Positions 1 through 50,673 of a stretch of DNA of 50,673 nt are shown here, one piece after another. Numbering within the stretch: position 1 is the first letter of the stretch; each line of letters opens with the position of its first letter. The stretch spans positions 1-50,673 of the forward strand of contig RPRB01000017.1 in NCBI GenBank assembly GCA_003818285.1, given 5' to 3'. The stretch is from Myxococcaceae bacterium. Lineage in GTDB: Bacteria; Myxococcota; Myxococcia; Myxococcales; Myxococcaceae. The notes beneath the pieces were generated by a model. It was given only the letters and a program-made list of their open reading frames with translations, was not told the origin of the DNA and did no database searches. The position numbers were made by a program, and so were the translations under genes.

Positions 1-2
1 CC

Positions 3-458
3 GCGAATTGCCGCAACCGCTCGCGGGAGTTCCAGACGCAGGCCAAGGGCAAGCGCTTCTACGCCCTGATCCGCGAGGACGAGGCCGGGATGGTGGGCAT
101 GTCCGACAGCACCCGGTCCGGGGGCGACTTCACCGTGGAGGTGACGCCGTTCTTTCCCGGGGCCGAGCACGCGCTGACCAACGCTGTGCCCAGGAAGACC
201 GACGCCAAGGGGAACCCCATCCTCCCGGTACTGATGATCGCCGGGAAGCTGCCCGGCGTGGAGACGGTCGACGACATGGAGCGGCTGTTCAAGAACCGGG
301 GAGTGCGGCTCGAGCTGCTCTTCCGGCCCGAGCAGCCCTGGGCGCTCCCGAAGAAGGGCGGCGGGCAGCTCACCGGGGTGAAGGCGAAGCTCGACGCCAT
401 CCAGGTGACCTCGCGGACCGGCGCGGTGCTCGCGACCTGGGTCGCCCCCGACGCGTGA
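3..458 (+). CDS. C-terminal part of an unrecognised protein
   Basis: An open frame enters from the left edge in frame 3 and ends at TGA 456-458, giving about 151 residues. The visible part is soluble-looking, with no membrane segment, and mixes charged stretches with short hydrophobic strands (for example PILPVLMIAGKLPGV). The first in-frame ATG (position 90) lies inside continuous coding-like sequence, so the true start is probably outside the window. I do not recognise a family and assign no function. The next gene on the same strand starts 132 bases later, so co-transcription with it is possible but not shown. Confidence 0.6.
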   Translation, partial: ANCRNRSREFQTQAKGKRFYALIREDEAGMVGMSDSTRSGGDFTVEVTPFFPGAEHALTNAVPRKTDAKGNPILPVLMIAGKLPGVETVDDMERLFKNRGVRLELLFRPEQPWALPKKGGGQLTGVKAKLDAIQVTSRTGAVLATWVAPDA

Positions 459-590
459 AACGGCGTGGCGCCTGGGCTCGATGACGCCGCGCGCTCCCCG
501 TGGCGGGTCCGACGACGGTGCTGGTGTGATCCGCCGTTCCCCCCCACATCCAGCGCCGCGCTGGCCGTCCGGCTGAACCGACAAGGGGCA

Positions 591-1910
591 ATGATGAGCC
601 GTGGTCTCTCCCGGAGGACGGTGCTCGCGGGCGCCAGCGCGCTCGCCGCCGCGCTCGGGCCCACGCGTCGGGCGCGAGCCGCCGGTCGCAAGCGTCTCCG
701 CATCCTCCAGTGGAACCACTTCGTCCCCGCTTACGATCGCTGGTTCGACGCCTGGGCCCGGACCTGGGGCGAGCAGCACGACACCGACGTCACCGTCGAC
801 CACGTGGGGGTCAACGCGCTGAACGGCACCGCCGCCGCCGAGGTCGCCGCCGGGCGCGGACACGACCTGGTGATGTTCCTCCGACCACGGCCCGTGCACG
901 AGCCGGACGTGATCGACCACCGGGAGATCGTCGAGGAGTGCCAGCGCCGCCACGGCAAGCCGCTCGAGCTGGCCCTCCGGAGCACCCGCAACCCGCGCAC
1001 CGGCAAGTTCCACGGCTTCTGCGACTCCATTGTTCCCGACCCGGTGAACTACCGGAGCGACCTGTGGGCCGAGGTCGGCCAGCTCCCGGACGACTGGGAC
1101 CGGGTCCGGGTGGGAGGCAAGGCGATCAAGGCGCGGAATGGCATCCCGGTGGGGATCGGGCTCTCCTCCGAGGACGACAGCGGCATCGCCCTGCGGGTGC
1201 TGCTCCTTGCCTTCGGTGGTTCCGAGCAGGACGCGAGCGGCGCCCCTGCCCTCGCCTCGAGGCAGACGCTGGAGGCGGTGAAGTACGTCACCGCGCTGTA
1301 CCGGGAGGCGATGACCCCCGCGGTCCTCGCCTGGGATCCGTCGTCCAACAACCGGGCGATGATCGCCGGCCAGTCGTCGCTGGTGATGAACGCCATCTCC
1401 ATCACCCGGACGGCGGAGAACGACCGGCTGCCCATCGGGCCGAAGATTGCCCTGGCCCGCCCACCGCGCGGTCCGGCCCGGCGCCTCGGGCTTCCCCACG
1501 CCACCAGCGTGTACGTGATCTGGAAGTTCGCCGAGAACGTCGACGGCGCGAAGGCCTTCCTGGTTGACCTGGTGGGCCGCTCCCGCGAGGCGTTCCAGGC
1601 CAGCGAGTCCTACAACTTCCCCGCCTTCCCCGACCAGGTGAAGGACCTGGGAGCGCTGCTCGCGAAGGACCCCAAGGCCACCCCGCCCGACAAGTACGCC
1701 GTGCTGGCCGACGCGCTGGAATGGATGACCAATCTCGGCGCGCCGGGGCACGCCAACGCGGCGGTCGACGACGCTTATGGCACCTGGGTGCTGAACACCA
1801 TGTTCGCCCGTGCCGCCACCGGGGCCGACTCCGCCGAGGACGCGGTGAAGCAGGCGGACCAGAAGCTGCGGCAGATCTGGAGCAAGTGGAAGGCGCGCGG
1901 GCTGCTCTGA
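591..1910 (+). CDS. Tat-exported extracellular solute-binding protein (ABC transporter family 1 type)
   Basis: Periplasmic substrate-binding protein of about 439 residues, of the sugar/polyol-binding (family 1) type. The N-terminus carries a twin-arginine signal (LSRRTVLAG, then an Ala/Leu-rich core ending near ARAA), so it is probably exported folded by the Tat system. Mature-protein features typical of the family are the early strand RLRILQWNHFVPAYDRWF, a hinge-like stretch around DLVMFLRP, and the late segment AKAFLVDLVG. ATG codons at 591 and 594 are both possible; an AGGGG at 584-588 fits 594 slightly better. No permease or ATPase gene adjoins it, so it is an orphan binding protein here and its ligand cannot be told from sequence. 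Confidence 0.75.
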   Translation: MMSRGLSRRTVLAGASALAAALGPTRRARAAGRKRLRILQWNHFVPAYDRWFDAWARTWGEQHDTDVTVDHVGVNALNGTAAAEVAAGRGHDLVMFLRPRPVHEPDVIDHREIVEECQRRHGKPLELALRSTRNPRTGKFHGFCDSIVPDPVNYRSDLWAEVGQLPDDWDRVRVGGKAIKARNGIPVGIGLSSEDDSGIALRVLLLAFGGSEQDASGAPALASRQTLEAVKYVTALYREAMTPAVLAWDPSSNNRAMIAGQSSLVMNAISITRTAENDRLPIGPKIALARPPRGPARRLGLPHATSVYVIWKFAENVDGAKAFLVDLVGRSREAFQASESYNFPAFPDQVKDLGALLAKDPKATPPDKYAVLADALEWMTNLGAPGHANAAVDDAYGTWVLNTMFARAATGADSAEDAVKQADQKLRQIWSKWKARGLL

Positions 1911-1974
1911 CCGCGAGCGCCACGCGAGCGGGCCGTAGACCCCCCGGCTGACCCGCGCGCCGATCCTGCCCCGA

Positions 1975-2256
1975 TCAGCTCGCCGGGATGACGCGATCCA
2001 CCGCCACCTTGCCCTCCCCTGCCACCAGGCCGGCGACGAAGGCCCGGGCGAGCGCCGCGGCGTCCACGCCCTGGGGGAGCTCCCCGCCGATCTCCCCGCG
2101 GAGGATCTTGTGCCGGACGGCGTCCTCGAGCGCCGCGCGGCCTTCCGCGTCGTCGATCGGGGTTGCCGCCCAGCGCTCGGCGACCTCGGCCAGCGCCTGG
2201 CGGACCGACCGGCGCTTTCCCAGGAGAGGCTCGAAGATCGCGTCGCGAGAGCTCAT
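1975..2256 (-). CDS. Small hypothetical protein coupled to the HtrA gene
   Basis: 93-residue soluble protein of unknown function. Its ATG (2254-2256) overlaps the TGA of the upstream htrA-type gene in an ATGA arrangement, which suggests translational coupling and supports this start over longer frames. The sequence is largely helical by eye (QALAEVAERW; ALARAFVAGLVAGEG) with no signal peptide, Cys or membrane segment. Its position after grpE and an HtrA protease hints at a role in protein quality control, but that is inference from context only. I recognise no family. Confidence 0.6.
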   Translation of the reverse strand: MSSRDAIFEPLLGKRRSVRQALAEVAERWAATPIDDAEGRAALEDAVRHKILRGEIGGELPQGVDAAALARAFVAGLVAGEGKVAVDRVIPAS

Positions 2257-3650
2257 GGAGTCTCCACCACCAGGCGCTTGGGCCTCCCCTGCCGCTCCAC
2301 CTCCAGGGTGAGGCGGCTTCCGGCGGACCGTTCGGCCAGCGCGGAACGGAAGCTTTCCACGCTCGCTACCCGCTGTCCGGCCGCCTCGACCACGACGTCG
2401 CCCAGGCGCACTCCGGCACGGGCCGCCGGCCCGTTGGGAGACACCTGCACCACCCAGGCTCCGAACGGAGAACGTGCTCCCAGCCGGCTCGCCGAGTCGG
2501 CGTCGAGGTCGGAGACGGTCAGTCCCAGCCGGTCGAGATCCCCCCGCGCGTCGAGACCCCCCGTCGGGCTGCCCGGGGGTGTGGGCCGCACCGGACGCTC
2601 GGCGACCCGCGCGGTGAACTCCCGGGCGGCGGTCCCACGCTGCACGCCCATCCGGACCAGGGTGCCCGGCGCGAGCAGGGAGATCTTCCGGAGCAGCTGG
2701 AGGTAGGAGTCCACCGGGCGGCCATTGATCGTCGTCACCCGGTCTCCGGAGCGGAGCCCCGCCGCCGCCGCCGGCCCGCCAGGGTAGACGTCCACCACCT
2801 GCGCCGAGTGCTTCCCCGGCTCCTCCACCACCGTCATCCCCAGCCAGCCACGCTCCACGTGCCCGTTGTCCAGGAGGTTGGGGAGCAGGTCCTTCACCAT
2901 GTTGATGGGCACGGCGAACCCGATGCCCTGGGCGTTGCTGATGACCGCGCTGTTCACCCCCACCACCTCGCCGCGCATGTTGAACAGCGGCCCGCCGCTG
3001 TTCCCGGGGTTGATCAGTGCGTCGGTCTGGATGAAGTCGTCGAGCGGTCCCACGCCGAGCACCCGCTCCTTCGCCGAGATGAGCCCGTGCGAGACGCTCC
3101 GGTCCAGCCCGAAGGGATTCCCGATGGCCACCACCCAGTCGCCCACCTCGAGGCGGTCGGAGTCGCCGAGCACCACCGACGGCAAGTCGGTTCCGTCGAG
3201 GATCCGGAGCAGGGCCAGGTCGGTGTCCGGATCGCTCCCCACCAGCTCGGAGTCGAAGACCCGCCCGTCCGCGAGACGGACCTGGATCCACTGCGCGTCC
3301 TTCACCACGTGGTGGTTGCTCACCACGTAGCCCTCGGGGCCGAGCAGGAACCCCGAACCGGTCGCGGTGGGCACGCGGCCGGCGGCGATGCCCTCCACCG
3401 GCTGGGAGTAGGTCAGGACGTTGATCACCCCGGGGCTGACCGCGCGGATGAGCGGCGCCAGGGAGCTCGGGGCCGAGAAGCCCACCAGGAAGGGACCCGA
3501 GCCGTTGCGCTCCCGCCAGATCGGCGTCTTGGGAGACGTGGACCGGTCCCCCTGCTCGAAGGCACGCGCGCGCTCCCGGGCCCAGTCCTCGAAGGCGTGC
3601 TGGGGGCCCGTGGCAGCGAGGGAGAGGGAGAGGAGGACGGAGACAGGCAC
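2253..3650 (-). CDS. HtrA/DegP-type periplasmic serine protease with two PDZ domains
   Basis: Envelope protease/chaperone of the DegP/DegQ/HtrA family, about 465 residues. It starts with GTG and a short hydrophobic signal-like segment (VLLSLSLAATG); upstream in-frame sequence has no other start codon. The chymotrypsin-like domain shows the full triad: His114 in SNHHVV, Asp144 in DPDTDLALL, and Ser218 in NPGNSGGPL. Two PDZ domains follow, with peptide-groove regions near GWLGMTV and DRLGLTV. It lies 16 bases after grpE and overlaps the next gene by four bases, so the three probably form one operon. The class normally degrades or refolds misfolded periplasmic proteins. Which Deg paralogue it is cannot be settled here. 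Confidence 0.93.
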   Translation of the reverse strand: MPVSVLLSLSLAATGPQHAFEDWARERARAFEQGDRSTSPKTPIWRERNGSGPFLVGFSAPSSLAPLIRAVSPGVINVLTYSQPVEGIAAGRVPTATGSGFLLGPEGYVVSNHHVVKDAQWIQVRLADGRVFDSELVGSDPDTDLALLRILDGTDLPSVVLGDSDRLEVGDWVVAIGNPFGLDRSVSHGLISAKERVLGVGPLDDFIQTDALINPGNSGGPLFNMRGEVVGVNSAVISNAQGIGFAVPINMVKDLLPNLLDNGHVERGWLGMTVVEEPGKHSAQVVDVYPGGPAAAAGLRSGDRVTTINGRPVDSYLQLLRKISLLAPGTLVRMGVQRGTAAREFTARVAERPVRPTPPGSPTGGLDARGDLDRLGLTVSDLDADSASRLGARSPFGAWVVQVSPNGPAARAGVRLGDVVVEAAGQRVASVESFRSALAERSAGSRLTLEVERQGRPKRLVVETP

Positions 3651-3666
3651 GAGTCGGGGAACGACT

Positions 3667-4275
3667 CTACGCCTTCACCGGCTCCAGGTACCTGCCCACC
3701 TTCACCCGCCCGGGGCGAATGACCCTCCCGCGGACCGCGTACGCGGGGCGCTGTTCGGCGAGGACCTTCTCGCCCTGGTCGGGCGAAGAGACGAGCTCCA
3801 CGTCCACCGCCTCGGCGAAGTTCGGATCGTAGGGGCGCCCGACCAGCCGCAGGCGCTCGATGCCGCTCGCCGCGAGCTTCTGGAGCAGCTTGTCGCGGAT
3901 GAGCCGGACACCCTGGGCGAGGGGAGAGCCGTCGTCCGCGGCGAGGGACAGGTCCAGCTCGTCGATGGCCTCGATCAGGGACTGGGCCACCTGCCCCTTC
4001 TCCACCTCGAGCATCCGCTCCCGCTCGCGCTGGATGCGCTGCTTGAACTCGTCCCGCTCGCGCATCACGTCCTGGATGCCGCGGGCCAGCTCGTCCACCC
4101 GGCGGCGCGCGGCCTCGAGCTCGGACCGGAGCTGGCTCACCTCCTCGGACTGCGCGGGCGACGCCGGCCCGGACGTCTCCGGCGCGGCGGGGGTCTCGGC
4201 CTCCGGGTCGGGGACGCCGGCGCGGGGCGTCCCATCGGCGTTGTAACGGCGCTTGTCGTTCACTCGGACGCTCAT
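3667..4275 (-). CDS. grpE: GrpE, nucleotide exchange factor of DnaK
   Basis: Cytoplasmic co-chaperone that releases ADP from DnaK. The 202-residue protein has the expected order: a charged, disordered N-terminus; a long coiled coil (about residues 45-100, SEEVSQLRSELEAARRRVDEL onwards); and the C-terminal beta domain with GRPYDPNFAEAVDV and a closing AVRGRVIRPGRVKVG resembling the GrpE signature. Identity of the beta domain to classic GrpE looks modest, so this could be a divergent paralogue. dnaK and dnaJ are not in the window; the neighbours are an HtrA protease and FtsH. ATG at 4275 is the only convincing start. Confidence 0.85.
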   Translation of the reverse strand: MSVRVNDKRRYNADGTPRAGVPDPEAETPAAPETSGPASPAQSEEVSQLRSELEAARRRVDELARGIQDVMRERDEFKQRIQRERERMLEVEKGQVAQSLIEAIDELDLSLAADDGSPLAQGVRLIRDKLLQKLAASGIERLRLVGRPYDPNFAEAVDVELVSSPDQGEKVLAEQRPAYAVRGRVIRPGRVKVGRYLEPVKA

Positions 4276-4287
4276 TGCTCGCCCGGC

Positions 4288-4315
4288 AACCTAACCAGAA
4301 CGCTTGTCCTGTCAA
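4288..4315 (-). promoter_or_regulatory. Possible sigma-70 promoter for grpE
   Basis: On the minus strand a perfect TTGACA (4310-4315) is followed after 16 bases by TAGGTT (4288-4293), which matches only half of the -10 consensus. The start codon of grpE lies 12 bases beyond the -10, so the leader would be very short. Seen in sequence; promoter activity is inferred. Confidence 0.35.
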
Positions 4316-4383
4316 CGCTCGGTTGCGCCCCGCGGGCAAGTGACTTTCCGGAGGCTTGCGCGCAGCTCCCCGCCGGGAGCGCT

Positions 4384-6360
4384 TCAGGCGTGCGACTCGC
4401 CCCAGGCCCCCATCGCTTCTGCCGGCTCGTCCGGGTCAGCGGCGCGCGCCGGCGTGACCTTGGGCCCGAGGATCCTTACCAGCTCCGGCTCCTCCACCAC
4501 CTCGGTGGCGAGAAGCCGGGCGGCGACAGCCTCGACCAGCGCGCGGTTCGCCCGCAGCACGCTGCGCGCGCGCTCCAGCGCCTCCAGGGTGAGCCGGCGA
4601 ATCTCCGCGTCCACCATCCGGGCGGTCTTCTCGGAGTAGCTCCTCATCTCCGGCAGCGCGGCGGACTGGAGGAAGGCGCTCCCCTGCTCTGCCAGGGACA
4701 CCGGCCCCACCTCGCCGCTCATCCCGTAGTCGCGCACCATGAGCCGGGCGATGTCGGTGGCCTGCTTCAGGTCGTTGGAGGCGCCGGTGGAGATCTCCCC
4801 GATGAACAGCTCCTCGGCGGCCCGCCCGCCCATCATCGCGGCCATCTTGTCGCGCAGCTCGTCGAGCGACATGAGGTACCGGTCCTCGAGGGGAAGCGAC
4901 ATCGTGTAGCCGAGGGCCGAGAGACCCCTGGGGATGATGCTGATCTTGTGAACGGGCTCGGTGTGCGGAAGCAGCCAGCCCACCACCGCGTGGCCGGCCT
5001 CGTGATGGGCGACGATCTCCTTCTCCCGCTCGGAGATGCGGCGGTTCTTCTTCTCCAGCCCAGCCACCACCCGCTCGATGGCCTCCTCGAAGTCGGTCCG
5101 GAGCACCGCCGTGTGATCTCTCCGGGCCGCCAGCAGCGCCGCCTCGTTCACCACGTTGGCCAGGTCCGCACCGGCGAAACCGGGGGTGCGGGCGGCGATG
5201 GAGCGGAGATCCACGTCCGGGCCCAGCTTCACCTCCCGGGCGTGGATGGCGAGGATGCGCTCCCGGCCCCGCTTGTCGGGCCGGTCCACCAGCACCTGCC
5301 GGTCGAAGCGACCGGGCCGGAGCAACGCGCTGTCGAGGATCTCCGGTCGGTTCGTCGCGGCGATGATGATCAGCCCGGCACGGGCGTCGAAGCCGTCCAT
5401 CTCGGCGAGCATCTGGTTCAGCGTCTGCTCCCGCTCGTCGTGCCCGCCCACCGCTCCGGCGCTGCGCGTCTTTCCGATGGCGTCCAGCTCGTCGATGAAG
5501 ATGATGCACGGGGCCTTGGCCTGCGCCTGGGCGAACAGGTCCCGTACCCGCGCCGCGCCCACCCCGACGAACATCTCCACGAACTCCGAGCCGGAGAGGG
5601 AGAAGAACGGCACCCCGGCCTCGCCAGCCACCGCTTGGGCGAGGAGCGTCTTGCCGGTGCCGGGTGGCCCCACCAGGAGCACGCCCTTCGGGATCCGGCC
5701 GCCGAGCTTGCGGAACTTCTCCGGCGTGCGCAGAAACTCGACGATCTCCCGCAGCTCGTCGACGGCCTCGTCGATGCCGGCCACGTCGTCGAAGCCCACC
5801 CCGGTGTCCGCCTCGGCCTGCACCCGGGCCCGGGTCTTCCCGAAGCTCATGACGCTCTGGGGGCCCTGACCGAGCCCGCCGGCTCCCATTCGCCGCATCA
5901 CCCAGGTCCAGAAGACGAATCCGAGCAGCAGCGGCAGGACCCAGATCCAGAATGACTCACCCAGTCCGCTGCCGGGGATGGCCTCGTACTCGATCTTCTT
6001 CTCGTCGAGCAGCCGGGTCAGCTCGGGGTCCTCCACGCGGTTGGATGTCCAGGGGGACGTCGTCGGGTCGACGTTCCGAGCCGGCTGACCGATGACCTCG
6101 GACGTGTATCCGCGGAGCACGTCGGGGCCGATCTGCACCCGCTTGAAGCGCCCCTCACGGACCGCCTGCTTGAACGCGCTGTAGGGCACCCGGAGGTACC
6201 CAGCCTCCTGGAACATGTTCCGGAAGAGCACGAGCCCGAGCACCACCAGGCCCAGGTAGAGGAGCGGCGAGCCGAACCGGAACCGAGGCCCGCCGCCCGG
6301 CTTCTCGTGCTTGCGACCGCGCGGATTCACGCCGGCCGGGTCGTTGGAGGAGGCAGCCAC
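4384..6360 (-). CDS. ftsH: FtsH-type ATP-dependent zinc metalloprotease (first copy)
   Basis: Membrane-anchored AAA+ protease that extracts and degrades membrane and regulatory proteins. Features in order: a first membrane segment ([15 protein letters not shown]), a periplasmic domain, a second membrane segment ([18 protein letters not shown]), the AAA domain with Walker A GPPGTGKT (about 231-238), Walker [10 protein letters not shown], the second region of homology ending RPGRFDR, and the zinc site HEAGH (about 453-457). The start is uncertain. The open frame runs to 6597, but the extra residues look non-coding, so GTG at 6360 (or 6330) is preferred; neither has a strong ribosome site. The predicted length of 658 residues fits the family. 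It is divergent from hutU and sits upstream of grpE. Confidence 0.92.
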
Positions 6361-6481
6361 GCCATCTCGAAGATGGCCACGGGCCGTCGGACGGCAACGC
6401 CCCCCGCCGCCCGGCGACCAGGCGGGCTTGAGCAGGCCCCGGGGTCCAGCGTACGAGGGTCCACGGGCGCCGCCCCTGGCG

Positions 6482-6494
6482 CCTCCTTCGGAGG
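6482..6494 (+). promoter_or_regulatory. Ribosome binding site of hutU inside a small hairpin
   Basis: The hutU Shine-Dalgarno GGAGG (6490-6494) can pair with CCTCC (6482-6486) across a three-base loop. An alternative hairpin GGCGCC (6466-6471) with GGCGCC (6478-6483) shares bases 6482-6483, so the two are mutually exclusive. Direct reading; a regulatory effect is inferred. Confidence 0.4.
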
Positions 6495-6505
6495 TCAACG
6501 AGGCG

Positions 6506-8164
<1,659 letters not shown>

Positions 8165-8467
8165 ACCTACCGGATTGCGGGAGTGCACCGCCCGCGCGAT
8201 GCTCCTGCAGATGCAGCGCCTCCTACGTACCGCGGGCGTCTTTCTCGTGCTGGCGTCCTCAGTGGCGAGCTTCATCGTCGCGGGATGGAGCGACTTCGCG
8301 GCGAGAGAGAAGAGGCCAGCGACGGTTTACTTCTTCGTGCGAGCCGGCGGCTCACCCTGCTGGTGTGAACGGAGACAGGCGTTCTGTGTGAGTGACTTGG
8401 GCGGCACTGGCGCACGACCGATTCGCTGGCCAGGGGAGTTCCACGGCCGGAGACAAGTGGCGCGTCG
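8165..8467. other. Gap between hutU and hutI, no supported gene
   Basis: 303 bases with no convincing gene. A weak open frame (from 8175, or ATG 8199) would encode a hydrophobic segment (RTAGVFLVLASSVASFIVAG) followed by a Cys-containing tail. It runs into the start of hutI in another frame, has no visible ribosome site, and loses GC-rich third positions in its second half. It may be a relic. No terminator hairpin with a T-run is seen, so read-through from hutU to hutI remains possible. Confidence 0.3.
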
Positions 8468-9730
8468 ATGAGCCGCCCGTTCGATCTTCTCGTCCGCAAC
8501 GCCGGGACCCTCTTCACCGCCGACGGCCCGGATGGCGGCAACGCCGAGCAGCTGCTCGCCCCCATCCCGCGGGGCGCGGTGGGCATCCACGACGCGCACG
8601 TCGCCTGGATCGGCGCCGAGGGCGACCTCCCGCGCGAAGGCATCGCCCCGTCCACCAAGGTCCTTGACGCCGGCGAGGGCCTGGTCGCGCCCGGGTTCGT
8701 CGACGCCCACACCCATCTGGTCTGGGCCGGTGACCGCTCGCACGAGTTCGCGCTGCGCTGCGCCGGCGCCGATTACCTCTCCATCGCCGGAGCCGGCGGC
8801 GGCATCGCCTCCACCGTCCGTGCGGTGCGCGAGGCGTCCGACGACTCGCTCCTCTCCCTCGCCCTCCCCCGCCTCCGGCGGCTGCTCGCTCAAGGGGTCA
8901 CCACCGCCGAGGTGAAGAGCGGCTACGGCCTGGATGCCGAGACCGAGCTGCGGATGCTTCGGGTCATCGAGCTGCTCGGGACGCGCCAGCCGATCCGCCT
9001 CGTGCGCACCTTCCTCTGGCTGCACGCGATGCCCCCCGGCAGCACCGATCGCCCGGCCTTCCTCACCCGTGGCCGCAACGTTCTCCACGAGATCGCCCGC
9101 GCCGGCCTGGCGCGCTTCGCCGACGCGTTCGTCGAGGAGGGAGCGTTCTCACCGGACGAGGTCCGGCCGTTCCTCGAGGAGGCGCGGACCCTCGGGCTGG
9201 GGCTCAAGCTCCACGTCGACCAGCTCAGCTCGGGTCAGGGCGCGGAGCTCGCCGCCAGCCTGCGCGCCATCTCGGCGGATCACCTCGAGTCGGTGAGCGC
9301 CGCGGGCATCGCCGCGCTTGCCGAGGCCCGGGTCACCGCGGTGCTCATCCCCACCGCCACCCTGGTGCTGCGCCTGGCTCGCTACGCGCCCGGACGTGCG
9401 CTGGTCGACGCCGGCGTCAGGGTGGCCATCGCCACCAACTGCAACCCCGGCAGCGCACCCACCGAGAACCTCGCGCTCGCGCTGTCGCTGGCCTGCCTAC
9501 ACAATGGCCTCACCCCCGCCGAGGCCCTGCTCGGCGTCACCCGGCGAGGGGGCGAGGCGCTCGGGGACACCTCGCTCGGCAGGCTGCGGGTCGGAGGGCC
9601 GGCGGACCTGGTGGTCCTCGGTGCGCCCGACGTCGACCATCTGGTGGCCCACGTCGGCATCAGCCACGTCCAGGCGGTCGTGCGCGCGGGACGGACCGTC
9701 CTGCGGTCGGACAACGCCGCGCGATGTTGA
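8468..9730 (+). CDS. hutI: Imidazolonepropionase
   Basis: Third enzyme of histidine degradation, opening the ring of imidazolone propionate to N-formimino-L-glutamate; a metal-dependent amidohydrolase. The 420-residue protein shows HTH at 81-83 (metal ligands His81 and His83), LWLHA with His186, and KLHVDQ with His249. At residue 324, where the Bacillus subtilis enzyme has its metal ligand Asp324, this protein has Asn in ATNCNPGSAPTEN. The surrounding NPGS signature is intact, so the protein still looks like a true HutI. It probably forms the hut pathway with hutU upstream. A pairing hairpin follows the stop codon. Confidence 0.95.
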   Translation: MSRPFDLLVRNAGTLFTADGPDGGNAEQLLAPIPRGAVGIHDAHVAWIGAEGDLPREGIAPSTKVLDAGEGLVAPGFVDAHTHLVWAGDRSHEFALRCAGADYLSIAGAGGGIASTVRAVREASDDSLLSLALPRLRRLLAQGVTTAEVKSGYGLDAETELRMLRVIELLGTRQPIRLVRTFLWLHAMPPGSTDRPAFLTRGRNVLHEIARAGLARFADAFVEEGAFSPDEVRPFLEEARTLGLGLKLHVDQLSSGQGAELAASLRAISADHLESVSAAGIAALAEARVTAVLIPTATLVLRLARYAPGRALVDAGVRVAIATNCNPGSAPTENLALALSLACLHNGLTPAEALLGVTRRGGEALGDTSLGRLRVGGPADLVVLGAPDVDHLVAHVGISHVQAVVRAGRTVLRSDNAARC

Positions 9731-9736
9731 AGGAAA

Positions 9737-9775
9737 GTTCCACCCCGGGCCTCCCTTGAGACCCGGGGCCGGAAC
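9737..9775 (+). terminator. Terminator-like hairpin after hutI
   Basis: CCCCGGG (9743-9749) pairs with CCCGGGG (9762-9768), and outer arms GTTCC (9737-9741) and GGAAC (9771-9775) extend the stem. It begins seven bases after the hutI stop. No T-run follows, so intrinsic termination is plausible but not certain. Confidence 0.5.
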
Positions 9776-9934
9776 AGGGCTTTCCCGCTCTGCCTCCGAC
9801 CACCGGAGGGCAGAACACCCATGAGCGGTCAACGCCCGCCAGGCATGTCGATTTCCAACCACCAGCACAGTTGCAGTGGGTGGGGTCCGCCCCGCTGCGA
9901 ACGTCGCGACGCTCGTGTATGAAGTGTGGAGAGC

Positions 9935-10783
9935 ATGTGTCGTTTGTTCGGGTTCCGGTCGGCTGCGTCAGAGCGAGTCCATGACGCGCTGGTCCTGGAG
10001 CGCAACTCGCTCCGCCGCCAGTCGCTCGAGCACCCCGACGGCTGGGGCATCGCGTCCTGGCAGGACGGTGGGTTCCCCCAGGTCGCGCGCGGCCTCGGCG
10101 CCGCCCACCTCGACCCCGAGTTCGAGCGGGTGAGCAGCGCCGTCCGGGCGCGCACCGTGCTGGCTCACCTCCGGCTCGCCTCGGTGGGCTCGGTGAAGCT
10201 GGACAACGCCCACCCCTTCACCCACGGACGGTGGGCCTTCGCGCACAACGGCACGCTGCACGCCTTCGACCGTCACCGCGCCGCCATCGAGGAGCTCATC
10301 GCCCCGGCGTACCGGACCTTCCGCGGCGAGACGGACTCCGAGCGCTGCTTCGCGCTGTTCCTCACCCGGCTCGCGTCGCGGGCCGACCCCGGCGGCCCCC
10401 CCTCGCTCGTGGCCGTCCAGTGGGCGCTGGCCAAGGTGATGGACGAGGTGTCCCGCATCACCGACGTCGAGGTGGGCAACGGCAAGCGCTCGGCGATGAA
10501 CTTCCTCGTGACCGACGGCGACCTGCTCGCCGCCACCCGGCGCGACCGGAGCCTCTTCTTCGCCGCCGAGGCCGCCGAGGGCGTTCCGTTCCGCGAGCGC
10601 CCTGGCTCCGGCACCGCGGTCTTCGCCCTCGAGGTGGCCAGCGAGGAGCTGCAGGGCCCCGACGTGTGGCACGAGGTTCCGCAGGACAGCGTGATCGGCA
10701 TCGACCGCGACCTGACGTTCGTGGAAACCTCGCTCGCGACGCTGCTTCAGCGCACCGCGGGCACGCTCGCCCGCACGGGGTGA
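9935..10783 (+). CDS. Class II glutamine amidotransferase (YafJ-like)
   Basis: Stand-alone class II (Ntn-type) glutamine amidotransferase domain protein, 282 residues. ATG at 9935 is chosen because it places the catalytic Cys at position 2 (MCRLFGFRS) with GGAG just upstream; a frame starting three codons earlier would bury the nucleophile. Family features include HPDGWGIASW, the LAHLRLAS strand and NAHPF followed by FAHNGTL. No synthetase partner domain is present, so its ammonia acceptor is unknown. In other bacteria YafJ/EgtC-like proteins hydrolyse gamma-glutamyl bonds. It sits three bases before the band-7 gene, a likely operon. Confidence 0.88.
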   Translation: MCRLFGFRSAASERVHDALVLERNSLRRQSLEHPDGWGIASWQDGGFPQVARGLGAAHLDPEFERVSSAVRARTVLAHLRLASVGSVKLDNAHPFTHGRWAFAHNGTLHAFDRHRAAIEELIAPAYRTFRGETDSERCFALFLTRLASRADPGGPPSLVAVQWALAKVMDEVSRITDVEVGNGKRSAMNFLVTDGDLLAATRRDRSLFFAAEAAEGVPFRERPGSGTAVFALEVASEELQGPDVWHEVPQDSVIGIDRDLTFVETSLATLLQRTAGTLARTG

Positions 10784-10786
10784 GCC

Positions 10787-11782
10787 ATGCCCATCAACGT
10801 GGAGAAGGTCCGGGCCGCCATCGAGCAGGCCCAGGACAATGCCCTTGCCCGCGAGGGCCAGCAGGGGATGTCGCCGCGTCAGTTCGCCCGTCCTTCGGTC
10901 GAGCACGTCTCGCTCGGGCGCGGGCTCCGGGTGGTGCTCCTCCTGGTGCTCTGGGCCGGCGGGAGCTTCCTCTCCGTGATGCTCGGGCTCGGCGCGGGCG
11001 GCCTGCCCGGCGCCGGAATCACCTTCCCCCTCGGGGTCATCGTCTCCTTCTTCATCGCACTGTACCTGAGCCACGTGGTGCGAATCGCGGCCCAGTGGGA
11101 GCGCGGGGTGGTGCTGCGCCTCGGAAGGTTCCACGGGCTCAAGGGCCCAGGGGTGATGCTGATCTTCCCGGTGATGGACACGGTGCGCTTCGTGGACACC
11201 CGTCTCCTCACGCTCGACATCCCGCACCAGCAGGTCATCACCCGGGACAACGTCCCGGTGAGGGTGGACGGGGTCATCTTCTTCCGGGTGCATGACCCGG
11301 AGCGGGCGGTCATCACGGTGCAGGACTACCGCTTTGCCGTCTCACAGTACGCCCAGGCGGCGCTGCGCGACGTCATCGGGAGCATGACCCTCGATGAGCT
11401 GCTCAGCGAGCGTGACCAGATCCAGGCCAAGGTCGCCTCCGTGGTCGAGAGCCGCGCCGCGATGTGGGGCACGCACATCGACTCCATCCGGCTCCTGGAC
11501 ATCGATATGCCCGAGGACCTCAAGCGGATGATGTCGCGCCAGGCGTCCGCCGAGCGCGAGAAGCGCGCCACCATCACCAAGGCCGAGGGCGACCGCGACG
11601 CCGCGCTGAACCTCGCCGCCGCCGCTGCCACCATGGCCGCAAGCCCCGGAGCGATGCAGCTCCGGACGCTTCAGACCCTCGACGGTCTCGGCCCCTCGCC
11701 GTCGAACACCGTGGTGCTGGCCGTCCCGGTCGAGGTGCTGGAGCTGGCCAGGGCGCTCTCCAAGCCGCGAGGCGGCAGCTAA
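10787..11782 (+). CDS. SPFH/band-7 (stomatin-like) membrane protein
   Basis: 331-residue slipin/stomatin-type protein. A cytoplasmic N-terminal tail (to about residue 45) is followed by two hydrophobic segments (VVLLLVLWAGGSFLSVMLGL and FPLGVIVSFFIALYL), then the band-7 domain beginning AAQWERGVVLRLGRFHGLKGPG with the typical RVDGVIFFRVHDPERAV, and a C-terminal Ala-rich coiled coil. Such proteins form membrane scaffolds. NfeD partners usually lie next to bacterial slipins, but none is seen here. It starts three bases after the amidotransferase gene, and its stop codon abuts the A-tract of the following terminator. Confidence 0.9.
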   Translation: MPINVEKVRAAIEQAQDNALAREGQQGMSPRQFARPSVEHVSLGRGLRVVLLLVLWAGGSFLSVMLGLGAGGLPGAGITFPLGVIVSFFIALYLSHVVRIAAQWERGVVLRLGRFHGLKGPGVMLIFPVMDTVRFVDTRLLTLDIPHQQVITRDNVPVRVDGVIFFRVHDPERAVITVQDYRFAVSQYAQAALRDVIGSMTLDELLSERDQIQAKVASVVESRAAMWGTHIDSIRLLDIDMPEDLKRMMSRQASAEREKRATITKAEGDRDAALNLAAAAATMAASPGAMQLRTLQTLDGLGPSPSNTVVLAVPVEVLELARALSKPRGGS

Positions 11783-11819
11783 AAAAGGAGGCCCCCGGGG
11801 GAAGGGTCCCGGGGGCCTC
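11781..11819 (-). terminator. Strong intrinsic terminator for the DUF4382 lipoprotein gene
   Basis: A perfect 12-base-pair stem (11788-11799 with 11808-11819, eight-base loop). On the minus strand it is followed by one C and then six T (11786-11781), the classic intrinsic terminator form. It lies 36 bases past the stop of the minus-strand lipoprotein gene and also abuts the plus-strand band-7 stop, where it may act in both directions. Confidence 0.85.
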
Positions 11820-11855
11820 GTCCGGTCCGTAGGGGGTGAGTCCGGACCGGACCGA

Positions 11856-12563
11856 CTAGGTGGGGATGGGCGTGCAGTTCGGATCGCTGGGTTCGCTGCA
11901 GATGCCGCCGTCCGGGCTGCCGGTTCCAGCGTCTGGCGTGCCGGGCGGGTTGTCCCCGACAGGGGGCGTGCCGGAGTCAGGCGTGCCGGAGTCAGGTGTG
12001 CCGCCATCGGCGGAGCAGCTCTGGGCCTCGTCCGCCTCGGCCTTCACATGGACGACCGGGCGGAGGATCCACTCCGGATCCGGCCCGCCGGTCTCGTGGT
12101 AGGCGATCGAGTTCTTGCCGTCGAAGTCGAGGGTGACGGTGTGCTTGACGCACGCGCTCACCTCGAACTTGCCCTTGAGCTTCACTCCCGATTCGGCGCC
12201 GCTCGGCGTCTTGAGCGGAGCGTGTCTGTCGTCGGTGAGCACCACGTACTGGGGACCGTCCTCGGCGAGGATCAGGCGGATCTCGTTGACCGTGCCCGCC
12301 GGCAGCGACACCTCGCCGAGCTGCGTCGACACGTCCTGCAGCGCTAAGAGATCCACGGTGATCGGCCCGTGGGCCACGGTCACCCAGCCGGCCTGCTCGG
12401 AGTGAGCGGTCACGGTCTCGATGGTGACCACGATGCCCTTGACGTCAGGCGATGGCGCGTCGGTCAGCGCGACGGCGAGCGTGCCGTAGCCGCTGGAGGC
12501 GCCACAGCCCGCCAGGGCGACCGCGCCCGCGGCGAAAAGCGAACGAAGGAGAGGAGAAGACAT
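11856..12563 (-). CDS. DUF4382-domain lipoprotein
   Basis: 235-residue predicted lipoprotein. A signal peptide ends in the lipobox ALAGC (Cys20). The next stretch GTLAVALTDAPSPDVKGIVV matches the DUF4382 pattern, a beta-rich domain of unknown function found on bacterial surface lipoproteins. The domain runs to about residue 175. The tail is low-complexity (PDSGTPDSGTP, then Asp/Gly/Pro/Thr) and rich in Cys near the end. Two exact 15-base tandem copies at 11965-11979 and 11980-11994 encode part of the tail. It is transcribed away from the sigma-54 operon and ends at a strong terminator. Function is unknown. Confidence 0.8.
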   Translation of the reverse strand: MSSPLLRSLFAAGAVALAGCGASSGYGTLAVALTDAPSPDVKGIVVTIETVTAHSEQAGWVTVAHGPITVDLLALQDVSTQLGEVSLPAGTVNEIRLILAEDGPQYVVLTDDRHAPLKTPSGAESGVKLKGKFEVSACVKHTVTLDFDGKNSIAYHETGGPDPEWILRPVVHVKAEADEAQSCSADGGTPDSGTPDSGTPPVGDNPPGTPDAGTGSPDGGICSEPSDPNCTPIPT

Positions 12564-12855
12564 TCGGAACCTGGACTCCCGTGAGGGGCCCGCCGACCAC
12601 CGGGCCGTTTGCGCGCCGGACCGTGTGCAGTCGCCTTGCCAGCTTCACTGCAATCACGGATTTCCCGCCGGCGCGTGCCGGACCCATGGGTTTTCACAGG
12701 GAATGGTGTGCGCAGCTCTCCCGCATCGACGGCGATCCGCCGCCACCGGCGCGGAGAGTGGGACAGGGCTCGCGGTGTACCGTTTGGTGCAGTGGCTGTC
12801 CCGGATCGGACGGCCCCGGCCCTGAGACAGCGAGAGTTCGTGAGGCGATGGTGGG
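12564..12855. promoter_or_regulatory. Divergent control region with repeated GACAG/CTGTC sites
   Basis: This stretch separates the lipoprotein gene from the plus-strand operon. It holds GGGACAG (12760-12766), its inverted copy CTGTCCC (12796-12802) and a further GACAG (12826-12830). These lie about 50-120 bases upstream of the predicted sigma-54 start site, the usual distance for NtrC-type enhancers. The motif assignment is inference. Confidence 0.3.
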
Positions 12856-12871
12856 CGGCACGACCGTTGCT
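12856..12871 (+). promoter_or_regulatory. Sigma-54 (RpoN) promoter
   Basis: The sequence CGGCACGACCGTTGCT matches the -24/-12 consensus (TGGCACG, four bases, TTGC) at every position except the first T. The invariant GG (12857-12858) and GC (12869-12870) are ten bases apart, as required. The start of transcription would be near 12882, six bases before the first gene's ATG. The operon it drives ends in an NtrC-type activator with a GAFTGA motif. Confidence 0.7.
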
Positions 12872-12887
12872 GTAGGAACGCTCCAGG

Positions 12888-13301
12888 ATGAAGCGCTGCG
12901 CGCTCATGCTCGTGCTGGTGCTGGCCTCGACGGCCGGCGCGGAGGAGCTCGCTCCGCGCACCCGTGCGTTGCTGCACGAGGCGCTGGAAGCGAGGCTGAC
13001 GCTGCCCACCGAGCCTCCGTCGCTGCAGCGCCCGGTGCTTCCGCCCTCTCTGCCCGCCCCCGCGGCTGCCGCTGCTCGCGAATCGACCACCGCGGCGACG
13101 CGCGCCGGGCAGAACGCGGCGGCGAACCGGGCCGCCCAGGACGTGGCGAACGGCAGGGGGCGGCCCAGCGATCCGAGCGAGTCGGCGCGCAATGCCGCTG
13201 GCCAGGCGCGTGCGGCCGAGGCCCGGGCCACCGGCGGGAACGGCGCCACCCACGGGAACCCGAACGGGCCTCCCCCCGGAAAGGGCGGCGGCAAGCCCTA
13301 G
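12888..13301 (+). CDS. Small secreted Ala/Gly/Pro-rich protein
   Basis: 137-residue protein with a clear Sec signal peptide (MKRCALMLVLVLASTAGA, cleavage likely after AGA). The mature part has a short helix (TRALLHEALEARLTL), a Pro/Ala-rich linker, and a low-complexity tail rich in Ala, Asn, Gly and Pro ending in GKGGGKP. There is no lipobox and no Cys after the signal. It is the first gene behind the sigma-54 promoter, with an unusually short predicted leader. I recognise no family. Its place before a TPR/beta-barrel gene makes it a candidate client or structural partner, which is inference. Confidence 0.65.
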   Translation: MKRCALMLVLVLASTAGAEELAPRTRALLHEALEARLTLPTEPPSLQRPVLPPSLPAPAAAAARESTTAATRAGQNAAANRAAQDVANGRGRPSDPSESARNAAGQARAAEARATGGNGATHGNPNGPPPGKGGGKP

Positions 13302-13323
13302 ACGCTGAGCGGAGCGGCAGCGC

Positions 13324-13941
13324 GTGAGCCGCTCCAGCCTGGTGGTGCTCGCGCTGCTGCTCGCGGCGGAGCCGGCCGTCCCTCCGTCGGAGCCCCACCT
13401 GGTGGCCGGCGCGGAGGCCTTCCGCGCCGAGGCGTACGACAAGGCCCTGGTGGAGTTCCGGGTCGCCGAGGCGCTGGGCTCCACCGAGGCCTCCTGGTAC
13501 GCCGCGGCCTCGCTCCTCAAGCTCGGGCGTCCCGAGGACGCGGTCGAGGCCTTCGTCCTCGCCGAGCGGAGCAACCGCGCGGCGACCGACGCGCTCCTCG
13601 AGGTGTACCGCGGGCAGGCCTGCTACGCCGCGGGACTCCTCATCTGCGCGGACCGGTGGTTCGAGTCGGCCGGCTCCCGCGCCGGTCCGAGGCTCGTGCC
13701 GCAGCTGAAGGCGCTCCGCGGGGCGATCCGCGACGCGCTCCAGCCGGCGCAGCTGGCTCCGGCGATCGACGGGCTCCTCACCCGAGGCACCGAGCTGGCC
13801 GGGACGCGACCGGCGCTGGCCTTCGCGATCGCAGAGGAGGCGGAGGCCCTCGCCGCCCGGTCTCCGACCCGACACCGTCAGGCCGAGGCCACCGCGCTCA
13901 CTGCCCGTCTCGCGGCGCCTCCACCGAGGGGGCGGAGATGA
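13324..13941 (+). CDS. Periplasmic TPR-like protein
   Basis: 205 residues from a GTG start, 22 bases after the preceding gene. A short signal peptide (LVVLALLLAAEPA) precedes helical repeats resembling TPRs: the segments HLVAGAEAFRAEAYDKALVE and YAAASLLKLGRPEDAVEAF follow the small/large residue spacing of TPR helices. Two Cys residues (YRGQACYAAGLLICADRWF) could form a disulfide. Its stop overlaps the next gene's ATG (ATGA at 13938-13941), showing tight coupling. It is probably an accessory subunit of the outer-membrane protein that follows. Function is unknown. Confidence 0.7.
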   Translation: MSRSSLVVLALLLAAEPAVPPSEPHLVAGAEAFRAEAYDKALVEFRVAEALGSTEASWYAAASLLKLGRPEDAVEAFVLAERSNRAATDALLEVYRGQACYAAGLLICADRWFESAGSRAGPRLVPQLKALRGAIRDALQPAQLAPAIDGLLTRGTELAGTRPALAFAIAEEAEALAARSPTRHRQAEATALTARLAAPPPRGRR

Positions 13942-15338
13942 CCGCCGCGCTTCTGCTCGTGCTCGCGGTGGCGGACCCCTGCACCGCGCCGATTCCGCCG
14001 GGGCAGGCCAACGCCCGGGAAGCGGAGATCTACGTCCAGGTGGGCGATGCCGAGCAAGCGCGCGGCAACGCGGGCGCGGCGCGCGAGGCGTACCGGGCGG
14101 CGCTGACTCGTGCGCCCGGCTCGGTCGAGGCGCGGCGCGGGCTCGAGGCGGTCTGCACCCCGGCGGCGGACCCGGTGCAGGCTGGCGCGAACGCGCTCGC
14201 CGACGGCGACCCCCGGCGCGCCCTGCGAGCCCTCGCCGGAGCACGGGGCCGCGGCAACGATCGCGCGGTCGACCTCCTGGAGGGAATCGCCCGCTACCAG
14301 CTCGGAGAGGATGCCGTCGCCGTACCGTTGCTGGAATCCGCCCGCTCCGACCCGGCGCTCGCCGAGTCGGCCTCGTTCTTCCTCGGGCTCATCGCGCTCC
14401 GGCGCGGTGACGGCGACCGGGCCAGCCGGCTCTTCGATCAGGCCGGCCGGGCCATCGGCCTGGAGGACGCCGCGCGCCAGCTCACGCGCATGGCCCAGCA
14501 AGAGGGCCACCTGGTCCTCTCGGTCGCGACCGAGCTGGTCTACGACACCAACGTGGCGCTCCGCCCGGACGGCGCGCCCATCACCATCCCCGGCCCCGAC
14601 GGGAGCGCCGGCCTGACGATCATGGGCCTCCTCCGCCCCTGGGGCACTCCCGGGCCATACCTCCGCGTGGAGGGGCAGCTCTCGAAGCAGTTCACCCTCG
14701 ACGAGCTCGATCTCATCGGGGGCGCCGCGGCGCTGGGATTCCGCCTGCTCGGGTCCGGGGGCAGCCTCACCGCCGAGTACGCGTACAGCTACCAGGCGGT
14801 GGACTGGCGCGGGTACCTGGCCGACCACCGGGCGTTCCTCGGCGGCTCGCTGCTGACCGGGATCGCCCTCTGGGGCTTCGCCTATGCCGCGCACTTCGAG
14901 ACCTACCGGTGGTCGGAGCTCGAGGACCTCTCCGGCGTGAGGCAGGTGCTGGAGCTGGACGCCGGCCTCCTCCCCGGCGGCGGCGTCCGCATCACCGCCG
15001 GATACGCCGGCACCTGGGACGCGGCGCGGGTGCAGAATCTCTCCTACGTCGAGCACGGCCCCCTCCTCGAGCTGTCGTGGGCGCAGGGTCCGTGGATGCT
15101 GGGAGTCCGCGGGGCCCTGGCCTGGCGGCCGTACCTCGCTCCGGACCCGGCCTACGCAGGGACGACCCGGGAGGACACCCGCTACTTCGCCACGACCTGG
15201 GTGGACCTCGGCCTCGGCGCGCAGTGGTCGGTGCGCGGGACCGCGCGGCTTCTCCGCACCGACTCCAACATCCCGGATCTCAACGCGACCGAGTGGATCT
15301 TCATCGGAAGCCTTGCCTGGACGGGGGCGGTGCTCTGA
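13938..15338 (+). CDS. Outer-membrane protein: N-terminal TPR plus C-terminal beta-barrel (Slam-like architecture)
   Basis: 466 residues starting at the ATG overlapping the previous stop; longer in-frame extensions are a shadow of that gene. A signal peptide (MTAALLLVLAVA) is followed by TPR helices to about residue 185 (EIYVQVGDAEQARGNAGAAR; FFLGLIALRRGDGDRASRLF). From about residue 193 alternating amphipathic strands begin with VLSVATELVYDTNVAL, a motif like the first barrel strand of surface-lipoprotein assembly modulators and related TPR-barrel proteins. The last residues form a terminal strand. TPR plus a barrel of about 275 residues is the Slam layout. An export role is inference; a polysaccharide or receptor barrel is the alternative. 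Confidence 0.7.
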   Translation: MTAALLLVLAVADPCTAPIPPGQANAREAEIYVQVGDAEQARGNAGAAREAYRAALTRAPGSVEARRGLEAVCTPAADPVQAGANALADGDPRRALRALAGARGRGNDRAVDLLEGIARYQLGEDAVAVPLLESARSDPALAESASFFLGLIALRRGDGDRASRLFDQAGRAIGLEDAARQLTRMAQQEGHLVLSVATELVYDTNVALRPDGAPITIPGPDGSAGLTIMGLLRPWGTPGPYLRVEGQLSKQFTLDELDLIGGAAALGFRLLGSGGSLTAEYAYSYQAVDWRGYLADHRAFLGGSLLTGIALWGFAYAAHFETYRWSELEDLSGVRQVLELDAGLLPGGGVRITAGYAGTWDAARVQNLSYVEHGPLLELSWAQGPWMLGVRGALAWRPYLAPDPAYAGTTREDTRYFATTWVDLGLGAQWSVRGTARLLRTDSNIPDLNATEWIFIGSLAWTGAVL

Positions 15339-16588
15339 TGCGACGGGCACTCCTGCCACTGCTCCTCGCGGTGCTTGGCCTGGCCGGCGCGGGCCTGGCC
15401 ACCCACAGCCTCCACCGCGCGGCCTCGAGCGCCCTGCAGCGGGCGACCGAGGAACGCCTGCGCGGCGCGGGGACGACCGCCGCCCGGACGCTGGAGCAGC
15501 CGGGCTTCACGCCCGACGCCGCCTGGCTGCGCTCGGTGGTGGAGGCGAACGGGCTGGAGGGCGCGCTCCTCGTCGACTCGCGCCTGCGGGTGGTGCTCGA
15601 TCCCGTGGGACCGGCGGCCCGGCCGGTGGACCTGCTTCGGGTGGACGCGACACGGGTGCGGCGGGCCCTCGCCGGCGAGCCCAGCCTGTCGCTGGGGTGG
15701 GCCATCGGCGAGGCGCGGGTGGCCTCGGCCTACCTCCCGGTGCGGCACGCCGGCGCGGTGGACCAGGTCCTGGTGCTGGAGGGAGGCGAGGCGTACGCCG
15801 CACGGCAGGCGGACCTCGACCGGGCGCTGCACCTGGGCTGGCTGCTGTCGGCCTGTGCCGCGCTCCTGACCGCCCTGGTGGCCTGGGGCTGGGCAGCCGC
15901 CGAGCGACGCCAGCGGGAGCTCGCCACCCGGGCAGCCCGGGGAGCCGCCCTGGCGCAGCTGGCAGCCACCGTCTCCCACGAGGTACGGAACCCGCTGGGG
16001 GTCATCCGCGGCACGGTGGAGCTGATGAGGGAGCGCGGGCGGGACCGGTTGGGCGAGCGAGATGCCGAGGCGCTGGAGGACATCCTCGGAGAGGTGGCCC
16101 GGCTCCGGCGGCTGACCGACGACTTCCTGGACCTCTCCAGCGACCGTCCCCTGGCCGGAATGGATCTCGATCTCGCCTCGTTCCTCGACGATGCCGCGCG
16201 CGCCGGCCGGGCCGCGACCGGGCTGGCCATCGACGTCGAGTCGCCGTGGGGACTGCACATCCAGGGAGACGCCGGGAGGCTCCGCCAGGTGCTGCTGAAC
16301 CTGGTGGCGAACGCGGCCCGCGCCGGCGCGAACCGGGTCCGCTTCCAGGCGGTGGCGGAGGCAGGGAGGGTCCGGCTCGACGTGGCCGACGATGGGCCCG
16401 GCATCCCCGAGGCGATCCGCCCCCGGCTGTTCGAGCCCTTCGCCACCACCCGTGAGGACGGCAACGGGCTGGGGCTGGCAGTCAGCCGACGGATCGTGGA
16501 GCGCCATGGGGGCAGCCTGGCGCTCCTGCCCACGAGACCGGGCGCGACCTTTCGCATCGAGCTGCCGCAGACGGAGGAGGCCCGCTGA
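15338..16588 (+). CDS. Membrane sensor histidine kinase
   Basis: 416-residue two-component sensor. A first membrane segment (LLPLLLAVLGLAGAGLA) and a second (about 167-186, GWLLSACAALLTALVAWGW) flank a periplasmic domain of about 145 residues with no recognised fold. The kinase core has the H-box VSHEVRNPLG (His214), an N-box around LLNLVANAARAG, the G1 box DDGPGI and the G2 box GNGLGLAVS. ATG overlaps the barrel gene's TGA (TGATG, 15336-15338), and its own stop overlaps the response regulator start in the same way. It presumably phosphorylates that regulator in answer to an envelope signal. Confidence 0.93.
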   Translation: MRRALLPLLLAVLGLAGAGLATHSLHRAASSALQRATEERLRGAGTTAARTLEQPGFTPDAAWLRSVVEANGLEGALLVDSRLRVVLDPVGPAARPVDLLRVDATRVRRALAGEPSLSLGWAIGEARVASAYLPVRHAGAVDQVLVLEGGEAYAARQADLDRALHLGWLLSACAALLTALVAWGWAAAERRQRELATRAARGAALAQLAATVSHEVRNPLGVIRGTVELMRERGRDRLGERDAEALEDILGEVARLRRLTDDFLDLSSDRPLAGMDLDLASFLDDAARAGRAATGLAIDVESPWGLHIQGDAGRLRQVLLNLVANAARAGANRVRFQAVAEAGRVRLDVADDGPGIPEAIRPRLFEPFATTREDGNGLGLAVSRRIVERHGGSLALLPTRPGATFRIELPQTEEAR

Positions 16589-17928
16589 TGGGTGACATCC
16601 TGGTGGTGGACGACGAGCCGAAGCTGGGCAAGCTCGTCGCCGAGATGCTGGAGCTGGACGGACACCACGTCCAGCGTGTGGCAGGCGGGAAGCAGGCGCT
16701 CACCGCGATGGCCAACTTCGCGATGGACGTGGTGGTGACCGACCTGCGGATGCCGGAAGTGGACGGCCTTCAAGTCCTTGCCGCGGCGGTCCAGCAGGCG
16801 GACGCTCCGGACGTGATCGTCATGACCGCGCACGGGAGCACCGAGAACGCCGTCGAGGCGATGAAGCGCGGCGCGGCGGACTACCTGACCAAGCCCTTCT
16901 CGATGGCGGAGCTGAGGGTCCGGGTCAAGCGGCTGTGCGAGCACCGATTGATGCGCCGGCGGTCGTCGGCCCTCGTCGAACGGCTCACGCCCCACCTGGT
17001 CGCCGAGAGCGCGCCGATGCGTGCCACCCTCGATGCCGCGATGCGGGTGGCGCCGACGGCCACGACCGTGCTGCTGATGGGGGACAGCGGCACCGGCAAG
17101 AGTCAGATCGCCCGGCGCATCCACTACGCGAGCGCGGTCTCCACGGGGCCGCTGGTGGAGGTCCACTGCGCCGCGCTCCCGGAGGCGCTGCTGGAGTCCG
17201 AGCTCTTCGGCCACGAGAAGGGGGCGTTCACCGGGGCGCAGCTGCGGCGGCTGGGCCACCTCGCCGCCGCCGAGGGCGGGACCTTGTTCCTCGACGAGAT
17301 CGGGGACATCAGCTCCGCCACCCAGGTGAAGCTGCTCCGGTTCCTCCAGGACCGGGTCTACGTCCCGCTGGGCAGCACCACCGAGCGAACGGCGAACGTG
17401 CGGGTGATCGCCGCGACCAACCGCGACCTCAAGGGCGCGGTGGCGGCGGGCACCTTCCGCGAGGACCTCTACTACCGGCTGAACGTCTTCAGCATCGTGG
17501 TGCCCCCGCTGCGCGAGCGCCCGGAGGACGTGCTGCCGCTGGCGGTGCGCTTCCTCGCCTCTCGCGGCGTCCCGGAGGAGCGGCTCTCGGCCGGAGCGCG
17601 GGCCCGGCTCGAGCAGCACACCTGGCCGGGGAACGTCCGCGAGCTGGAGAACGTGCTCGAGCGGGGGCTGATCCTCGCCGGTGACTCGCCCATCGCGCCG
17701 GAGCACCTCACCCTGGGAGTCGCGCCCCGGACCCGAAACGTGGTGGCGGAGCTGCTCGTCCCCGGGTTCGATCTCGACGGCCTCGAGCGGGAGCTCCTCC
17801 AGGCTGCGATGGAGCGGGCCGGCGGCAACAAGAGCGCGGCGGCCCGCCTCCTGGGCATCACCCGGCGGCGGCTCTACTCGCGGCTGGACAGCCTCGCCGC
17901 GCAGCAGGAGGGGGACAGCGAGGGCTGA
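16588..17928 (+). CDS. NtrC-family sigma-54-dependent response regulator
   Basis: 446-residue activator with three domains. The receiver carries the phospho-acceptor Asp52 (VVVTDLRMPEVDG) and Lys102 (LTKPF). The AAA+ domain has Walker A GDSGTGKS (165-172), the sigma-54 contact loop GAFTGA (212-217) and Walker B GTLFLDEIGD (231-240). A Fis-type helix-turn-helix near the C-terminus (GGNKSAAARLLGITRRRLYS) binds DNA. Start ATG overlaps the kinase stop. With an RpoN promoter at the head of its own operon, self-activation is likely. It converges on tsaE with 16 bases between stops. Confidence 0.95.
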   Translation: MGDILVVDDEPKLGKLVAEMLELDGHHVQRVAGGKQALTAMANFAMDVVVTDLRMPEVDGLQVLAAAVQQADAPDVIVMTAHGSTENAVEAMKRGAADYLTKPFSMAELRVRVKRLCEHRLMRRRSSALVERLTPHLVAESAPMRATLDAAMRVAPTATTVLLMGDSGTGKSQIARRIHYASAVSTGPLVEVHCAALPEALLESELFGHEKGAFTGAQLRRLGHLAAAEGGTLFLDEIGDISSATQVKLLRFLQDRVYVPLGSTTERTANVRVIAATNRDLKGAVAAGTFREDLYYRLNVFSIVVPPLRERPEDVLPLAVRFLASRGVPEERLSAGARARLEQHTWPGNVRELENVLERGLILAGDSPIAPEHLTLGVAPRTRNVVAELLVPGFDLDGLERELLQAAMERAGGNKSAAARLLGITRRRLYSRLDSLAAQQEGDSEG

Positions 17929-17944
17929 GAACGACCGCGGTCCC

Positions 17945-18430
17945 CTACCCCGCTCGGGCGAGCAGCTCGTCCTTCCAGCGTTGAAGGAGGTGCTCCGATC
18001 GGGGCCCGGAGGTGGTGACCACCAGCTCCCGGGCGTTCTCGGCGGTGTCCAGGAGGACGATGCGCATCGCATCGGGCGGGGCGGCGCGAGGGACGCGGTC
18101 CACCCACTCCACCAGGGTCGCTCCGGGCCCGTCGCGCAGCTCGTGGAACCCGGTGCCGTCGAGGTCGGCCGGCCCGGTGAGGCGATACAGGTCGGCGTGG
18201 GTGAGGCGGATGCGGCCGTGGTGCTGGTGGACGATGGAGAAGGTGGGGCTGGTCACGTCCTCGTCGCGGATCCCCACGCCGCGGGCGATGCCGCGGGCCA
18301 GCTCGGTCTTCCCCGCGCCCAGGTCGCCGAGCAGACCCACGAAGTCCCCTTCCTGGAGGACCCGTCCCAGCGCCTCTCCCAAGGCGCGGGTCTCCTCCGG
18401 TGACGAGGAGGCGAAGCTCACCGTCCCCAT
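17945..18430 (-). CDS. tsaE: tRNA threonylcarbamoyladenosine biosynthesis ATPase TsaE
   Basis: 161-residue P-loop ATPase that assists TsaB/TsaD in making the t6A base of ANN-decoding tRNAs. Walker A is GDLGAGKTEL; the family motifs TSPTFSIVHQH and HADLYRL follow in order, then LVEWVDRV. The start at 18430 gives the normal family length and overlaps the 3' end of nnr by 13 bases, so the two are probably co-translated. It is the last gene of the cluster glmM-pdxJ-acpS-nnr-tsaE. Confidence 0.94.
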   Translation of the reverse strand: MGTVSFASSSPEETRALGEALGRVLQEGDFVGLLGDLGAGKTELARGIARGVGIRDEDVTSPTFSIVHQHHGRIRLTHADLYRLTGPADLDGTGFHELRDGPGATLVEWVDRVPRAAPPDAMRIVLLDTAENARELVVTTSGPRSEHLLQRWKDELLARAG

Positions 18431-19929
18431 GCGGTCCACACCTCGCCCAGGGCCTCGGTCAGGTCGGAGGCGATGAGCCCCAGGCGTCCCCAGCGCCGGG
18501 CAGCGGCGTCGCCGGCGAGGCCGTGGGCCAGCACCCCGACGCTCGCCGCGTCCACCGGGGCGAGGCCCTGCGCGAGGAAGGCCCCCACCATCCCCGAGAG
18601 CACGTCTCCGGTGCCCCCGGTGGCCATCCCGGGATTTCCGGTGGGGTTCACCCGCACCTCTCCCGACGGATCGGCCACGACGGTGCGGGCCCCCTTGAGC
18701 ACGACCACCGCGTGGTGGGGCCGGGCGAAGGCGGTCGCGGCGGCGATGCGGTTTCCCTGGACCTCGCCGACGGTCTTGCCCGTGAGCCGCGCCATCTCCC
18801 CGGGATGGGGAGTCAGCACGGTCCGCGCCCGGCTCCGCGCGAGCAGCTCGGGATGGCTTGCGACGGCGTTCAGCGCGTCGGCGTCGAGGAGAACGGGGAC
18901 GTCCAGCCGGGCCAGTAGCTCGGCGAGGAGGACGTGGGTCTCCGGCCCGCGAGGGATGCCGGGACCGATGACCAGCGCGTCCTTCCCCTCGGCGGCCGCG
19001 AGCAGCGCGTCGAGGTGGGTGGGTCCGAGCACCGCGGATGCCGGGAGCGCCACTCCCATCAGCTCCGGCGCGTGACCCTGGACGTCGGAGAGCGCGTCCG
19101 CGGGTGTCGCCACCGTGCACAGCCCCACCCCGCTCCGCAGCGCCGCGACGCCGGCGAGCGCCGCCGCCCCGCTCTTCCCGCGGCTCCCGGCGACCACGAG
19201 GAGGTGGCCGTAGGTTCCCTTGTTCGTGTCGGAGCGACGGGGAGGGAGCCAGCGCGGACCGTCCTCGGGCTCGAGGAGCCAGGTCGAGGGGGTGAGCTCG
19301 GCGAGCCCGATGTCCGCGACCTCCACGCGGCCGGCGAGGGTGGCACCAGGCTCGAGCGCGAGGCCCAGCTTGCACGTTCCAAAAGTCATGGTGAGATCGG
19401 CGGCGACGCAGGGGTCGAAGGCGCGCCCGCTGTCGCTGGCGAGCCCGGAGGGAAGGTCCACCGCGAGGACCCGGACTTCCTCGGCGCGCCAGCGGAGCAT
19501 CGCCCGGATGGCGTCGGCGGCGTCGCCGTCGGGCGCGCGGGCCAGGCCGGTGCCGAACAGCGCGTCGATGACCACATCACCGGGCCGGAGCGCCAGCGCC
19601 GCGGCCGAGGCATGGACCGGGACCCCGCTCTGCTCCACTGCGGCGTGGTTCCGGGCGGCATCCCCCTTGAGACGCGCCGGGTCCCCCACCCGCCACACGT
19701 CGATCTGCCTCCCGGCGGCGTGGAGCTGGCGCGCCGCGACGTAGCCGTCACCGCCGTTGTTCCCCGGCCCGGCGACGACCAGGAACCTCGCCGCGGGGGC
19801 TCCGAGCGTCATCGCCGCCTCGGCCACCGCGGTCCCGGCGTTCTCCATCAGGATGGAGGCGGGCAGGCCGCGGCGCTCGGCCTCGGCCTCGGCGGTGCGC
19901 GTCTCGGCGGCGGTGAGGAGCGGTTGCAT
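18418..19929 (-). CDS. nnr: Bifunctional NAD(P)H-hydrate epimerase/dehydratase
   Basis: 503-residue repair enzyme for hydrated NADH and NADPH. The N-terminal YjeF_N epimerase domain (about 1-215) carries GPGNNGGDGYVAAR and LAVDLPSGL. The C-terminal ADP-dependent dehydratase (about 225-503) carries VLTPHPGEMARL and the signature NPGMATGGTGDVLSG. The length is that of the usual fused enzyme. It lies between acpS (99 bases upstream) and tsaE (13-base overlap). Confidence 0.95.
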   Translation of the reverse strand: MQPLLTAAETRTAEAEAERRGLPASILMENAGTAVAEAAMTLGAPAARFLVVAGPGNNGGDGYVAARQLHAAGRQIDVWRVGDPARLKGDAARNHAAVEQSGVPVHASAAALALRPGDVVIDALFGTGLARAPDGDAADAIRAMLRWRAEEVRVLAVDLPSGLASDSGRAFDPCVAADLTMTFGTCKLGLALEPGATLAGRVEVADIGLAELTPSTWLLEPEDGPRWLPPRRSDTNKGTYGHLLVVAGSRGKSGAAALAGVAALRSGVGLCTVATPADALSDVQGHAPELMGVALPASAVLGPTHLDALLAAAEGKDALVIGPGIPRGPETHVLLAELLARLDVPVLLDADALNAVASHPELLARSRARTVLTPHPGEMARLTGKTVGEVQGNRIAAATAFARPHHAVVVLKGARTVVADPSGEVRVNPTGNPGMATGGTGDVLSGMVGAFLAQGLAPVDAASVGVLAHGLAGDAAARRWGRLGLIASDLTEALGEVWTAWGR

Positions 19930-20028
19930 CTTCTGCTTCCCGGAGCGTGCAGCCGAAGGAGGCGGGTCGCAAGTTCGCGCGGCCGGGAGCGTGCACCCAC
20001 GAGCCTCACCGACGAGTGGCGTTCTCCG

Positions 20029-20406
20029 TCACAGGTGGTCCAGCACCACCGTCGCCGCGGCGACCCCCGCGTCGTGGGTCAGGGCCAGCAGGACGCGCGC
20101 GCCGCGGGCCGCGACCTCTCGAAATGCCACGCCGGTGAGCGCGAACCCGGGGGCCCCGTTGGCCGCCTTCACCACCTCCATGTCCCGCCAGCGGAGTCCC
20201 GGCGGAGCGCCGAGCGCCTTGACCAGGGCCTCCTTGGCGGCGAAGCGGGCCGCGTATGCAGTGGCCGCGTCCGAGCGCCCCTCGCAGGTCGCCACCTCCG
20301 TGGGGGTGTAGACCCGCTCGCGAAAACGCGTGCCATTGGGCCCGTCCAGCACGCGAGCAACCCGCTCCACCGAGCAGACGTCCATCCCGAGACCGAGAAC
20401 GGCCAT
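20029..20406 (-). CDS. acpS: Holo-[acyl-carrier-protein] synthase
   Basis: 125-residue phosphopantetheinyl transferase that converts apo-ACP to holo-ACP for fatty acid synthesis. The metal-binding Asp in GLGMDVCSVERV and the catalytic Glu in RFAAKEALVKALG are both present at their usual spacing. It starts one base after the pdxJ stop, so it is clearly in the same operon. Confidence 0.95.
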   Translation of the reverse strand: MAVLGLGMDVCSVERVARVLDGPNGTRFRERVYTPTEVATCEGRSDAATAYAARFAAKEALVKALGAPPGLRWRDMEVVKAANGAPGFALTGVAFREVAARGARVLLALTHDAGVAAATVVLDHL

Positions 20407-20407
20407 G

Positions 20408-21130
20408 TCAGTCGCCCCGCATCAGCCTCAGCATGTCCCGCACGGCCCGGTCCATGCCCACCAGCACCGCCCGGGCGATGATTGCGTGCCCGATGTTCAA
20501 CTCGTCGATCTCGTCGATCCGGGCGATGGGCTGGACGTTGTCGTAGTTGAGGCCGTGCCCGGCAGCAACCCCGAGCCCGAGCTTGCTCCCCGCGCGGGCG
20601 GCGTCCACGACCCGCATCAGCTCGCGGGTGCGCTCCTTGGCATTCCGGGCCTCGCAGTACCGGCCGGTATGGATCTCGATCCGGTCCGCCCCGAGCTTGT
20701 GTGAGGCACGCACCGCGTCGAGATCCGGGTCGATGAACAGCGAGACGGTGATGTCCCCGTCCCTCAGGTGCCGGACGGCCTGGGCGAGCGACTCGCGCTG
20801 CCCGGTCACGTCGAGGCCGCCCTCGGTGGTCAGCTCCTCGCGGCGCTCCGGGACCAGGGTGACCAGGTCCGGCTTCACCTCGTAGGCGATCTTCACCATC
20901 TCCTGGGTGGCGGCCATCTCGAGGTTGAGGAGCGTCTGGCAGGTCTCCCGGAGGATCTTGAGGTCGCGATCCTGGATGTGCCTTCGGTCCTCGCGGAGGT
21001 GGATGGTGATCTGCCCCGCACCGGCCGCCTCGGCGAGCGCGGCGGCGGTCACCGGGTCCGGATAGGCGGCGCGCCGCGCCTGGCGCAGGGTGGCCACGTG
21101 GTCGACGTTGACGCCGAGTCGCTGTCCCAT
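20408..21130 (-). CDS. pdxJ: Pyridoxine 5'-phosphate synthase
   Basis: 240-residue TIM-barrel enzyme that condenses 1-deoxy-D-xylulose 5-phosphate with 3-amino-2-oxopropyl phosphate in vitamin B6 synthesis. Family motifs are the opening [15 protein letters not shown], the phosphate/substrate stretch [15 protein letters not shown], and [16 protein letters not shown] near the C-terminus. Its product, as PLP, is needed by KamE encoded later in the window. acpS follows one base downstream; glmM is 145 bases upstream. Confidence 0.97.
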
Positions 21131-21275
21131 GTGACGGCGTTGTACCGCGACTCTGGCGCTGTTCCGAGTCAGTGGACGGCCGCGGGCCAGGGTACACCCG
21201 GTGCCTGGGCGAGCGCCTCACGAGATCTTGACCGGGCTTCCATCCGGGGTACGGGCGAGCCCCGGGCCGGGGGGA

Positions 21276-22649
21276 TCAGCCGAGGGCAGCGGTCAGCGCG
21301 GCGGCGATGGTCTGCGCGTGCTCCTCGTTGCGGGCCTTGTCCGGTCCCTCGATGAGGATCCGCACCTTCGGCTCGGTGCCGCTGTAGCGGACGAAGACCC
21401 GCCCGTCCTTGCCCAGCTTCGTTCGCACCGACTCGATCGCCGCATTGACCCCGGCGAGACCTTCCAGGTCCTTCCGCTCCTTGACCACCAGCGAGAGCAG
21501 GGTCTGGGGCACCGGCTCGAAGATGCCCGTCAGCTCCGAGAGGGGCTTCTGCTGGCGGCACATCACCGCCAGGAGCTGGAGCGCGGCGAGCGTTCCATCC
21601 CCGGTGGTCGCGTGGTCGAGGAATACCAGGTGCCCGGACTGCTCCCCGCCGAGGCTGTGCCCCGACCGGCGCATCTCCTCGACCACGTAGCGGTCGCCGA
21701 CCTTCGTCCGGACCACCTGCACGCCCCAGCGGCTCACGGCGCGCTCGAGACCCACGTTCGACATCACCGTCGTGACCAGGGTCTTCGTCCGCAGCCGCTC
21801 GCGGGCGACCAGCTCACCGGTGCAGATGGCCATGATCGCGTCCCCATCGACGATGCGGCCCTTCTCGTCGGCGACGATCAACCGGTCGGCATCTCCGTCC
21901 AGGGCCAGCCCGAGGTGCGCTCCGTGCTCCACCACCGCCTGCGCCATGGACTCTGGATGCACCGCTCCCAGGCCGTCGTTGATGTTCAGGCCGTTCGGCT
22001 CGCAGCCAAGGCAGATGACGTTCGCCCCGAGCTCCTGCAGCACCGACGGGGCCGTCCGGTATGCGGCGCCGTGGGCGCAGTCGACGACGACCTTCATCCC
22101 CTCCAGGGTCAGCTCGCGCGGGAAGGTGTTCTTGAGGAAGACGATGTACCGGCCCTTGGCGTCGTCCAGCCGGAAGGCCTTGCCGATCTTGTCCGCGGTC
22201 GGGCGGATCTCGTCGATCTGCCCGCTGGTGACCAGCTCCTCCAGCTTCTCCTCGGTCTCGTCGGGGAGCTTGAACCCGTCCCGCCAGAAGAACTTGATGC
22301 CGTTGTCCTGGTAGGGGTTGTGCGAGGCGGAGATGACCGCGCCGGCGTCGGCGCGCATCGAGGTGGTGATGTTGGCGATGCCCGGGGTGGGCAGCGGCCC
22401 CACGAGCTCGACGTCCACCCCCATCGAGGTAACCCCTGCGGCCAGCGCCTGCTCGAGCATGTAGCCGGAGAGCCGGGTGTCCTTGCCGATCACCACCCGG
22501 TGGCGGTGATTGCCGTTGCGGATGAGGAAGGCCAGAGCCCGCCCGAGCTGCATCGCGACCTCGGCGGTCATCGGCCAGACGTTGGCCGTCCCCCGGACAC
22601 CGTCGGTGCCGAACAGCTTGAGCTTCGCCTGCGCCTCAGGAGCCCTCAT
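21276..22649 (-). CDS. glmM: Phosphoglucosamine mutase
   Basis: About 457-residue enzyme converting glucosamine 6-phosphate to glucosamine 1-phosphate for peptidoglycan and LPS. The phosphoserine loop is [11 protein letters not shown], the metal loop is [10 protein letters not shown], the sugar-binding loop is [10 protein letters not shown], and the phosphate-binding loop is [14 protein letters not shown] at 22649 is chosen over a GTG three codons upstream because GAGG lies just before it. The opening [13 protein letters not shown] is canonical. First gene of the pdxJ-acpS-nnr-tsaE cluster. Confidence 0.96.
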
Positions 22650-22761
22650 CAACCTCACTTTGCGCGACCCTCCCGCCGCCCGTCACGCCTCCCCGGGTCG
22701 GTACCATGCTAGGGACCGCGACCCGGACCCGCAAGGCAAGGAAGGTGGCCGAGGGTGGGTG

Positions 22762-24654
22762 TCACTCCTCGAGCGTCGACAGGTCGCCGGCATCCTTGCC
22801 CAGCTCCTGGGCCTTGAGCAGTCGCCGGACGATTTTTCCGCTCCGGGTCTTCGGCAATTTGTCCACCACTTTGATGGAGCTGGGGGTGGCGATGGGCCCG
22901 AGCTCATGCCGCACGTGCTGGATCAGCTCCCCCTCGAGCTCCGGAGTCGCCTTTCGTCCCGCGCGGAGGATGCAGAAGGCCTTGATGCCCTCGCCCTTGA
23001 CCGGATCGGGGATCCCGATGACCGCGGCCTCCGCGATGGCCGGATGGCTGACCAGGGCGCTCTCCACGTCGGCGGTGCCGATGCGGTGACCGGCGACGTT
23101 CAGCACGTCGTCGCTGCGCCCGAGCACGGTGAAGTAGCCGTCGTTGTCCCAGCTGGCGACGTCCCCCGCGGCGTAGACCTGTCCGGGGATCTCCTCCCAG
23201 TACTGGGCCCAGCGTTGGTGATCACCCCAGACGGTCCGCATCATGTGGGGGAACGGCCCCCGGAGCGCGAGCACCCCGCCCTGCCCTCTCGGCACTTCCT
23301 TGCCGTCGGTGTCCACCACCACCGCGTCCACCCCCGGAAGCGCCAGGCCCACTGCGCCCGGCCGGGAGGGGATGCACAGCGGCGTCCCCAGGGCCGGTCC
23401 GCCGAGCTCGGTCTGCCACCAGTTGTCGGCGATGAACCCCCGCTTGCCGCCCTCCACGAGGTGCTCGAACGCCCAGCGGCAGGCCTCGGGGTTCAGTGGC
23501 TCGCCGGCGACGGTGATGAGCCGGAGCGAGGAGAGGTTGGACTTCGCCGGCAGCTCGCCGCCGAACTTCATGAACATCCGGAGCGCCGTGGGGGCGGTGA
23601 AGATGACGTTCACCTTGTGCTTCTCCACCACCCGCCAGGCGATCCCCGGATCGGGGAAGTCGATGGCGCCCTCGCGGACGACGGTGGTGATGCCCTCCAC
23701 CAGGGGCGCGTAGACGATGTACGAGTGACCCACCACCCAGCCGATGTCGCTGGTGCACCAGAAGACGTCGTCGTCCTTGATGTCGTAGAAGGTCCGGAGG
23801 TGGTAGGCGGTCCCCACCATGTAGCCGCCGTGCACGTGGACCACGCCCTTCGGCTTCCCAGTGGAGCCGGAGGTGTAGAGGATGAACAGGGGGTGCTCGC
23901 TGTCGACCTGAACCGGGGCCACGTCGGGCTTGCTGCGCTGGACCAGGTCGCGGAAGTCGACCTCGCCCTCCTTGAGGGCCCGCCCTCCGCTGCCGCGGCG
24001 CTGGAACCAGACGATGTTCTTCACGTCCAGCCCGGTGACCGCCTCGTCGACGATGCCTTGCAGCTCCACCACCTTCCCGCGCCGGAATCCGACGTCGCCG
24101 GCGATGATCAGCTTCGCTCCGGCGTCCACGATGCGGTCGCGGAGCGCGCCCACGCCGAGGCCGGCGTAGACCACCGAGTGGACCGCCCCGAGCCGCGCGA
24201 CGGCCAGCATCGAGGCAATGCCCTCCAGGGTGAGGGGCATGTAGATGATGACCCGATCCCCCACGCCCACTCCGAGCGAGCGCAGTCCGCTGGCGAGCCG
24301 TGAGACCAGATCGCGGAGCTCTCCATAGGTGATGCTCCGCTCGGTGCCGTCCTCGTCGATGCAGACGAAGGCGCGGTGGTTGCGGCGCGGGCCGTCGGCG
24401 TGGCGGTCGAGGGCGTTCTCGGTGATGTTGAGCTTTCCCCCCAGGAACCACTTGTGGTCCGGGACGCGCCACTCGAGCACGCGGGTCCACGGCTGTGACC
24501 AGCGGAAGCGCTTCGCCTGCTCGCCCCAGAAGCCGTGCGGGTCGGCGAGGCTGCGCGCGTGCTCCGCTCGCACGTCCTGGAGATTGGCCGCGCGGCGGAT
24601 CTTCTCCGGCGCCGGAATGCCCTCGCCCACTTCGAGGAGATGCTCGAGTGCCAT
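22762..24654 (-). CDS. acs: Acetyl-CoA synthetase (AMP-forming)
   Basis: 630-residue ANL-superfamily ligase that activates acetate to acetyl-CoA through acetyl-AMP. The P-loop is YTSGSTGKPKG; the acetate-pocket Trp sits in NWWQTELGG; the hinge and CoA region reads GRSDDVLNVAGHRIGT; and the conserved acetylatable lysine is in PKTRSGKIVRR. FWCTSDIGWVVGHSYIVY is typical of Acs. Propionyl-CoA synthetase is a possible alternative. It may supply acetyl-CoA for Kce in the lysine pathway, an inference from shared metabolites rather than linkage. Confidence 0.9.
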   Translation of the reverse strand: MALEHLLEVGEGIPAPEKIRRAANLQDVRAEHARSLADPHGFWGEQAKRFRWSQPWTRVLEWRVPDHKWFLGGKLNITENALDRHADGPRRNHRAFVCIDEDGTERSITYGELRDLVSRLASGLRSLGVGVGDRVIIYMPLTLEGIASMLAVARLGAVHSVVYAGLGVGALRDRIVDAGAKLIIAGDVGFRRGKVVELQGIVDEAVTGLDVKNIVWFQRRGSGGRALKEGEVDFRDLVQRSKPDVAPVQVDSEHPLFILYTSGSTGKPKGVVHVHGGYMVGTAYHLRTFYDIKDDDVFWCTSDIGWVVGHSYIVYAPLVEGITTVVREGAIDFPDPGIAWRVVEKHKVNVIFTAPTALRMFMKFGGELPAKSNLSSLRLITVAGEPLNPEACRWAFEHLVEGGKRGFIADNWWQTELGGPALGTPLCIPSRPGAVGLALPGVDAVVVDTDGKEVPRGQGGVLALRGPFPHMMRTVWGDHQRWAQYWEEIPGQVYAAGDVASWDNDGYFTVLGRSDDVLNVAGHRIGTADVESALVSHPAIAEAAVIGIPDPVKGEGIKAFCILRAGRKATPELEGELIQHVRHELGPIATPSSIKVVDKLPKTRSGKIVRRLLKAQELGKDAGDLSTLEE

Positions 24655-24765
24655 GGGACCTCCTGCCGACGTGTTTCAGGAGGAAACAGGCCACGGGGCC
24701 GCCGCGATTTCAAGCGGCGATCGGACGCGCAGATCTTGCGTGTCCGCGGCGAGCGGCGCCTCGCG

Positions 24766-25983
24766 TCAGGGTCGGGCCGGCCCCCAGAGATCACCGCCCT
24801 CCCGTGCCCGGGCGATCGCGTCGGCGACGGCGAGTGCATCTTTTGCCTCCCCGACATCGTGCACCCGGACCACGTCCGCCCCGTGGAGCACCGCTGCCGC
24901 GGCGATCGAGGCCAGCGTCCCCGGAAGGCGCTCGTCTGGGGGGCGCCCGCCTGCCAGGGCGCCGATGAACCGCTTGCGGCTGGTGCCCACCAGGACCGGC
25001 GCGCCGAGGACGCGGAGCTCGGCGAGGTGGCGGAGCAGGAACAGGTTGTGCCCGAGGGTCTTTCCGAAGCCGATCCCCGGGTCGATCCAGATGCGCTCCC
25101 GCGCAACACCGGCCGCGACCGCGCGGTCGATGCCGCCGGCGAGGAACTCGAGGACCTCGGCGACGACGTCGTCGTAGCGGGGGTCCACCTGCATCGTCTC
25201 CGGCGTCCCCTGGACGTGCATCAGGGCGAGCGCCGCGCCCGCCCCGGCGACCACTGCGGCGAGCGCGGGGTCGTGTCCGAGCCCGCTGACGTCGTTGACC
25301 AGGACCGCGCCCGCCCGGAGCGCGGCGCGGGCGACCTCCGCCTTCCGGGTGTCGATGGAGAGGGGCACGTCGCTGGCGGCGCGCACGGCCTCGATGACCG
25401 GTAGGACGCGATCGAGCTCGACCTGGACTGGAATCTCGGCTGCGCCGGGCCGGGTGGACTCACCTCCGATGTCCAGCAGATCTGCGCCGGCCTCGGCGAG
25501 TGCCAGGGCATGCCGGACCGCCGCGTCTCGCTCGAGGTGCTGCCCCCCGTCGCTGAAGCTGTCCGGCGTGACGTTGACCACGCCCATGAGGTACGTCCGC
25601 TCGCCCCAGCGCAGGGTGCGTCCGCCGAGCACGGTGGGGTCCGGAGGGACGTCGGCGGCCGTCGCGGCGTCGAGCGCCTCGGCAAGCTCGGTCAGCTGCT
25701 TGGTCTCCGCGAGCCGGGCCAGCGCTTCGATCCCGGCGCGGGTGCCGGAGAGGGTTGCCCCGCCCGGACGTCTCGCCGGGTCGGAGAGGGTGATCGTCAC
25801 GGCCGAGTCCTCGACCCCGCGGAGGAAGCGTGACTCGGTGGGCCCCAGGCCGGTGAGGAGCAGGTGTGCCCGCCCCACCGATTCGAGCAGCAGCTGCCGC
25901 GCAGCCGGGGCGAGGCCGATCCGCTCCCAGGCGGGCTCGAGGTCGTCGTCGCGATCCAGGTGAATGGGGCGGGCGAGGATCAC
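24766..25983 (-). CDS. folP: Dihydropteroate synthase with N-terminal extension
   Basis: 405-residue enzyme of folate synthesis joining p-aminobenzoate to dihydropterin pyrophosphate. The catalytic TIM barrel (from about residue 125) has VNVTPDSFSDGG, DIGGESTRPGA, SIDTRK, IDPGIGFGKT and GTSRKRFIG. About 125 residues precede it, with no motif I recognise; longer FolP forms of this kind occur in Geobacter and relatives, as far as I recall. The start is GTG. A possible structured leader lies at 26024-26145. Confidence 0.95.
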   Translation of the reverse strand: MILARPIHLDRDDDLEPAWERIGLAPAARQLLLESVGRAHLLLTGLGPTESRFLRGVEDSAVTITLSDPARRPGGATLSGTRAGIEALARLAETKQLTELAEALDAATAADVPPDPTVLGGRTLRWGERTYLMGVVNVTPDSFSDGGQHLERDAAVRHALALAEAGADLLDIGGESTRPGAAEIPVQVELDRVLPVIEAVRAASDVPLSIDTRKAEVARAALRAGAVLVNDVSGLGHDPALAAVVAGAGAALALMHVQGTPETMQVDPRYDDVVAEVLEFLAGGIDRAVAAGVARERIWIDPGIGFGKTLGHNLFLLRHLAELRVLGAPVLVGTSRKRFIGALAGGRPPDERLPGTLASIAAAAVLHGADVVRVHDVGEAKDALAVADAIARAREGGDLWGPARP

Positions 25984-26195
25984 CGACCCGGAGTGCTAGC
26001 AGAGAAGCCGGGCCGCCGGTCACGGGCGGTGTCGTGGCGGGCTTCCAGGGACCCACGATGCGAGACATCCGGGGAGGTGGGATCCCCGAGCGCCGTCGGC
26101 GGTATCTCCGCGCGCCCGGCGCGTCGGGCCGAAACGACACCGCCCCCGCCGGCCGCAGCCAGCGAGGGCAGCGAGGATCACGCCCGGCTCAGAGC
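25984..26195. other. Gap between ftsH (second copy) and folP
   Basis: 212 bases with no gene. It holds the 122-base inverted-repeat element at 26024-26145, described separately. No T-run terminator is seen after ftsH. Confidence 0.5.
26024..26145 (-). repeat. Candidate structured RNA element closed by a 12-bp inverted repeat
   Basis: GGGCGGTGTCGT at 26024-26035 is exactly inverted at 26134-26145. Read on the minus strand, the 98 bases between can form four short hairpins: GCCCG/CGGGC, one around GCCGACGGC, CGGGGA/TCCCCG and GATG/CATC. It lies in the leader of folP or the 3' end of ftsH. High GC makes chance pairing common, so the element is a candidate only. Confidence 0.35.
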
Positions 26196-28106
<1,911 letters not shown>

Positions 28107-28230
28107 GTGTGGACTGCCCCTTTCGACCCCGGGCGCGAACCCGAGCCCCTTCCGGGGTCCGGTATTCCAGCATTCTGACGGGCCCGTCGGGCCAGTCGCA
28201 AGCACTCGAATCGGAACGCCCGCCCGACGC

Positions 28231-29550
28231 CTATAACGAACCCTCCTCCCCAGCGCTCGGTGGAGGGCCCCCTTGGCTTTCCGTCGGTTCCGCGTGCAGG
28301 AAGGGCCCTGGACCGGGGTGGGCGTGAGGCCACAATCCCACCACCCAGAGCACCCGCCCCCGCGCATCCGTCACCAGCGGCCAGCTTCCCCGCTCCTCGG
28401 CCGGGACCCCTGCGTCGACCAGGACGTCCTGGACCCGTCGCGTGGGACCGCCCTCCGGCCTGACCCGATCACCGGGCCTCCGGCCCCGCACCACGAGCGG
28501 TGGGGCGGCCGTGCCCACCGGCACTCCGGGACCCGCTCCCATCCAGACCCGGAAGCCGCCGAACGTCACCGGCCGCCCCTCGCCGAGCTCGCACGGACCC
28601 TCCTCGACGCTGGCGACCGCCGGCCGGACCCGAACCCACCCGCCTTCGGTCGCCAGGACCGCGCGGCGGGGAAGGCCGGTCCGGCCTCCGCGGTCGATCG
28701 CCGCCGCCACCTCCCGGAGGAGCCGGTCGGAGACGGGGTGCCCCAGCCCCTCGAGCCAGGTGCGGAGAGCCCGAGCGCGGATCGGCCAGGGCAGCGCGCG
28801 GACCGCCACCGCGTCGAGGCCGGTCCCGTCTCGCACTCGCTCGAGTGCCTGCGTGGCCTGGGCAGCGAGCAGCTCCTCATCCTCGGCGGCAGAGCGGGCG
28901 AAGCGAGCCAGCCGCTCTACGACCGAGGGTCCGGCGGCCTGCCGGAGCACCGGAAGCACGTGGTGGCGGATGCGGGTACGGAACAGTCCCGGATCGTCGT
29001 TGCTCGGGTCGCGGACCGGCTCGAGCCCGGCTGCGGCAACGAGGGCCTCGGTCTGCGAGCGACGAATGGTAAGCAGCGGTCGGAGGAGCCTCGGAGCCTC
29101 CGCCCGGATGGCGGCCGCTCCGCGAAGCGCCGACCCGCGCGCCAGCCGCATGAGCAAGGTCTCGGCCTGGTCGTCCGCCGTGTGGGCGGTGGCGATGGCC
29201 GCGTAGCCGTGGTCGCGGGCGATGCGATCCAGCGCCGCGTAGCGGGCCGTCCGGGCCCGGGCCTCGGCGCCGGGGCCGGGACGGAGCTGCAAGGAACCGG
29301 TGTGGAATGGCAATCCGAGCGACCGGACGAGCTCTCGAACCCGCTCCACCTCGGCGGGCGCCTCGGGCCGCAACCCATGGTCCAGCGAGGCCACCCCCGT
29401 CCGGTCGCCCGCCACCCTGGCCGCTGTGACCAGAAGCGCGAGTGAGTCCACCCCGCCGGACACGGCCACGAGAATTCTTCCGGCCTGCCGTCCGAAAACG
29501 TCGGCAACCGCCTTCTCGATGACACCTTGGTTCAGCCGGTCGTCGTGCAT
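28231..29550 (-). CDS. tilS: tRNA(Ile)-lysidine synthetase
   Basis: 439-residue enzyme that modifies the wobble cytidine of the CAU-anticodon isoleucine tRNA to lysidine. The N-type ATP pyrophosphatase loop is VAVSGGVDSLALL, followed by ASLDHGLRP and the family stretch ATAHTADDQAETLLMRLARGS, with RDPSNDD further on. The C-terminal tRNA-binding region includes RRPGDRVRP. ATG at 29550 starts closer to the family N-terminus than the frame opening 12 codons upstream. Confidence 0.94.
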   Translation of the reverse strand: MHDDRLNQGVIEKAVADVFGRQAGRILVAVSGGVDSLALLVTAARVAGDRTGVASLDHGLRPEAPAEVERVRELVRSLGLPFHTGSLQLRPGPGAEARARTARYAALDRIARDHGYAAIATAHTADDQAETLLMRLARGSALRGAAAIRAEAPRLLRPLLTIRRSQTEALVAAAGLEPVRDPSNDDPGLFRTRIRHHVLPVLRQAAGPSVVERLARFARSAAEDEELLAAQATQALERVRDGTGLDAVAVRALPWPIRARALRTWLEGLGHPVSDRLLREVAAAIDRGGRTGLPRRAVLATEGGWVRVRPAVASVEEGPCELGEGRPVTFGGFRVWMGAGPGVPVGTAAPPLVVRGRRPGDRVRPEGGPTRRVQDVLVDAGVPAEERGSWPLVTDARGRVLWVVGLWPHAHPGPGPFLHAEPTESQGGPPPSAGEEGSL

Positions 29551-29750
29551 GCGACAGCCATCCACACGCGGGAGCCAACATCGCACCGGTCAGCAGGTTG
29601 AGACCCGCGGGTGCCGCCCTTAGAATGACAGCGAGTTGGTGGCAGTGGCGATGGGGGTGAGGAATGGGCGAGCCACCCCGCGGGTTTTGAACTTCGACAA
29701 TGGATGACTGTTGGGCCTAGGGGTCCCCCCCCTCCCCCTCTGGGCCCACG

Positions 29751-29781
29751 GGGGTCGCAGGGAGTCAATCTCTGCCACCCC
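29751..29781 (+). terminator. Terminator-like hairpin 1
   Basis: Arms 29751-29763 and 29769-29781 pair over 13 positions with one mismatch and one G-T, with a GTCAA loop, followed by TTCTTT. This is the form of a plus-strand intrinsic terminator. Confidence 0.55.
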
Positions 29782-29793
29782 TTCTTTCCCGGG

Positions 29794-29823
29794 CGCCCCG
29801 GTTCCCTCGCTGGAACCGGGGCG
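29794..29823 (+). terminator. Terminator-like hairpin 2
   Basis: A perfect 12-bp stem (29794-29805 with 29812-29823) around a six-base loop, followed by TTCGCTTTCT. It stands 12 bases after hairpin 1, suggesting tandem terminators. Confidence 0.6.
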
Positions 29824-29960
29824 TTCGCTTTCTCGGAACTCAGCCAAATGATTGACCGATCCGCCGCCGTGGCGGAGACTCCCCCCCAGAGCACGTCGGG
29901 CACTCCTGTGGACGCGCGTCCGACGTTGACCTTTGACCTGACCCCGGGAGCACCCAAGAG

Positions 29961-30170
29961 ATGGCCGGAACCGACAAGCGCAAGCAGAGTTTGTACTTCC
30001 CGGAGGAGATGCTCCGGGAGATTCAGGAGGAGGCCACGAGGCAGGACCGCTCGCTCTCCTGGGTGGTGCAGCAGGCGTGGCGCATCGCACGCGAGCGCAT
30101 CAAGGCCTTCCCCGCGGTGAACGACGTGACGGGCGAGCCCGCCCTTCCCGACACGCGCGAGGAGGCGTGA
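29961..30170 (+). CDS. TIGR04563-like small protein, copy 1
   Basis: 69-residue protein opening with a basic stretch, then KQSLYFPEEMLREIQEEATR and DRSLSWVVQQAWRIAR. This strand-helix-helix layout resembles ribbon-helix-helix DNA-binding proteins and, as I recall, the TIGR04563 family of myxobacteria and relatives. The second copy follows at once, with a TGATG overlap. The C-terminal extension (after about residue 52) is absent from copy 2. The target is unknown; it may bind DNA as a homo- or heterodimer with its neighbour, an inference. Confidence 0.75.
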   Translation: MAGTDKRKQSLYFPEEMLREIQEEATRQDRSLSWVVQQAWRIARERIKAFPAVNDVTGEPALPDTREEA

Positions 30171-30352
30171 TGCCGGGCACGGATCACCGCAAACAGTCGC
30201 TGTACTTCCCCGAGGAGATGCTGATGGAGATCCAGCACGAGGCGACGCGGCAGGACCGCTCGCTCTCCTGGATCGTCCAGCAGGCCTGGAAGGTCGCCCG
30301 CGGCGACATCCAGAAGATGCCCTCGGTGAACGACGTCCTCTCCGGAAGGTGA
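30170..30352 (+). CDS. TIGR04563-like small protein, copy 2
   Basis: 60-residue paralogue of the preceding gene: KQSLYFPEEMLMEIQHEATR and QDRSLSWIVQQAWKVAR are nearly identical to copy 1. ATG at 30170 shares a base with the TGA of copy 1, so it is translationally coupled and clearly a tandem duplication. A GC-rich hairpin follows the stop. It converges on pilT. Confidence 0.75.
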   Translation: MPGTDHRKQSLYFPEEMLMEIQHEATRQDRSLSWIVQQAWKVARGDIQKMPSVNDVLSGR

Positions 30353-30360
30353 GCAGGCCT

Positions 30361-30378
30361 GCCGGGTTCCGGCCCGGC
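30361..30378 (+). terminator. Hairpin after the tandem small proteins
   Basis: GCCGGG (30361-30366) pairs with CCCGGC (30373-30378), followed by a pyrimidine-rich CCTTCGCTCTT. A second inverted repeat, CCGCC/GGCGG at 30401-30413, lies before the pilT stop and could serve the opposite strand. Confidence 0.4.
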
Positions 30379-30436
30379 GGCCTTCGCTCTTCAGCTCGCA
30401 CCGCCTGAGGCGGCGAGTGGCCCTCGCGCCGGAGCG

Positions 30437-32197
30437 CTAGGCGGCTTCCGCCTCCAGCTTGAACCCGCCGCGCTCGAGCATCTGCTTGAGCTCCGTCTTG
30501 TGGATGGCCTTGGAATAGGCCTCCTGGGGCTCGACGAGCTTCTTTTTCACCAGGTCGAAGAGCGCGTCGTTCAGCATCTGCATCCCGACGCCTTTCCCCG
30601 TCTGCATACTCGACGGGATCTGGAAGGTCTTCCCCTCCCGGATGAGGTTGGCCACGCTGGAGGTGACGATGAGGATCTCCATCGCCGCCACCCGGCCCCC
30701 GCCGATCTTCTTGCACAGGATCTGGGTGATGACGGCCTTGAGGCTCTCGCTGAGCATCACCCGGATCTGCTCTTGCCTGTCCGCGGGGAACTGGTCGATG
30801 ACCCGGTCCACGGTGCTCGGGGCGGTGTTGGTGTGGAGCGTCCCGAAGACCAGGTGACCGGTCTCCGCTGTCTCAATGGCGATGGCGATGGTCTCGAGAT
30901 CCCGCAACTCACCGACCAGGACGATGTCCGGGTCCTCGCGCAGCGCGGCTCGCAGCGCGTGCTTGAATGACCCGGTGTGAGCGCCGACCTCGCGCTGGTT
31001 CACCAGGCAGCGATGGTTGGGGTGGACGAACTCGATCGGGTCCTCGATGGTGATGATGTGATCGTCCCGGTTGCGGTTGACGTGGTCGATCATCGAGGCC
31101 AGGGTGGTGCTCTTGCCCGAGCCGGTGGGGCCGGTGACGAGGACCAGTCCCTTGCTGAGAAAGCACAGGTCCAGCACCGCTTGGGGCAAGCCCATCTCCG
31201 CCGCGGTGCGGATGGTGTTGGGGATCTGCCGCATCACCGATCCGATGCCCTTCCGGTCCGCGAAGAAGTTGACCCGGAAGCGCGCCCGGGGCGTCTCGTG
31301 GGCGAAGTCTGTGTCCTTGATGGACAACCACTGCTCGCGGTTCTTCTCCGGGGCGATGGAGAAGAGCATGTCCTTGAGGCGGCCGGGCGCGAGCGGGGGA
31401 TAGCCGTCGATGGGCGTCATGTCCCCATCCACTCGGATCATGGGTGTCGTGTCTGAGGACAGGTGGAGGTCCGACGCCTTCCGGTCCATCATGTAGTTCA
31501 GGAGCTGGTCCATCGCCGTGCGGGGGTCCGCCGACGGAGCGAGAGCCGGGCCCGTCGCGGGCGCAGAGCTCTTCGCCTGTGCCGCGGCGGGTTCGACAGC
31601 AGGCGTCGCCCCGGTGACCGTACCGGCCCGGGGTCCGGCCCGTCCCGCGGGCTTGCCCGACCCGGGGAGATCGCGGAACTGGATGTCCTTGGCCACGCCG
31701 CGGCGGACCCCGGCCTGCGAGCCGGTGGGGATGCCGGGCTGGGAGCCGGTCGGAATGCCGGTGGCGGCGGGAGCCGGCGGCGTCCCCGGGTTCAGGGTGC
31801 CGGGGCCGTGCATGTACTCGTGCAGCATCTCGGCCGCGGACGCGAGCTCGATGGACTCCCCCTCCTCCTCGGCCCCCTTCTCGGCCGGCCGCACCATCGC
31901 CCGGACCTGCGCGCCGTTGCGCTCGAAGGAGACCGCCACCCGTCCAGCGGGCGCGCCGTACTCGAACCGCGTCACCCCCGGCGCGGGGAAGCTGTTGCGC
32001 ATCTCGCCTGGAACGAGCTCGGCGAAGACGCCGGCGATCTGCTGCGCGGTGAGCTGCTGGCGAAGGACCGGCACCTCACCGGAGGCGGTGCGCATCAGCG
32101 CCGGAGCCCCGGTGTCGAACACCAGCTCGGTTCCTTCGCGGAGGAGTCGCTCGAAGATCGGATCCAGCCTGGCCAAGGTCCCCCGAGTGTACGTCAA
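30437..32197 (-). CDS. pilT: PilT-family type IV pilus retraction ATPase with duplicated N-terminal domain
   Basis: 586-residue ATPase. Residues from about 228 form a complete PilT: the N-domain with ASDLHLSSDTTPMIRVDG, then Walker A GPTGSGKS (356-363), the Asp box ITIEDPIEFVH, Walker B DPDIVLVGELRD and the His box GHLVFGTLHTN. About 225 residues precede it. Residues 10-105 look like a second, diverged copy of the N-domain (FDTGAPALMRTASGEVPVL aligned with the region above), and a Pro/Gly/Ala-rich linker with two GIPTGSQ repeats follows. The start is TTG, overlapping the upstream stop as TTGA. PilT powers pilus retraction and twitching; the extra domain could change assembly or regulation (inference). 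Confidence 0.88.
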   Translation of the reverse strand: MTYTRGTLARLDPIFERLLREGTELVFDTGAPALMRTASGEVPVLRQQLTAQQIAGVFAELVPGEMRNSFPAPGVTRFEYGAPAGRVAVSFERNGAQVRAMVRPAEKGAEEEGESIELASAAEMLHEYMHGPGTLNPGTPPAPAATGIPTGSQPGIPTGSQAGVRRGVAKDIQFRDLPGSGKPAGRAGPRAGTVTGATPAVEPAAAQAKSSAPATGPALAPSADPRTAMDQLLNYMMDRKASDLHLSSDTTPMIRVDGDMTPIDGYPPLAPGRLKDMLFSIAPEKNREQWLSIKDTDFAHETPRARFRVNFFADRKGIGSVMRQIPNTIRTAAEMGLPQAVLDLCFLSKGLVLVTGPTGSGKSTTLASMIDHVNRNRDDHIITIEDPIEFVHPNHRCLVNQREVGAHTGSFKHALRAALREDPDIVLVGELRDLETIAIAIETAETGHLVFGTLHTNTAPSTVDRVIDQFPADRQEQIRVMLSESLKAVITQILCKKIGGGRVAAMEILIVTSSVANLIREGKTFQIPSSMQTGKGVGMQMLNDALFDLVKKKLVEPQEAYSKAIHKTELKQMLERGGFKLEAEAA

Positions 32198-33147
32198 ACC
32201 GCCTCACTGCTCGCCTGCCCGGCGGGCGGCTCGAAGCGGGCGATCAGCGGCACGTGGTCCGACAATCCATGGAACGGGCCTCTGCCGAAGGGCTCGGTTC
32301 CCGCGAGGTCCACCCAGCGGATTCCGTTGCCTCCGAAGAGGTGGTCGAGGTGCATCCGGAGTCGGAAGAAGCCCGCCGTGGGGAACCCGCTGTGGGAACG
32401 ATCGATCTGCTTCAGCGCCTCCTGCGCTCCGACCCATCCCACCTCTTCCGACAGGTACCGGTACACCGGCGAGGCCGGAGAGGAGTTGAAGTCGCCCCCG
32501 ACGACGAACGGGTCTCCGTTCGCATGGGCCTGGACGAAGCTGGCCAGCTTCTTGGCCTCGATGAGCTGGTTGAAGCCGAAGCCCATCTTCGCCTTCTCGC
32601 TCCAGAACTCCCGGGTGAAGGGCGTCGGCAGGCTGAGGTGAGTGTTGAAGACGTGGAACCCCCCGCCGGCGGGCGTGGCCAGCCTCACGTGGGCGCAGAT
32701 CCGGCTCTGCTTGGTGTCCTTCAACCGGGCCACGTGGTGGTGGGTGATGGCGTGGGGGCTGAGGACGTTGTGCCCGTCCACCCGGAGCCGGTTGCGGTTG
32801 ACGATCACCGCGAGCCCGGTCGTGTACAGGGTGGTGGAGCGGAACTGGTAGCTGTGGGCGCGGAAGTGGAACGCGTCGTAGGGGAACACCAGGCTCGCCT
32901 TGGCGAAGGCGCGCTCGAACGCGGCCATGAAGGCCTCGAGCTGGGTGTGGGTCCCGCGGAAGGCGAGCGTGCTCCGCAGGGAGCGGGTCTCCACCTCCTG
33001 GAGGCAGATGACGTCGGCGAGCGGGGTCAGGCCCGTCAGACGCTGGGCGATGCGCTCCAGGGAAGCCCGGGTGGTGGCCAGGCCCCGGAGGGCGTGGCCG
33101 AAGTACCGGACGTTGTAGCTGACGATGCGGAGCGGCCGCTCGGACAT
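32194..33147 (-). CDS. Endonuclease/exonuclease/phosphatase family protein
   Basis: 317-residue metal-dependent phosphodiesterase of the exonuclease III/DNase I fold. Motifs in order are RIVSYNVRYF, the metal-binding Glu in VICLQEVETR, FNTHLSLP, GGDFNSSP and the C-terminal LSDHVPLIARF. There is no signal peptide. The substrate may be DNA, phosphoinositide-like or another phosphodiester; the sequence does not decide. Its stop overlaps the pilT start by four bases, so the two genes are coupled, an unusual partnership. It is divergent from the carboxyltransferase gene, with 44 bases between starts. Confidence 0.88.
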   Translation of the reverse strand: MSERPLRIVSYNVRYFGHALRGLATTRASLERIAQRLTGLTPLADVICLQEVETRSLRSTLAFRGTHTQLEAFMAAFERAFAKASLVFPYDAFHFRAHSYQFRSTTLYTTGLAVIVNRNRLRVDGHNVLSPHAITHHHVARLKDTKQSRICAHVRLATPAGGGFHVFNTHLSLPTPFTREFWSEKAKMGFGFNQLIEAKKLASFVQAHANGDPFVVGGDFNSSPASPVYRYLSEEVGWVGAQEALKQIDRSHSGFPTAGFFRLRMHLDHLFGGNGIRWVDLAGTEPFGRGPFHGLSDHVPLIARFEPPAGQASSEAV

Positions 33148-33191
33148 GGCGGAAAGCCGAAAATATCGCGTTGTTCGCTAACCTGCGTCCC

Positions 33192-34775
33192 ATGGGGAAG
33201 AAGGACGCTGTCGAGCGGCTGGCAGCTCTGAAGGCGAAGAAGGCGGAGATGGGCGGTGCCCAGCGAGTCGATCGGCAGCATGGCCGGGGCAAGCTGGATG
33301 CCCGGCAGCGCCTGGCGCTCCTCTTCGACCCGGGCTCGGTCGAGGAGCTGGGGATGCTCGCCTCGGCGGAGGGGCGGCTCCCGGAGGAGGAGGACCCGGG
33401 GCGGCCCACCGCCGCGGACGGGGTGATCACCGCCTTCGGAACCGTCGAGGGGCGACCGGTGGCGGCGGCGCTCTACGACTTCACGGTGCTGGGGGGGAGC
33501 ATCGGCGAGGTGGGCGAGCGGAAGGTGACCCGGCTCCGGGACCTGGCGCTGAAGAACCGGACGCCCATCGTGTGGCTGGTGGACTCCGGTGGCGCGCGGC
33601 TCGAGGCCGGGGGCGAGGTGGATCCCCGGCGGCTCGCCGGGTTCGCGGACACCGGGTACCTGTTCCGGGAGCAGAGCGTCCTGAGCGGGGTGGTCCCCCA
33701 GGTCTCGGCGATGATGGGCCCGGGCGCGGCGGGGACGGCGTACATCCCGGGGCTTGCGGACTACGTCCCGATGGTGAAGGACATCGGGAGCATCGCGGTC
33801 GGCGGTCCGGCGCTGGTGAAGAGCACCGTGGGCGAGGACGTGACCGAGCAGCAGCTCGGGGGGAGCAAGCTGCACAACGAGGTCTCGGGGGTCGCGGACG
33901 GGGAGTTCCCGGACGACGCGGCGTGCATCGCGGCGGTGCGGGAGTACCTGGGGTTCTTCCCCTCGCACTGCGGGGGGAAGCCGCCGCGGCGTCCGACGTC
34001 GGATCCGGTGGACCGGCGGGACGAGTCGCTCCTGACGGTGGTCCCGGACAACCCGCGCCAGGCCTTCGACATGCACAGGGTCATCGTGGCGATCGCCGAT
34101 GACCGGAAGTTCTTCTCGCTGAAGCCGCGATTCGCCCGGAACGTCATCACCGGCCTGTGCCGGATCGACGGCTGGAGCGTGGGGGTCGTGGCGAGCAACT
34201 CGATGTTCCTGGGGGGAGTGCTGGACGTCGCGGCGTCGGACAAGGCGGCGCGGTTCGTGGCCCTCTGCGACGCGTTCCAGATCCCCCTGCTCTTCTTCCA
34301 GGACGTGCCGGGGTTCATGGTCGGAACCAAGGCGGAGCAGTCGGGGCTGGTCCGGCACGGGGCGCGGATGCTCCAGATGGTCTCGAGCGCGACGGTGCCG
34401 AAGCTCACCGTGGTGGTCCGGAAGGGGTTCGGCGCCGGGTACTACGTGATGAACGGCCGGGCGTACGAGCCCGACCTGATCGTGGCCTGGCCGGACGCGG
34501 AGATCGGGATCATGGGCGCCGAGGGCCTGGTGTCGATCGGGGCCAAGAAGCTCCTCGACCAGGCGGAGAGCCCCGAGGCGGCAAAGACGATGAAGGAGGA
34601 GCTCGCCGCGGGGCTACGCCCTCACGTGCGCATCGACCGCGCCGCCGCGCTCGGCATGGTGGACGACGTCATCGACCCACGCGACACCCGGAAGGCACTG
34701 GCGATGGCGCTCCAGCGGACGGCGGCCAAGCAGGTCGAGCGACCGTGGAGGCGGCGCGAGGTGCCGCCGTTCTAA
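33192..34775 (+). CDS. Acyl-CoA carboxyltransferase (biotin-dependent, beta type)
   Basis: 527-residue carboxyltransferase of the propionyl/acetyl-CoA carboxylase family. The crotonase-fold halves carry VLGGSIGEVGERKV and VDSGGARLEAG in the N-half, and ASNSMFLGGVLDVAASDKAA, FFQDVPGFMVG, KGFGAGYYVMNG and WPDAEIGIMGAEG in the C-half. ATG at 33192 is preferred to a TTG seven codons upstream. No biotin carboxylase or biotin carrier gene lies nearby, so its partner and acyl substrate are unknown. Its TAA overlaps the convergent SUKH gene's stop codon. Confidence 0.9.
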   Translation: MGKKDAVERLAALKAKKAEMGGAQRVDRQHGRGKLDARQRLALLFDPGSVEELGMLASAEGRLPEEEDPGRPTAADGVITAFGTVEGRPVAAALYDFTVLGGSIGEVGERKVTRLRDLALKNRTPIVWLVDSGGARLEAGGEVDPRRLAGFADTGYLFREQSVLSGVVPQVSAMMGPGAAGTAYIPGLADYVPMVKDIGSIAVGGPALVKSTVGEDVTEQQLGGSKLHNEVSGVADGEFPDDAACIAAVREYLGFFPSHCGGKPPRRPTSDPVDRRDESLLTVVPDNPRQAFDMHRVIVAIADDRKFFSLKPRFARNVITGLCRIDGWSVGVVASNSMFLGGVLDVAASDKAARFVALCDAFQIPLLFFQDVPGFMVGTKAEQSGLVRHGARMLQMVSSATVPKLTVVVRKGFGAGYYVMNGRAYEPDLIVAWPDAEIGIMGAEGLVSIGAKKLLDQAESPEAAKTMKEELAAGLRPHVRIDRAAALGMVDDVIDPRDTRKALAMALQRTAAKQVERPWRRREVPPF

Positions 34776-35242
34776 TCATCGGTGGACAGGGCGTCCTGGA
34801 CCTCGGTGAGGAAGTACTCCCCGAAGCTGTCGGCCAGGGTCACCGGATCCTCGAACTCGGAGGAGAGCTGGACCACCGGTGCCTCGCCGTTCGGGTGGGG
34901 GTGACCGGTGTCGAGGCAGTCGTGCGATCCGTCGCCGAGGGTGCCGATCAGGATGTAGCGCGGGTCGAGCCCCGATCGGCGCGCGTCGAGCGTGAGGGCG
35001 ATCGCGTCCGGGACTCGCGCGTCCTCGAAGTCGTCGTCGACGAGGCCGTAGACCTCGAAGCCGCCGATGTCCCCGGCTCCGAGATCGAGCACGAATTGCC
35101 GGTAGCTCGGAGGGAAGCGGAGGCCGAGCACGGCCTCCGCGCGGGCAACCAGTGACTCGGGCTTCGGCCCCACGAAGTCCCCCCCGCCGGCCTTCGCGAT
35201 CAGCTCCCGGGCACGCCGGTACTTCTCCATTCCCATCTCCAT
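34772..35242 (-). CDS. SMI1/KNR4 (SUKH) family protein
   Basis: 156-residue soluble protein with the SUKH core: ESLVARAEAVLGLRFPPSYRQ (split here as ESLVARAEAVLGLRF, PPSYRQFVLDLGAGDIGG), then EVYGL, and the closing acidic strand FGEYFLTEV. Many SUKH proteins are immunity partners of polymorphic toxins; others are housekeeping. No toxin gene adjoins this one. Three in-frame ATG codons (35242, 35236, 35230) could start it. Its stop overlaps the stop of the convergent carboxyltransferase gene by four bases. Confidence 0.82.
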   Translation of the reverse strand: MEMGMEKYRRARELIAKAGGGDFVGPKPESLVARAEAVLGLRFPPSYRQFVLDLGAGDIGGFEVYGLVDDDFEDARVPDAIALTLDARRSGLDPRYILIGTLGDGSHDCLDTGHPHPNGEAPVVQLSSEFEDPVTLADSFGEYFLTEVQDALSTDD

Positions 35243-35363
35243 CGAGCCTAGCGCGAGCTGTCCGCTTTCGGGACGCTTCTTCCCACCGCGCGACGCATTC
35301 GTTGCTTCCCACGCACGCCAGAAACCGATTGCGGCTGGCACGTCTGTTGAAACGTCGGCCTGC

Positions 35364-37805
35364 GTGCTCCTCTCGCGCCTCCGCTCCGCCGTCCGGCCGC
35401 TGCTCGCGCGACCGGGCTTCTCCGCAGTCGTCGTCCTCACCCTCTCGCTGGGCATCGGACTGAACACCGCCATCTACACGGTGCTCGACGCGGCGCTGAT
35501 CCGGACCCTGCCCTTCCGGGCCCCGGAGCGCCTGGTCCGCGTGGACCAGGTCCAGCTCGACCACCAGGGGCGCACCTTCGGCTACTCCTGGCCCGGGCTG
35601 CTGGAGCTTCGCGAGCGGCCCGACGTCTTCTCCGGGGTGGCGGCCTACGACGACCACACCCTCCCGGTCCGCCTCGGTGAGCGGACGGAGATGATTCCCA
35701 CCGCGGCGGTGACCGGGAACTTCCTCGAGGTCCTGGGCGTCCGTCCCCTGCTCGGCCGCGACTTCAGGCCCGAGGAGGAAGGGCTCCAGGCACCACCGCT
35801 GGCGATGGTTGGCCATGGGTTCTGGCGGGACCGGCTCGGGGCGGACCCGGACGTCATTGGCCGGAGCATCACCGTCGAGGGGAAACCCTACACCGTCGTA
35901 GCCGTCCTCCGCCCGGACTTCCGCTGGCCCGGGGTGGAGGCCGCACCCGGCGCCGCCGACGCGATCCCGGAGATCCTCCTCACCATCGTCCCGCCCGGCG
36001 ACACCGCGACCCGTCGGAACGCGAGCTGGCTGGGTGTCGTCGCCCGCCTCCGGAACGGGGTCTCGCTCGAGCAGGCGCGGACCCGCCTCGACGCGCTCGC
36101 AGCGCGCCTGCGGATCGACTTCCCGGTGGACCAGCTCCACATCGGCATCCAGGCTGTGCCGCTCCGCGACGCGCAGGTCGGCGCGATCCGACCCGTCCTC
36201 CTCGTCCTCTGGGGCGCGGTGGTGCTGCTCCTGGTGCTCACCTGCGCCAACGTGGCCAACCTCCTGCTGGCCCGGGCGGTGTCGCGGGAGCACGAGATGG
36301 CCGTGCGCTCCGCGCTGGGCGCGACCCGGGGGGATCTGGTCCGCAAGCTGCTCGGCGAGAGCCTCGTCCTCGGGCTGGCGGGGGCCCTCCTCGGCTGGCT
36401 GCTGGCTCGCGCCGCTCTCCCAGCGCTGACCGCCGGGATTCCGCCGGCCCAGCGGGCGACGTTGCCCTTCCTCCAGGACCTCCGCCTCGACTCGGCGGCC
36501 CTCCTCTACTCGATGGGCCTGGCGGGCATCACCGGGGTGCTCTTCGGCGTGGTGCCGGCGCTGCGCCTGTCCCGGAGCGATCTGGCCACGACGATGAAGG
36601 ACGCGGGCCTCCGCAGCGGCACGCCGGGGCGGCACCGGGCGATGCAGCTCCTGGTCCTCCTGCAGGTGGCGCTTGCGGTGCTGCTGCTCAACGGCGCCGG
36701 CGTCTTCGCCCGCAGCCTGTCGTCGGTGCTGTCGGTCGACCCGGGCTTCCGGCCCGACGGCGTGGTGGTGGGGACCCTCGCCCTGCCTCGCCGGAACATC
36801 CCGGAGCCAGAGGTGCTGGCGGTGATGGACCGGGTGGTCGCCGCCGCGGCCTCGGTGCCATCGGTCGCCTCGGTCGGCGTCACCACCCACCTCCCCGGCA
36901 CCACCGCCTCGGGCCGGATGGGGGTTCGAGCCGCCGGGACCGAAGATCCGATGACGTTCGCCACCTCGCGCACGGTGACCGACGGCTACTTCGAGACCCT
37001 CGGCGTCCGGCTGCTCCGCGGCCGTCTGTTCGGATCCCAGGACCGGCCCGGCACGCCGCCGGTGGCGGTGGTCAACGAGACCTTCGTCCGGCTCCACTTC
37101 CCGGGCCGGGACGGTCTCGGCGAGCGCTTCCAGCTCACCTACAAGGCGGACGGGGAGACCTTCACCGTGGTGGGCGTGGTGCGGGATGAACGCCTGGGGC
37201 CCATCGACTCGGCGCCGGCCGAGGCCTTCTACCTCCCCTGGCGGCAGAACGCCTTCGCCAACCTGCCGCTGGCGCTCGCCGTCCGCGCCTCCCGGGGCGC
37301 GGCGGTCATCCCGGAGCTCCGGCGGGCAGTGACCGCCGTGGACGGCGACCTGGCCCTGCAGTCGCTGCAGGAGATGCCAGCGATGCTCGCCGACAGCCCG
37401 GCGGTCTTCGGTCGCCGGTACCCGGTGTGGCTCCTGGGCGTGTTCGCCAGCTGCGCCACCCTGCTCGCCGCGATCGGGCTCTTCGGAGTCCTCTCCTACG
37501 TGGTGAGTGAGCGGACGCACGAGATGGGCATCCGGATCGCGCTCGGCGCCGGACCGGGTGAGGTGATCCGCGACGTGGCTCGGCGAGCGCTCCCGGCGGT
37601 GCTGGGCGGGCTGCTGGTGGGCGTGCTGGGCTCGGCCCTCGCCGGATCAGTCCTCCGCGGCCTCCTGTTCGAGGCCCGGGGCTTCGACCTGACGGTGCTC
37701 GTGCGGGTGGTGGCGGCGATGCTGGTCACGGCGATCGTGGCCCTGCTGGTGCCGGCCCGCCGCGCGGCGGCGGTGGACCCGGCGGCCGCCCTGCGGGCCG
37801 AGTGA
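35364..37805 (+). CDS. FtsX/MacB-like duplicated permease (ADOP type)
   Basis: 813-residue ABC-type permease with two MacB/FtsX repeats. An N-terminal membrane segment (FSAVVVLTLSLGIGLNTAIY) is followed by a large MacB periplasmic core domain with the typical TGNFLEVLGVRPLLGRDF. The first FtsX domain spans about 275-415. A second half repeats the pattern (TDGYFETLGVRLLRGRLF), and the final FtsX domain has YVVSERTHEMGIRIALGA. This is the layout of orphan ADOP permeases. The start is GTG. No ATPase gene is adjacent; it probably pairs with a MacB-type ATPase elsewhere or acts alone. Substrate unknown. Confidence 0.88.
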   Translation: MLLSRLRSAVRPLLARPGFSAVVVLTLSLGIGLNTAIYTVLDAALIRTLPFRAPERLVRVDQVQLDHQGRTFGYSWPGLLELRERPDVFSGVAAYDDHTLPVRLGERTEMIPTAAVTGNFLEVLGVRPLLGRDFRPEEEGLQAPPLAMVGHGFWRDRLGADPDVIGRSITVEGKPYTVVAVLRPDFRWPGVEAAPGAADAIPEILLTIVPPGDTATRRNASWLGVVARLRNGVSLEQARTRLDALAARLRIDFPVDQLHIGIQAVPLRDAQVGAIRPVLLVLWGAVVLLLVLTCANVANLLLARAVSREHEMAVRSALGATRGDLVRKLLGESLVLGLAGALLGWLLARAALPALTAGIPPAQRATLPFLQDLRLDSAALLYSMGLAGITGVLFGVVPALRLSRSDLATTMKDAGLRSGTPGRHRAMQLLVLLQVALAVLLLNGAGVFARSLSSVLSVDPGFRPDGVVVGTLALPRRNIPEPEVLAVMDRVVAAAASVPSVASVGVTTHLPGTTASGRMGVRAAGTEDPMTFATSRTVTDGYFETLGVRLLRGRLFGSQDRPGTPPVAVVNETFVRLHFPGRDGLGERFQLTYKADGETFTVVGVVRDERLGPIDSAPAEAFYLPWRQNAFANLPLALAVRASRGAAVIPELRRAVTAVDGDLALQSLQEMPAMLADSPAVFGRRYPVWLLGVFASCATLLAAIGLFGVLSYVVSERTHEMGIRIALGAGPGEVIRDVARRALPAVLGGLLVGVLGSALAGSVLRGLLFEARGFDLTVLVRVVAAMLVTAIVALLVPARRAAAVDPAAALRAE

Positions 37806-37852
37806 CGCCGCCGCCCACGGCGATGACACCCCGTGTCGGGCACGCGCGGACC

Positions 37853-38233
37853 CTACTCGCGCTCGTCCACCTCGGACGGCGCGAGCGCAGGCACGTCCTC
37901 GCGTGGCCGCGGCGAGCGCCTTCGCGGCGGGCCACACCCCAAATAGCTCCGCTGGTCGACGCCAAGGACGGCCTCGCTCCAGGGCTCGTCATCGAAGCAC
38001 CATCCGTCGTGCGAGGGGCCGGCGCGGACGTGGTTGAGCTCGTGCGGGAAGGACCCGATCCCGTTCCGGGCGAGCTCGATGGCGTCGGCATAGGTGGTGC
38101 CCGAGAGGGCGTAGGGGCCCTTCGCCCCGACGCTGCGCAGGTCGTCGAAACCCCGTCGTTCCGGGCGGATCCATCGAGCGGCGGTCGCGAGTTCTCGCGG
38201 CCTCGCGAGAATTCGTGCCGATCGTGCGCCGGT
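37853..38233 (-). pseudogene. Start-less HExxH metalloprotease-like fragment
   Basis: Between pncB and the permease gene a minus-strand frame is open from the pncB TAG to TAG 37853-37855 (126 codons). Its middle looks truly coding: GFDDLRSVGAKGPYALSG, then FPHELNHVRAG with a zincin HExxH motif (HELNH) and SHDGWCFDDEPWSE. No ATG, GTG or TTG occurs before the motif, and the first 20 codons look non-coding. It therefore seems to be the 3' end of a gene whose start is lost, or a gene with a non-standard start. It continues the pncB frame, so stop read-through is a remote alternative. Confidence 0.45.
38187..38216 (-). terminator. Hairpin downstream of pncB
   Basis: TTCTCGCG (38192-38199) pairs with CGCGAGAA (38204-38211) across four bases, and outer bases to 38187 and 38216 extend the stem with two wobble pairs. 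It lies 18 bases beyond the pncB stop on the minus strand. No T-run follows. Confidence 0.4.
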
Positions 38234-39700
38234 CTAACGATGCCTGCGCGCGGCGAGGATCAGCTCGGTGCGGCGGTCGTACAGCCTCTGCTCGAGCCCC
38301 ACCGGATAGCGGTGCGGGTTGAGGAAGCGCTTCACTCCTGAGTGGAAGAGGCCGAGCTGCTCCCGGACCCGGGCCCGGATCGCGTCGAGCGACTCCGGAC
38401 CGGAGGTGCGCCTCCCCTTCCGTGCCACGGGGACCAGCAGCTCGGTGAACGTGCAGTCGTCCGGCAGGGTGCGACGCCGGGTGGGGTCGAGCGGGTCGAC
38501 CATCGTCCTGGTCGGCTGCGAGATCTCCTGGTCGACGATCATGTCCGCCACCGCGCCGTGCTGGTCGGTGAAGCGGCGGATCTGCAGCCGCCCCGGAGTG
38601 GAGATCTTCGCCGCCTGCTCCGAGAGCTTGATGCGCGGCTGCCACGGCCCGCCCGGCTCGCGGACCATCGAGAGCTTGTAGACGCCTCCGAGCGCCGGGT
38701 CGTCGTGCGCGGTCGCCAGCCGCGTCCCGATCCCCCACACCCCGATGGTGGCCCCCTGCTGCTTGAGGCTCTCGATGAGGTGCTCGTCGAGCTCGTTACT
38801 GGCGTAGACGCGCGCCTCGGTGAACCCGGCGTCGTCGAGCATGCGTCGGGCCTCGTTGCTGAGCCAAGCCAGGTCCCCCGAGTCGATGCGCACGCCGAGG
38901 AAGGGCTTGCCTCGCGCTCGCAGCCACCCGGCGATCTCGATCGCCCTTCGCACCCCCTCCAGGGTGTCGTAAGTGTCCACCAGGAACACGGTGGTCTCCG
39001 GCATGGTGCGGCCCCAGGCCTCGAAGGCCTCGCGCTCCTCGTCGAAGAGCATCACCCAGCTGTGGGCGTGGGTTCCCCGGACGGGGATGCCCAGGAGTCG
39101 GCCGGCGAGCACGTTGGAGGTCGCCGCGCAGCCCCCGATGTAGGCGGCGCGGGCGGCCGACACGCTGCCGTCCGGTCCCTGGGCCCGCCGGAGCCCGAAC
39201 TCAAGCACCGGATCGTCGCCCGCGGCGAGGCAGATGCGTGCCGCCTTGGTCGCGATCAAGGTCTGGAAGTTGAGCAGGTTGAGGAAGGCGCTCTCGAGCA
39301 TCATGCAGGGGATGACCGGACCCGTGACCCGGAGCAGCGGCTCCTGCGGGAAGACCACCGCGCCCTCCGGCACGGCGTCGACGTCCACCTCGAGTCGAAG
39401 CCGGGAGAGGTAGGCGAGGAACTCGTCCTCGAACAGGGGTGCGCCGTCCGCGCCGCGCAGACCGGCGAGGTACTCCAGATCCCCGCTCTCGAGCCGGGCG
39501 GACTCGAGAACCTCCAGCGCCAGCTCCAGGCCGGCGGCCACGGTGAACCCGCTGCCGAACGGCGCCCTCCGGAAGAGCAGGTGAAAGACGGTTTCCCGCC
39601 GCGCCGCCCCCGAGCCCCAGGCCGCCGCGGCCATGGTCAGCTGGTAGAAATCGGTCAGCATTAACAGCGACGGCCGGTACAGCTCGGTGAGCAGCGGCAT
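38234..39700 (-). CDS. pncB: Nicotinate phosphoribosyltransferase
   Basis: 488-residue enzyme of NAD salvage (Preiss-Handler pathway) joining nicotinate to PRPP with ATP use. The family N-terminus LTDFYQLTMAAA, the core EFGLRRAQGPDG with the autophosphorylated-His region GTHAHSWVM, the phosphate-binding VDTYDTLEGV and RIDSGDLAWLS are all present. The length fits the longer PncB2-like bacterial form. ATG at 39700 is taken; extension upstream would run across the divergent gene. It is divergently arranged with the unknown gene at 39743. Confidence 0.93.
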   Translation of the reverse strand: MPLLTELYRPSLLMLTDFYQLTMAAAAWGSGAARRETVFHLLFRRAPFGSGFTVAAGLELALEVLESARLESGDLEYLAGLRGADGAPLFEDEFLAYLSRLRLEVDVDAVPEGAVVFPQEPLLRVTGPVIPCMMLESAFLNLLNFQTLIATKAARICLAAGDDPVLEFGLRRAQGPDGSVSAARAAYIGGCAATSNVLAGRLLGIPVRGTHAHSWVMLFDEEREAFEAWGRTMPETTVFLVDTYDTLEGVRRAIEIAGWLRARGKPFLGVRIDSGDLAWLSNEARRMLDDAGFTEARVYASNELDEHLIESLKQQGATIGVWGIGTRLATAHDDPALGGVYKLSMVREPGGPWQPRIKLSEQAAKISTPGRLQIRRFTDQHGAVADMIVDQEISQPTRTMVDPLDPTRRRTLPDDCTFTELLVPVARKGRRTSGPESLDAIRARVREQLGLFHSGVKRFLNPHRYPVGLEQRLYDRRTELILAARRHR

Positions 39701-39742
39701 CGCCAGTCCCTCGCGCGTGAGAGAGGGGTATATCGACCGGTC

Positions 39743-40339
39743 ATGGCCGAAGCGTCCAGCGAGACAGCGGTTCGCCAGGCACTGGACGCCCTGGACCGGA
39801 CGGGGCTGCTCTTCCTGCACGACGCCCGGAAGCCGAGCCTCACCGCGCTGGTGGCGGGCGAGCCCATCCGCGGCTCGTGGTGGGGTCACCCGGCCGGAAG
39901 GCGCATCTTCCAGGTGGCGAACGCGCTGGAGGACGGCGGTGAGGCGCTCTTCGTTCCCTTGCTCTCGGCGAAGGTGACGCTGGTGCACCGGCGGCTGTGG
40001 CCGGCTCTGGTGAGCATCGGGGAGGCGCGCGCACCGTGGCAGATGGACCCGCTCACGCCGAGGGCGCGCGAGCTGCTCGAGGACGTCGAGCGGACCGGAC
40101 GCGTCCGGGCCTCCGGCCCGAGCTCGAAGGCGCTCGCCCGGGCGCTGCTGGTCCACGCCGAGCAGGTCCACACCGCCGGCGGCTCGCACGCCACCGAGCT
40201 GGTCTCCTGGGCGGGGATCCGGAAGGCGCGGGAAATCGTCGAGCGACTGGACGAAGACATCGCACGCCGGATGCTGGAGGAGGCCGCCGAGGCACTTGAA
40301 GCCGTCTCCGGGCTCCCCTGGGTTCGCGACCGGTCCTGA
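39743..40339 (+). CDS. Conserved-looking hypothetical protein
   Basis: 198-residue soluble protein of unknown function with good coding bias and no signal or membrane segment. Notable stretches are GSWWGHPAGRRIFQVANALED, which I split as GSWWGHPAG and RRIFQVANALED, then VTLVHRRLWPALVSIG and a Glu-rich C-terminal helix. The length and the Trp-rich GSWWGHP motif give it a recognisable identity, but I cannot name the family. It is divergent from pncB (42 bases between starts) and its stop is four bases from the convergent kce stop. Confidence 0.7.
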   Translation: MAEASSETAVRQALDALDRTGLLFLHDARKPSLTALVAGEPIRGSWWGHPAGRRIFQVANALEDGGEALFVPLLSAKVTLVHRRLWPALVSIGEARAPWQMDPLTPRARELLEDVERTGRVRASGPSSKALARALLVHAEQVHTAGGSHATELVSWAGIRKAREIVERLDEDIARRMLEEAAEALEAVSGLPWVRDRS

Positions 40340-40343
40340 ATGC

Positions 40344-41174
40344 TCATCCGAGCCGCAGGAGCTCGCGGGCCTGCTGGGGCGTGGCGATCTCCCGCCCCTT
40401 CGCACGGGCGCGCTTCGCCGCCTCGGCGACCAGCTCCCAGTTGCCCTTCGCGAGGACGCCCTTGCTCACGTAGACGTTGTCCTCGAGCCCGACCCGGCCG
40501 TTCCCGCCCTTCCCCGCGGCGAGCTCGGCCATCGGGAGCTGGTGGCGTCCGACGCCGGCCACCGTCCAGCTGCTCCCTGGCGGAAGCGAGCCGATCATGA
40601 AGTCCAGCGCGCGCTCCGAGGCGCCGAGGGAGCCGGGAACCCCGAGCACGAAGTCGTAGTGCGCCGGGAGGTCCACCAGGCCCTCCTTCGCCAGCCACTC
40701 GGCCTGCTCGATCATCCCGGTGTCGAAGCACTCGATCTCCGGGCGAATGCCCAGTGCCCGGATGCGGCGGGCGATCTCCTTCACCAGCGGCCGCGGATTG
40801 CTGAACACCTCGTCCCCGAAGTTCACGGTGCCGGTGGTGAGCGTGGCCATGTCCGGCCGGTCGGGCCCGGTGAGCGTCAACGGTCCGCACCGCTCGTCGG
40901 CGGTCATCCCCACGGCGCCGCCGGTCGAGGTCTGGATGAGCACGTCGCAGCGAGCGCGGATGGCCCGGATCGCCGCGCGGAAGAGCTCCGCGTCCTGGGA
41001 CGGCTTGCCGTCGGACGTGCGGACGTGCAGGTGCACCATGGCCGCCCCGGCCTCGCGGCACCGGGCAGCGTCCTCGGCGATCTCCTCGGCGGTGATGGGC
41101 AGGTAAGGCGTCTGTTCGCGGGTCGTCTCCGCGCCCACCATCGCGGCGGTGATGACGTAGGGCTGCGCACTCAT
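40344..41174 (-). CDS. kce: 3-keto-5-aminohexanoate cleavage enzyme
   Basis: 276-residue TIM-barrel beta-keto acid cleavage enzyme (former DUF849) of lysine fermentation. It transfers the aminobutyryl part of 5-amino-3-oxohexanoate to acetyl-CoA, giving 3-aminobutyryl-CoA and acetoacetate. Family features are the opening [10 protein letters not shown], the metal-binding [29 protein letters not shown], the Glu in [10 protein letters not shown], and [12 protein letters not shown] near the end. The start overlaps the kal stop by four bases. Other beta-keto acid cleavage enzymes share this fold, but the kam/kal context makes Kce the best call. Confidence 0.93.
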
Positions 41175-41563
41175 CGCTTCCCTCGCTGCTTGTCCAGCGG
41201 CACCACGCAGGTCCCGGTGGCACGGCAGACAACCACCGGCGTGGCAAGGACTTCCGCGGCGGACGAGGACACGTCGGGCAGCGGACGGATCACCTTCCGC
41301 GCCTCGAAGCGCATCTTCCGGCTGGTTCGCCCGACCTCGGTGATCTCCCCCTCCGCCTCGATGAAGTCCCCGGCGTGAACAGGGGCCAGGAACTCGACCG
41401 AGTCGTAGGCGCGGAACAGGCCCTCGTCGCCATCGTGCAGGATGCAGAGCTCGGTGGCGACGTCGCCGAACAGCGCGAGCATCCGCGCGCCGTCGACCAG
41501 GTTGCCGCCGTAGTGGGCGTCGTGGCTGGACATGCGCAGCCGGAGCACCGAACGCACGCTCAT
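41171..41563 (-). CDS. kal: 3-aminobutyryl-CoA ammonia-lyase
   Basis: 130-residue hotdog-fold enzyme that removes ammonia from L-3-aminobutyryl-CoA to give crotonyl-CoA. The sequence opens with [20 protein letters not shown], a hotdog active-site pattern (HYGGNLVDG), followed by [21 protein letters not shown]. The ATG at 41563 overlaps the kamE stop as ATGA, which settles the start against longer frames. The protein length equals the usual Kal. It is third in the coupled string kamD-kamE-kal-kce. Confidence 0.93.
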
Positions 41564-42342
41564 GCCGGCTCTCCCTCGAAGTGCAGATCCTCGGGCTCCT
41601 TGCCCATCTTCTTCAGCAGCGCGTGGACGATGTAGTTCGCCACGTCCGAGGGCTTGGTCCCCGGACCGAACCCGGCATCGAACCCGAGCTCCATCGCCAG
41701 CTTGTGATCCACGCGGGGGCCGCCGAGGAGCAGGATGGTCTTCCCCTTCAGCCCGTGCGCCTTGGCCACGTCGATGAACTGACGGCCGTTGTCCTTGTGG
41801 ACGTCGCGCTGGGTGACCACCTGAGAGACCAGGATGGCGTCGGCCTTCTGCTCCTCGGCCTTGCGGATCAGCTCCTCGTTCGGGACCTGGCTCCCCAGGT
41901 TGTAGGCCTCGAACCAGGGGTAGCGCTCCAGCCCGTAATCCCCGGCGTAGCCCTTCATGTTCAGGATGGCGTCGATGCCGACGGTATGGGTGTCGGTCCC
42001 GGTGCACGCGCCCAGGACCACCACTCGCCGGGCGACGCGGTCCTCGATGAGCTTGTTCAGCTCGTCGAACCCGAGCTTCCGGAAGACGATCTCCGGGACG
42101 TCGATGCTCGAATAGTCGAGCGACACGTCGGCCCGGCCGTAGACCACGAAGAAGGTGTAGTTGTCGGCCGCGGGCTCGGCGGCGGCCACCTTCACGTCCA
42201 GCAGGCCGAGCCGGGTGCAGAACTGCCGCGCGGCCTCCTTGGCCTTGTCGGAGAGCGGCACCGGCAGGGTGAACGAGAGCTGGATGACGCCGTCGTCCCG
42301 GCGGTCCCCGTAGGCGCGGATGGGGTGCGACTCGCCAGCCAT
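41560..42342 (-). CDS. kamE: Beta-lysine 5,6-aminomutase, beta (B12- and PLP-binding) subunit
   Basis: 260-residue subunit carrying both cofactors. The cobalamin motif DxHxxG is DTHTVG (Asp117, His119 as lower cobalt ligand). The PLP lysine is Lys130 in LNMKGYAGD, eleven residues after the His, the same spacing as His133/Lys144 in the Clostridium sticklandii enzyme. A C-terminal Rossmann half with [12 protein letters not shown] completes the B12 domain. The ATG shares one base with the kamD stop (TGATG). The complex moves the terminal amino group of beta-lysine to C5, giving 3,5-diaminohexanoate. Confidence 0.96.
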
Positions 42343-43892
42343 CAGCGCCCCTCCAGGATGTCGAGGAAAGGGTTGAAGTAGTCGGGCGACTTCTCCATCA
42401 CGCCCTCGAGCCCCTTCCCTCCGGTCTCGCTGCGCTTCACGTCCCCGAATCGGCCCTGGCCGATCGCCGCCACCAGGCCGTCCTGCCGGCACTCCTCGAG
42501 CAGCTCCATGGCCTTGCCGAACACGAAGCGAGCCCGGTTGGCGATCTTCCCGTCCTCGCGGACGACGAACTCCTCGTCGATGCCCCGGGCGGCGCGGTGG
42601 ATGTACCCCGCGGACTTCAGCGCCACGTAGCGGTCGCCCAGCAGCGGGGTGTGCATGGCCTCGGTCATCATCCCCAGGAGCTGGATGCCCTGTCGCGTCC
42701 AGATGGCCACCAGGTCAGCCATCACGTCGTAGGCGTGGCTGAAGAAGATATCCGTCTCCTTGTGCTTGGTGGGCGGCATGTACTTCAGGGGCGCGTCGGG
42801 GAAGCAGCGGCGGATGAGCATCGCCTGGCTCAGCTCGAGGAGCAGCGTCTCCGGTCGGTGGGGGTCGATCTCGTAGCTGTGGCCGAGGCCCAGCTGCCAG
42901 TCTTGCAGGCCCGCGCGCTTGGCGAAGGCCTCGTTGATGAACTGGCTGGCGATGACGGTGTGCGCGGCGTCGTAGGCGTCGGCGGTGGTGATGTAGTTGT
43001 CCTCGCCGGTGTTGATGATGATGCCGGCGAGCGCGCAGATGCGGCGGCTGAAGTACTGGTCGATGAACGTCCGACGCATGTTGATGTCCCGGAACAGGAT
43101 TCCGTACATCGCGTCGTTGAGGAGCATATCCAGCTTCTCCCAGGCCGCGGCGAAGGCGATCTCCGCCATGCAGAGGCCCGAGGAGTAGTTGGTGAGCTGG
43201 ATGTAGCGCTTGAGCCGGCGGGATTCGGCGTCGAGCGCCTCCCGCATGATCCGGAAGTTCTCCTGGGTGGCGTAGGTGCCGCCGTAGCCCTCGGAGGTCG
43301 CTCCGTGTGGCACGTAATCGAGGAGCGACTGCGCGGTGCTGCGGATGACCGCGATGATGTCCGCCCCGGCCTGGGCCGCGGCACGGGCCTGGTCCACGTC
43401 GTCGTAGATGTTGCCGGTGGCGACGATGACGTAGCGGTGCGGCGCCGGTGACATCGGGTACTCGCGGCGGAGCGCGTCACGCTCGTCGATGCGACGGCGG
43501 AGCTCGTCCACCGCGGCCTCGGCCTCACGGCGGACCTCAGCGCGGAGGTTGCCCTCCATCTCCGCCGAGAGCGGGGCGAGTTTCCCGGCCGGAAGCGCGG
43601 CGATGCGCTCCACCGCATCGAGCGGGCTCGCCGCCCCGAGCTGCAGCGCCCGCGCGTACCAGTAGGCCGCGCCGCGGTTGAGGACGCCGGCCGCCTTGAG
43701 GCGGTCGGTCATCAGATTGGTGAGGGGAATCCCGCCCGGGCCGGCATCGGACATCCCGAACAGGCGCAGGACGGTGCGCTCCACCGAGATGGTGGTGTGC
43801 CGGCGGATCAGATCGAAGACCGGCTCGATGACCTGGGACGCGATGCCGCGGGCCTGGGCGACCCGGGCGTCGTCGACGAAGGGTCCTGGCAT
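42342..43892 (-). CDS. kamD: Beta-lysine 5,6-aminomutase, alpha subunit
   Basis: 516-residue TIM-barrel subunit housing the radical chemistry of adenosylcobalamin-dependent 5,6-aminomutase; the length agrees with known KamD. Characteristic stretches are [72 protein letters not shown] and [20 protein letters not shown] (each shortened here). ATG at 43892 matches the family N-terminus; the open frame extends to 44135 with implausible sequence. First gene of the operon, divergent from the Rieske/FAD gene. Ornithine 4,5-aminomutase is the related alternative, excluded by the two-gene layout and the kal/kce neighbours. Confidence 0.96.
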
Positions 43893-44113
43893 GACCTCAC
43901 ACCCGTAACCTACCCGGCACACCCGGGGCAACCGAGCCCGGGGTCTCTGCCCGCACGGCCGAGGCAGACTCAGCGCGTCGAACCTCCGAAGACAGCTCTC
44001 CAGGTCCCCGATGAGTCGAAGCAGGATGACGCACCACCAACCTTCGGAATGGAATCCGCTCGCCTGTCGGCCGCCGCCGGGGTCATCCTTCCGGGGCACG
44101 GAGGACACCCGCG
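43893..44113. promoter_or_regulatory. Divergent promoter region of the kam operon and the Rieske/FAD gene
   Basis: 221 bases between divergent starts. A GC hairpin-like CCCGGGG/CCCCGGG pair around 43920-43943 lies upstream of kamD. I see no convincing sigma-54 site, and no -35/-10 pair at proper spacing. Confidence 0.35.
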
Positions 44114-45658
44114 ATGAGTGAGCCGCTCCAGGCATCCGGTCCCGAGCTGTCGAAGGGAATCGAGCTGGCCGACATCCCCGACGGAGGAATGCTCACCGCG
44201 CAGGTGAATGGAGAACCCGTCGTCGCGGTGCGCCGGGGCGAGGAGGTCTTCGTGCTCGCCGCGAAGTGTGGCCATTACGGTGCTCCCCTGTGGGACGGGA
44301 TCGTCGTGGGCACCGAGGTGCGCTGTCCGTGGCACCACGCGCGCTTCGACGTCCGGACCGGAGAGGCGGTGGGACCGCCCTCCCCTCGCGGACTGGCGAC
44401 GTGGCTGGTGGTGCGCGAGGGCTCGCGCGTCCGTGCGGGCGCGCGCCGGGAGCCGACGGCCCCGCGCGCGGTCAAGAATGCGCCGTTCTCGGTGCTCATC
44501 GTCGGAGCGGGCGCGGCGGGTGACGCCTGCGCGGAGCAGCTCCGCCGCCGCGGATACGACGGCCCCATCACGCTCGTTGCCAAGGACGGCGAGGGCTGGC
44601 CGCTGGACAGACCCAACATGTCCAAGGACGTGCTGGCCGGCACGGCGCCGGACGAGTGGCTCCCCATCCGCGGTGGCGAGTTCTATGCGAATCACCGCAT
44701 CGAGCTCGTGGAGGCGGAGGTCACCCGGCTGGATACCGGGGCGAGGCAGGCGCACCTGGCCGATGGACGTTCCCTGCCGTTCGGGGTCGCGCTCCTCGCC
44801 ACCGGCGCCGCTCCCATCCGCCTGCCGATTCCCGGCGCGGACCTGCCGCACGTGCACGTGCTGCGGACGCTCGGGGACATGAAGGGCATCATCGCGGCGC
44901 TCCGCCCTGGCCTGAAGGCCGCGGTCGTGGGGGCGAGCTTCATCGGCCTCGAGGTTGCGGCGTCCCTTCGCGCCCGGCAGGTGGAGGTGACGGTCATCGC
45001 GCCGGAGAGCCGCCCGCTCGAGCGGGTGCTCGGGCCGGAGCTGGGCGCGTTCGTTCAGTCGCTTCACGAGGAGAAGGGCGTGCGGTTCCACCTCGGCCGC
45101 AAGCCCACGGCCATCGCCGCGTCGGCCGTGACCTGCGACGACGGGTCCACCGTTCCCGCCGAGCTGGTCATCATGGGCGTCGGTGTGCGGCCAAGCGTGT
45201 CGGTCGCGGAGAAGAGCGGGCTCAAGGTCGATCGCGGGGTGGTGGTGGACGCGAACCTGCGAACCAGCGCGCCCGGCGTCTGGGCGGCGGGTGACATCGC
45301 GCGTTTCCCGCGCGGTGATACGTCGTGGCGCATCGAGCACTGGGTGGTCGCCGAGCAGCAGGGGCAGGTCGCGGCGCGGGACATGCTCGGGGTGGGCGCC
45401 CCGTACGGGCACGTGCCGTTCTTCTGGAGCCAGCACTACGACGTGCCCATCAATTACGTCGGGCACGCCGAGACCTGGGACGCCGCCCAGGTCGCGGGCT
45501 CGCTGGCGGACCGGAACGTGCTCGTCGCCTACCGGCAGGGCGGCCGCATCGAGGCGATGGCCAGCATTTACCGGGACCGGGACAGCCTTCTGGCCGAGGA
45601 CGCACTGGGCCGGAACGATCAGCCCGCGCTCGAGCAGCTGATGCGCTCGGTGAGCTGA
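44114..45658 (+). CDS. Rieske ferredoxin-fused FAD/NAD-dependent oxidoreductase (AIFM3-like)
   Basis: 514-residue flavoprotein. The N-terminal Rieske [2Fe-2S] domain has both ligand pairs: Cys52-Gly-His54 (KCGHYG) and Cys71-Pro-Trp-His74 (CPWHHARF). The pyridine nucleotide-disulfide reductase part has an FAD loop GAGAAG (131-136), a second dinucleotide loop GASFIG (273-278), and the FAD-contact motif VWAAGDIARFP. The C-terminal dimer domain includes FFWSQHYD. This is the layout of AIFM3-type ferredoxin reductases. It is divergent from the kam operon; a link as redox partner is possible but unproven. It converges with kdd. Confidence 0.92.
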   Translation: MSEPLQASGPELSKGIELADIPDGGMLTAQVNGEPVVAVRRGEEVFVLAAKCGHYGAPLWDGIVVGTEVRCPWHHARFDVRTGEAVGPPSPRGLATWLVVREGSRVRAGARREPTAPRAVKNAPFSVLIVGAGAAGDACAEQLRRRGYDGPITLVAKDGEGWPLDRPNMSKDVLAGTAPDEWLPIRGGEFYANHRIELVEAEVTRLDTGARQAHLADGRSLPFGVALLATGAAPIRLPIPGADLPHVHVLRTLGDMKGIIAALRPGLKAAVVGASFIGLEVAASLRARQVEVTVIAPESRPLERVLGPELGAFVQSLHEEKGVRFHLGRKPTAIAASAVTCDDGSTVPAELVIMGVGVRPSVSVAEKSGLKVDRGVVVDANLRTSAPGVWAAGDIARFPRGDTSWRIEHWVVAEQQGQVAARDMLGVGAPYGHVPFFWSQHYDVPINYVGHAETWDAAQVAGSLADRNVLVAYRQGGRIEAMASIYRDRDSLLAEDALGRNDQPALEQLMRSVS

Positions 45659-45981
45659 AGCCCGGATCGAGCCGGGAGCCGCGATGGGTTCGCGCGGCCG
45701 CGGCCCCGAACGCTGCCTCTCGCGGGGAGAGGATCTGGAGAGGCCTGGATCGAACGCCCAGAGGCTATCGCCACAACTCACACACGGCGTGGAACGACCA
45801 AACCAGGGTCTGCTGGGTTAGCGAGCCGCTCCACGCACTCCTTGTCGAGGTTGTTGCGATTGCCTCTGGGCGTTTGGGTGGCGGCCCCAGAGCCCTCGGA
45901 CCCCGCAGGCCGTCAGTCCAGGTCGGACGCCCGGACCGAGGATCGCTCGCGTCCCTCCCCGGTGCAGGCCGGCCCTGCGCC
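45659..45981. other. Gap between convergent oxidoreductase and kdd genes
   Basis: 323 bases without a gene. The centre holds the long inverted-repeat element at 45751-45876; flanks are GC-rich with no T-run terminator. Confidence 0.6.
45751..45876. repeat. 126-base imperfect palindrome, MITE-like
   Basis: AACGCCCAGAGGC (45753-45765) is exactly inverted at 45862-45874. Pairing continues inward with ATCGC and ACAAC through to 45777/45850, broken by only two mismatches. A separate inner inverted repeat GCGTGGA/TCCACGC (45787-45793 with 45830-45836) nests inside. No clear target-site duplication is seen. It could be a miniature inverted-repeat element or a bidirectional terminator for the two convergent genes. 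Confidence 0.7.
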
Positions 45982-47013
45982 TCAGAGATAGCGCGCGGCG
46001 AAGAACTCCCGCAGCCGCGCGTCGGTCCGGAGCAGGTCGAGCGTGAGGTCGGCGTGCCCCGGCACGTACCCGTTCCCGATCAGCATCGTCAGGTCCTTCC
46101 CCACTCCCTCGGCCCCCAGCGCCGCCGCTGTGAAGGACGTGGCCATGGAGAAGAAGATCGCCGTCCCGCCTTCCCGGGTGGAGAGGACCGTGGCCATCTC
46201 CGTCCCCGGGACGGACGCGCAGTTGATCACCAGGTCGCAGAGCGCACCCCCGGTGGCGTTGCGGACCGCCTCGAGCACGTCCACCGCCTTCGTGGCGTCC
46301 ACCCGGAGGCTCACGTCCGACACGCCCAGCTCGACCAGGGCGGAGAGCGCCTTCTCCGAGATGTCGAGCGCGAGGAGCTGCCCCCTCCCGCCGGTGCTCC
46401 GCCGCGCCTGGGCGAGGCACAGCGCGCCGCTCTTCCCTGCCCCGAGCACCGCGATCCGCATCCCCGGCTGGGCGTGGCGCGCGACCAGCGCCGGCGCGCC
46501 GCAGACATCGAGCGCGGCGAGCACCAGCGTCTCCGGCATGTCGTCCGGCACCCGCGCCCAGATGCCGCTGGCGAAGAGGATGGCGTGCCCCCTCACGTCG
46601 ATCCGGTCCACCTCCATCCGGGCGCCGCGCACCTCGTCGATGACCAGCGGGGTGAGCGACAGGCTCACGAGCGTCGCGATGCGCTCGCCGGGCCGTACCT
46701 TCCCGTGTGCCGGGTGCTCGGGGCCGACCTCGCGGACCCGGCCCAGCAGCATGCCTCCCGAGCCGGTCACCGGGTTCTGCATCTTTCCCCGGCTGCGGAC
46801 GATCTCCTGGATGCGTGCGACCACCGCCCCCGCCTGGCCGCCGGACGATTCCCGGATCTGCTTGAAGGACGCCGCATCGACGTTGAGGCTCTCCACGTCG
46901 ATCAGCATCTCGTCGCGGCGAATGGGGAGCGACGCGTCCAGGCGCTGCGCGCGCTGGGGCAGCACGCCCGGCTCGCCGACCACGCGGTCCAGTCCGTAGG
47001 GGTCTCCAGCCAC
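45982..47013 (-). CDS. kdd: L-erythro-3,5-diaminohexanoate dehydrogenase
   Basis: 343-residue NAD(P)-dependent dehydrogenase that oxidatively deaminates 3,5-diaminohexanoate to 5-amino-3-oxohexanoate, the step between KamDE and Kce. The fold is that of zinc-independent medium-chain dehydrogenases: LDASLPIRRDEMLIDVESLN is the family N-terminus, GRVREVGPEHP and the Rossmann loop RIAVLGAGKSGALC are present, and VPGTEMATVLSTREGGTAIF follows. The start is GTG. Separated from the kam operon by the Rieske/FAD gene and the palindrome, it is probably transcribed on its own, 72 bases after the esterase stop. Confidence 0.92.
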   Translation of the reverse strand: MAGDPYGLDRVVGEPGVLPQRAQRLDASLPIRRDEMLIDVESLNVDAASFKQIRESSGGQAGAVVARIQEIVRSRGKMQNPVTGSGGMLLGRVREVGPEHPAHGKVRPGERIATLVSLSLTPLVIDEVRGARMEVDRIDVRGHAILFASGIWARVPDDMPETLVLAALDVCGAPALVARHAQPGMRIAVLGAGKSGALCLAQARRSTGGRGQLLALDISEKALSALVELGVSDVSLRVDATKAVDVLEAVRNATGGALCDLVINCASVPGTEMATVLSTREGGTAIFFSMATSFTAAALGAEGVGKDLTMLIGNGYVPGHADLTLDLLRTDARLREFFAARYL

Positions 47014-47085
47014 GCAGGCGCGGCTAGCACGTTCGGCGTGGGGATGTCACCGGGCGGCGCGACCGGACTGCTCGACGAACATGGC

Positions 47086-48099
47086 TCACCGCGAGGGGCG
47101 CTCGAGGCGCCCGGCGAGGAACGCGAGCGACCGGTCGAACCGGTACGCGGTTCCCATGTGCCCGTCTTCGTACTCCTCGTGGACCACCTTGGCCCTGCCG
47201 CCGGTGACGAGACGGGCCAGCATCCTCGCACCCCAGTTGAGGCCGAACTCGTCGCGCGTCCCGCAGTCGATGAAGATGCTCTCCAGCGATCGAAAGGGAT
47301 CGGGGTCCTCCTCCACGAAGCGCACCGGGTCCTCCTCGAGCCAGCTCGCCCACACCTCCTCGTCGATCCGCGCGGTCCGCAGGTCGAAGGGCAGCGTCAC
47401 CCCGAGCGGCTGGGCCACGTCCGGCGAGTACGCGGAGGCCATCGCCAGGAGGTTGATCACCGCGTGGTCGTCCCCGCCCATCTTCGTTTCGCGAACCCGG
47501 CGCTCGAATCCCTCCCACCAGGCCTGCACCCCTCCGGCCCGGACGAGCGCGGAGGCGGCCTTCGGGAACTCGGGCAGGTAGCAGTACTCGAAGTAGGAAT
47601 CGGCCGAGTGCGAGGCGATGTGCCCGAACACCCCCGTGAAGCGTCGCACCAGCTGCCACGAGCCGTAGCCACCGGAGCTGCGGCCTCCCACCGCCCGGGA
47701 GGAGGGCGAGCGGAGCGTGGCGTAGGTCCGGTCGACGTGACCGAGCACGTCATGGACCAGCATCTGCCCGTAGGCGCCGTTCCCCGGCGAGTCGACCCAC
47801 TGGCTTCCTCCGAGCGCAGTGAACCCATCGGGAAAGACGGTCAAGAACGGCGGCACGCCCGAGGCGAACAGCGCGTCGAGCCGGTCGAGGATCCCGGGCC
47901 CGAAGGGCTGGGTGTTGAACCAGCCCAGCGCCGAGCCCATGAAGGCGTGGAGCAGCACGACCACCGGGTAGCGAGCACCACCGGGGTCATATCCCTCGGG
48001 GAGGTACACCGGGCAGGGCCGCTGGACCGGGTCGCCGCGGGGATTGTCGGCGAGCGCAGCGCAGTGGACGGTCTGGATGTCGAGGCGACCGCGAGGCAC
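47086..48099 (-). CDS. Putative esterase (esterase D/enterochelin esterase-like alpha/beta hydrolase)
   Basis: 337-residue serine hydrolase. The nucleophile elbow is GRSSGGYG (Ser141). The oxyanion region is VVVLLHAFMG, and a C-terminal EDGHMGTAYRF supplies the probable catalytic His. There is no obvious signal peptide. The start is GTG; it lies 16 bases after the uracil-DNA glycosylase stop, so the two may be co-transcribed. The family acts on acyl esters such as S-formylglutathione or siderophore esters; the substrate here is unknown. Confidence 0.85.
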   Translation of the reverse strand: MPRGRLDIQTVHCAALADNPRGDPVQRPCPVYLPEGYDPGGARYPVVVLLHAFMGSALGWFNTQPFGPGILDRLDALFASGVPPFLTVFPDGFTALGGSQWVDSPGNGAYGQMLVHDVLGHVDRTYATLRSPSSRAVGGRSSGGYGSWQLVRRFTGVFGHIASHSADSYFEYCYLPEFPKAASALVRAGGVQAWWEGFERRVRETKMGGDDHAVINLLAMASAYSPDVAQPLGVTLPFDLRTARIDEEVWASWLEEDPVRFVEEDPDPFRSLESIFIDCGTRDEFGLNWGARMLARLVTGGRAKVVHEEYEDGHMGTAYRFDRSLAFLAGRLERPSR

Positions 48100-48115
48100 G
48101 GCAGGGCAGTCTGCT

Positions 48116-49045
48116 TCAGGCCCCGGGCTTCGGGAAGCGCGCCATCACCGCCTGGAGGTCGGTCCAGGCCGCCTTCTTCTCTGCCGGGTTGCGGAGCAGG
48201 TACGCGGGGTGAAAGGTGGGCATCAGCGGAACGCCGACGTACTCCCGCCACTGCCCTCGCAGCCGGGTGATGGGCGTGTCCGTCCGGAGCAGGGTCTGTG
48301 CCGCGAACTTCCCCAGGGCGATGATCACCGAGGGACGGATGGCGTTCAGCTGTGCCTCGAGGAATGGCTGGCAGGCCTCGATCTCGTCCGGCTCGGGGTT
48401 GCGGTTGCCGGGCGGGCGGCACTTCACCACGTTGCAGATGTAGACCTCGTCGCGGGTGTAGCCCATCGCGACGATCATCTTCGTCAGCAGCTGCCCGGCC
48501 GCGCCGACGAAGGGGATGCCCTGGTTGTCCTCCTCGGCGCCCGGCCCCTCCCCCACGAACACCAGGCGGGCCTTCGGGTTCCCCACCCCGAAGACCAGGT
48601 TCTTCCTTCCCGAGCAGAGCTTGCAGCGCTTGCAGTCGCCCAGCGCGCGGCGGACCTCGTCGAGGCGTGGCGGCTCCCCAGCGGAAGGGGCCTGCACGGT
48701 GGCCTCGACCGGGGCCGCGGGAGGCGAGTCCGCTGGCGCGCGGACCGAGATGCCCGGTGCGCCGGGGCCGGGCGGGGGTGGGACGACGACCACCGGCGCC
48801 TCGCTCACGGGCTCCGCCACGCTGGCCACCTCGGCCGACACCTCGGCGTACTCGACGACCACCGGCGGGGTGCTCGAGCCCTCCACGGTGACCAGCACGT
48901 TCACCGCCTTGCCGGAGACCAGCGCTCCGTCGCACGCGGCGTGAAGCTCCTCCCCGGCGACGTCCCGATGCCATCCGAGGTACCTGCGCACGTCCGCGAG
49001 GACCTCCGCGAGCGAGTCCGCGACGGGAACCGCCTCGTCCGACAC
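48116..49045 (-). CDS. Family 4 uracil-DNA glycosylase (4Fe-4S)
   Basis: 309-residue DNA repair enzyme removing uracil from DNA. The C-terminal catalytic domain has the iron-sulfur cysteines CKRCKLC and [10 protein letters not shown], motif 1 [13 protein letters not shown] with [10 protein letters not shown], and motif 2 [10 protein letters not shown]. About 110 residues precede it: a small folded part ([16 protein letters not shown]) and a Val/Pro/Ala-rich linker. GTG at 49045 is chosen because GGGAGGGAG lies just upstream; an alternative start 16 codons further up has poorer context. The N-terminal extension occurs in some delta-type homologues, as far as I recall. Confidence 0.92.
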
Positions 49046-49171
49046 TGATTCTCCCTCCCCTTGCGAGCCCTGCGTGGGGAGGGAAGCTCTCATGCGGATC
49101 CGACGCTCGGACTCATCGGAGGGATCGCGGGCGCCTGGACGACAGGGCGCGCTTCGAAAGCTCCCCCGACC

Positions 49172-50413
49172 TCAGGGCACGGCCAGCGCCGCCGTCGAGC
49201 GGAGCGTGGCGATCCGGTCCCAGAGGCCCGCGGCGACCGCGTCCTTCGTCCCGGACAGCTCGAACCGCCCACCGGCGCGGTCCACGATGACCACCGCGTT
49301 CGTGTCCACACCGAACCCGGCATCGCTGCGGGAGACGTCGTTCGCCACGATCAGGTCCAGACCCTTCCGGAGCAGCTTCGCCGTGGCGTTCTCGACGACG
49401 TTCTCCGTCTCCGCTGCGAAACCGACGATCAACGGCCGGCGCTGCAGCCCCCGGACCCGCTCGGCGGCGAGCGCGAGCACGTCCGGAGTCCGGAGCAACG
49501 CGAGGGGGGCATCGGCCGTCGGATCTTCCTTCTTCACCTTCTGCTCGGCCCGGTGCGCCGGGCGAAAGTCGCTCACCGCCGCGGTCGCCACCAGCACCTC
49601 GATGTGCTCGAGCCGGGGCAGGACCGCGTCGCGCATGTCCTCGGCGCTCACCACGTCGACCACCTCCAGCCCGGAGCGGTCCACCGCCCCCACCGGGCCG
49701 AGCACCACCGTCACCTGCGCTCCGCGCGCACGGGCCGCTCGCGCGATGGCGAGCCCCATCTTCCCGGTGCTCGGATTGCTGATGAAGCGCACCGGATCCA
49801 GGAACTCGCGGGTCGGCCCCGCGGTGACCAGCACCCGCATTCCCGCCAGGGGCCCCTCCCCGAGCAGCTCGGCCGCCGCGTCCGCGATCTGCTCCGGCTC
49901 GCTCAGCCGCCCCGACCCCACCTCGCCACAGGCCAGGAGCCCCGCGCCCGGACCGACGAAGCGGTACCGCGCGTCCTTCGCCAGCACCGCGAGGTTCCGC
50001 TGGGTCGCCGGGTGCTCCCACATCGCGGTGTTCATCGCCGGCGCCAGGAGCACGGTTCCGCGGTAGGCGAGCAACGTCGCCGCGAGCGCGTCGTTCCCCA
50101 TGCCCGCGACGATGCGGGCGAGGAGATCTGCGGTCGCCGGGGCCACCACGAACAGCTCGCTCCAGCGGGCGAACTCGATGTGGCCGAACGCCGCCTCCTG
50201 CGACGGGTCGAGGATGTCGGTCAGCACCGGATGACCGCTCAGCGCCTGGAACGTGAGCGGCCCGACGAACTCGGTCGCCGCCGGCGTCATCGCCACCCGG
50301 ACCTGAGCGCCCGACCGCTGGACCGCGCGCACCAGCTCGGCGGCCTTGTACGCCGCGATGCCGCCACCGACGCCCAGTCCGATGCGCCGGCCCTGGAGCA
50401 CGCTCCGGTCCAT
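49172..50413 (-). CDS. coaBC: Bifunctional phosphopantothenoylcysteine decarboxylase/phosphopantothenate-cysteine ligase
   Basis: 413-residue coenzyme A biosynthesis enzyme. The N-terminal FMN-dependent decarboxylase (CoaC) has [16 protein letters not shown], the His in FGHIEFARW, the PAMNTAMW signature, and the active-site flap [13 protein letters not shown]. The C-terminal ligase (CoaB, from about residue 190) has [32 protein letters not shown] and VKKEDP. ATG at 50413 is the family start. CoA is consumed by the carboxylase, Acs and Kce steps of this window. Confidence 0.96.
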
Positions 50414-50454
50414 CACGCCAGAAGGCTTAGCCCCCACCCCCCGTCCCGGCAACT

Positions 50455-50673
50455 TCACGGCAGGAGCACCCGCACCTGGGCGACGGCGCCGTCGGACCCA
50501 TCCGAGCTGGCGGTGCCCCGTGCCCCGGTCGCAGGAAGGAACGCCTCGACCTCCAGCGGACCCGCCGGCAGCCCGAGGAACCGAAGCGCCCCGGAGTCGT
50601 CGGTGGTCCGGTCGGCGTGGAACACTCCGGCATCCCCGCCGCGCTGGCGGACCGTCACCTCCGCGCCTGCGGC
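50455..50673 (-). CDS. C-terminal end of an unrecognised protein
   Basis: A minus-strand frame is open from the right edge to TGA at 50457-50455, giving 72 codons. The sequence TTDDSGALRFLGLPAGPLEV resembles the repeated strand-turn pattern of carboxypeptidase-regulatory-like or Ig-like surface domains, but this is a short match. The true start is outside the window. It ends 41 bases before coaBC and could be in the same transcript. Confidence 0.5.
   Translation of the reverse strand, partial: AAGAEVTVRQRGGDAGVFHADRTTDDSGALRFLGLPAGPLEVEAFLPATGARGTASSDGSDGAVAQVRVLLP

Follow-up and report, generated by a model that had tools for sequence, protein, structure and literature searches.

A dispersed 118-bp palindromic DNA element of nearly constant length, found in one myxobacterial genus among those searched

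The palindrome and its neighbouring genes

In the stretch of DNA analysed here (50,673 nucleotides from a Myxococcaceae bacterium, contig RPRB01000017.1; hereafter the window), a gap of 323 bp separates a Rieske/FAD-dependent reductase gene from the gene for L-erythro-3,5-diaminohexanoate dehydrogenase and harbours a nested palindrome. As stated in the preliminary description, and in agreement with our gene calls, the two genes are convergent. The dehydrogenase gene (45982-47013, minus strand) is part of a set of lysine-fermentation genes at 41560-47013, which also includes lysine 5,6-aminomutase alpha (42342-44135, minus strand) and beta (41560-42492, minus strand). The locus comprises the following features:

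44114..45658, plus strand: Rieske/FAD-dependent reductase gene, left neighbour
45753..45759, no strand: outer pairing bases, variable between copies, which tend to complement 45868-45874 (copy comparison)
45753..45791, plus strand: left arm (inverted-repeat search and family consensus)
45755..45872, no strand: palindromic repeat element of 118 bp, the unit common to the copies (family alignment)
45760-45867, no strand: 108-bp core AGAGG...CCTCT, part of the 118-bp element
45788..45835, no strand: nested inner inverted repeat CGTGGA (45788-45793) / TCCACG (45830-45835)
45836..45874, minus strand: right arm, an inverted copy of the left-arm consensus (inverted-repeat search and family consensus)
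45886..45920, minus strand: diverged box B (see below), directed at the palindrome (by eye)
45982..47013, minus strand: L-erythro-3,5-diaminohexanoate dehydrogenase gene, right neighbour

The two arms, of 39 nt each, are 79% complementary and spaced by 44 nt, and their outermost 13 bases form the perfect inversion already reported in the preliminary description. The nested repeat that it reported is likewise present, just the GTG/CAC portion being largely common to the family described below. That such a structure exceeds chance for an intergenic gap also held up, as the ungapped palindrome score was 19 compared to a maximum of 12 in 300 dinucleotide shuffles (0/300 matching it). Across the whole window (400-base tiles, span up to 140), this palindrome was the top ungapped inverted repeat; the second by score (14), at 18441-18577, is GC-rich. 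The folding z for 45745-45885 was -4.2 for RNA and -4.6 for DNA, and none of 200 shuffles reached either value.

Copies of the element and their length

Searching the source genome (5.77 Mb in 502 contigs, rated 100% complete) at once turned up diverged relatives of the window palindrome. Using a sequence profile without structure, made from 20 copies selected at 118 bp (R1), we found at least 20 full copies of the element in the source genome and at least six in the congener G001, so that the search for further copies proposed in the preliminary description was clearly productive. Besides these full copies, R1 detected a half copy on contig C46 and a weak partial relative on C49 of the source genome. 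A second, strongly diverged relative (L049:1617-1735), whose arms differ yet stay complementary, is separated from the C49 copy by about 150 bp and is single, with no further match in the source genome or in G001.

No full copy was found in the other genera examined. In an R1 scan of 98 genomes under stricter filters, in which 35 candidates per genome were scored, 93 genomes were without a match, and the single weak matches in G007, G056 and G086 were read as chance from inspection of the sequences, the one in G007 resembling a gene by eye. A variable-gap pattern (gap 88-118 bp, total 108-138 bp) applied to 98 genomes matched 11 places in the source genome and one in G001, all 12 of these genus copies being 118 bp long; a 122-bp match in G075 was taken as chance. 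When a collection of 84,980 species, from which the source genome is possibly absent, was scanned with a pattern, the sole match was the MAG Chersky_276 ('Myxococcaceae bacterium'), and the contigs of G001 equal those of this MAG, the four loci compared being identical. The arm pattern was not found in viral contigs, and with the window copy as sole query no match was obtained in plasmids and phages or, at E 0.01, in a collection of E. coli genomes. In a literature search, with most subscription journals outside its coverage, no described myxobacterial repeat of this kind was among the titles listed; a repetitive sequence of M. xanthus was reportedly described in 1991, and an msDNA-like repeat of Nannocystis reportedly in 1997.

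Read inward, both arms follow the consensus CGCYCAGAGGYWATAGCMACAACTnnGACnnnnnGTG, which is kept in both arms even at positions where the arms mismatch each other. The interior has a median identity of 0.50 (range 0.36-0.94; 72 positions, 18 copies), and the centre of the element is asymmetric and contains a few invariant bases. The length, in contrast, hardly varies: 25 of 26 copies have a net core of 108 bp and the remaining one (G001:C290) has 107 bp, small compensating gaps being present inside G001:C34 in the R1 profile alignment. R1, being derived from copies of a single length, could miss those of other lengths; the length-free searches argue against many such copies. In a length-free search with a single arm, 26 of the 27 arm matches at one mismatch or fewer sit in pairs spanning exactly 118 bp, the exception being on C45. 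Arm matches with two or three mismatches were excluded (totals of 51 and 70, close to control values of 58 and 46), the single-arm pattern being at chance level at three mismatches.

The outer 7 bp beyond the core vary but tend to pair, with 118 of 168 cells complementary compared to about 84 expected and P of 0.021 or lower at offsets 2, 3, 5, 6 and 7 (not at 1 and 4), values that are inflated by kinship of the copies; the near-duplicates L029 and L033 were dropped from these and from the interior-helix counts. No interior helix rose above a column-shuffle null, and the consensus fold consisted of the outer stem alone, with a covariation term of -0.08. At least one two-sided change is present in 5 of 17 consensus pairs; pair 4-115 (C-G/U-A change, P 0.006) was the sole pair at P < 0.05 among 59 tested, and 16 of 18 copies have C-G or U-G at position 11-108. 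In a mutual-information scan (L029, L033, L078, L086 and L091 dropped), the top pair, 0-119, remained within the null maxima. An interior RNA fold was rejected on these grounds, and of the stem covariation that the preliminary description had proposed to examine, the outer bases display a tendency and the interior none above the null. One outcome was named there as speaking against a mobile element, namely a lone copy that stays in place and shows compensatory changes; with many copies present and no interior helix above the null, our data do not match this outcome as a whole.

With genes called by a codon score whose training set was six genes of the window, and with an overlap of up to 20 bases tolerated, all 26 copies lie outside called genes. 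The 22 copies with both neighbours called lie between convergent (7), co-directional (14) or divergent (1) genes, which indicates that few copies are located at promoters. Relative to co-directional genes (n=14), the element has the same polarity in six cases and the opposite one in eight, no strand preference being detected.

Gene gaps with and without the element

Comparison with empty sites, also proposed in the preliminary description, revealed shorter gaps without the element at two gene pairs. The trpB-trpA gap of the source genome measures 570 bp and holds the element, and the spacing is 541-577 bp shorter in 20/20 other genomes in which a single contig carries matches to both genes. 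R1 detected no element in 12 trp loci (L103-L114), ten of which belong to these 20 genomes; in G001 (L103), trpA has a different upstream gene and is without a matched trpB. On C43, the element begins 1 bp past a stop codon, between convergent genes 158 bp apart. The same genes are 9 bp apart in G001, equivalent to a net gain of about 149 bp, and have abutting stops in G003, and R1 finds no element in either counterpart. The matched ends are 181 bp apart in G012 vs 285 bp in the source genome, and 429 bp apart in G004 vs 343 bp, again without an element detected by R1. From gene spacing, the trpB-trpA and C43 differences are read as gains in the source lineage, unless AGCCTCTCGG, which G001 contains at the C43 locus on a contig ending about 210 bases past the gap, is a remnant of the element, which would mean loss in G001. 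Apparently, the element has come to occupy gene gaps that formerly lacked it. At the counterpart of the window locus, the G001 dehydrogenase gene has another neighbour gene, without the element.

Two gene gaps carry the element in both species (C149/G001:C384 and C81/G001:C34), their non-coding flanks being without alignment at the search threshold, and the elements paired across orthologous gaps are not each other's nearest relatives. In view of this shared occupancy, some copies may also be tolerated, or used, where they are. Polarity is opposite between the species at 2/2 clear orthologous gaps (L008/L084 and L078/L091), as it is in a third, weaker pair (L034/L086).

In line with the preliminary description, which saw no evident target duplication, no consistent one was obtained in 1792 length/offset tests on 25 copies (L029 excluded; best z 3.2); same-register direct repeats occur in single copies (6 bp in L007, 5 bp in L026). 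The idea of a palindromic target was set aside, the short pattern ACGCYC-N-GRGCGT being present at 178 places of the source genome vs 58 for a reversed control, counts that proved uninformative. Neither a gene flanked by the arms of the element nor a related insertion sequence was found in the assembly.

The source genome encodes four RAYT-like Y1_Tnp proteins of 306-307 aa (L053, L054, L055 and L056), one of which, when tested, scored 70.5 bits vs the cut-off of 80 for NCBIfam REP_Tyr_transpos. All four loci are without an R1 match and contain just 11-12 base matches to flanks. Each of these genes has an identical repeat of 17-20 bp upstream and downstream, centred on GGTGyC...rCACC in three of the four, which we regard as a separate REP-like system. 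As these loci lack the element and have different repeats of their own, a RAYT/REPIN link was rejected.

Relation to known repeats and possible explanations

In behaviour, the nearest known kinds are ERIC and the REPINs, although the element does not qualify as a member of either. ERIC (RU-1) is a 127-bp enterobacterial intergenic repeat with an inverted-repeat hairpin, of which E. coli K-12 has tens of copies (PMC10969869, PMC2759123). The element is similar in size, hairpin and intergenic placement; unlike ERIC, it resides in a host of another phylum, its window copy found no match in E. coli genomes, and its interior has diverged to about 50% identity at a held length, the length behaviour of ERIC being outside this comparison. 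Like the element, ERIC is not known to have an autonomous partner. REPINs, which are REP doublets forming a hairpin, have two conserved ends in inverted orientation, set apart by a spacer at preferred distances of 71 and 110 bp in SBW25, and are potentially hairpin-forming (PMC3116915). The element shares inverted conserved ends at fixed spacing, whereas its arms are 39 bp long instead of an invariant 16-mer overlapping a REP, and no copy is near a RAYT-like gene. As for the MITE-like nature proposed in the preliminary description, the element is short, non-coding, multi-copy, dispersed and intergenic, has inverted ends, and varies in presence between relatives, with gains at trpB-trpA and C43; a consistent target duplication and an autonomous relative bearing the same ends are lacking. 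It is therefore MITE-like, with MITE membership unproven. Integron attC sites are imperfect palindromes of about 120 bp with a variable interior and the end boxes RYYYAAC/GTTRRRY. Size and variable interior are comparable in the element, but such boxes are not at its ends by eye, and attC was set aside on this comparison; its copies are solitary except on C49.

The element is dispersed, its presence coincides with sequence gain, and it is restricted to one genus among those searched. We consider it fairly probable that it is a non-autonomous, ERIC/REPIN-like palindromic DNA element confined, as far as searched, to one myxobacterial genus. A putative trans-acting enzyme would recognise both arms of 39 bp, whether folded into a single DNA hairpin or as a pair of sites a fixed distance apart; the process would be transposition, and the length would gauge the hairpin or paired complex. 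Given this demand on spacing, a copy would stay functional only at the right length, and the interior would be free to drift except for a few contact bases. Besides the missing target duplication, the missing arm-flanked gene and the Y1_Tnp loci without copies, several observations count against mobility: both gains exceed 118 bp, AGCCTCTCGG is a possible remnant, the outer covariation is kinship-inflated with pair 0-119 within the null, and the only near-identical pair of copies, C73/C213, has both flanks in common (94% over 314 bp) and thus looks like segmental duplication, not transposition. The tendency of the outer bases to covary and the almost exact length also speak against a purely selfish element.

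Alternatively, although with clearly lower probability, the mobile unit may be larger, about 0.4-0.5 kb, with an inward-facing box B at one end or at both and the palindrome as its best-preserved centre. Box B is a motif around CCGnnCGGCCTGCGCGACCTCGGGCGCTCC; in the window it contains CGGCCTGCG exactly and was overlooked by the ungapped matrix. It occurs near 14 of 26 copies, 16/16 matches are directed at the palindrome, and it is present on both sides in L008 and L029 (matrix) and C69 (by eye). The 570-bp trpB-trpA gap holds a box B, and four copies (L024, L029, L033 and L034) have longer flanks in common, as duplicated intergenic blocks. The matrix was made from boxes of the same copies, which renders presence, but not direction, partly circular. 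The threshold was 7, and a closely similar matrix gave values of up to 9.1 on 60 control stretches, so that box B scores near 10 (L007, L008 left, L086, L026) are weak; the direction rule holds for all 12 matches scoring above 19, which belong to 11 copies. The distance to the palindrome is however variable (48-428 bp), 12 copies are without a match, the C43 copy shows a net gain of about 149 bp and no box B match, and the flanks contain no significant long inverted repeat of a larger unit (0/26 beat the best of 40 shuffles). Box B is also found without the palindrome, and genome-wide its pattern at three mismatches (30 vs 19 in the control) is not far above background. In the congener, L142:675-1047 contains an inward-pointing box B pair and no palindrome match. 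Box B may be a marker of the larger unit or an accessory site.

Rather unlikely, in our estimation, are host-maintained DNA sites, never or no longer mobile, at which a protein with a chromosomal or regulatory role, acting as a dimer or tetramer, would bind two inverted 39-bp half sites at fixed spacing. Such sites would fit the arm sequence kept in both arms, also at arm-arm mismatches, the invariant interior bases, and a near-exact length although flanks no longer align; the two orthologous gaps occupied in both species are what in-place function expects, and argue against a purely selfish element as well. They fit poorly with the gain at trpB-trpA and between convergent genes nearly touching in two relatives, with the absence of full copies from the other genera searched, and with a single divergent gene pair in 22.

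Opposite polarity at orthologous gaps raises the prospect, which we judge improbable, that the element represents a novel, length-gauged class of palindrome with an inverting central segment, in which a recombinase or replication-linked process may both spread the element and invert it in place, with box B as an accessory site.

A structured RNA or the dedicated bidirectional terminator put forward in the preliminary description is very unlikely: strong hairpin potential, the two-sided changes, pairs 4-115 and 11-108, outer-base covariation and 7 of 22 convergent gene pairs are in its favour, but the fold is restricted to the outer stem, polarity is mixed, Rfam returned no match, the window copy (the copy checked) has no terminator-like site with a T-tail, and a terminator requires neither the fixed length nor the fixed arm sequence that the element holds.

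To our knowledge, small palindromic repeats such as ERIC are still without a known mobiliser. The present family offers a compact test case, with about two dozen copies, a clear rule of length and gains that can be assigned to named gene pairs. Its 118-bp element is nearly constant in size to the base even though the interior falls to about 50% identity, a combination that any mechanism must explain.
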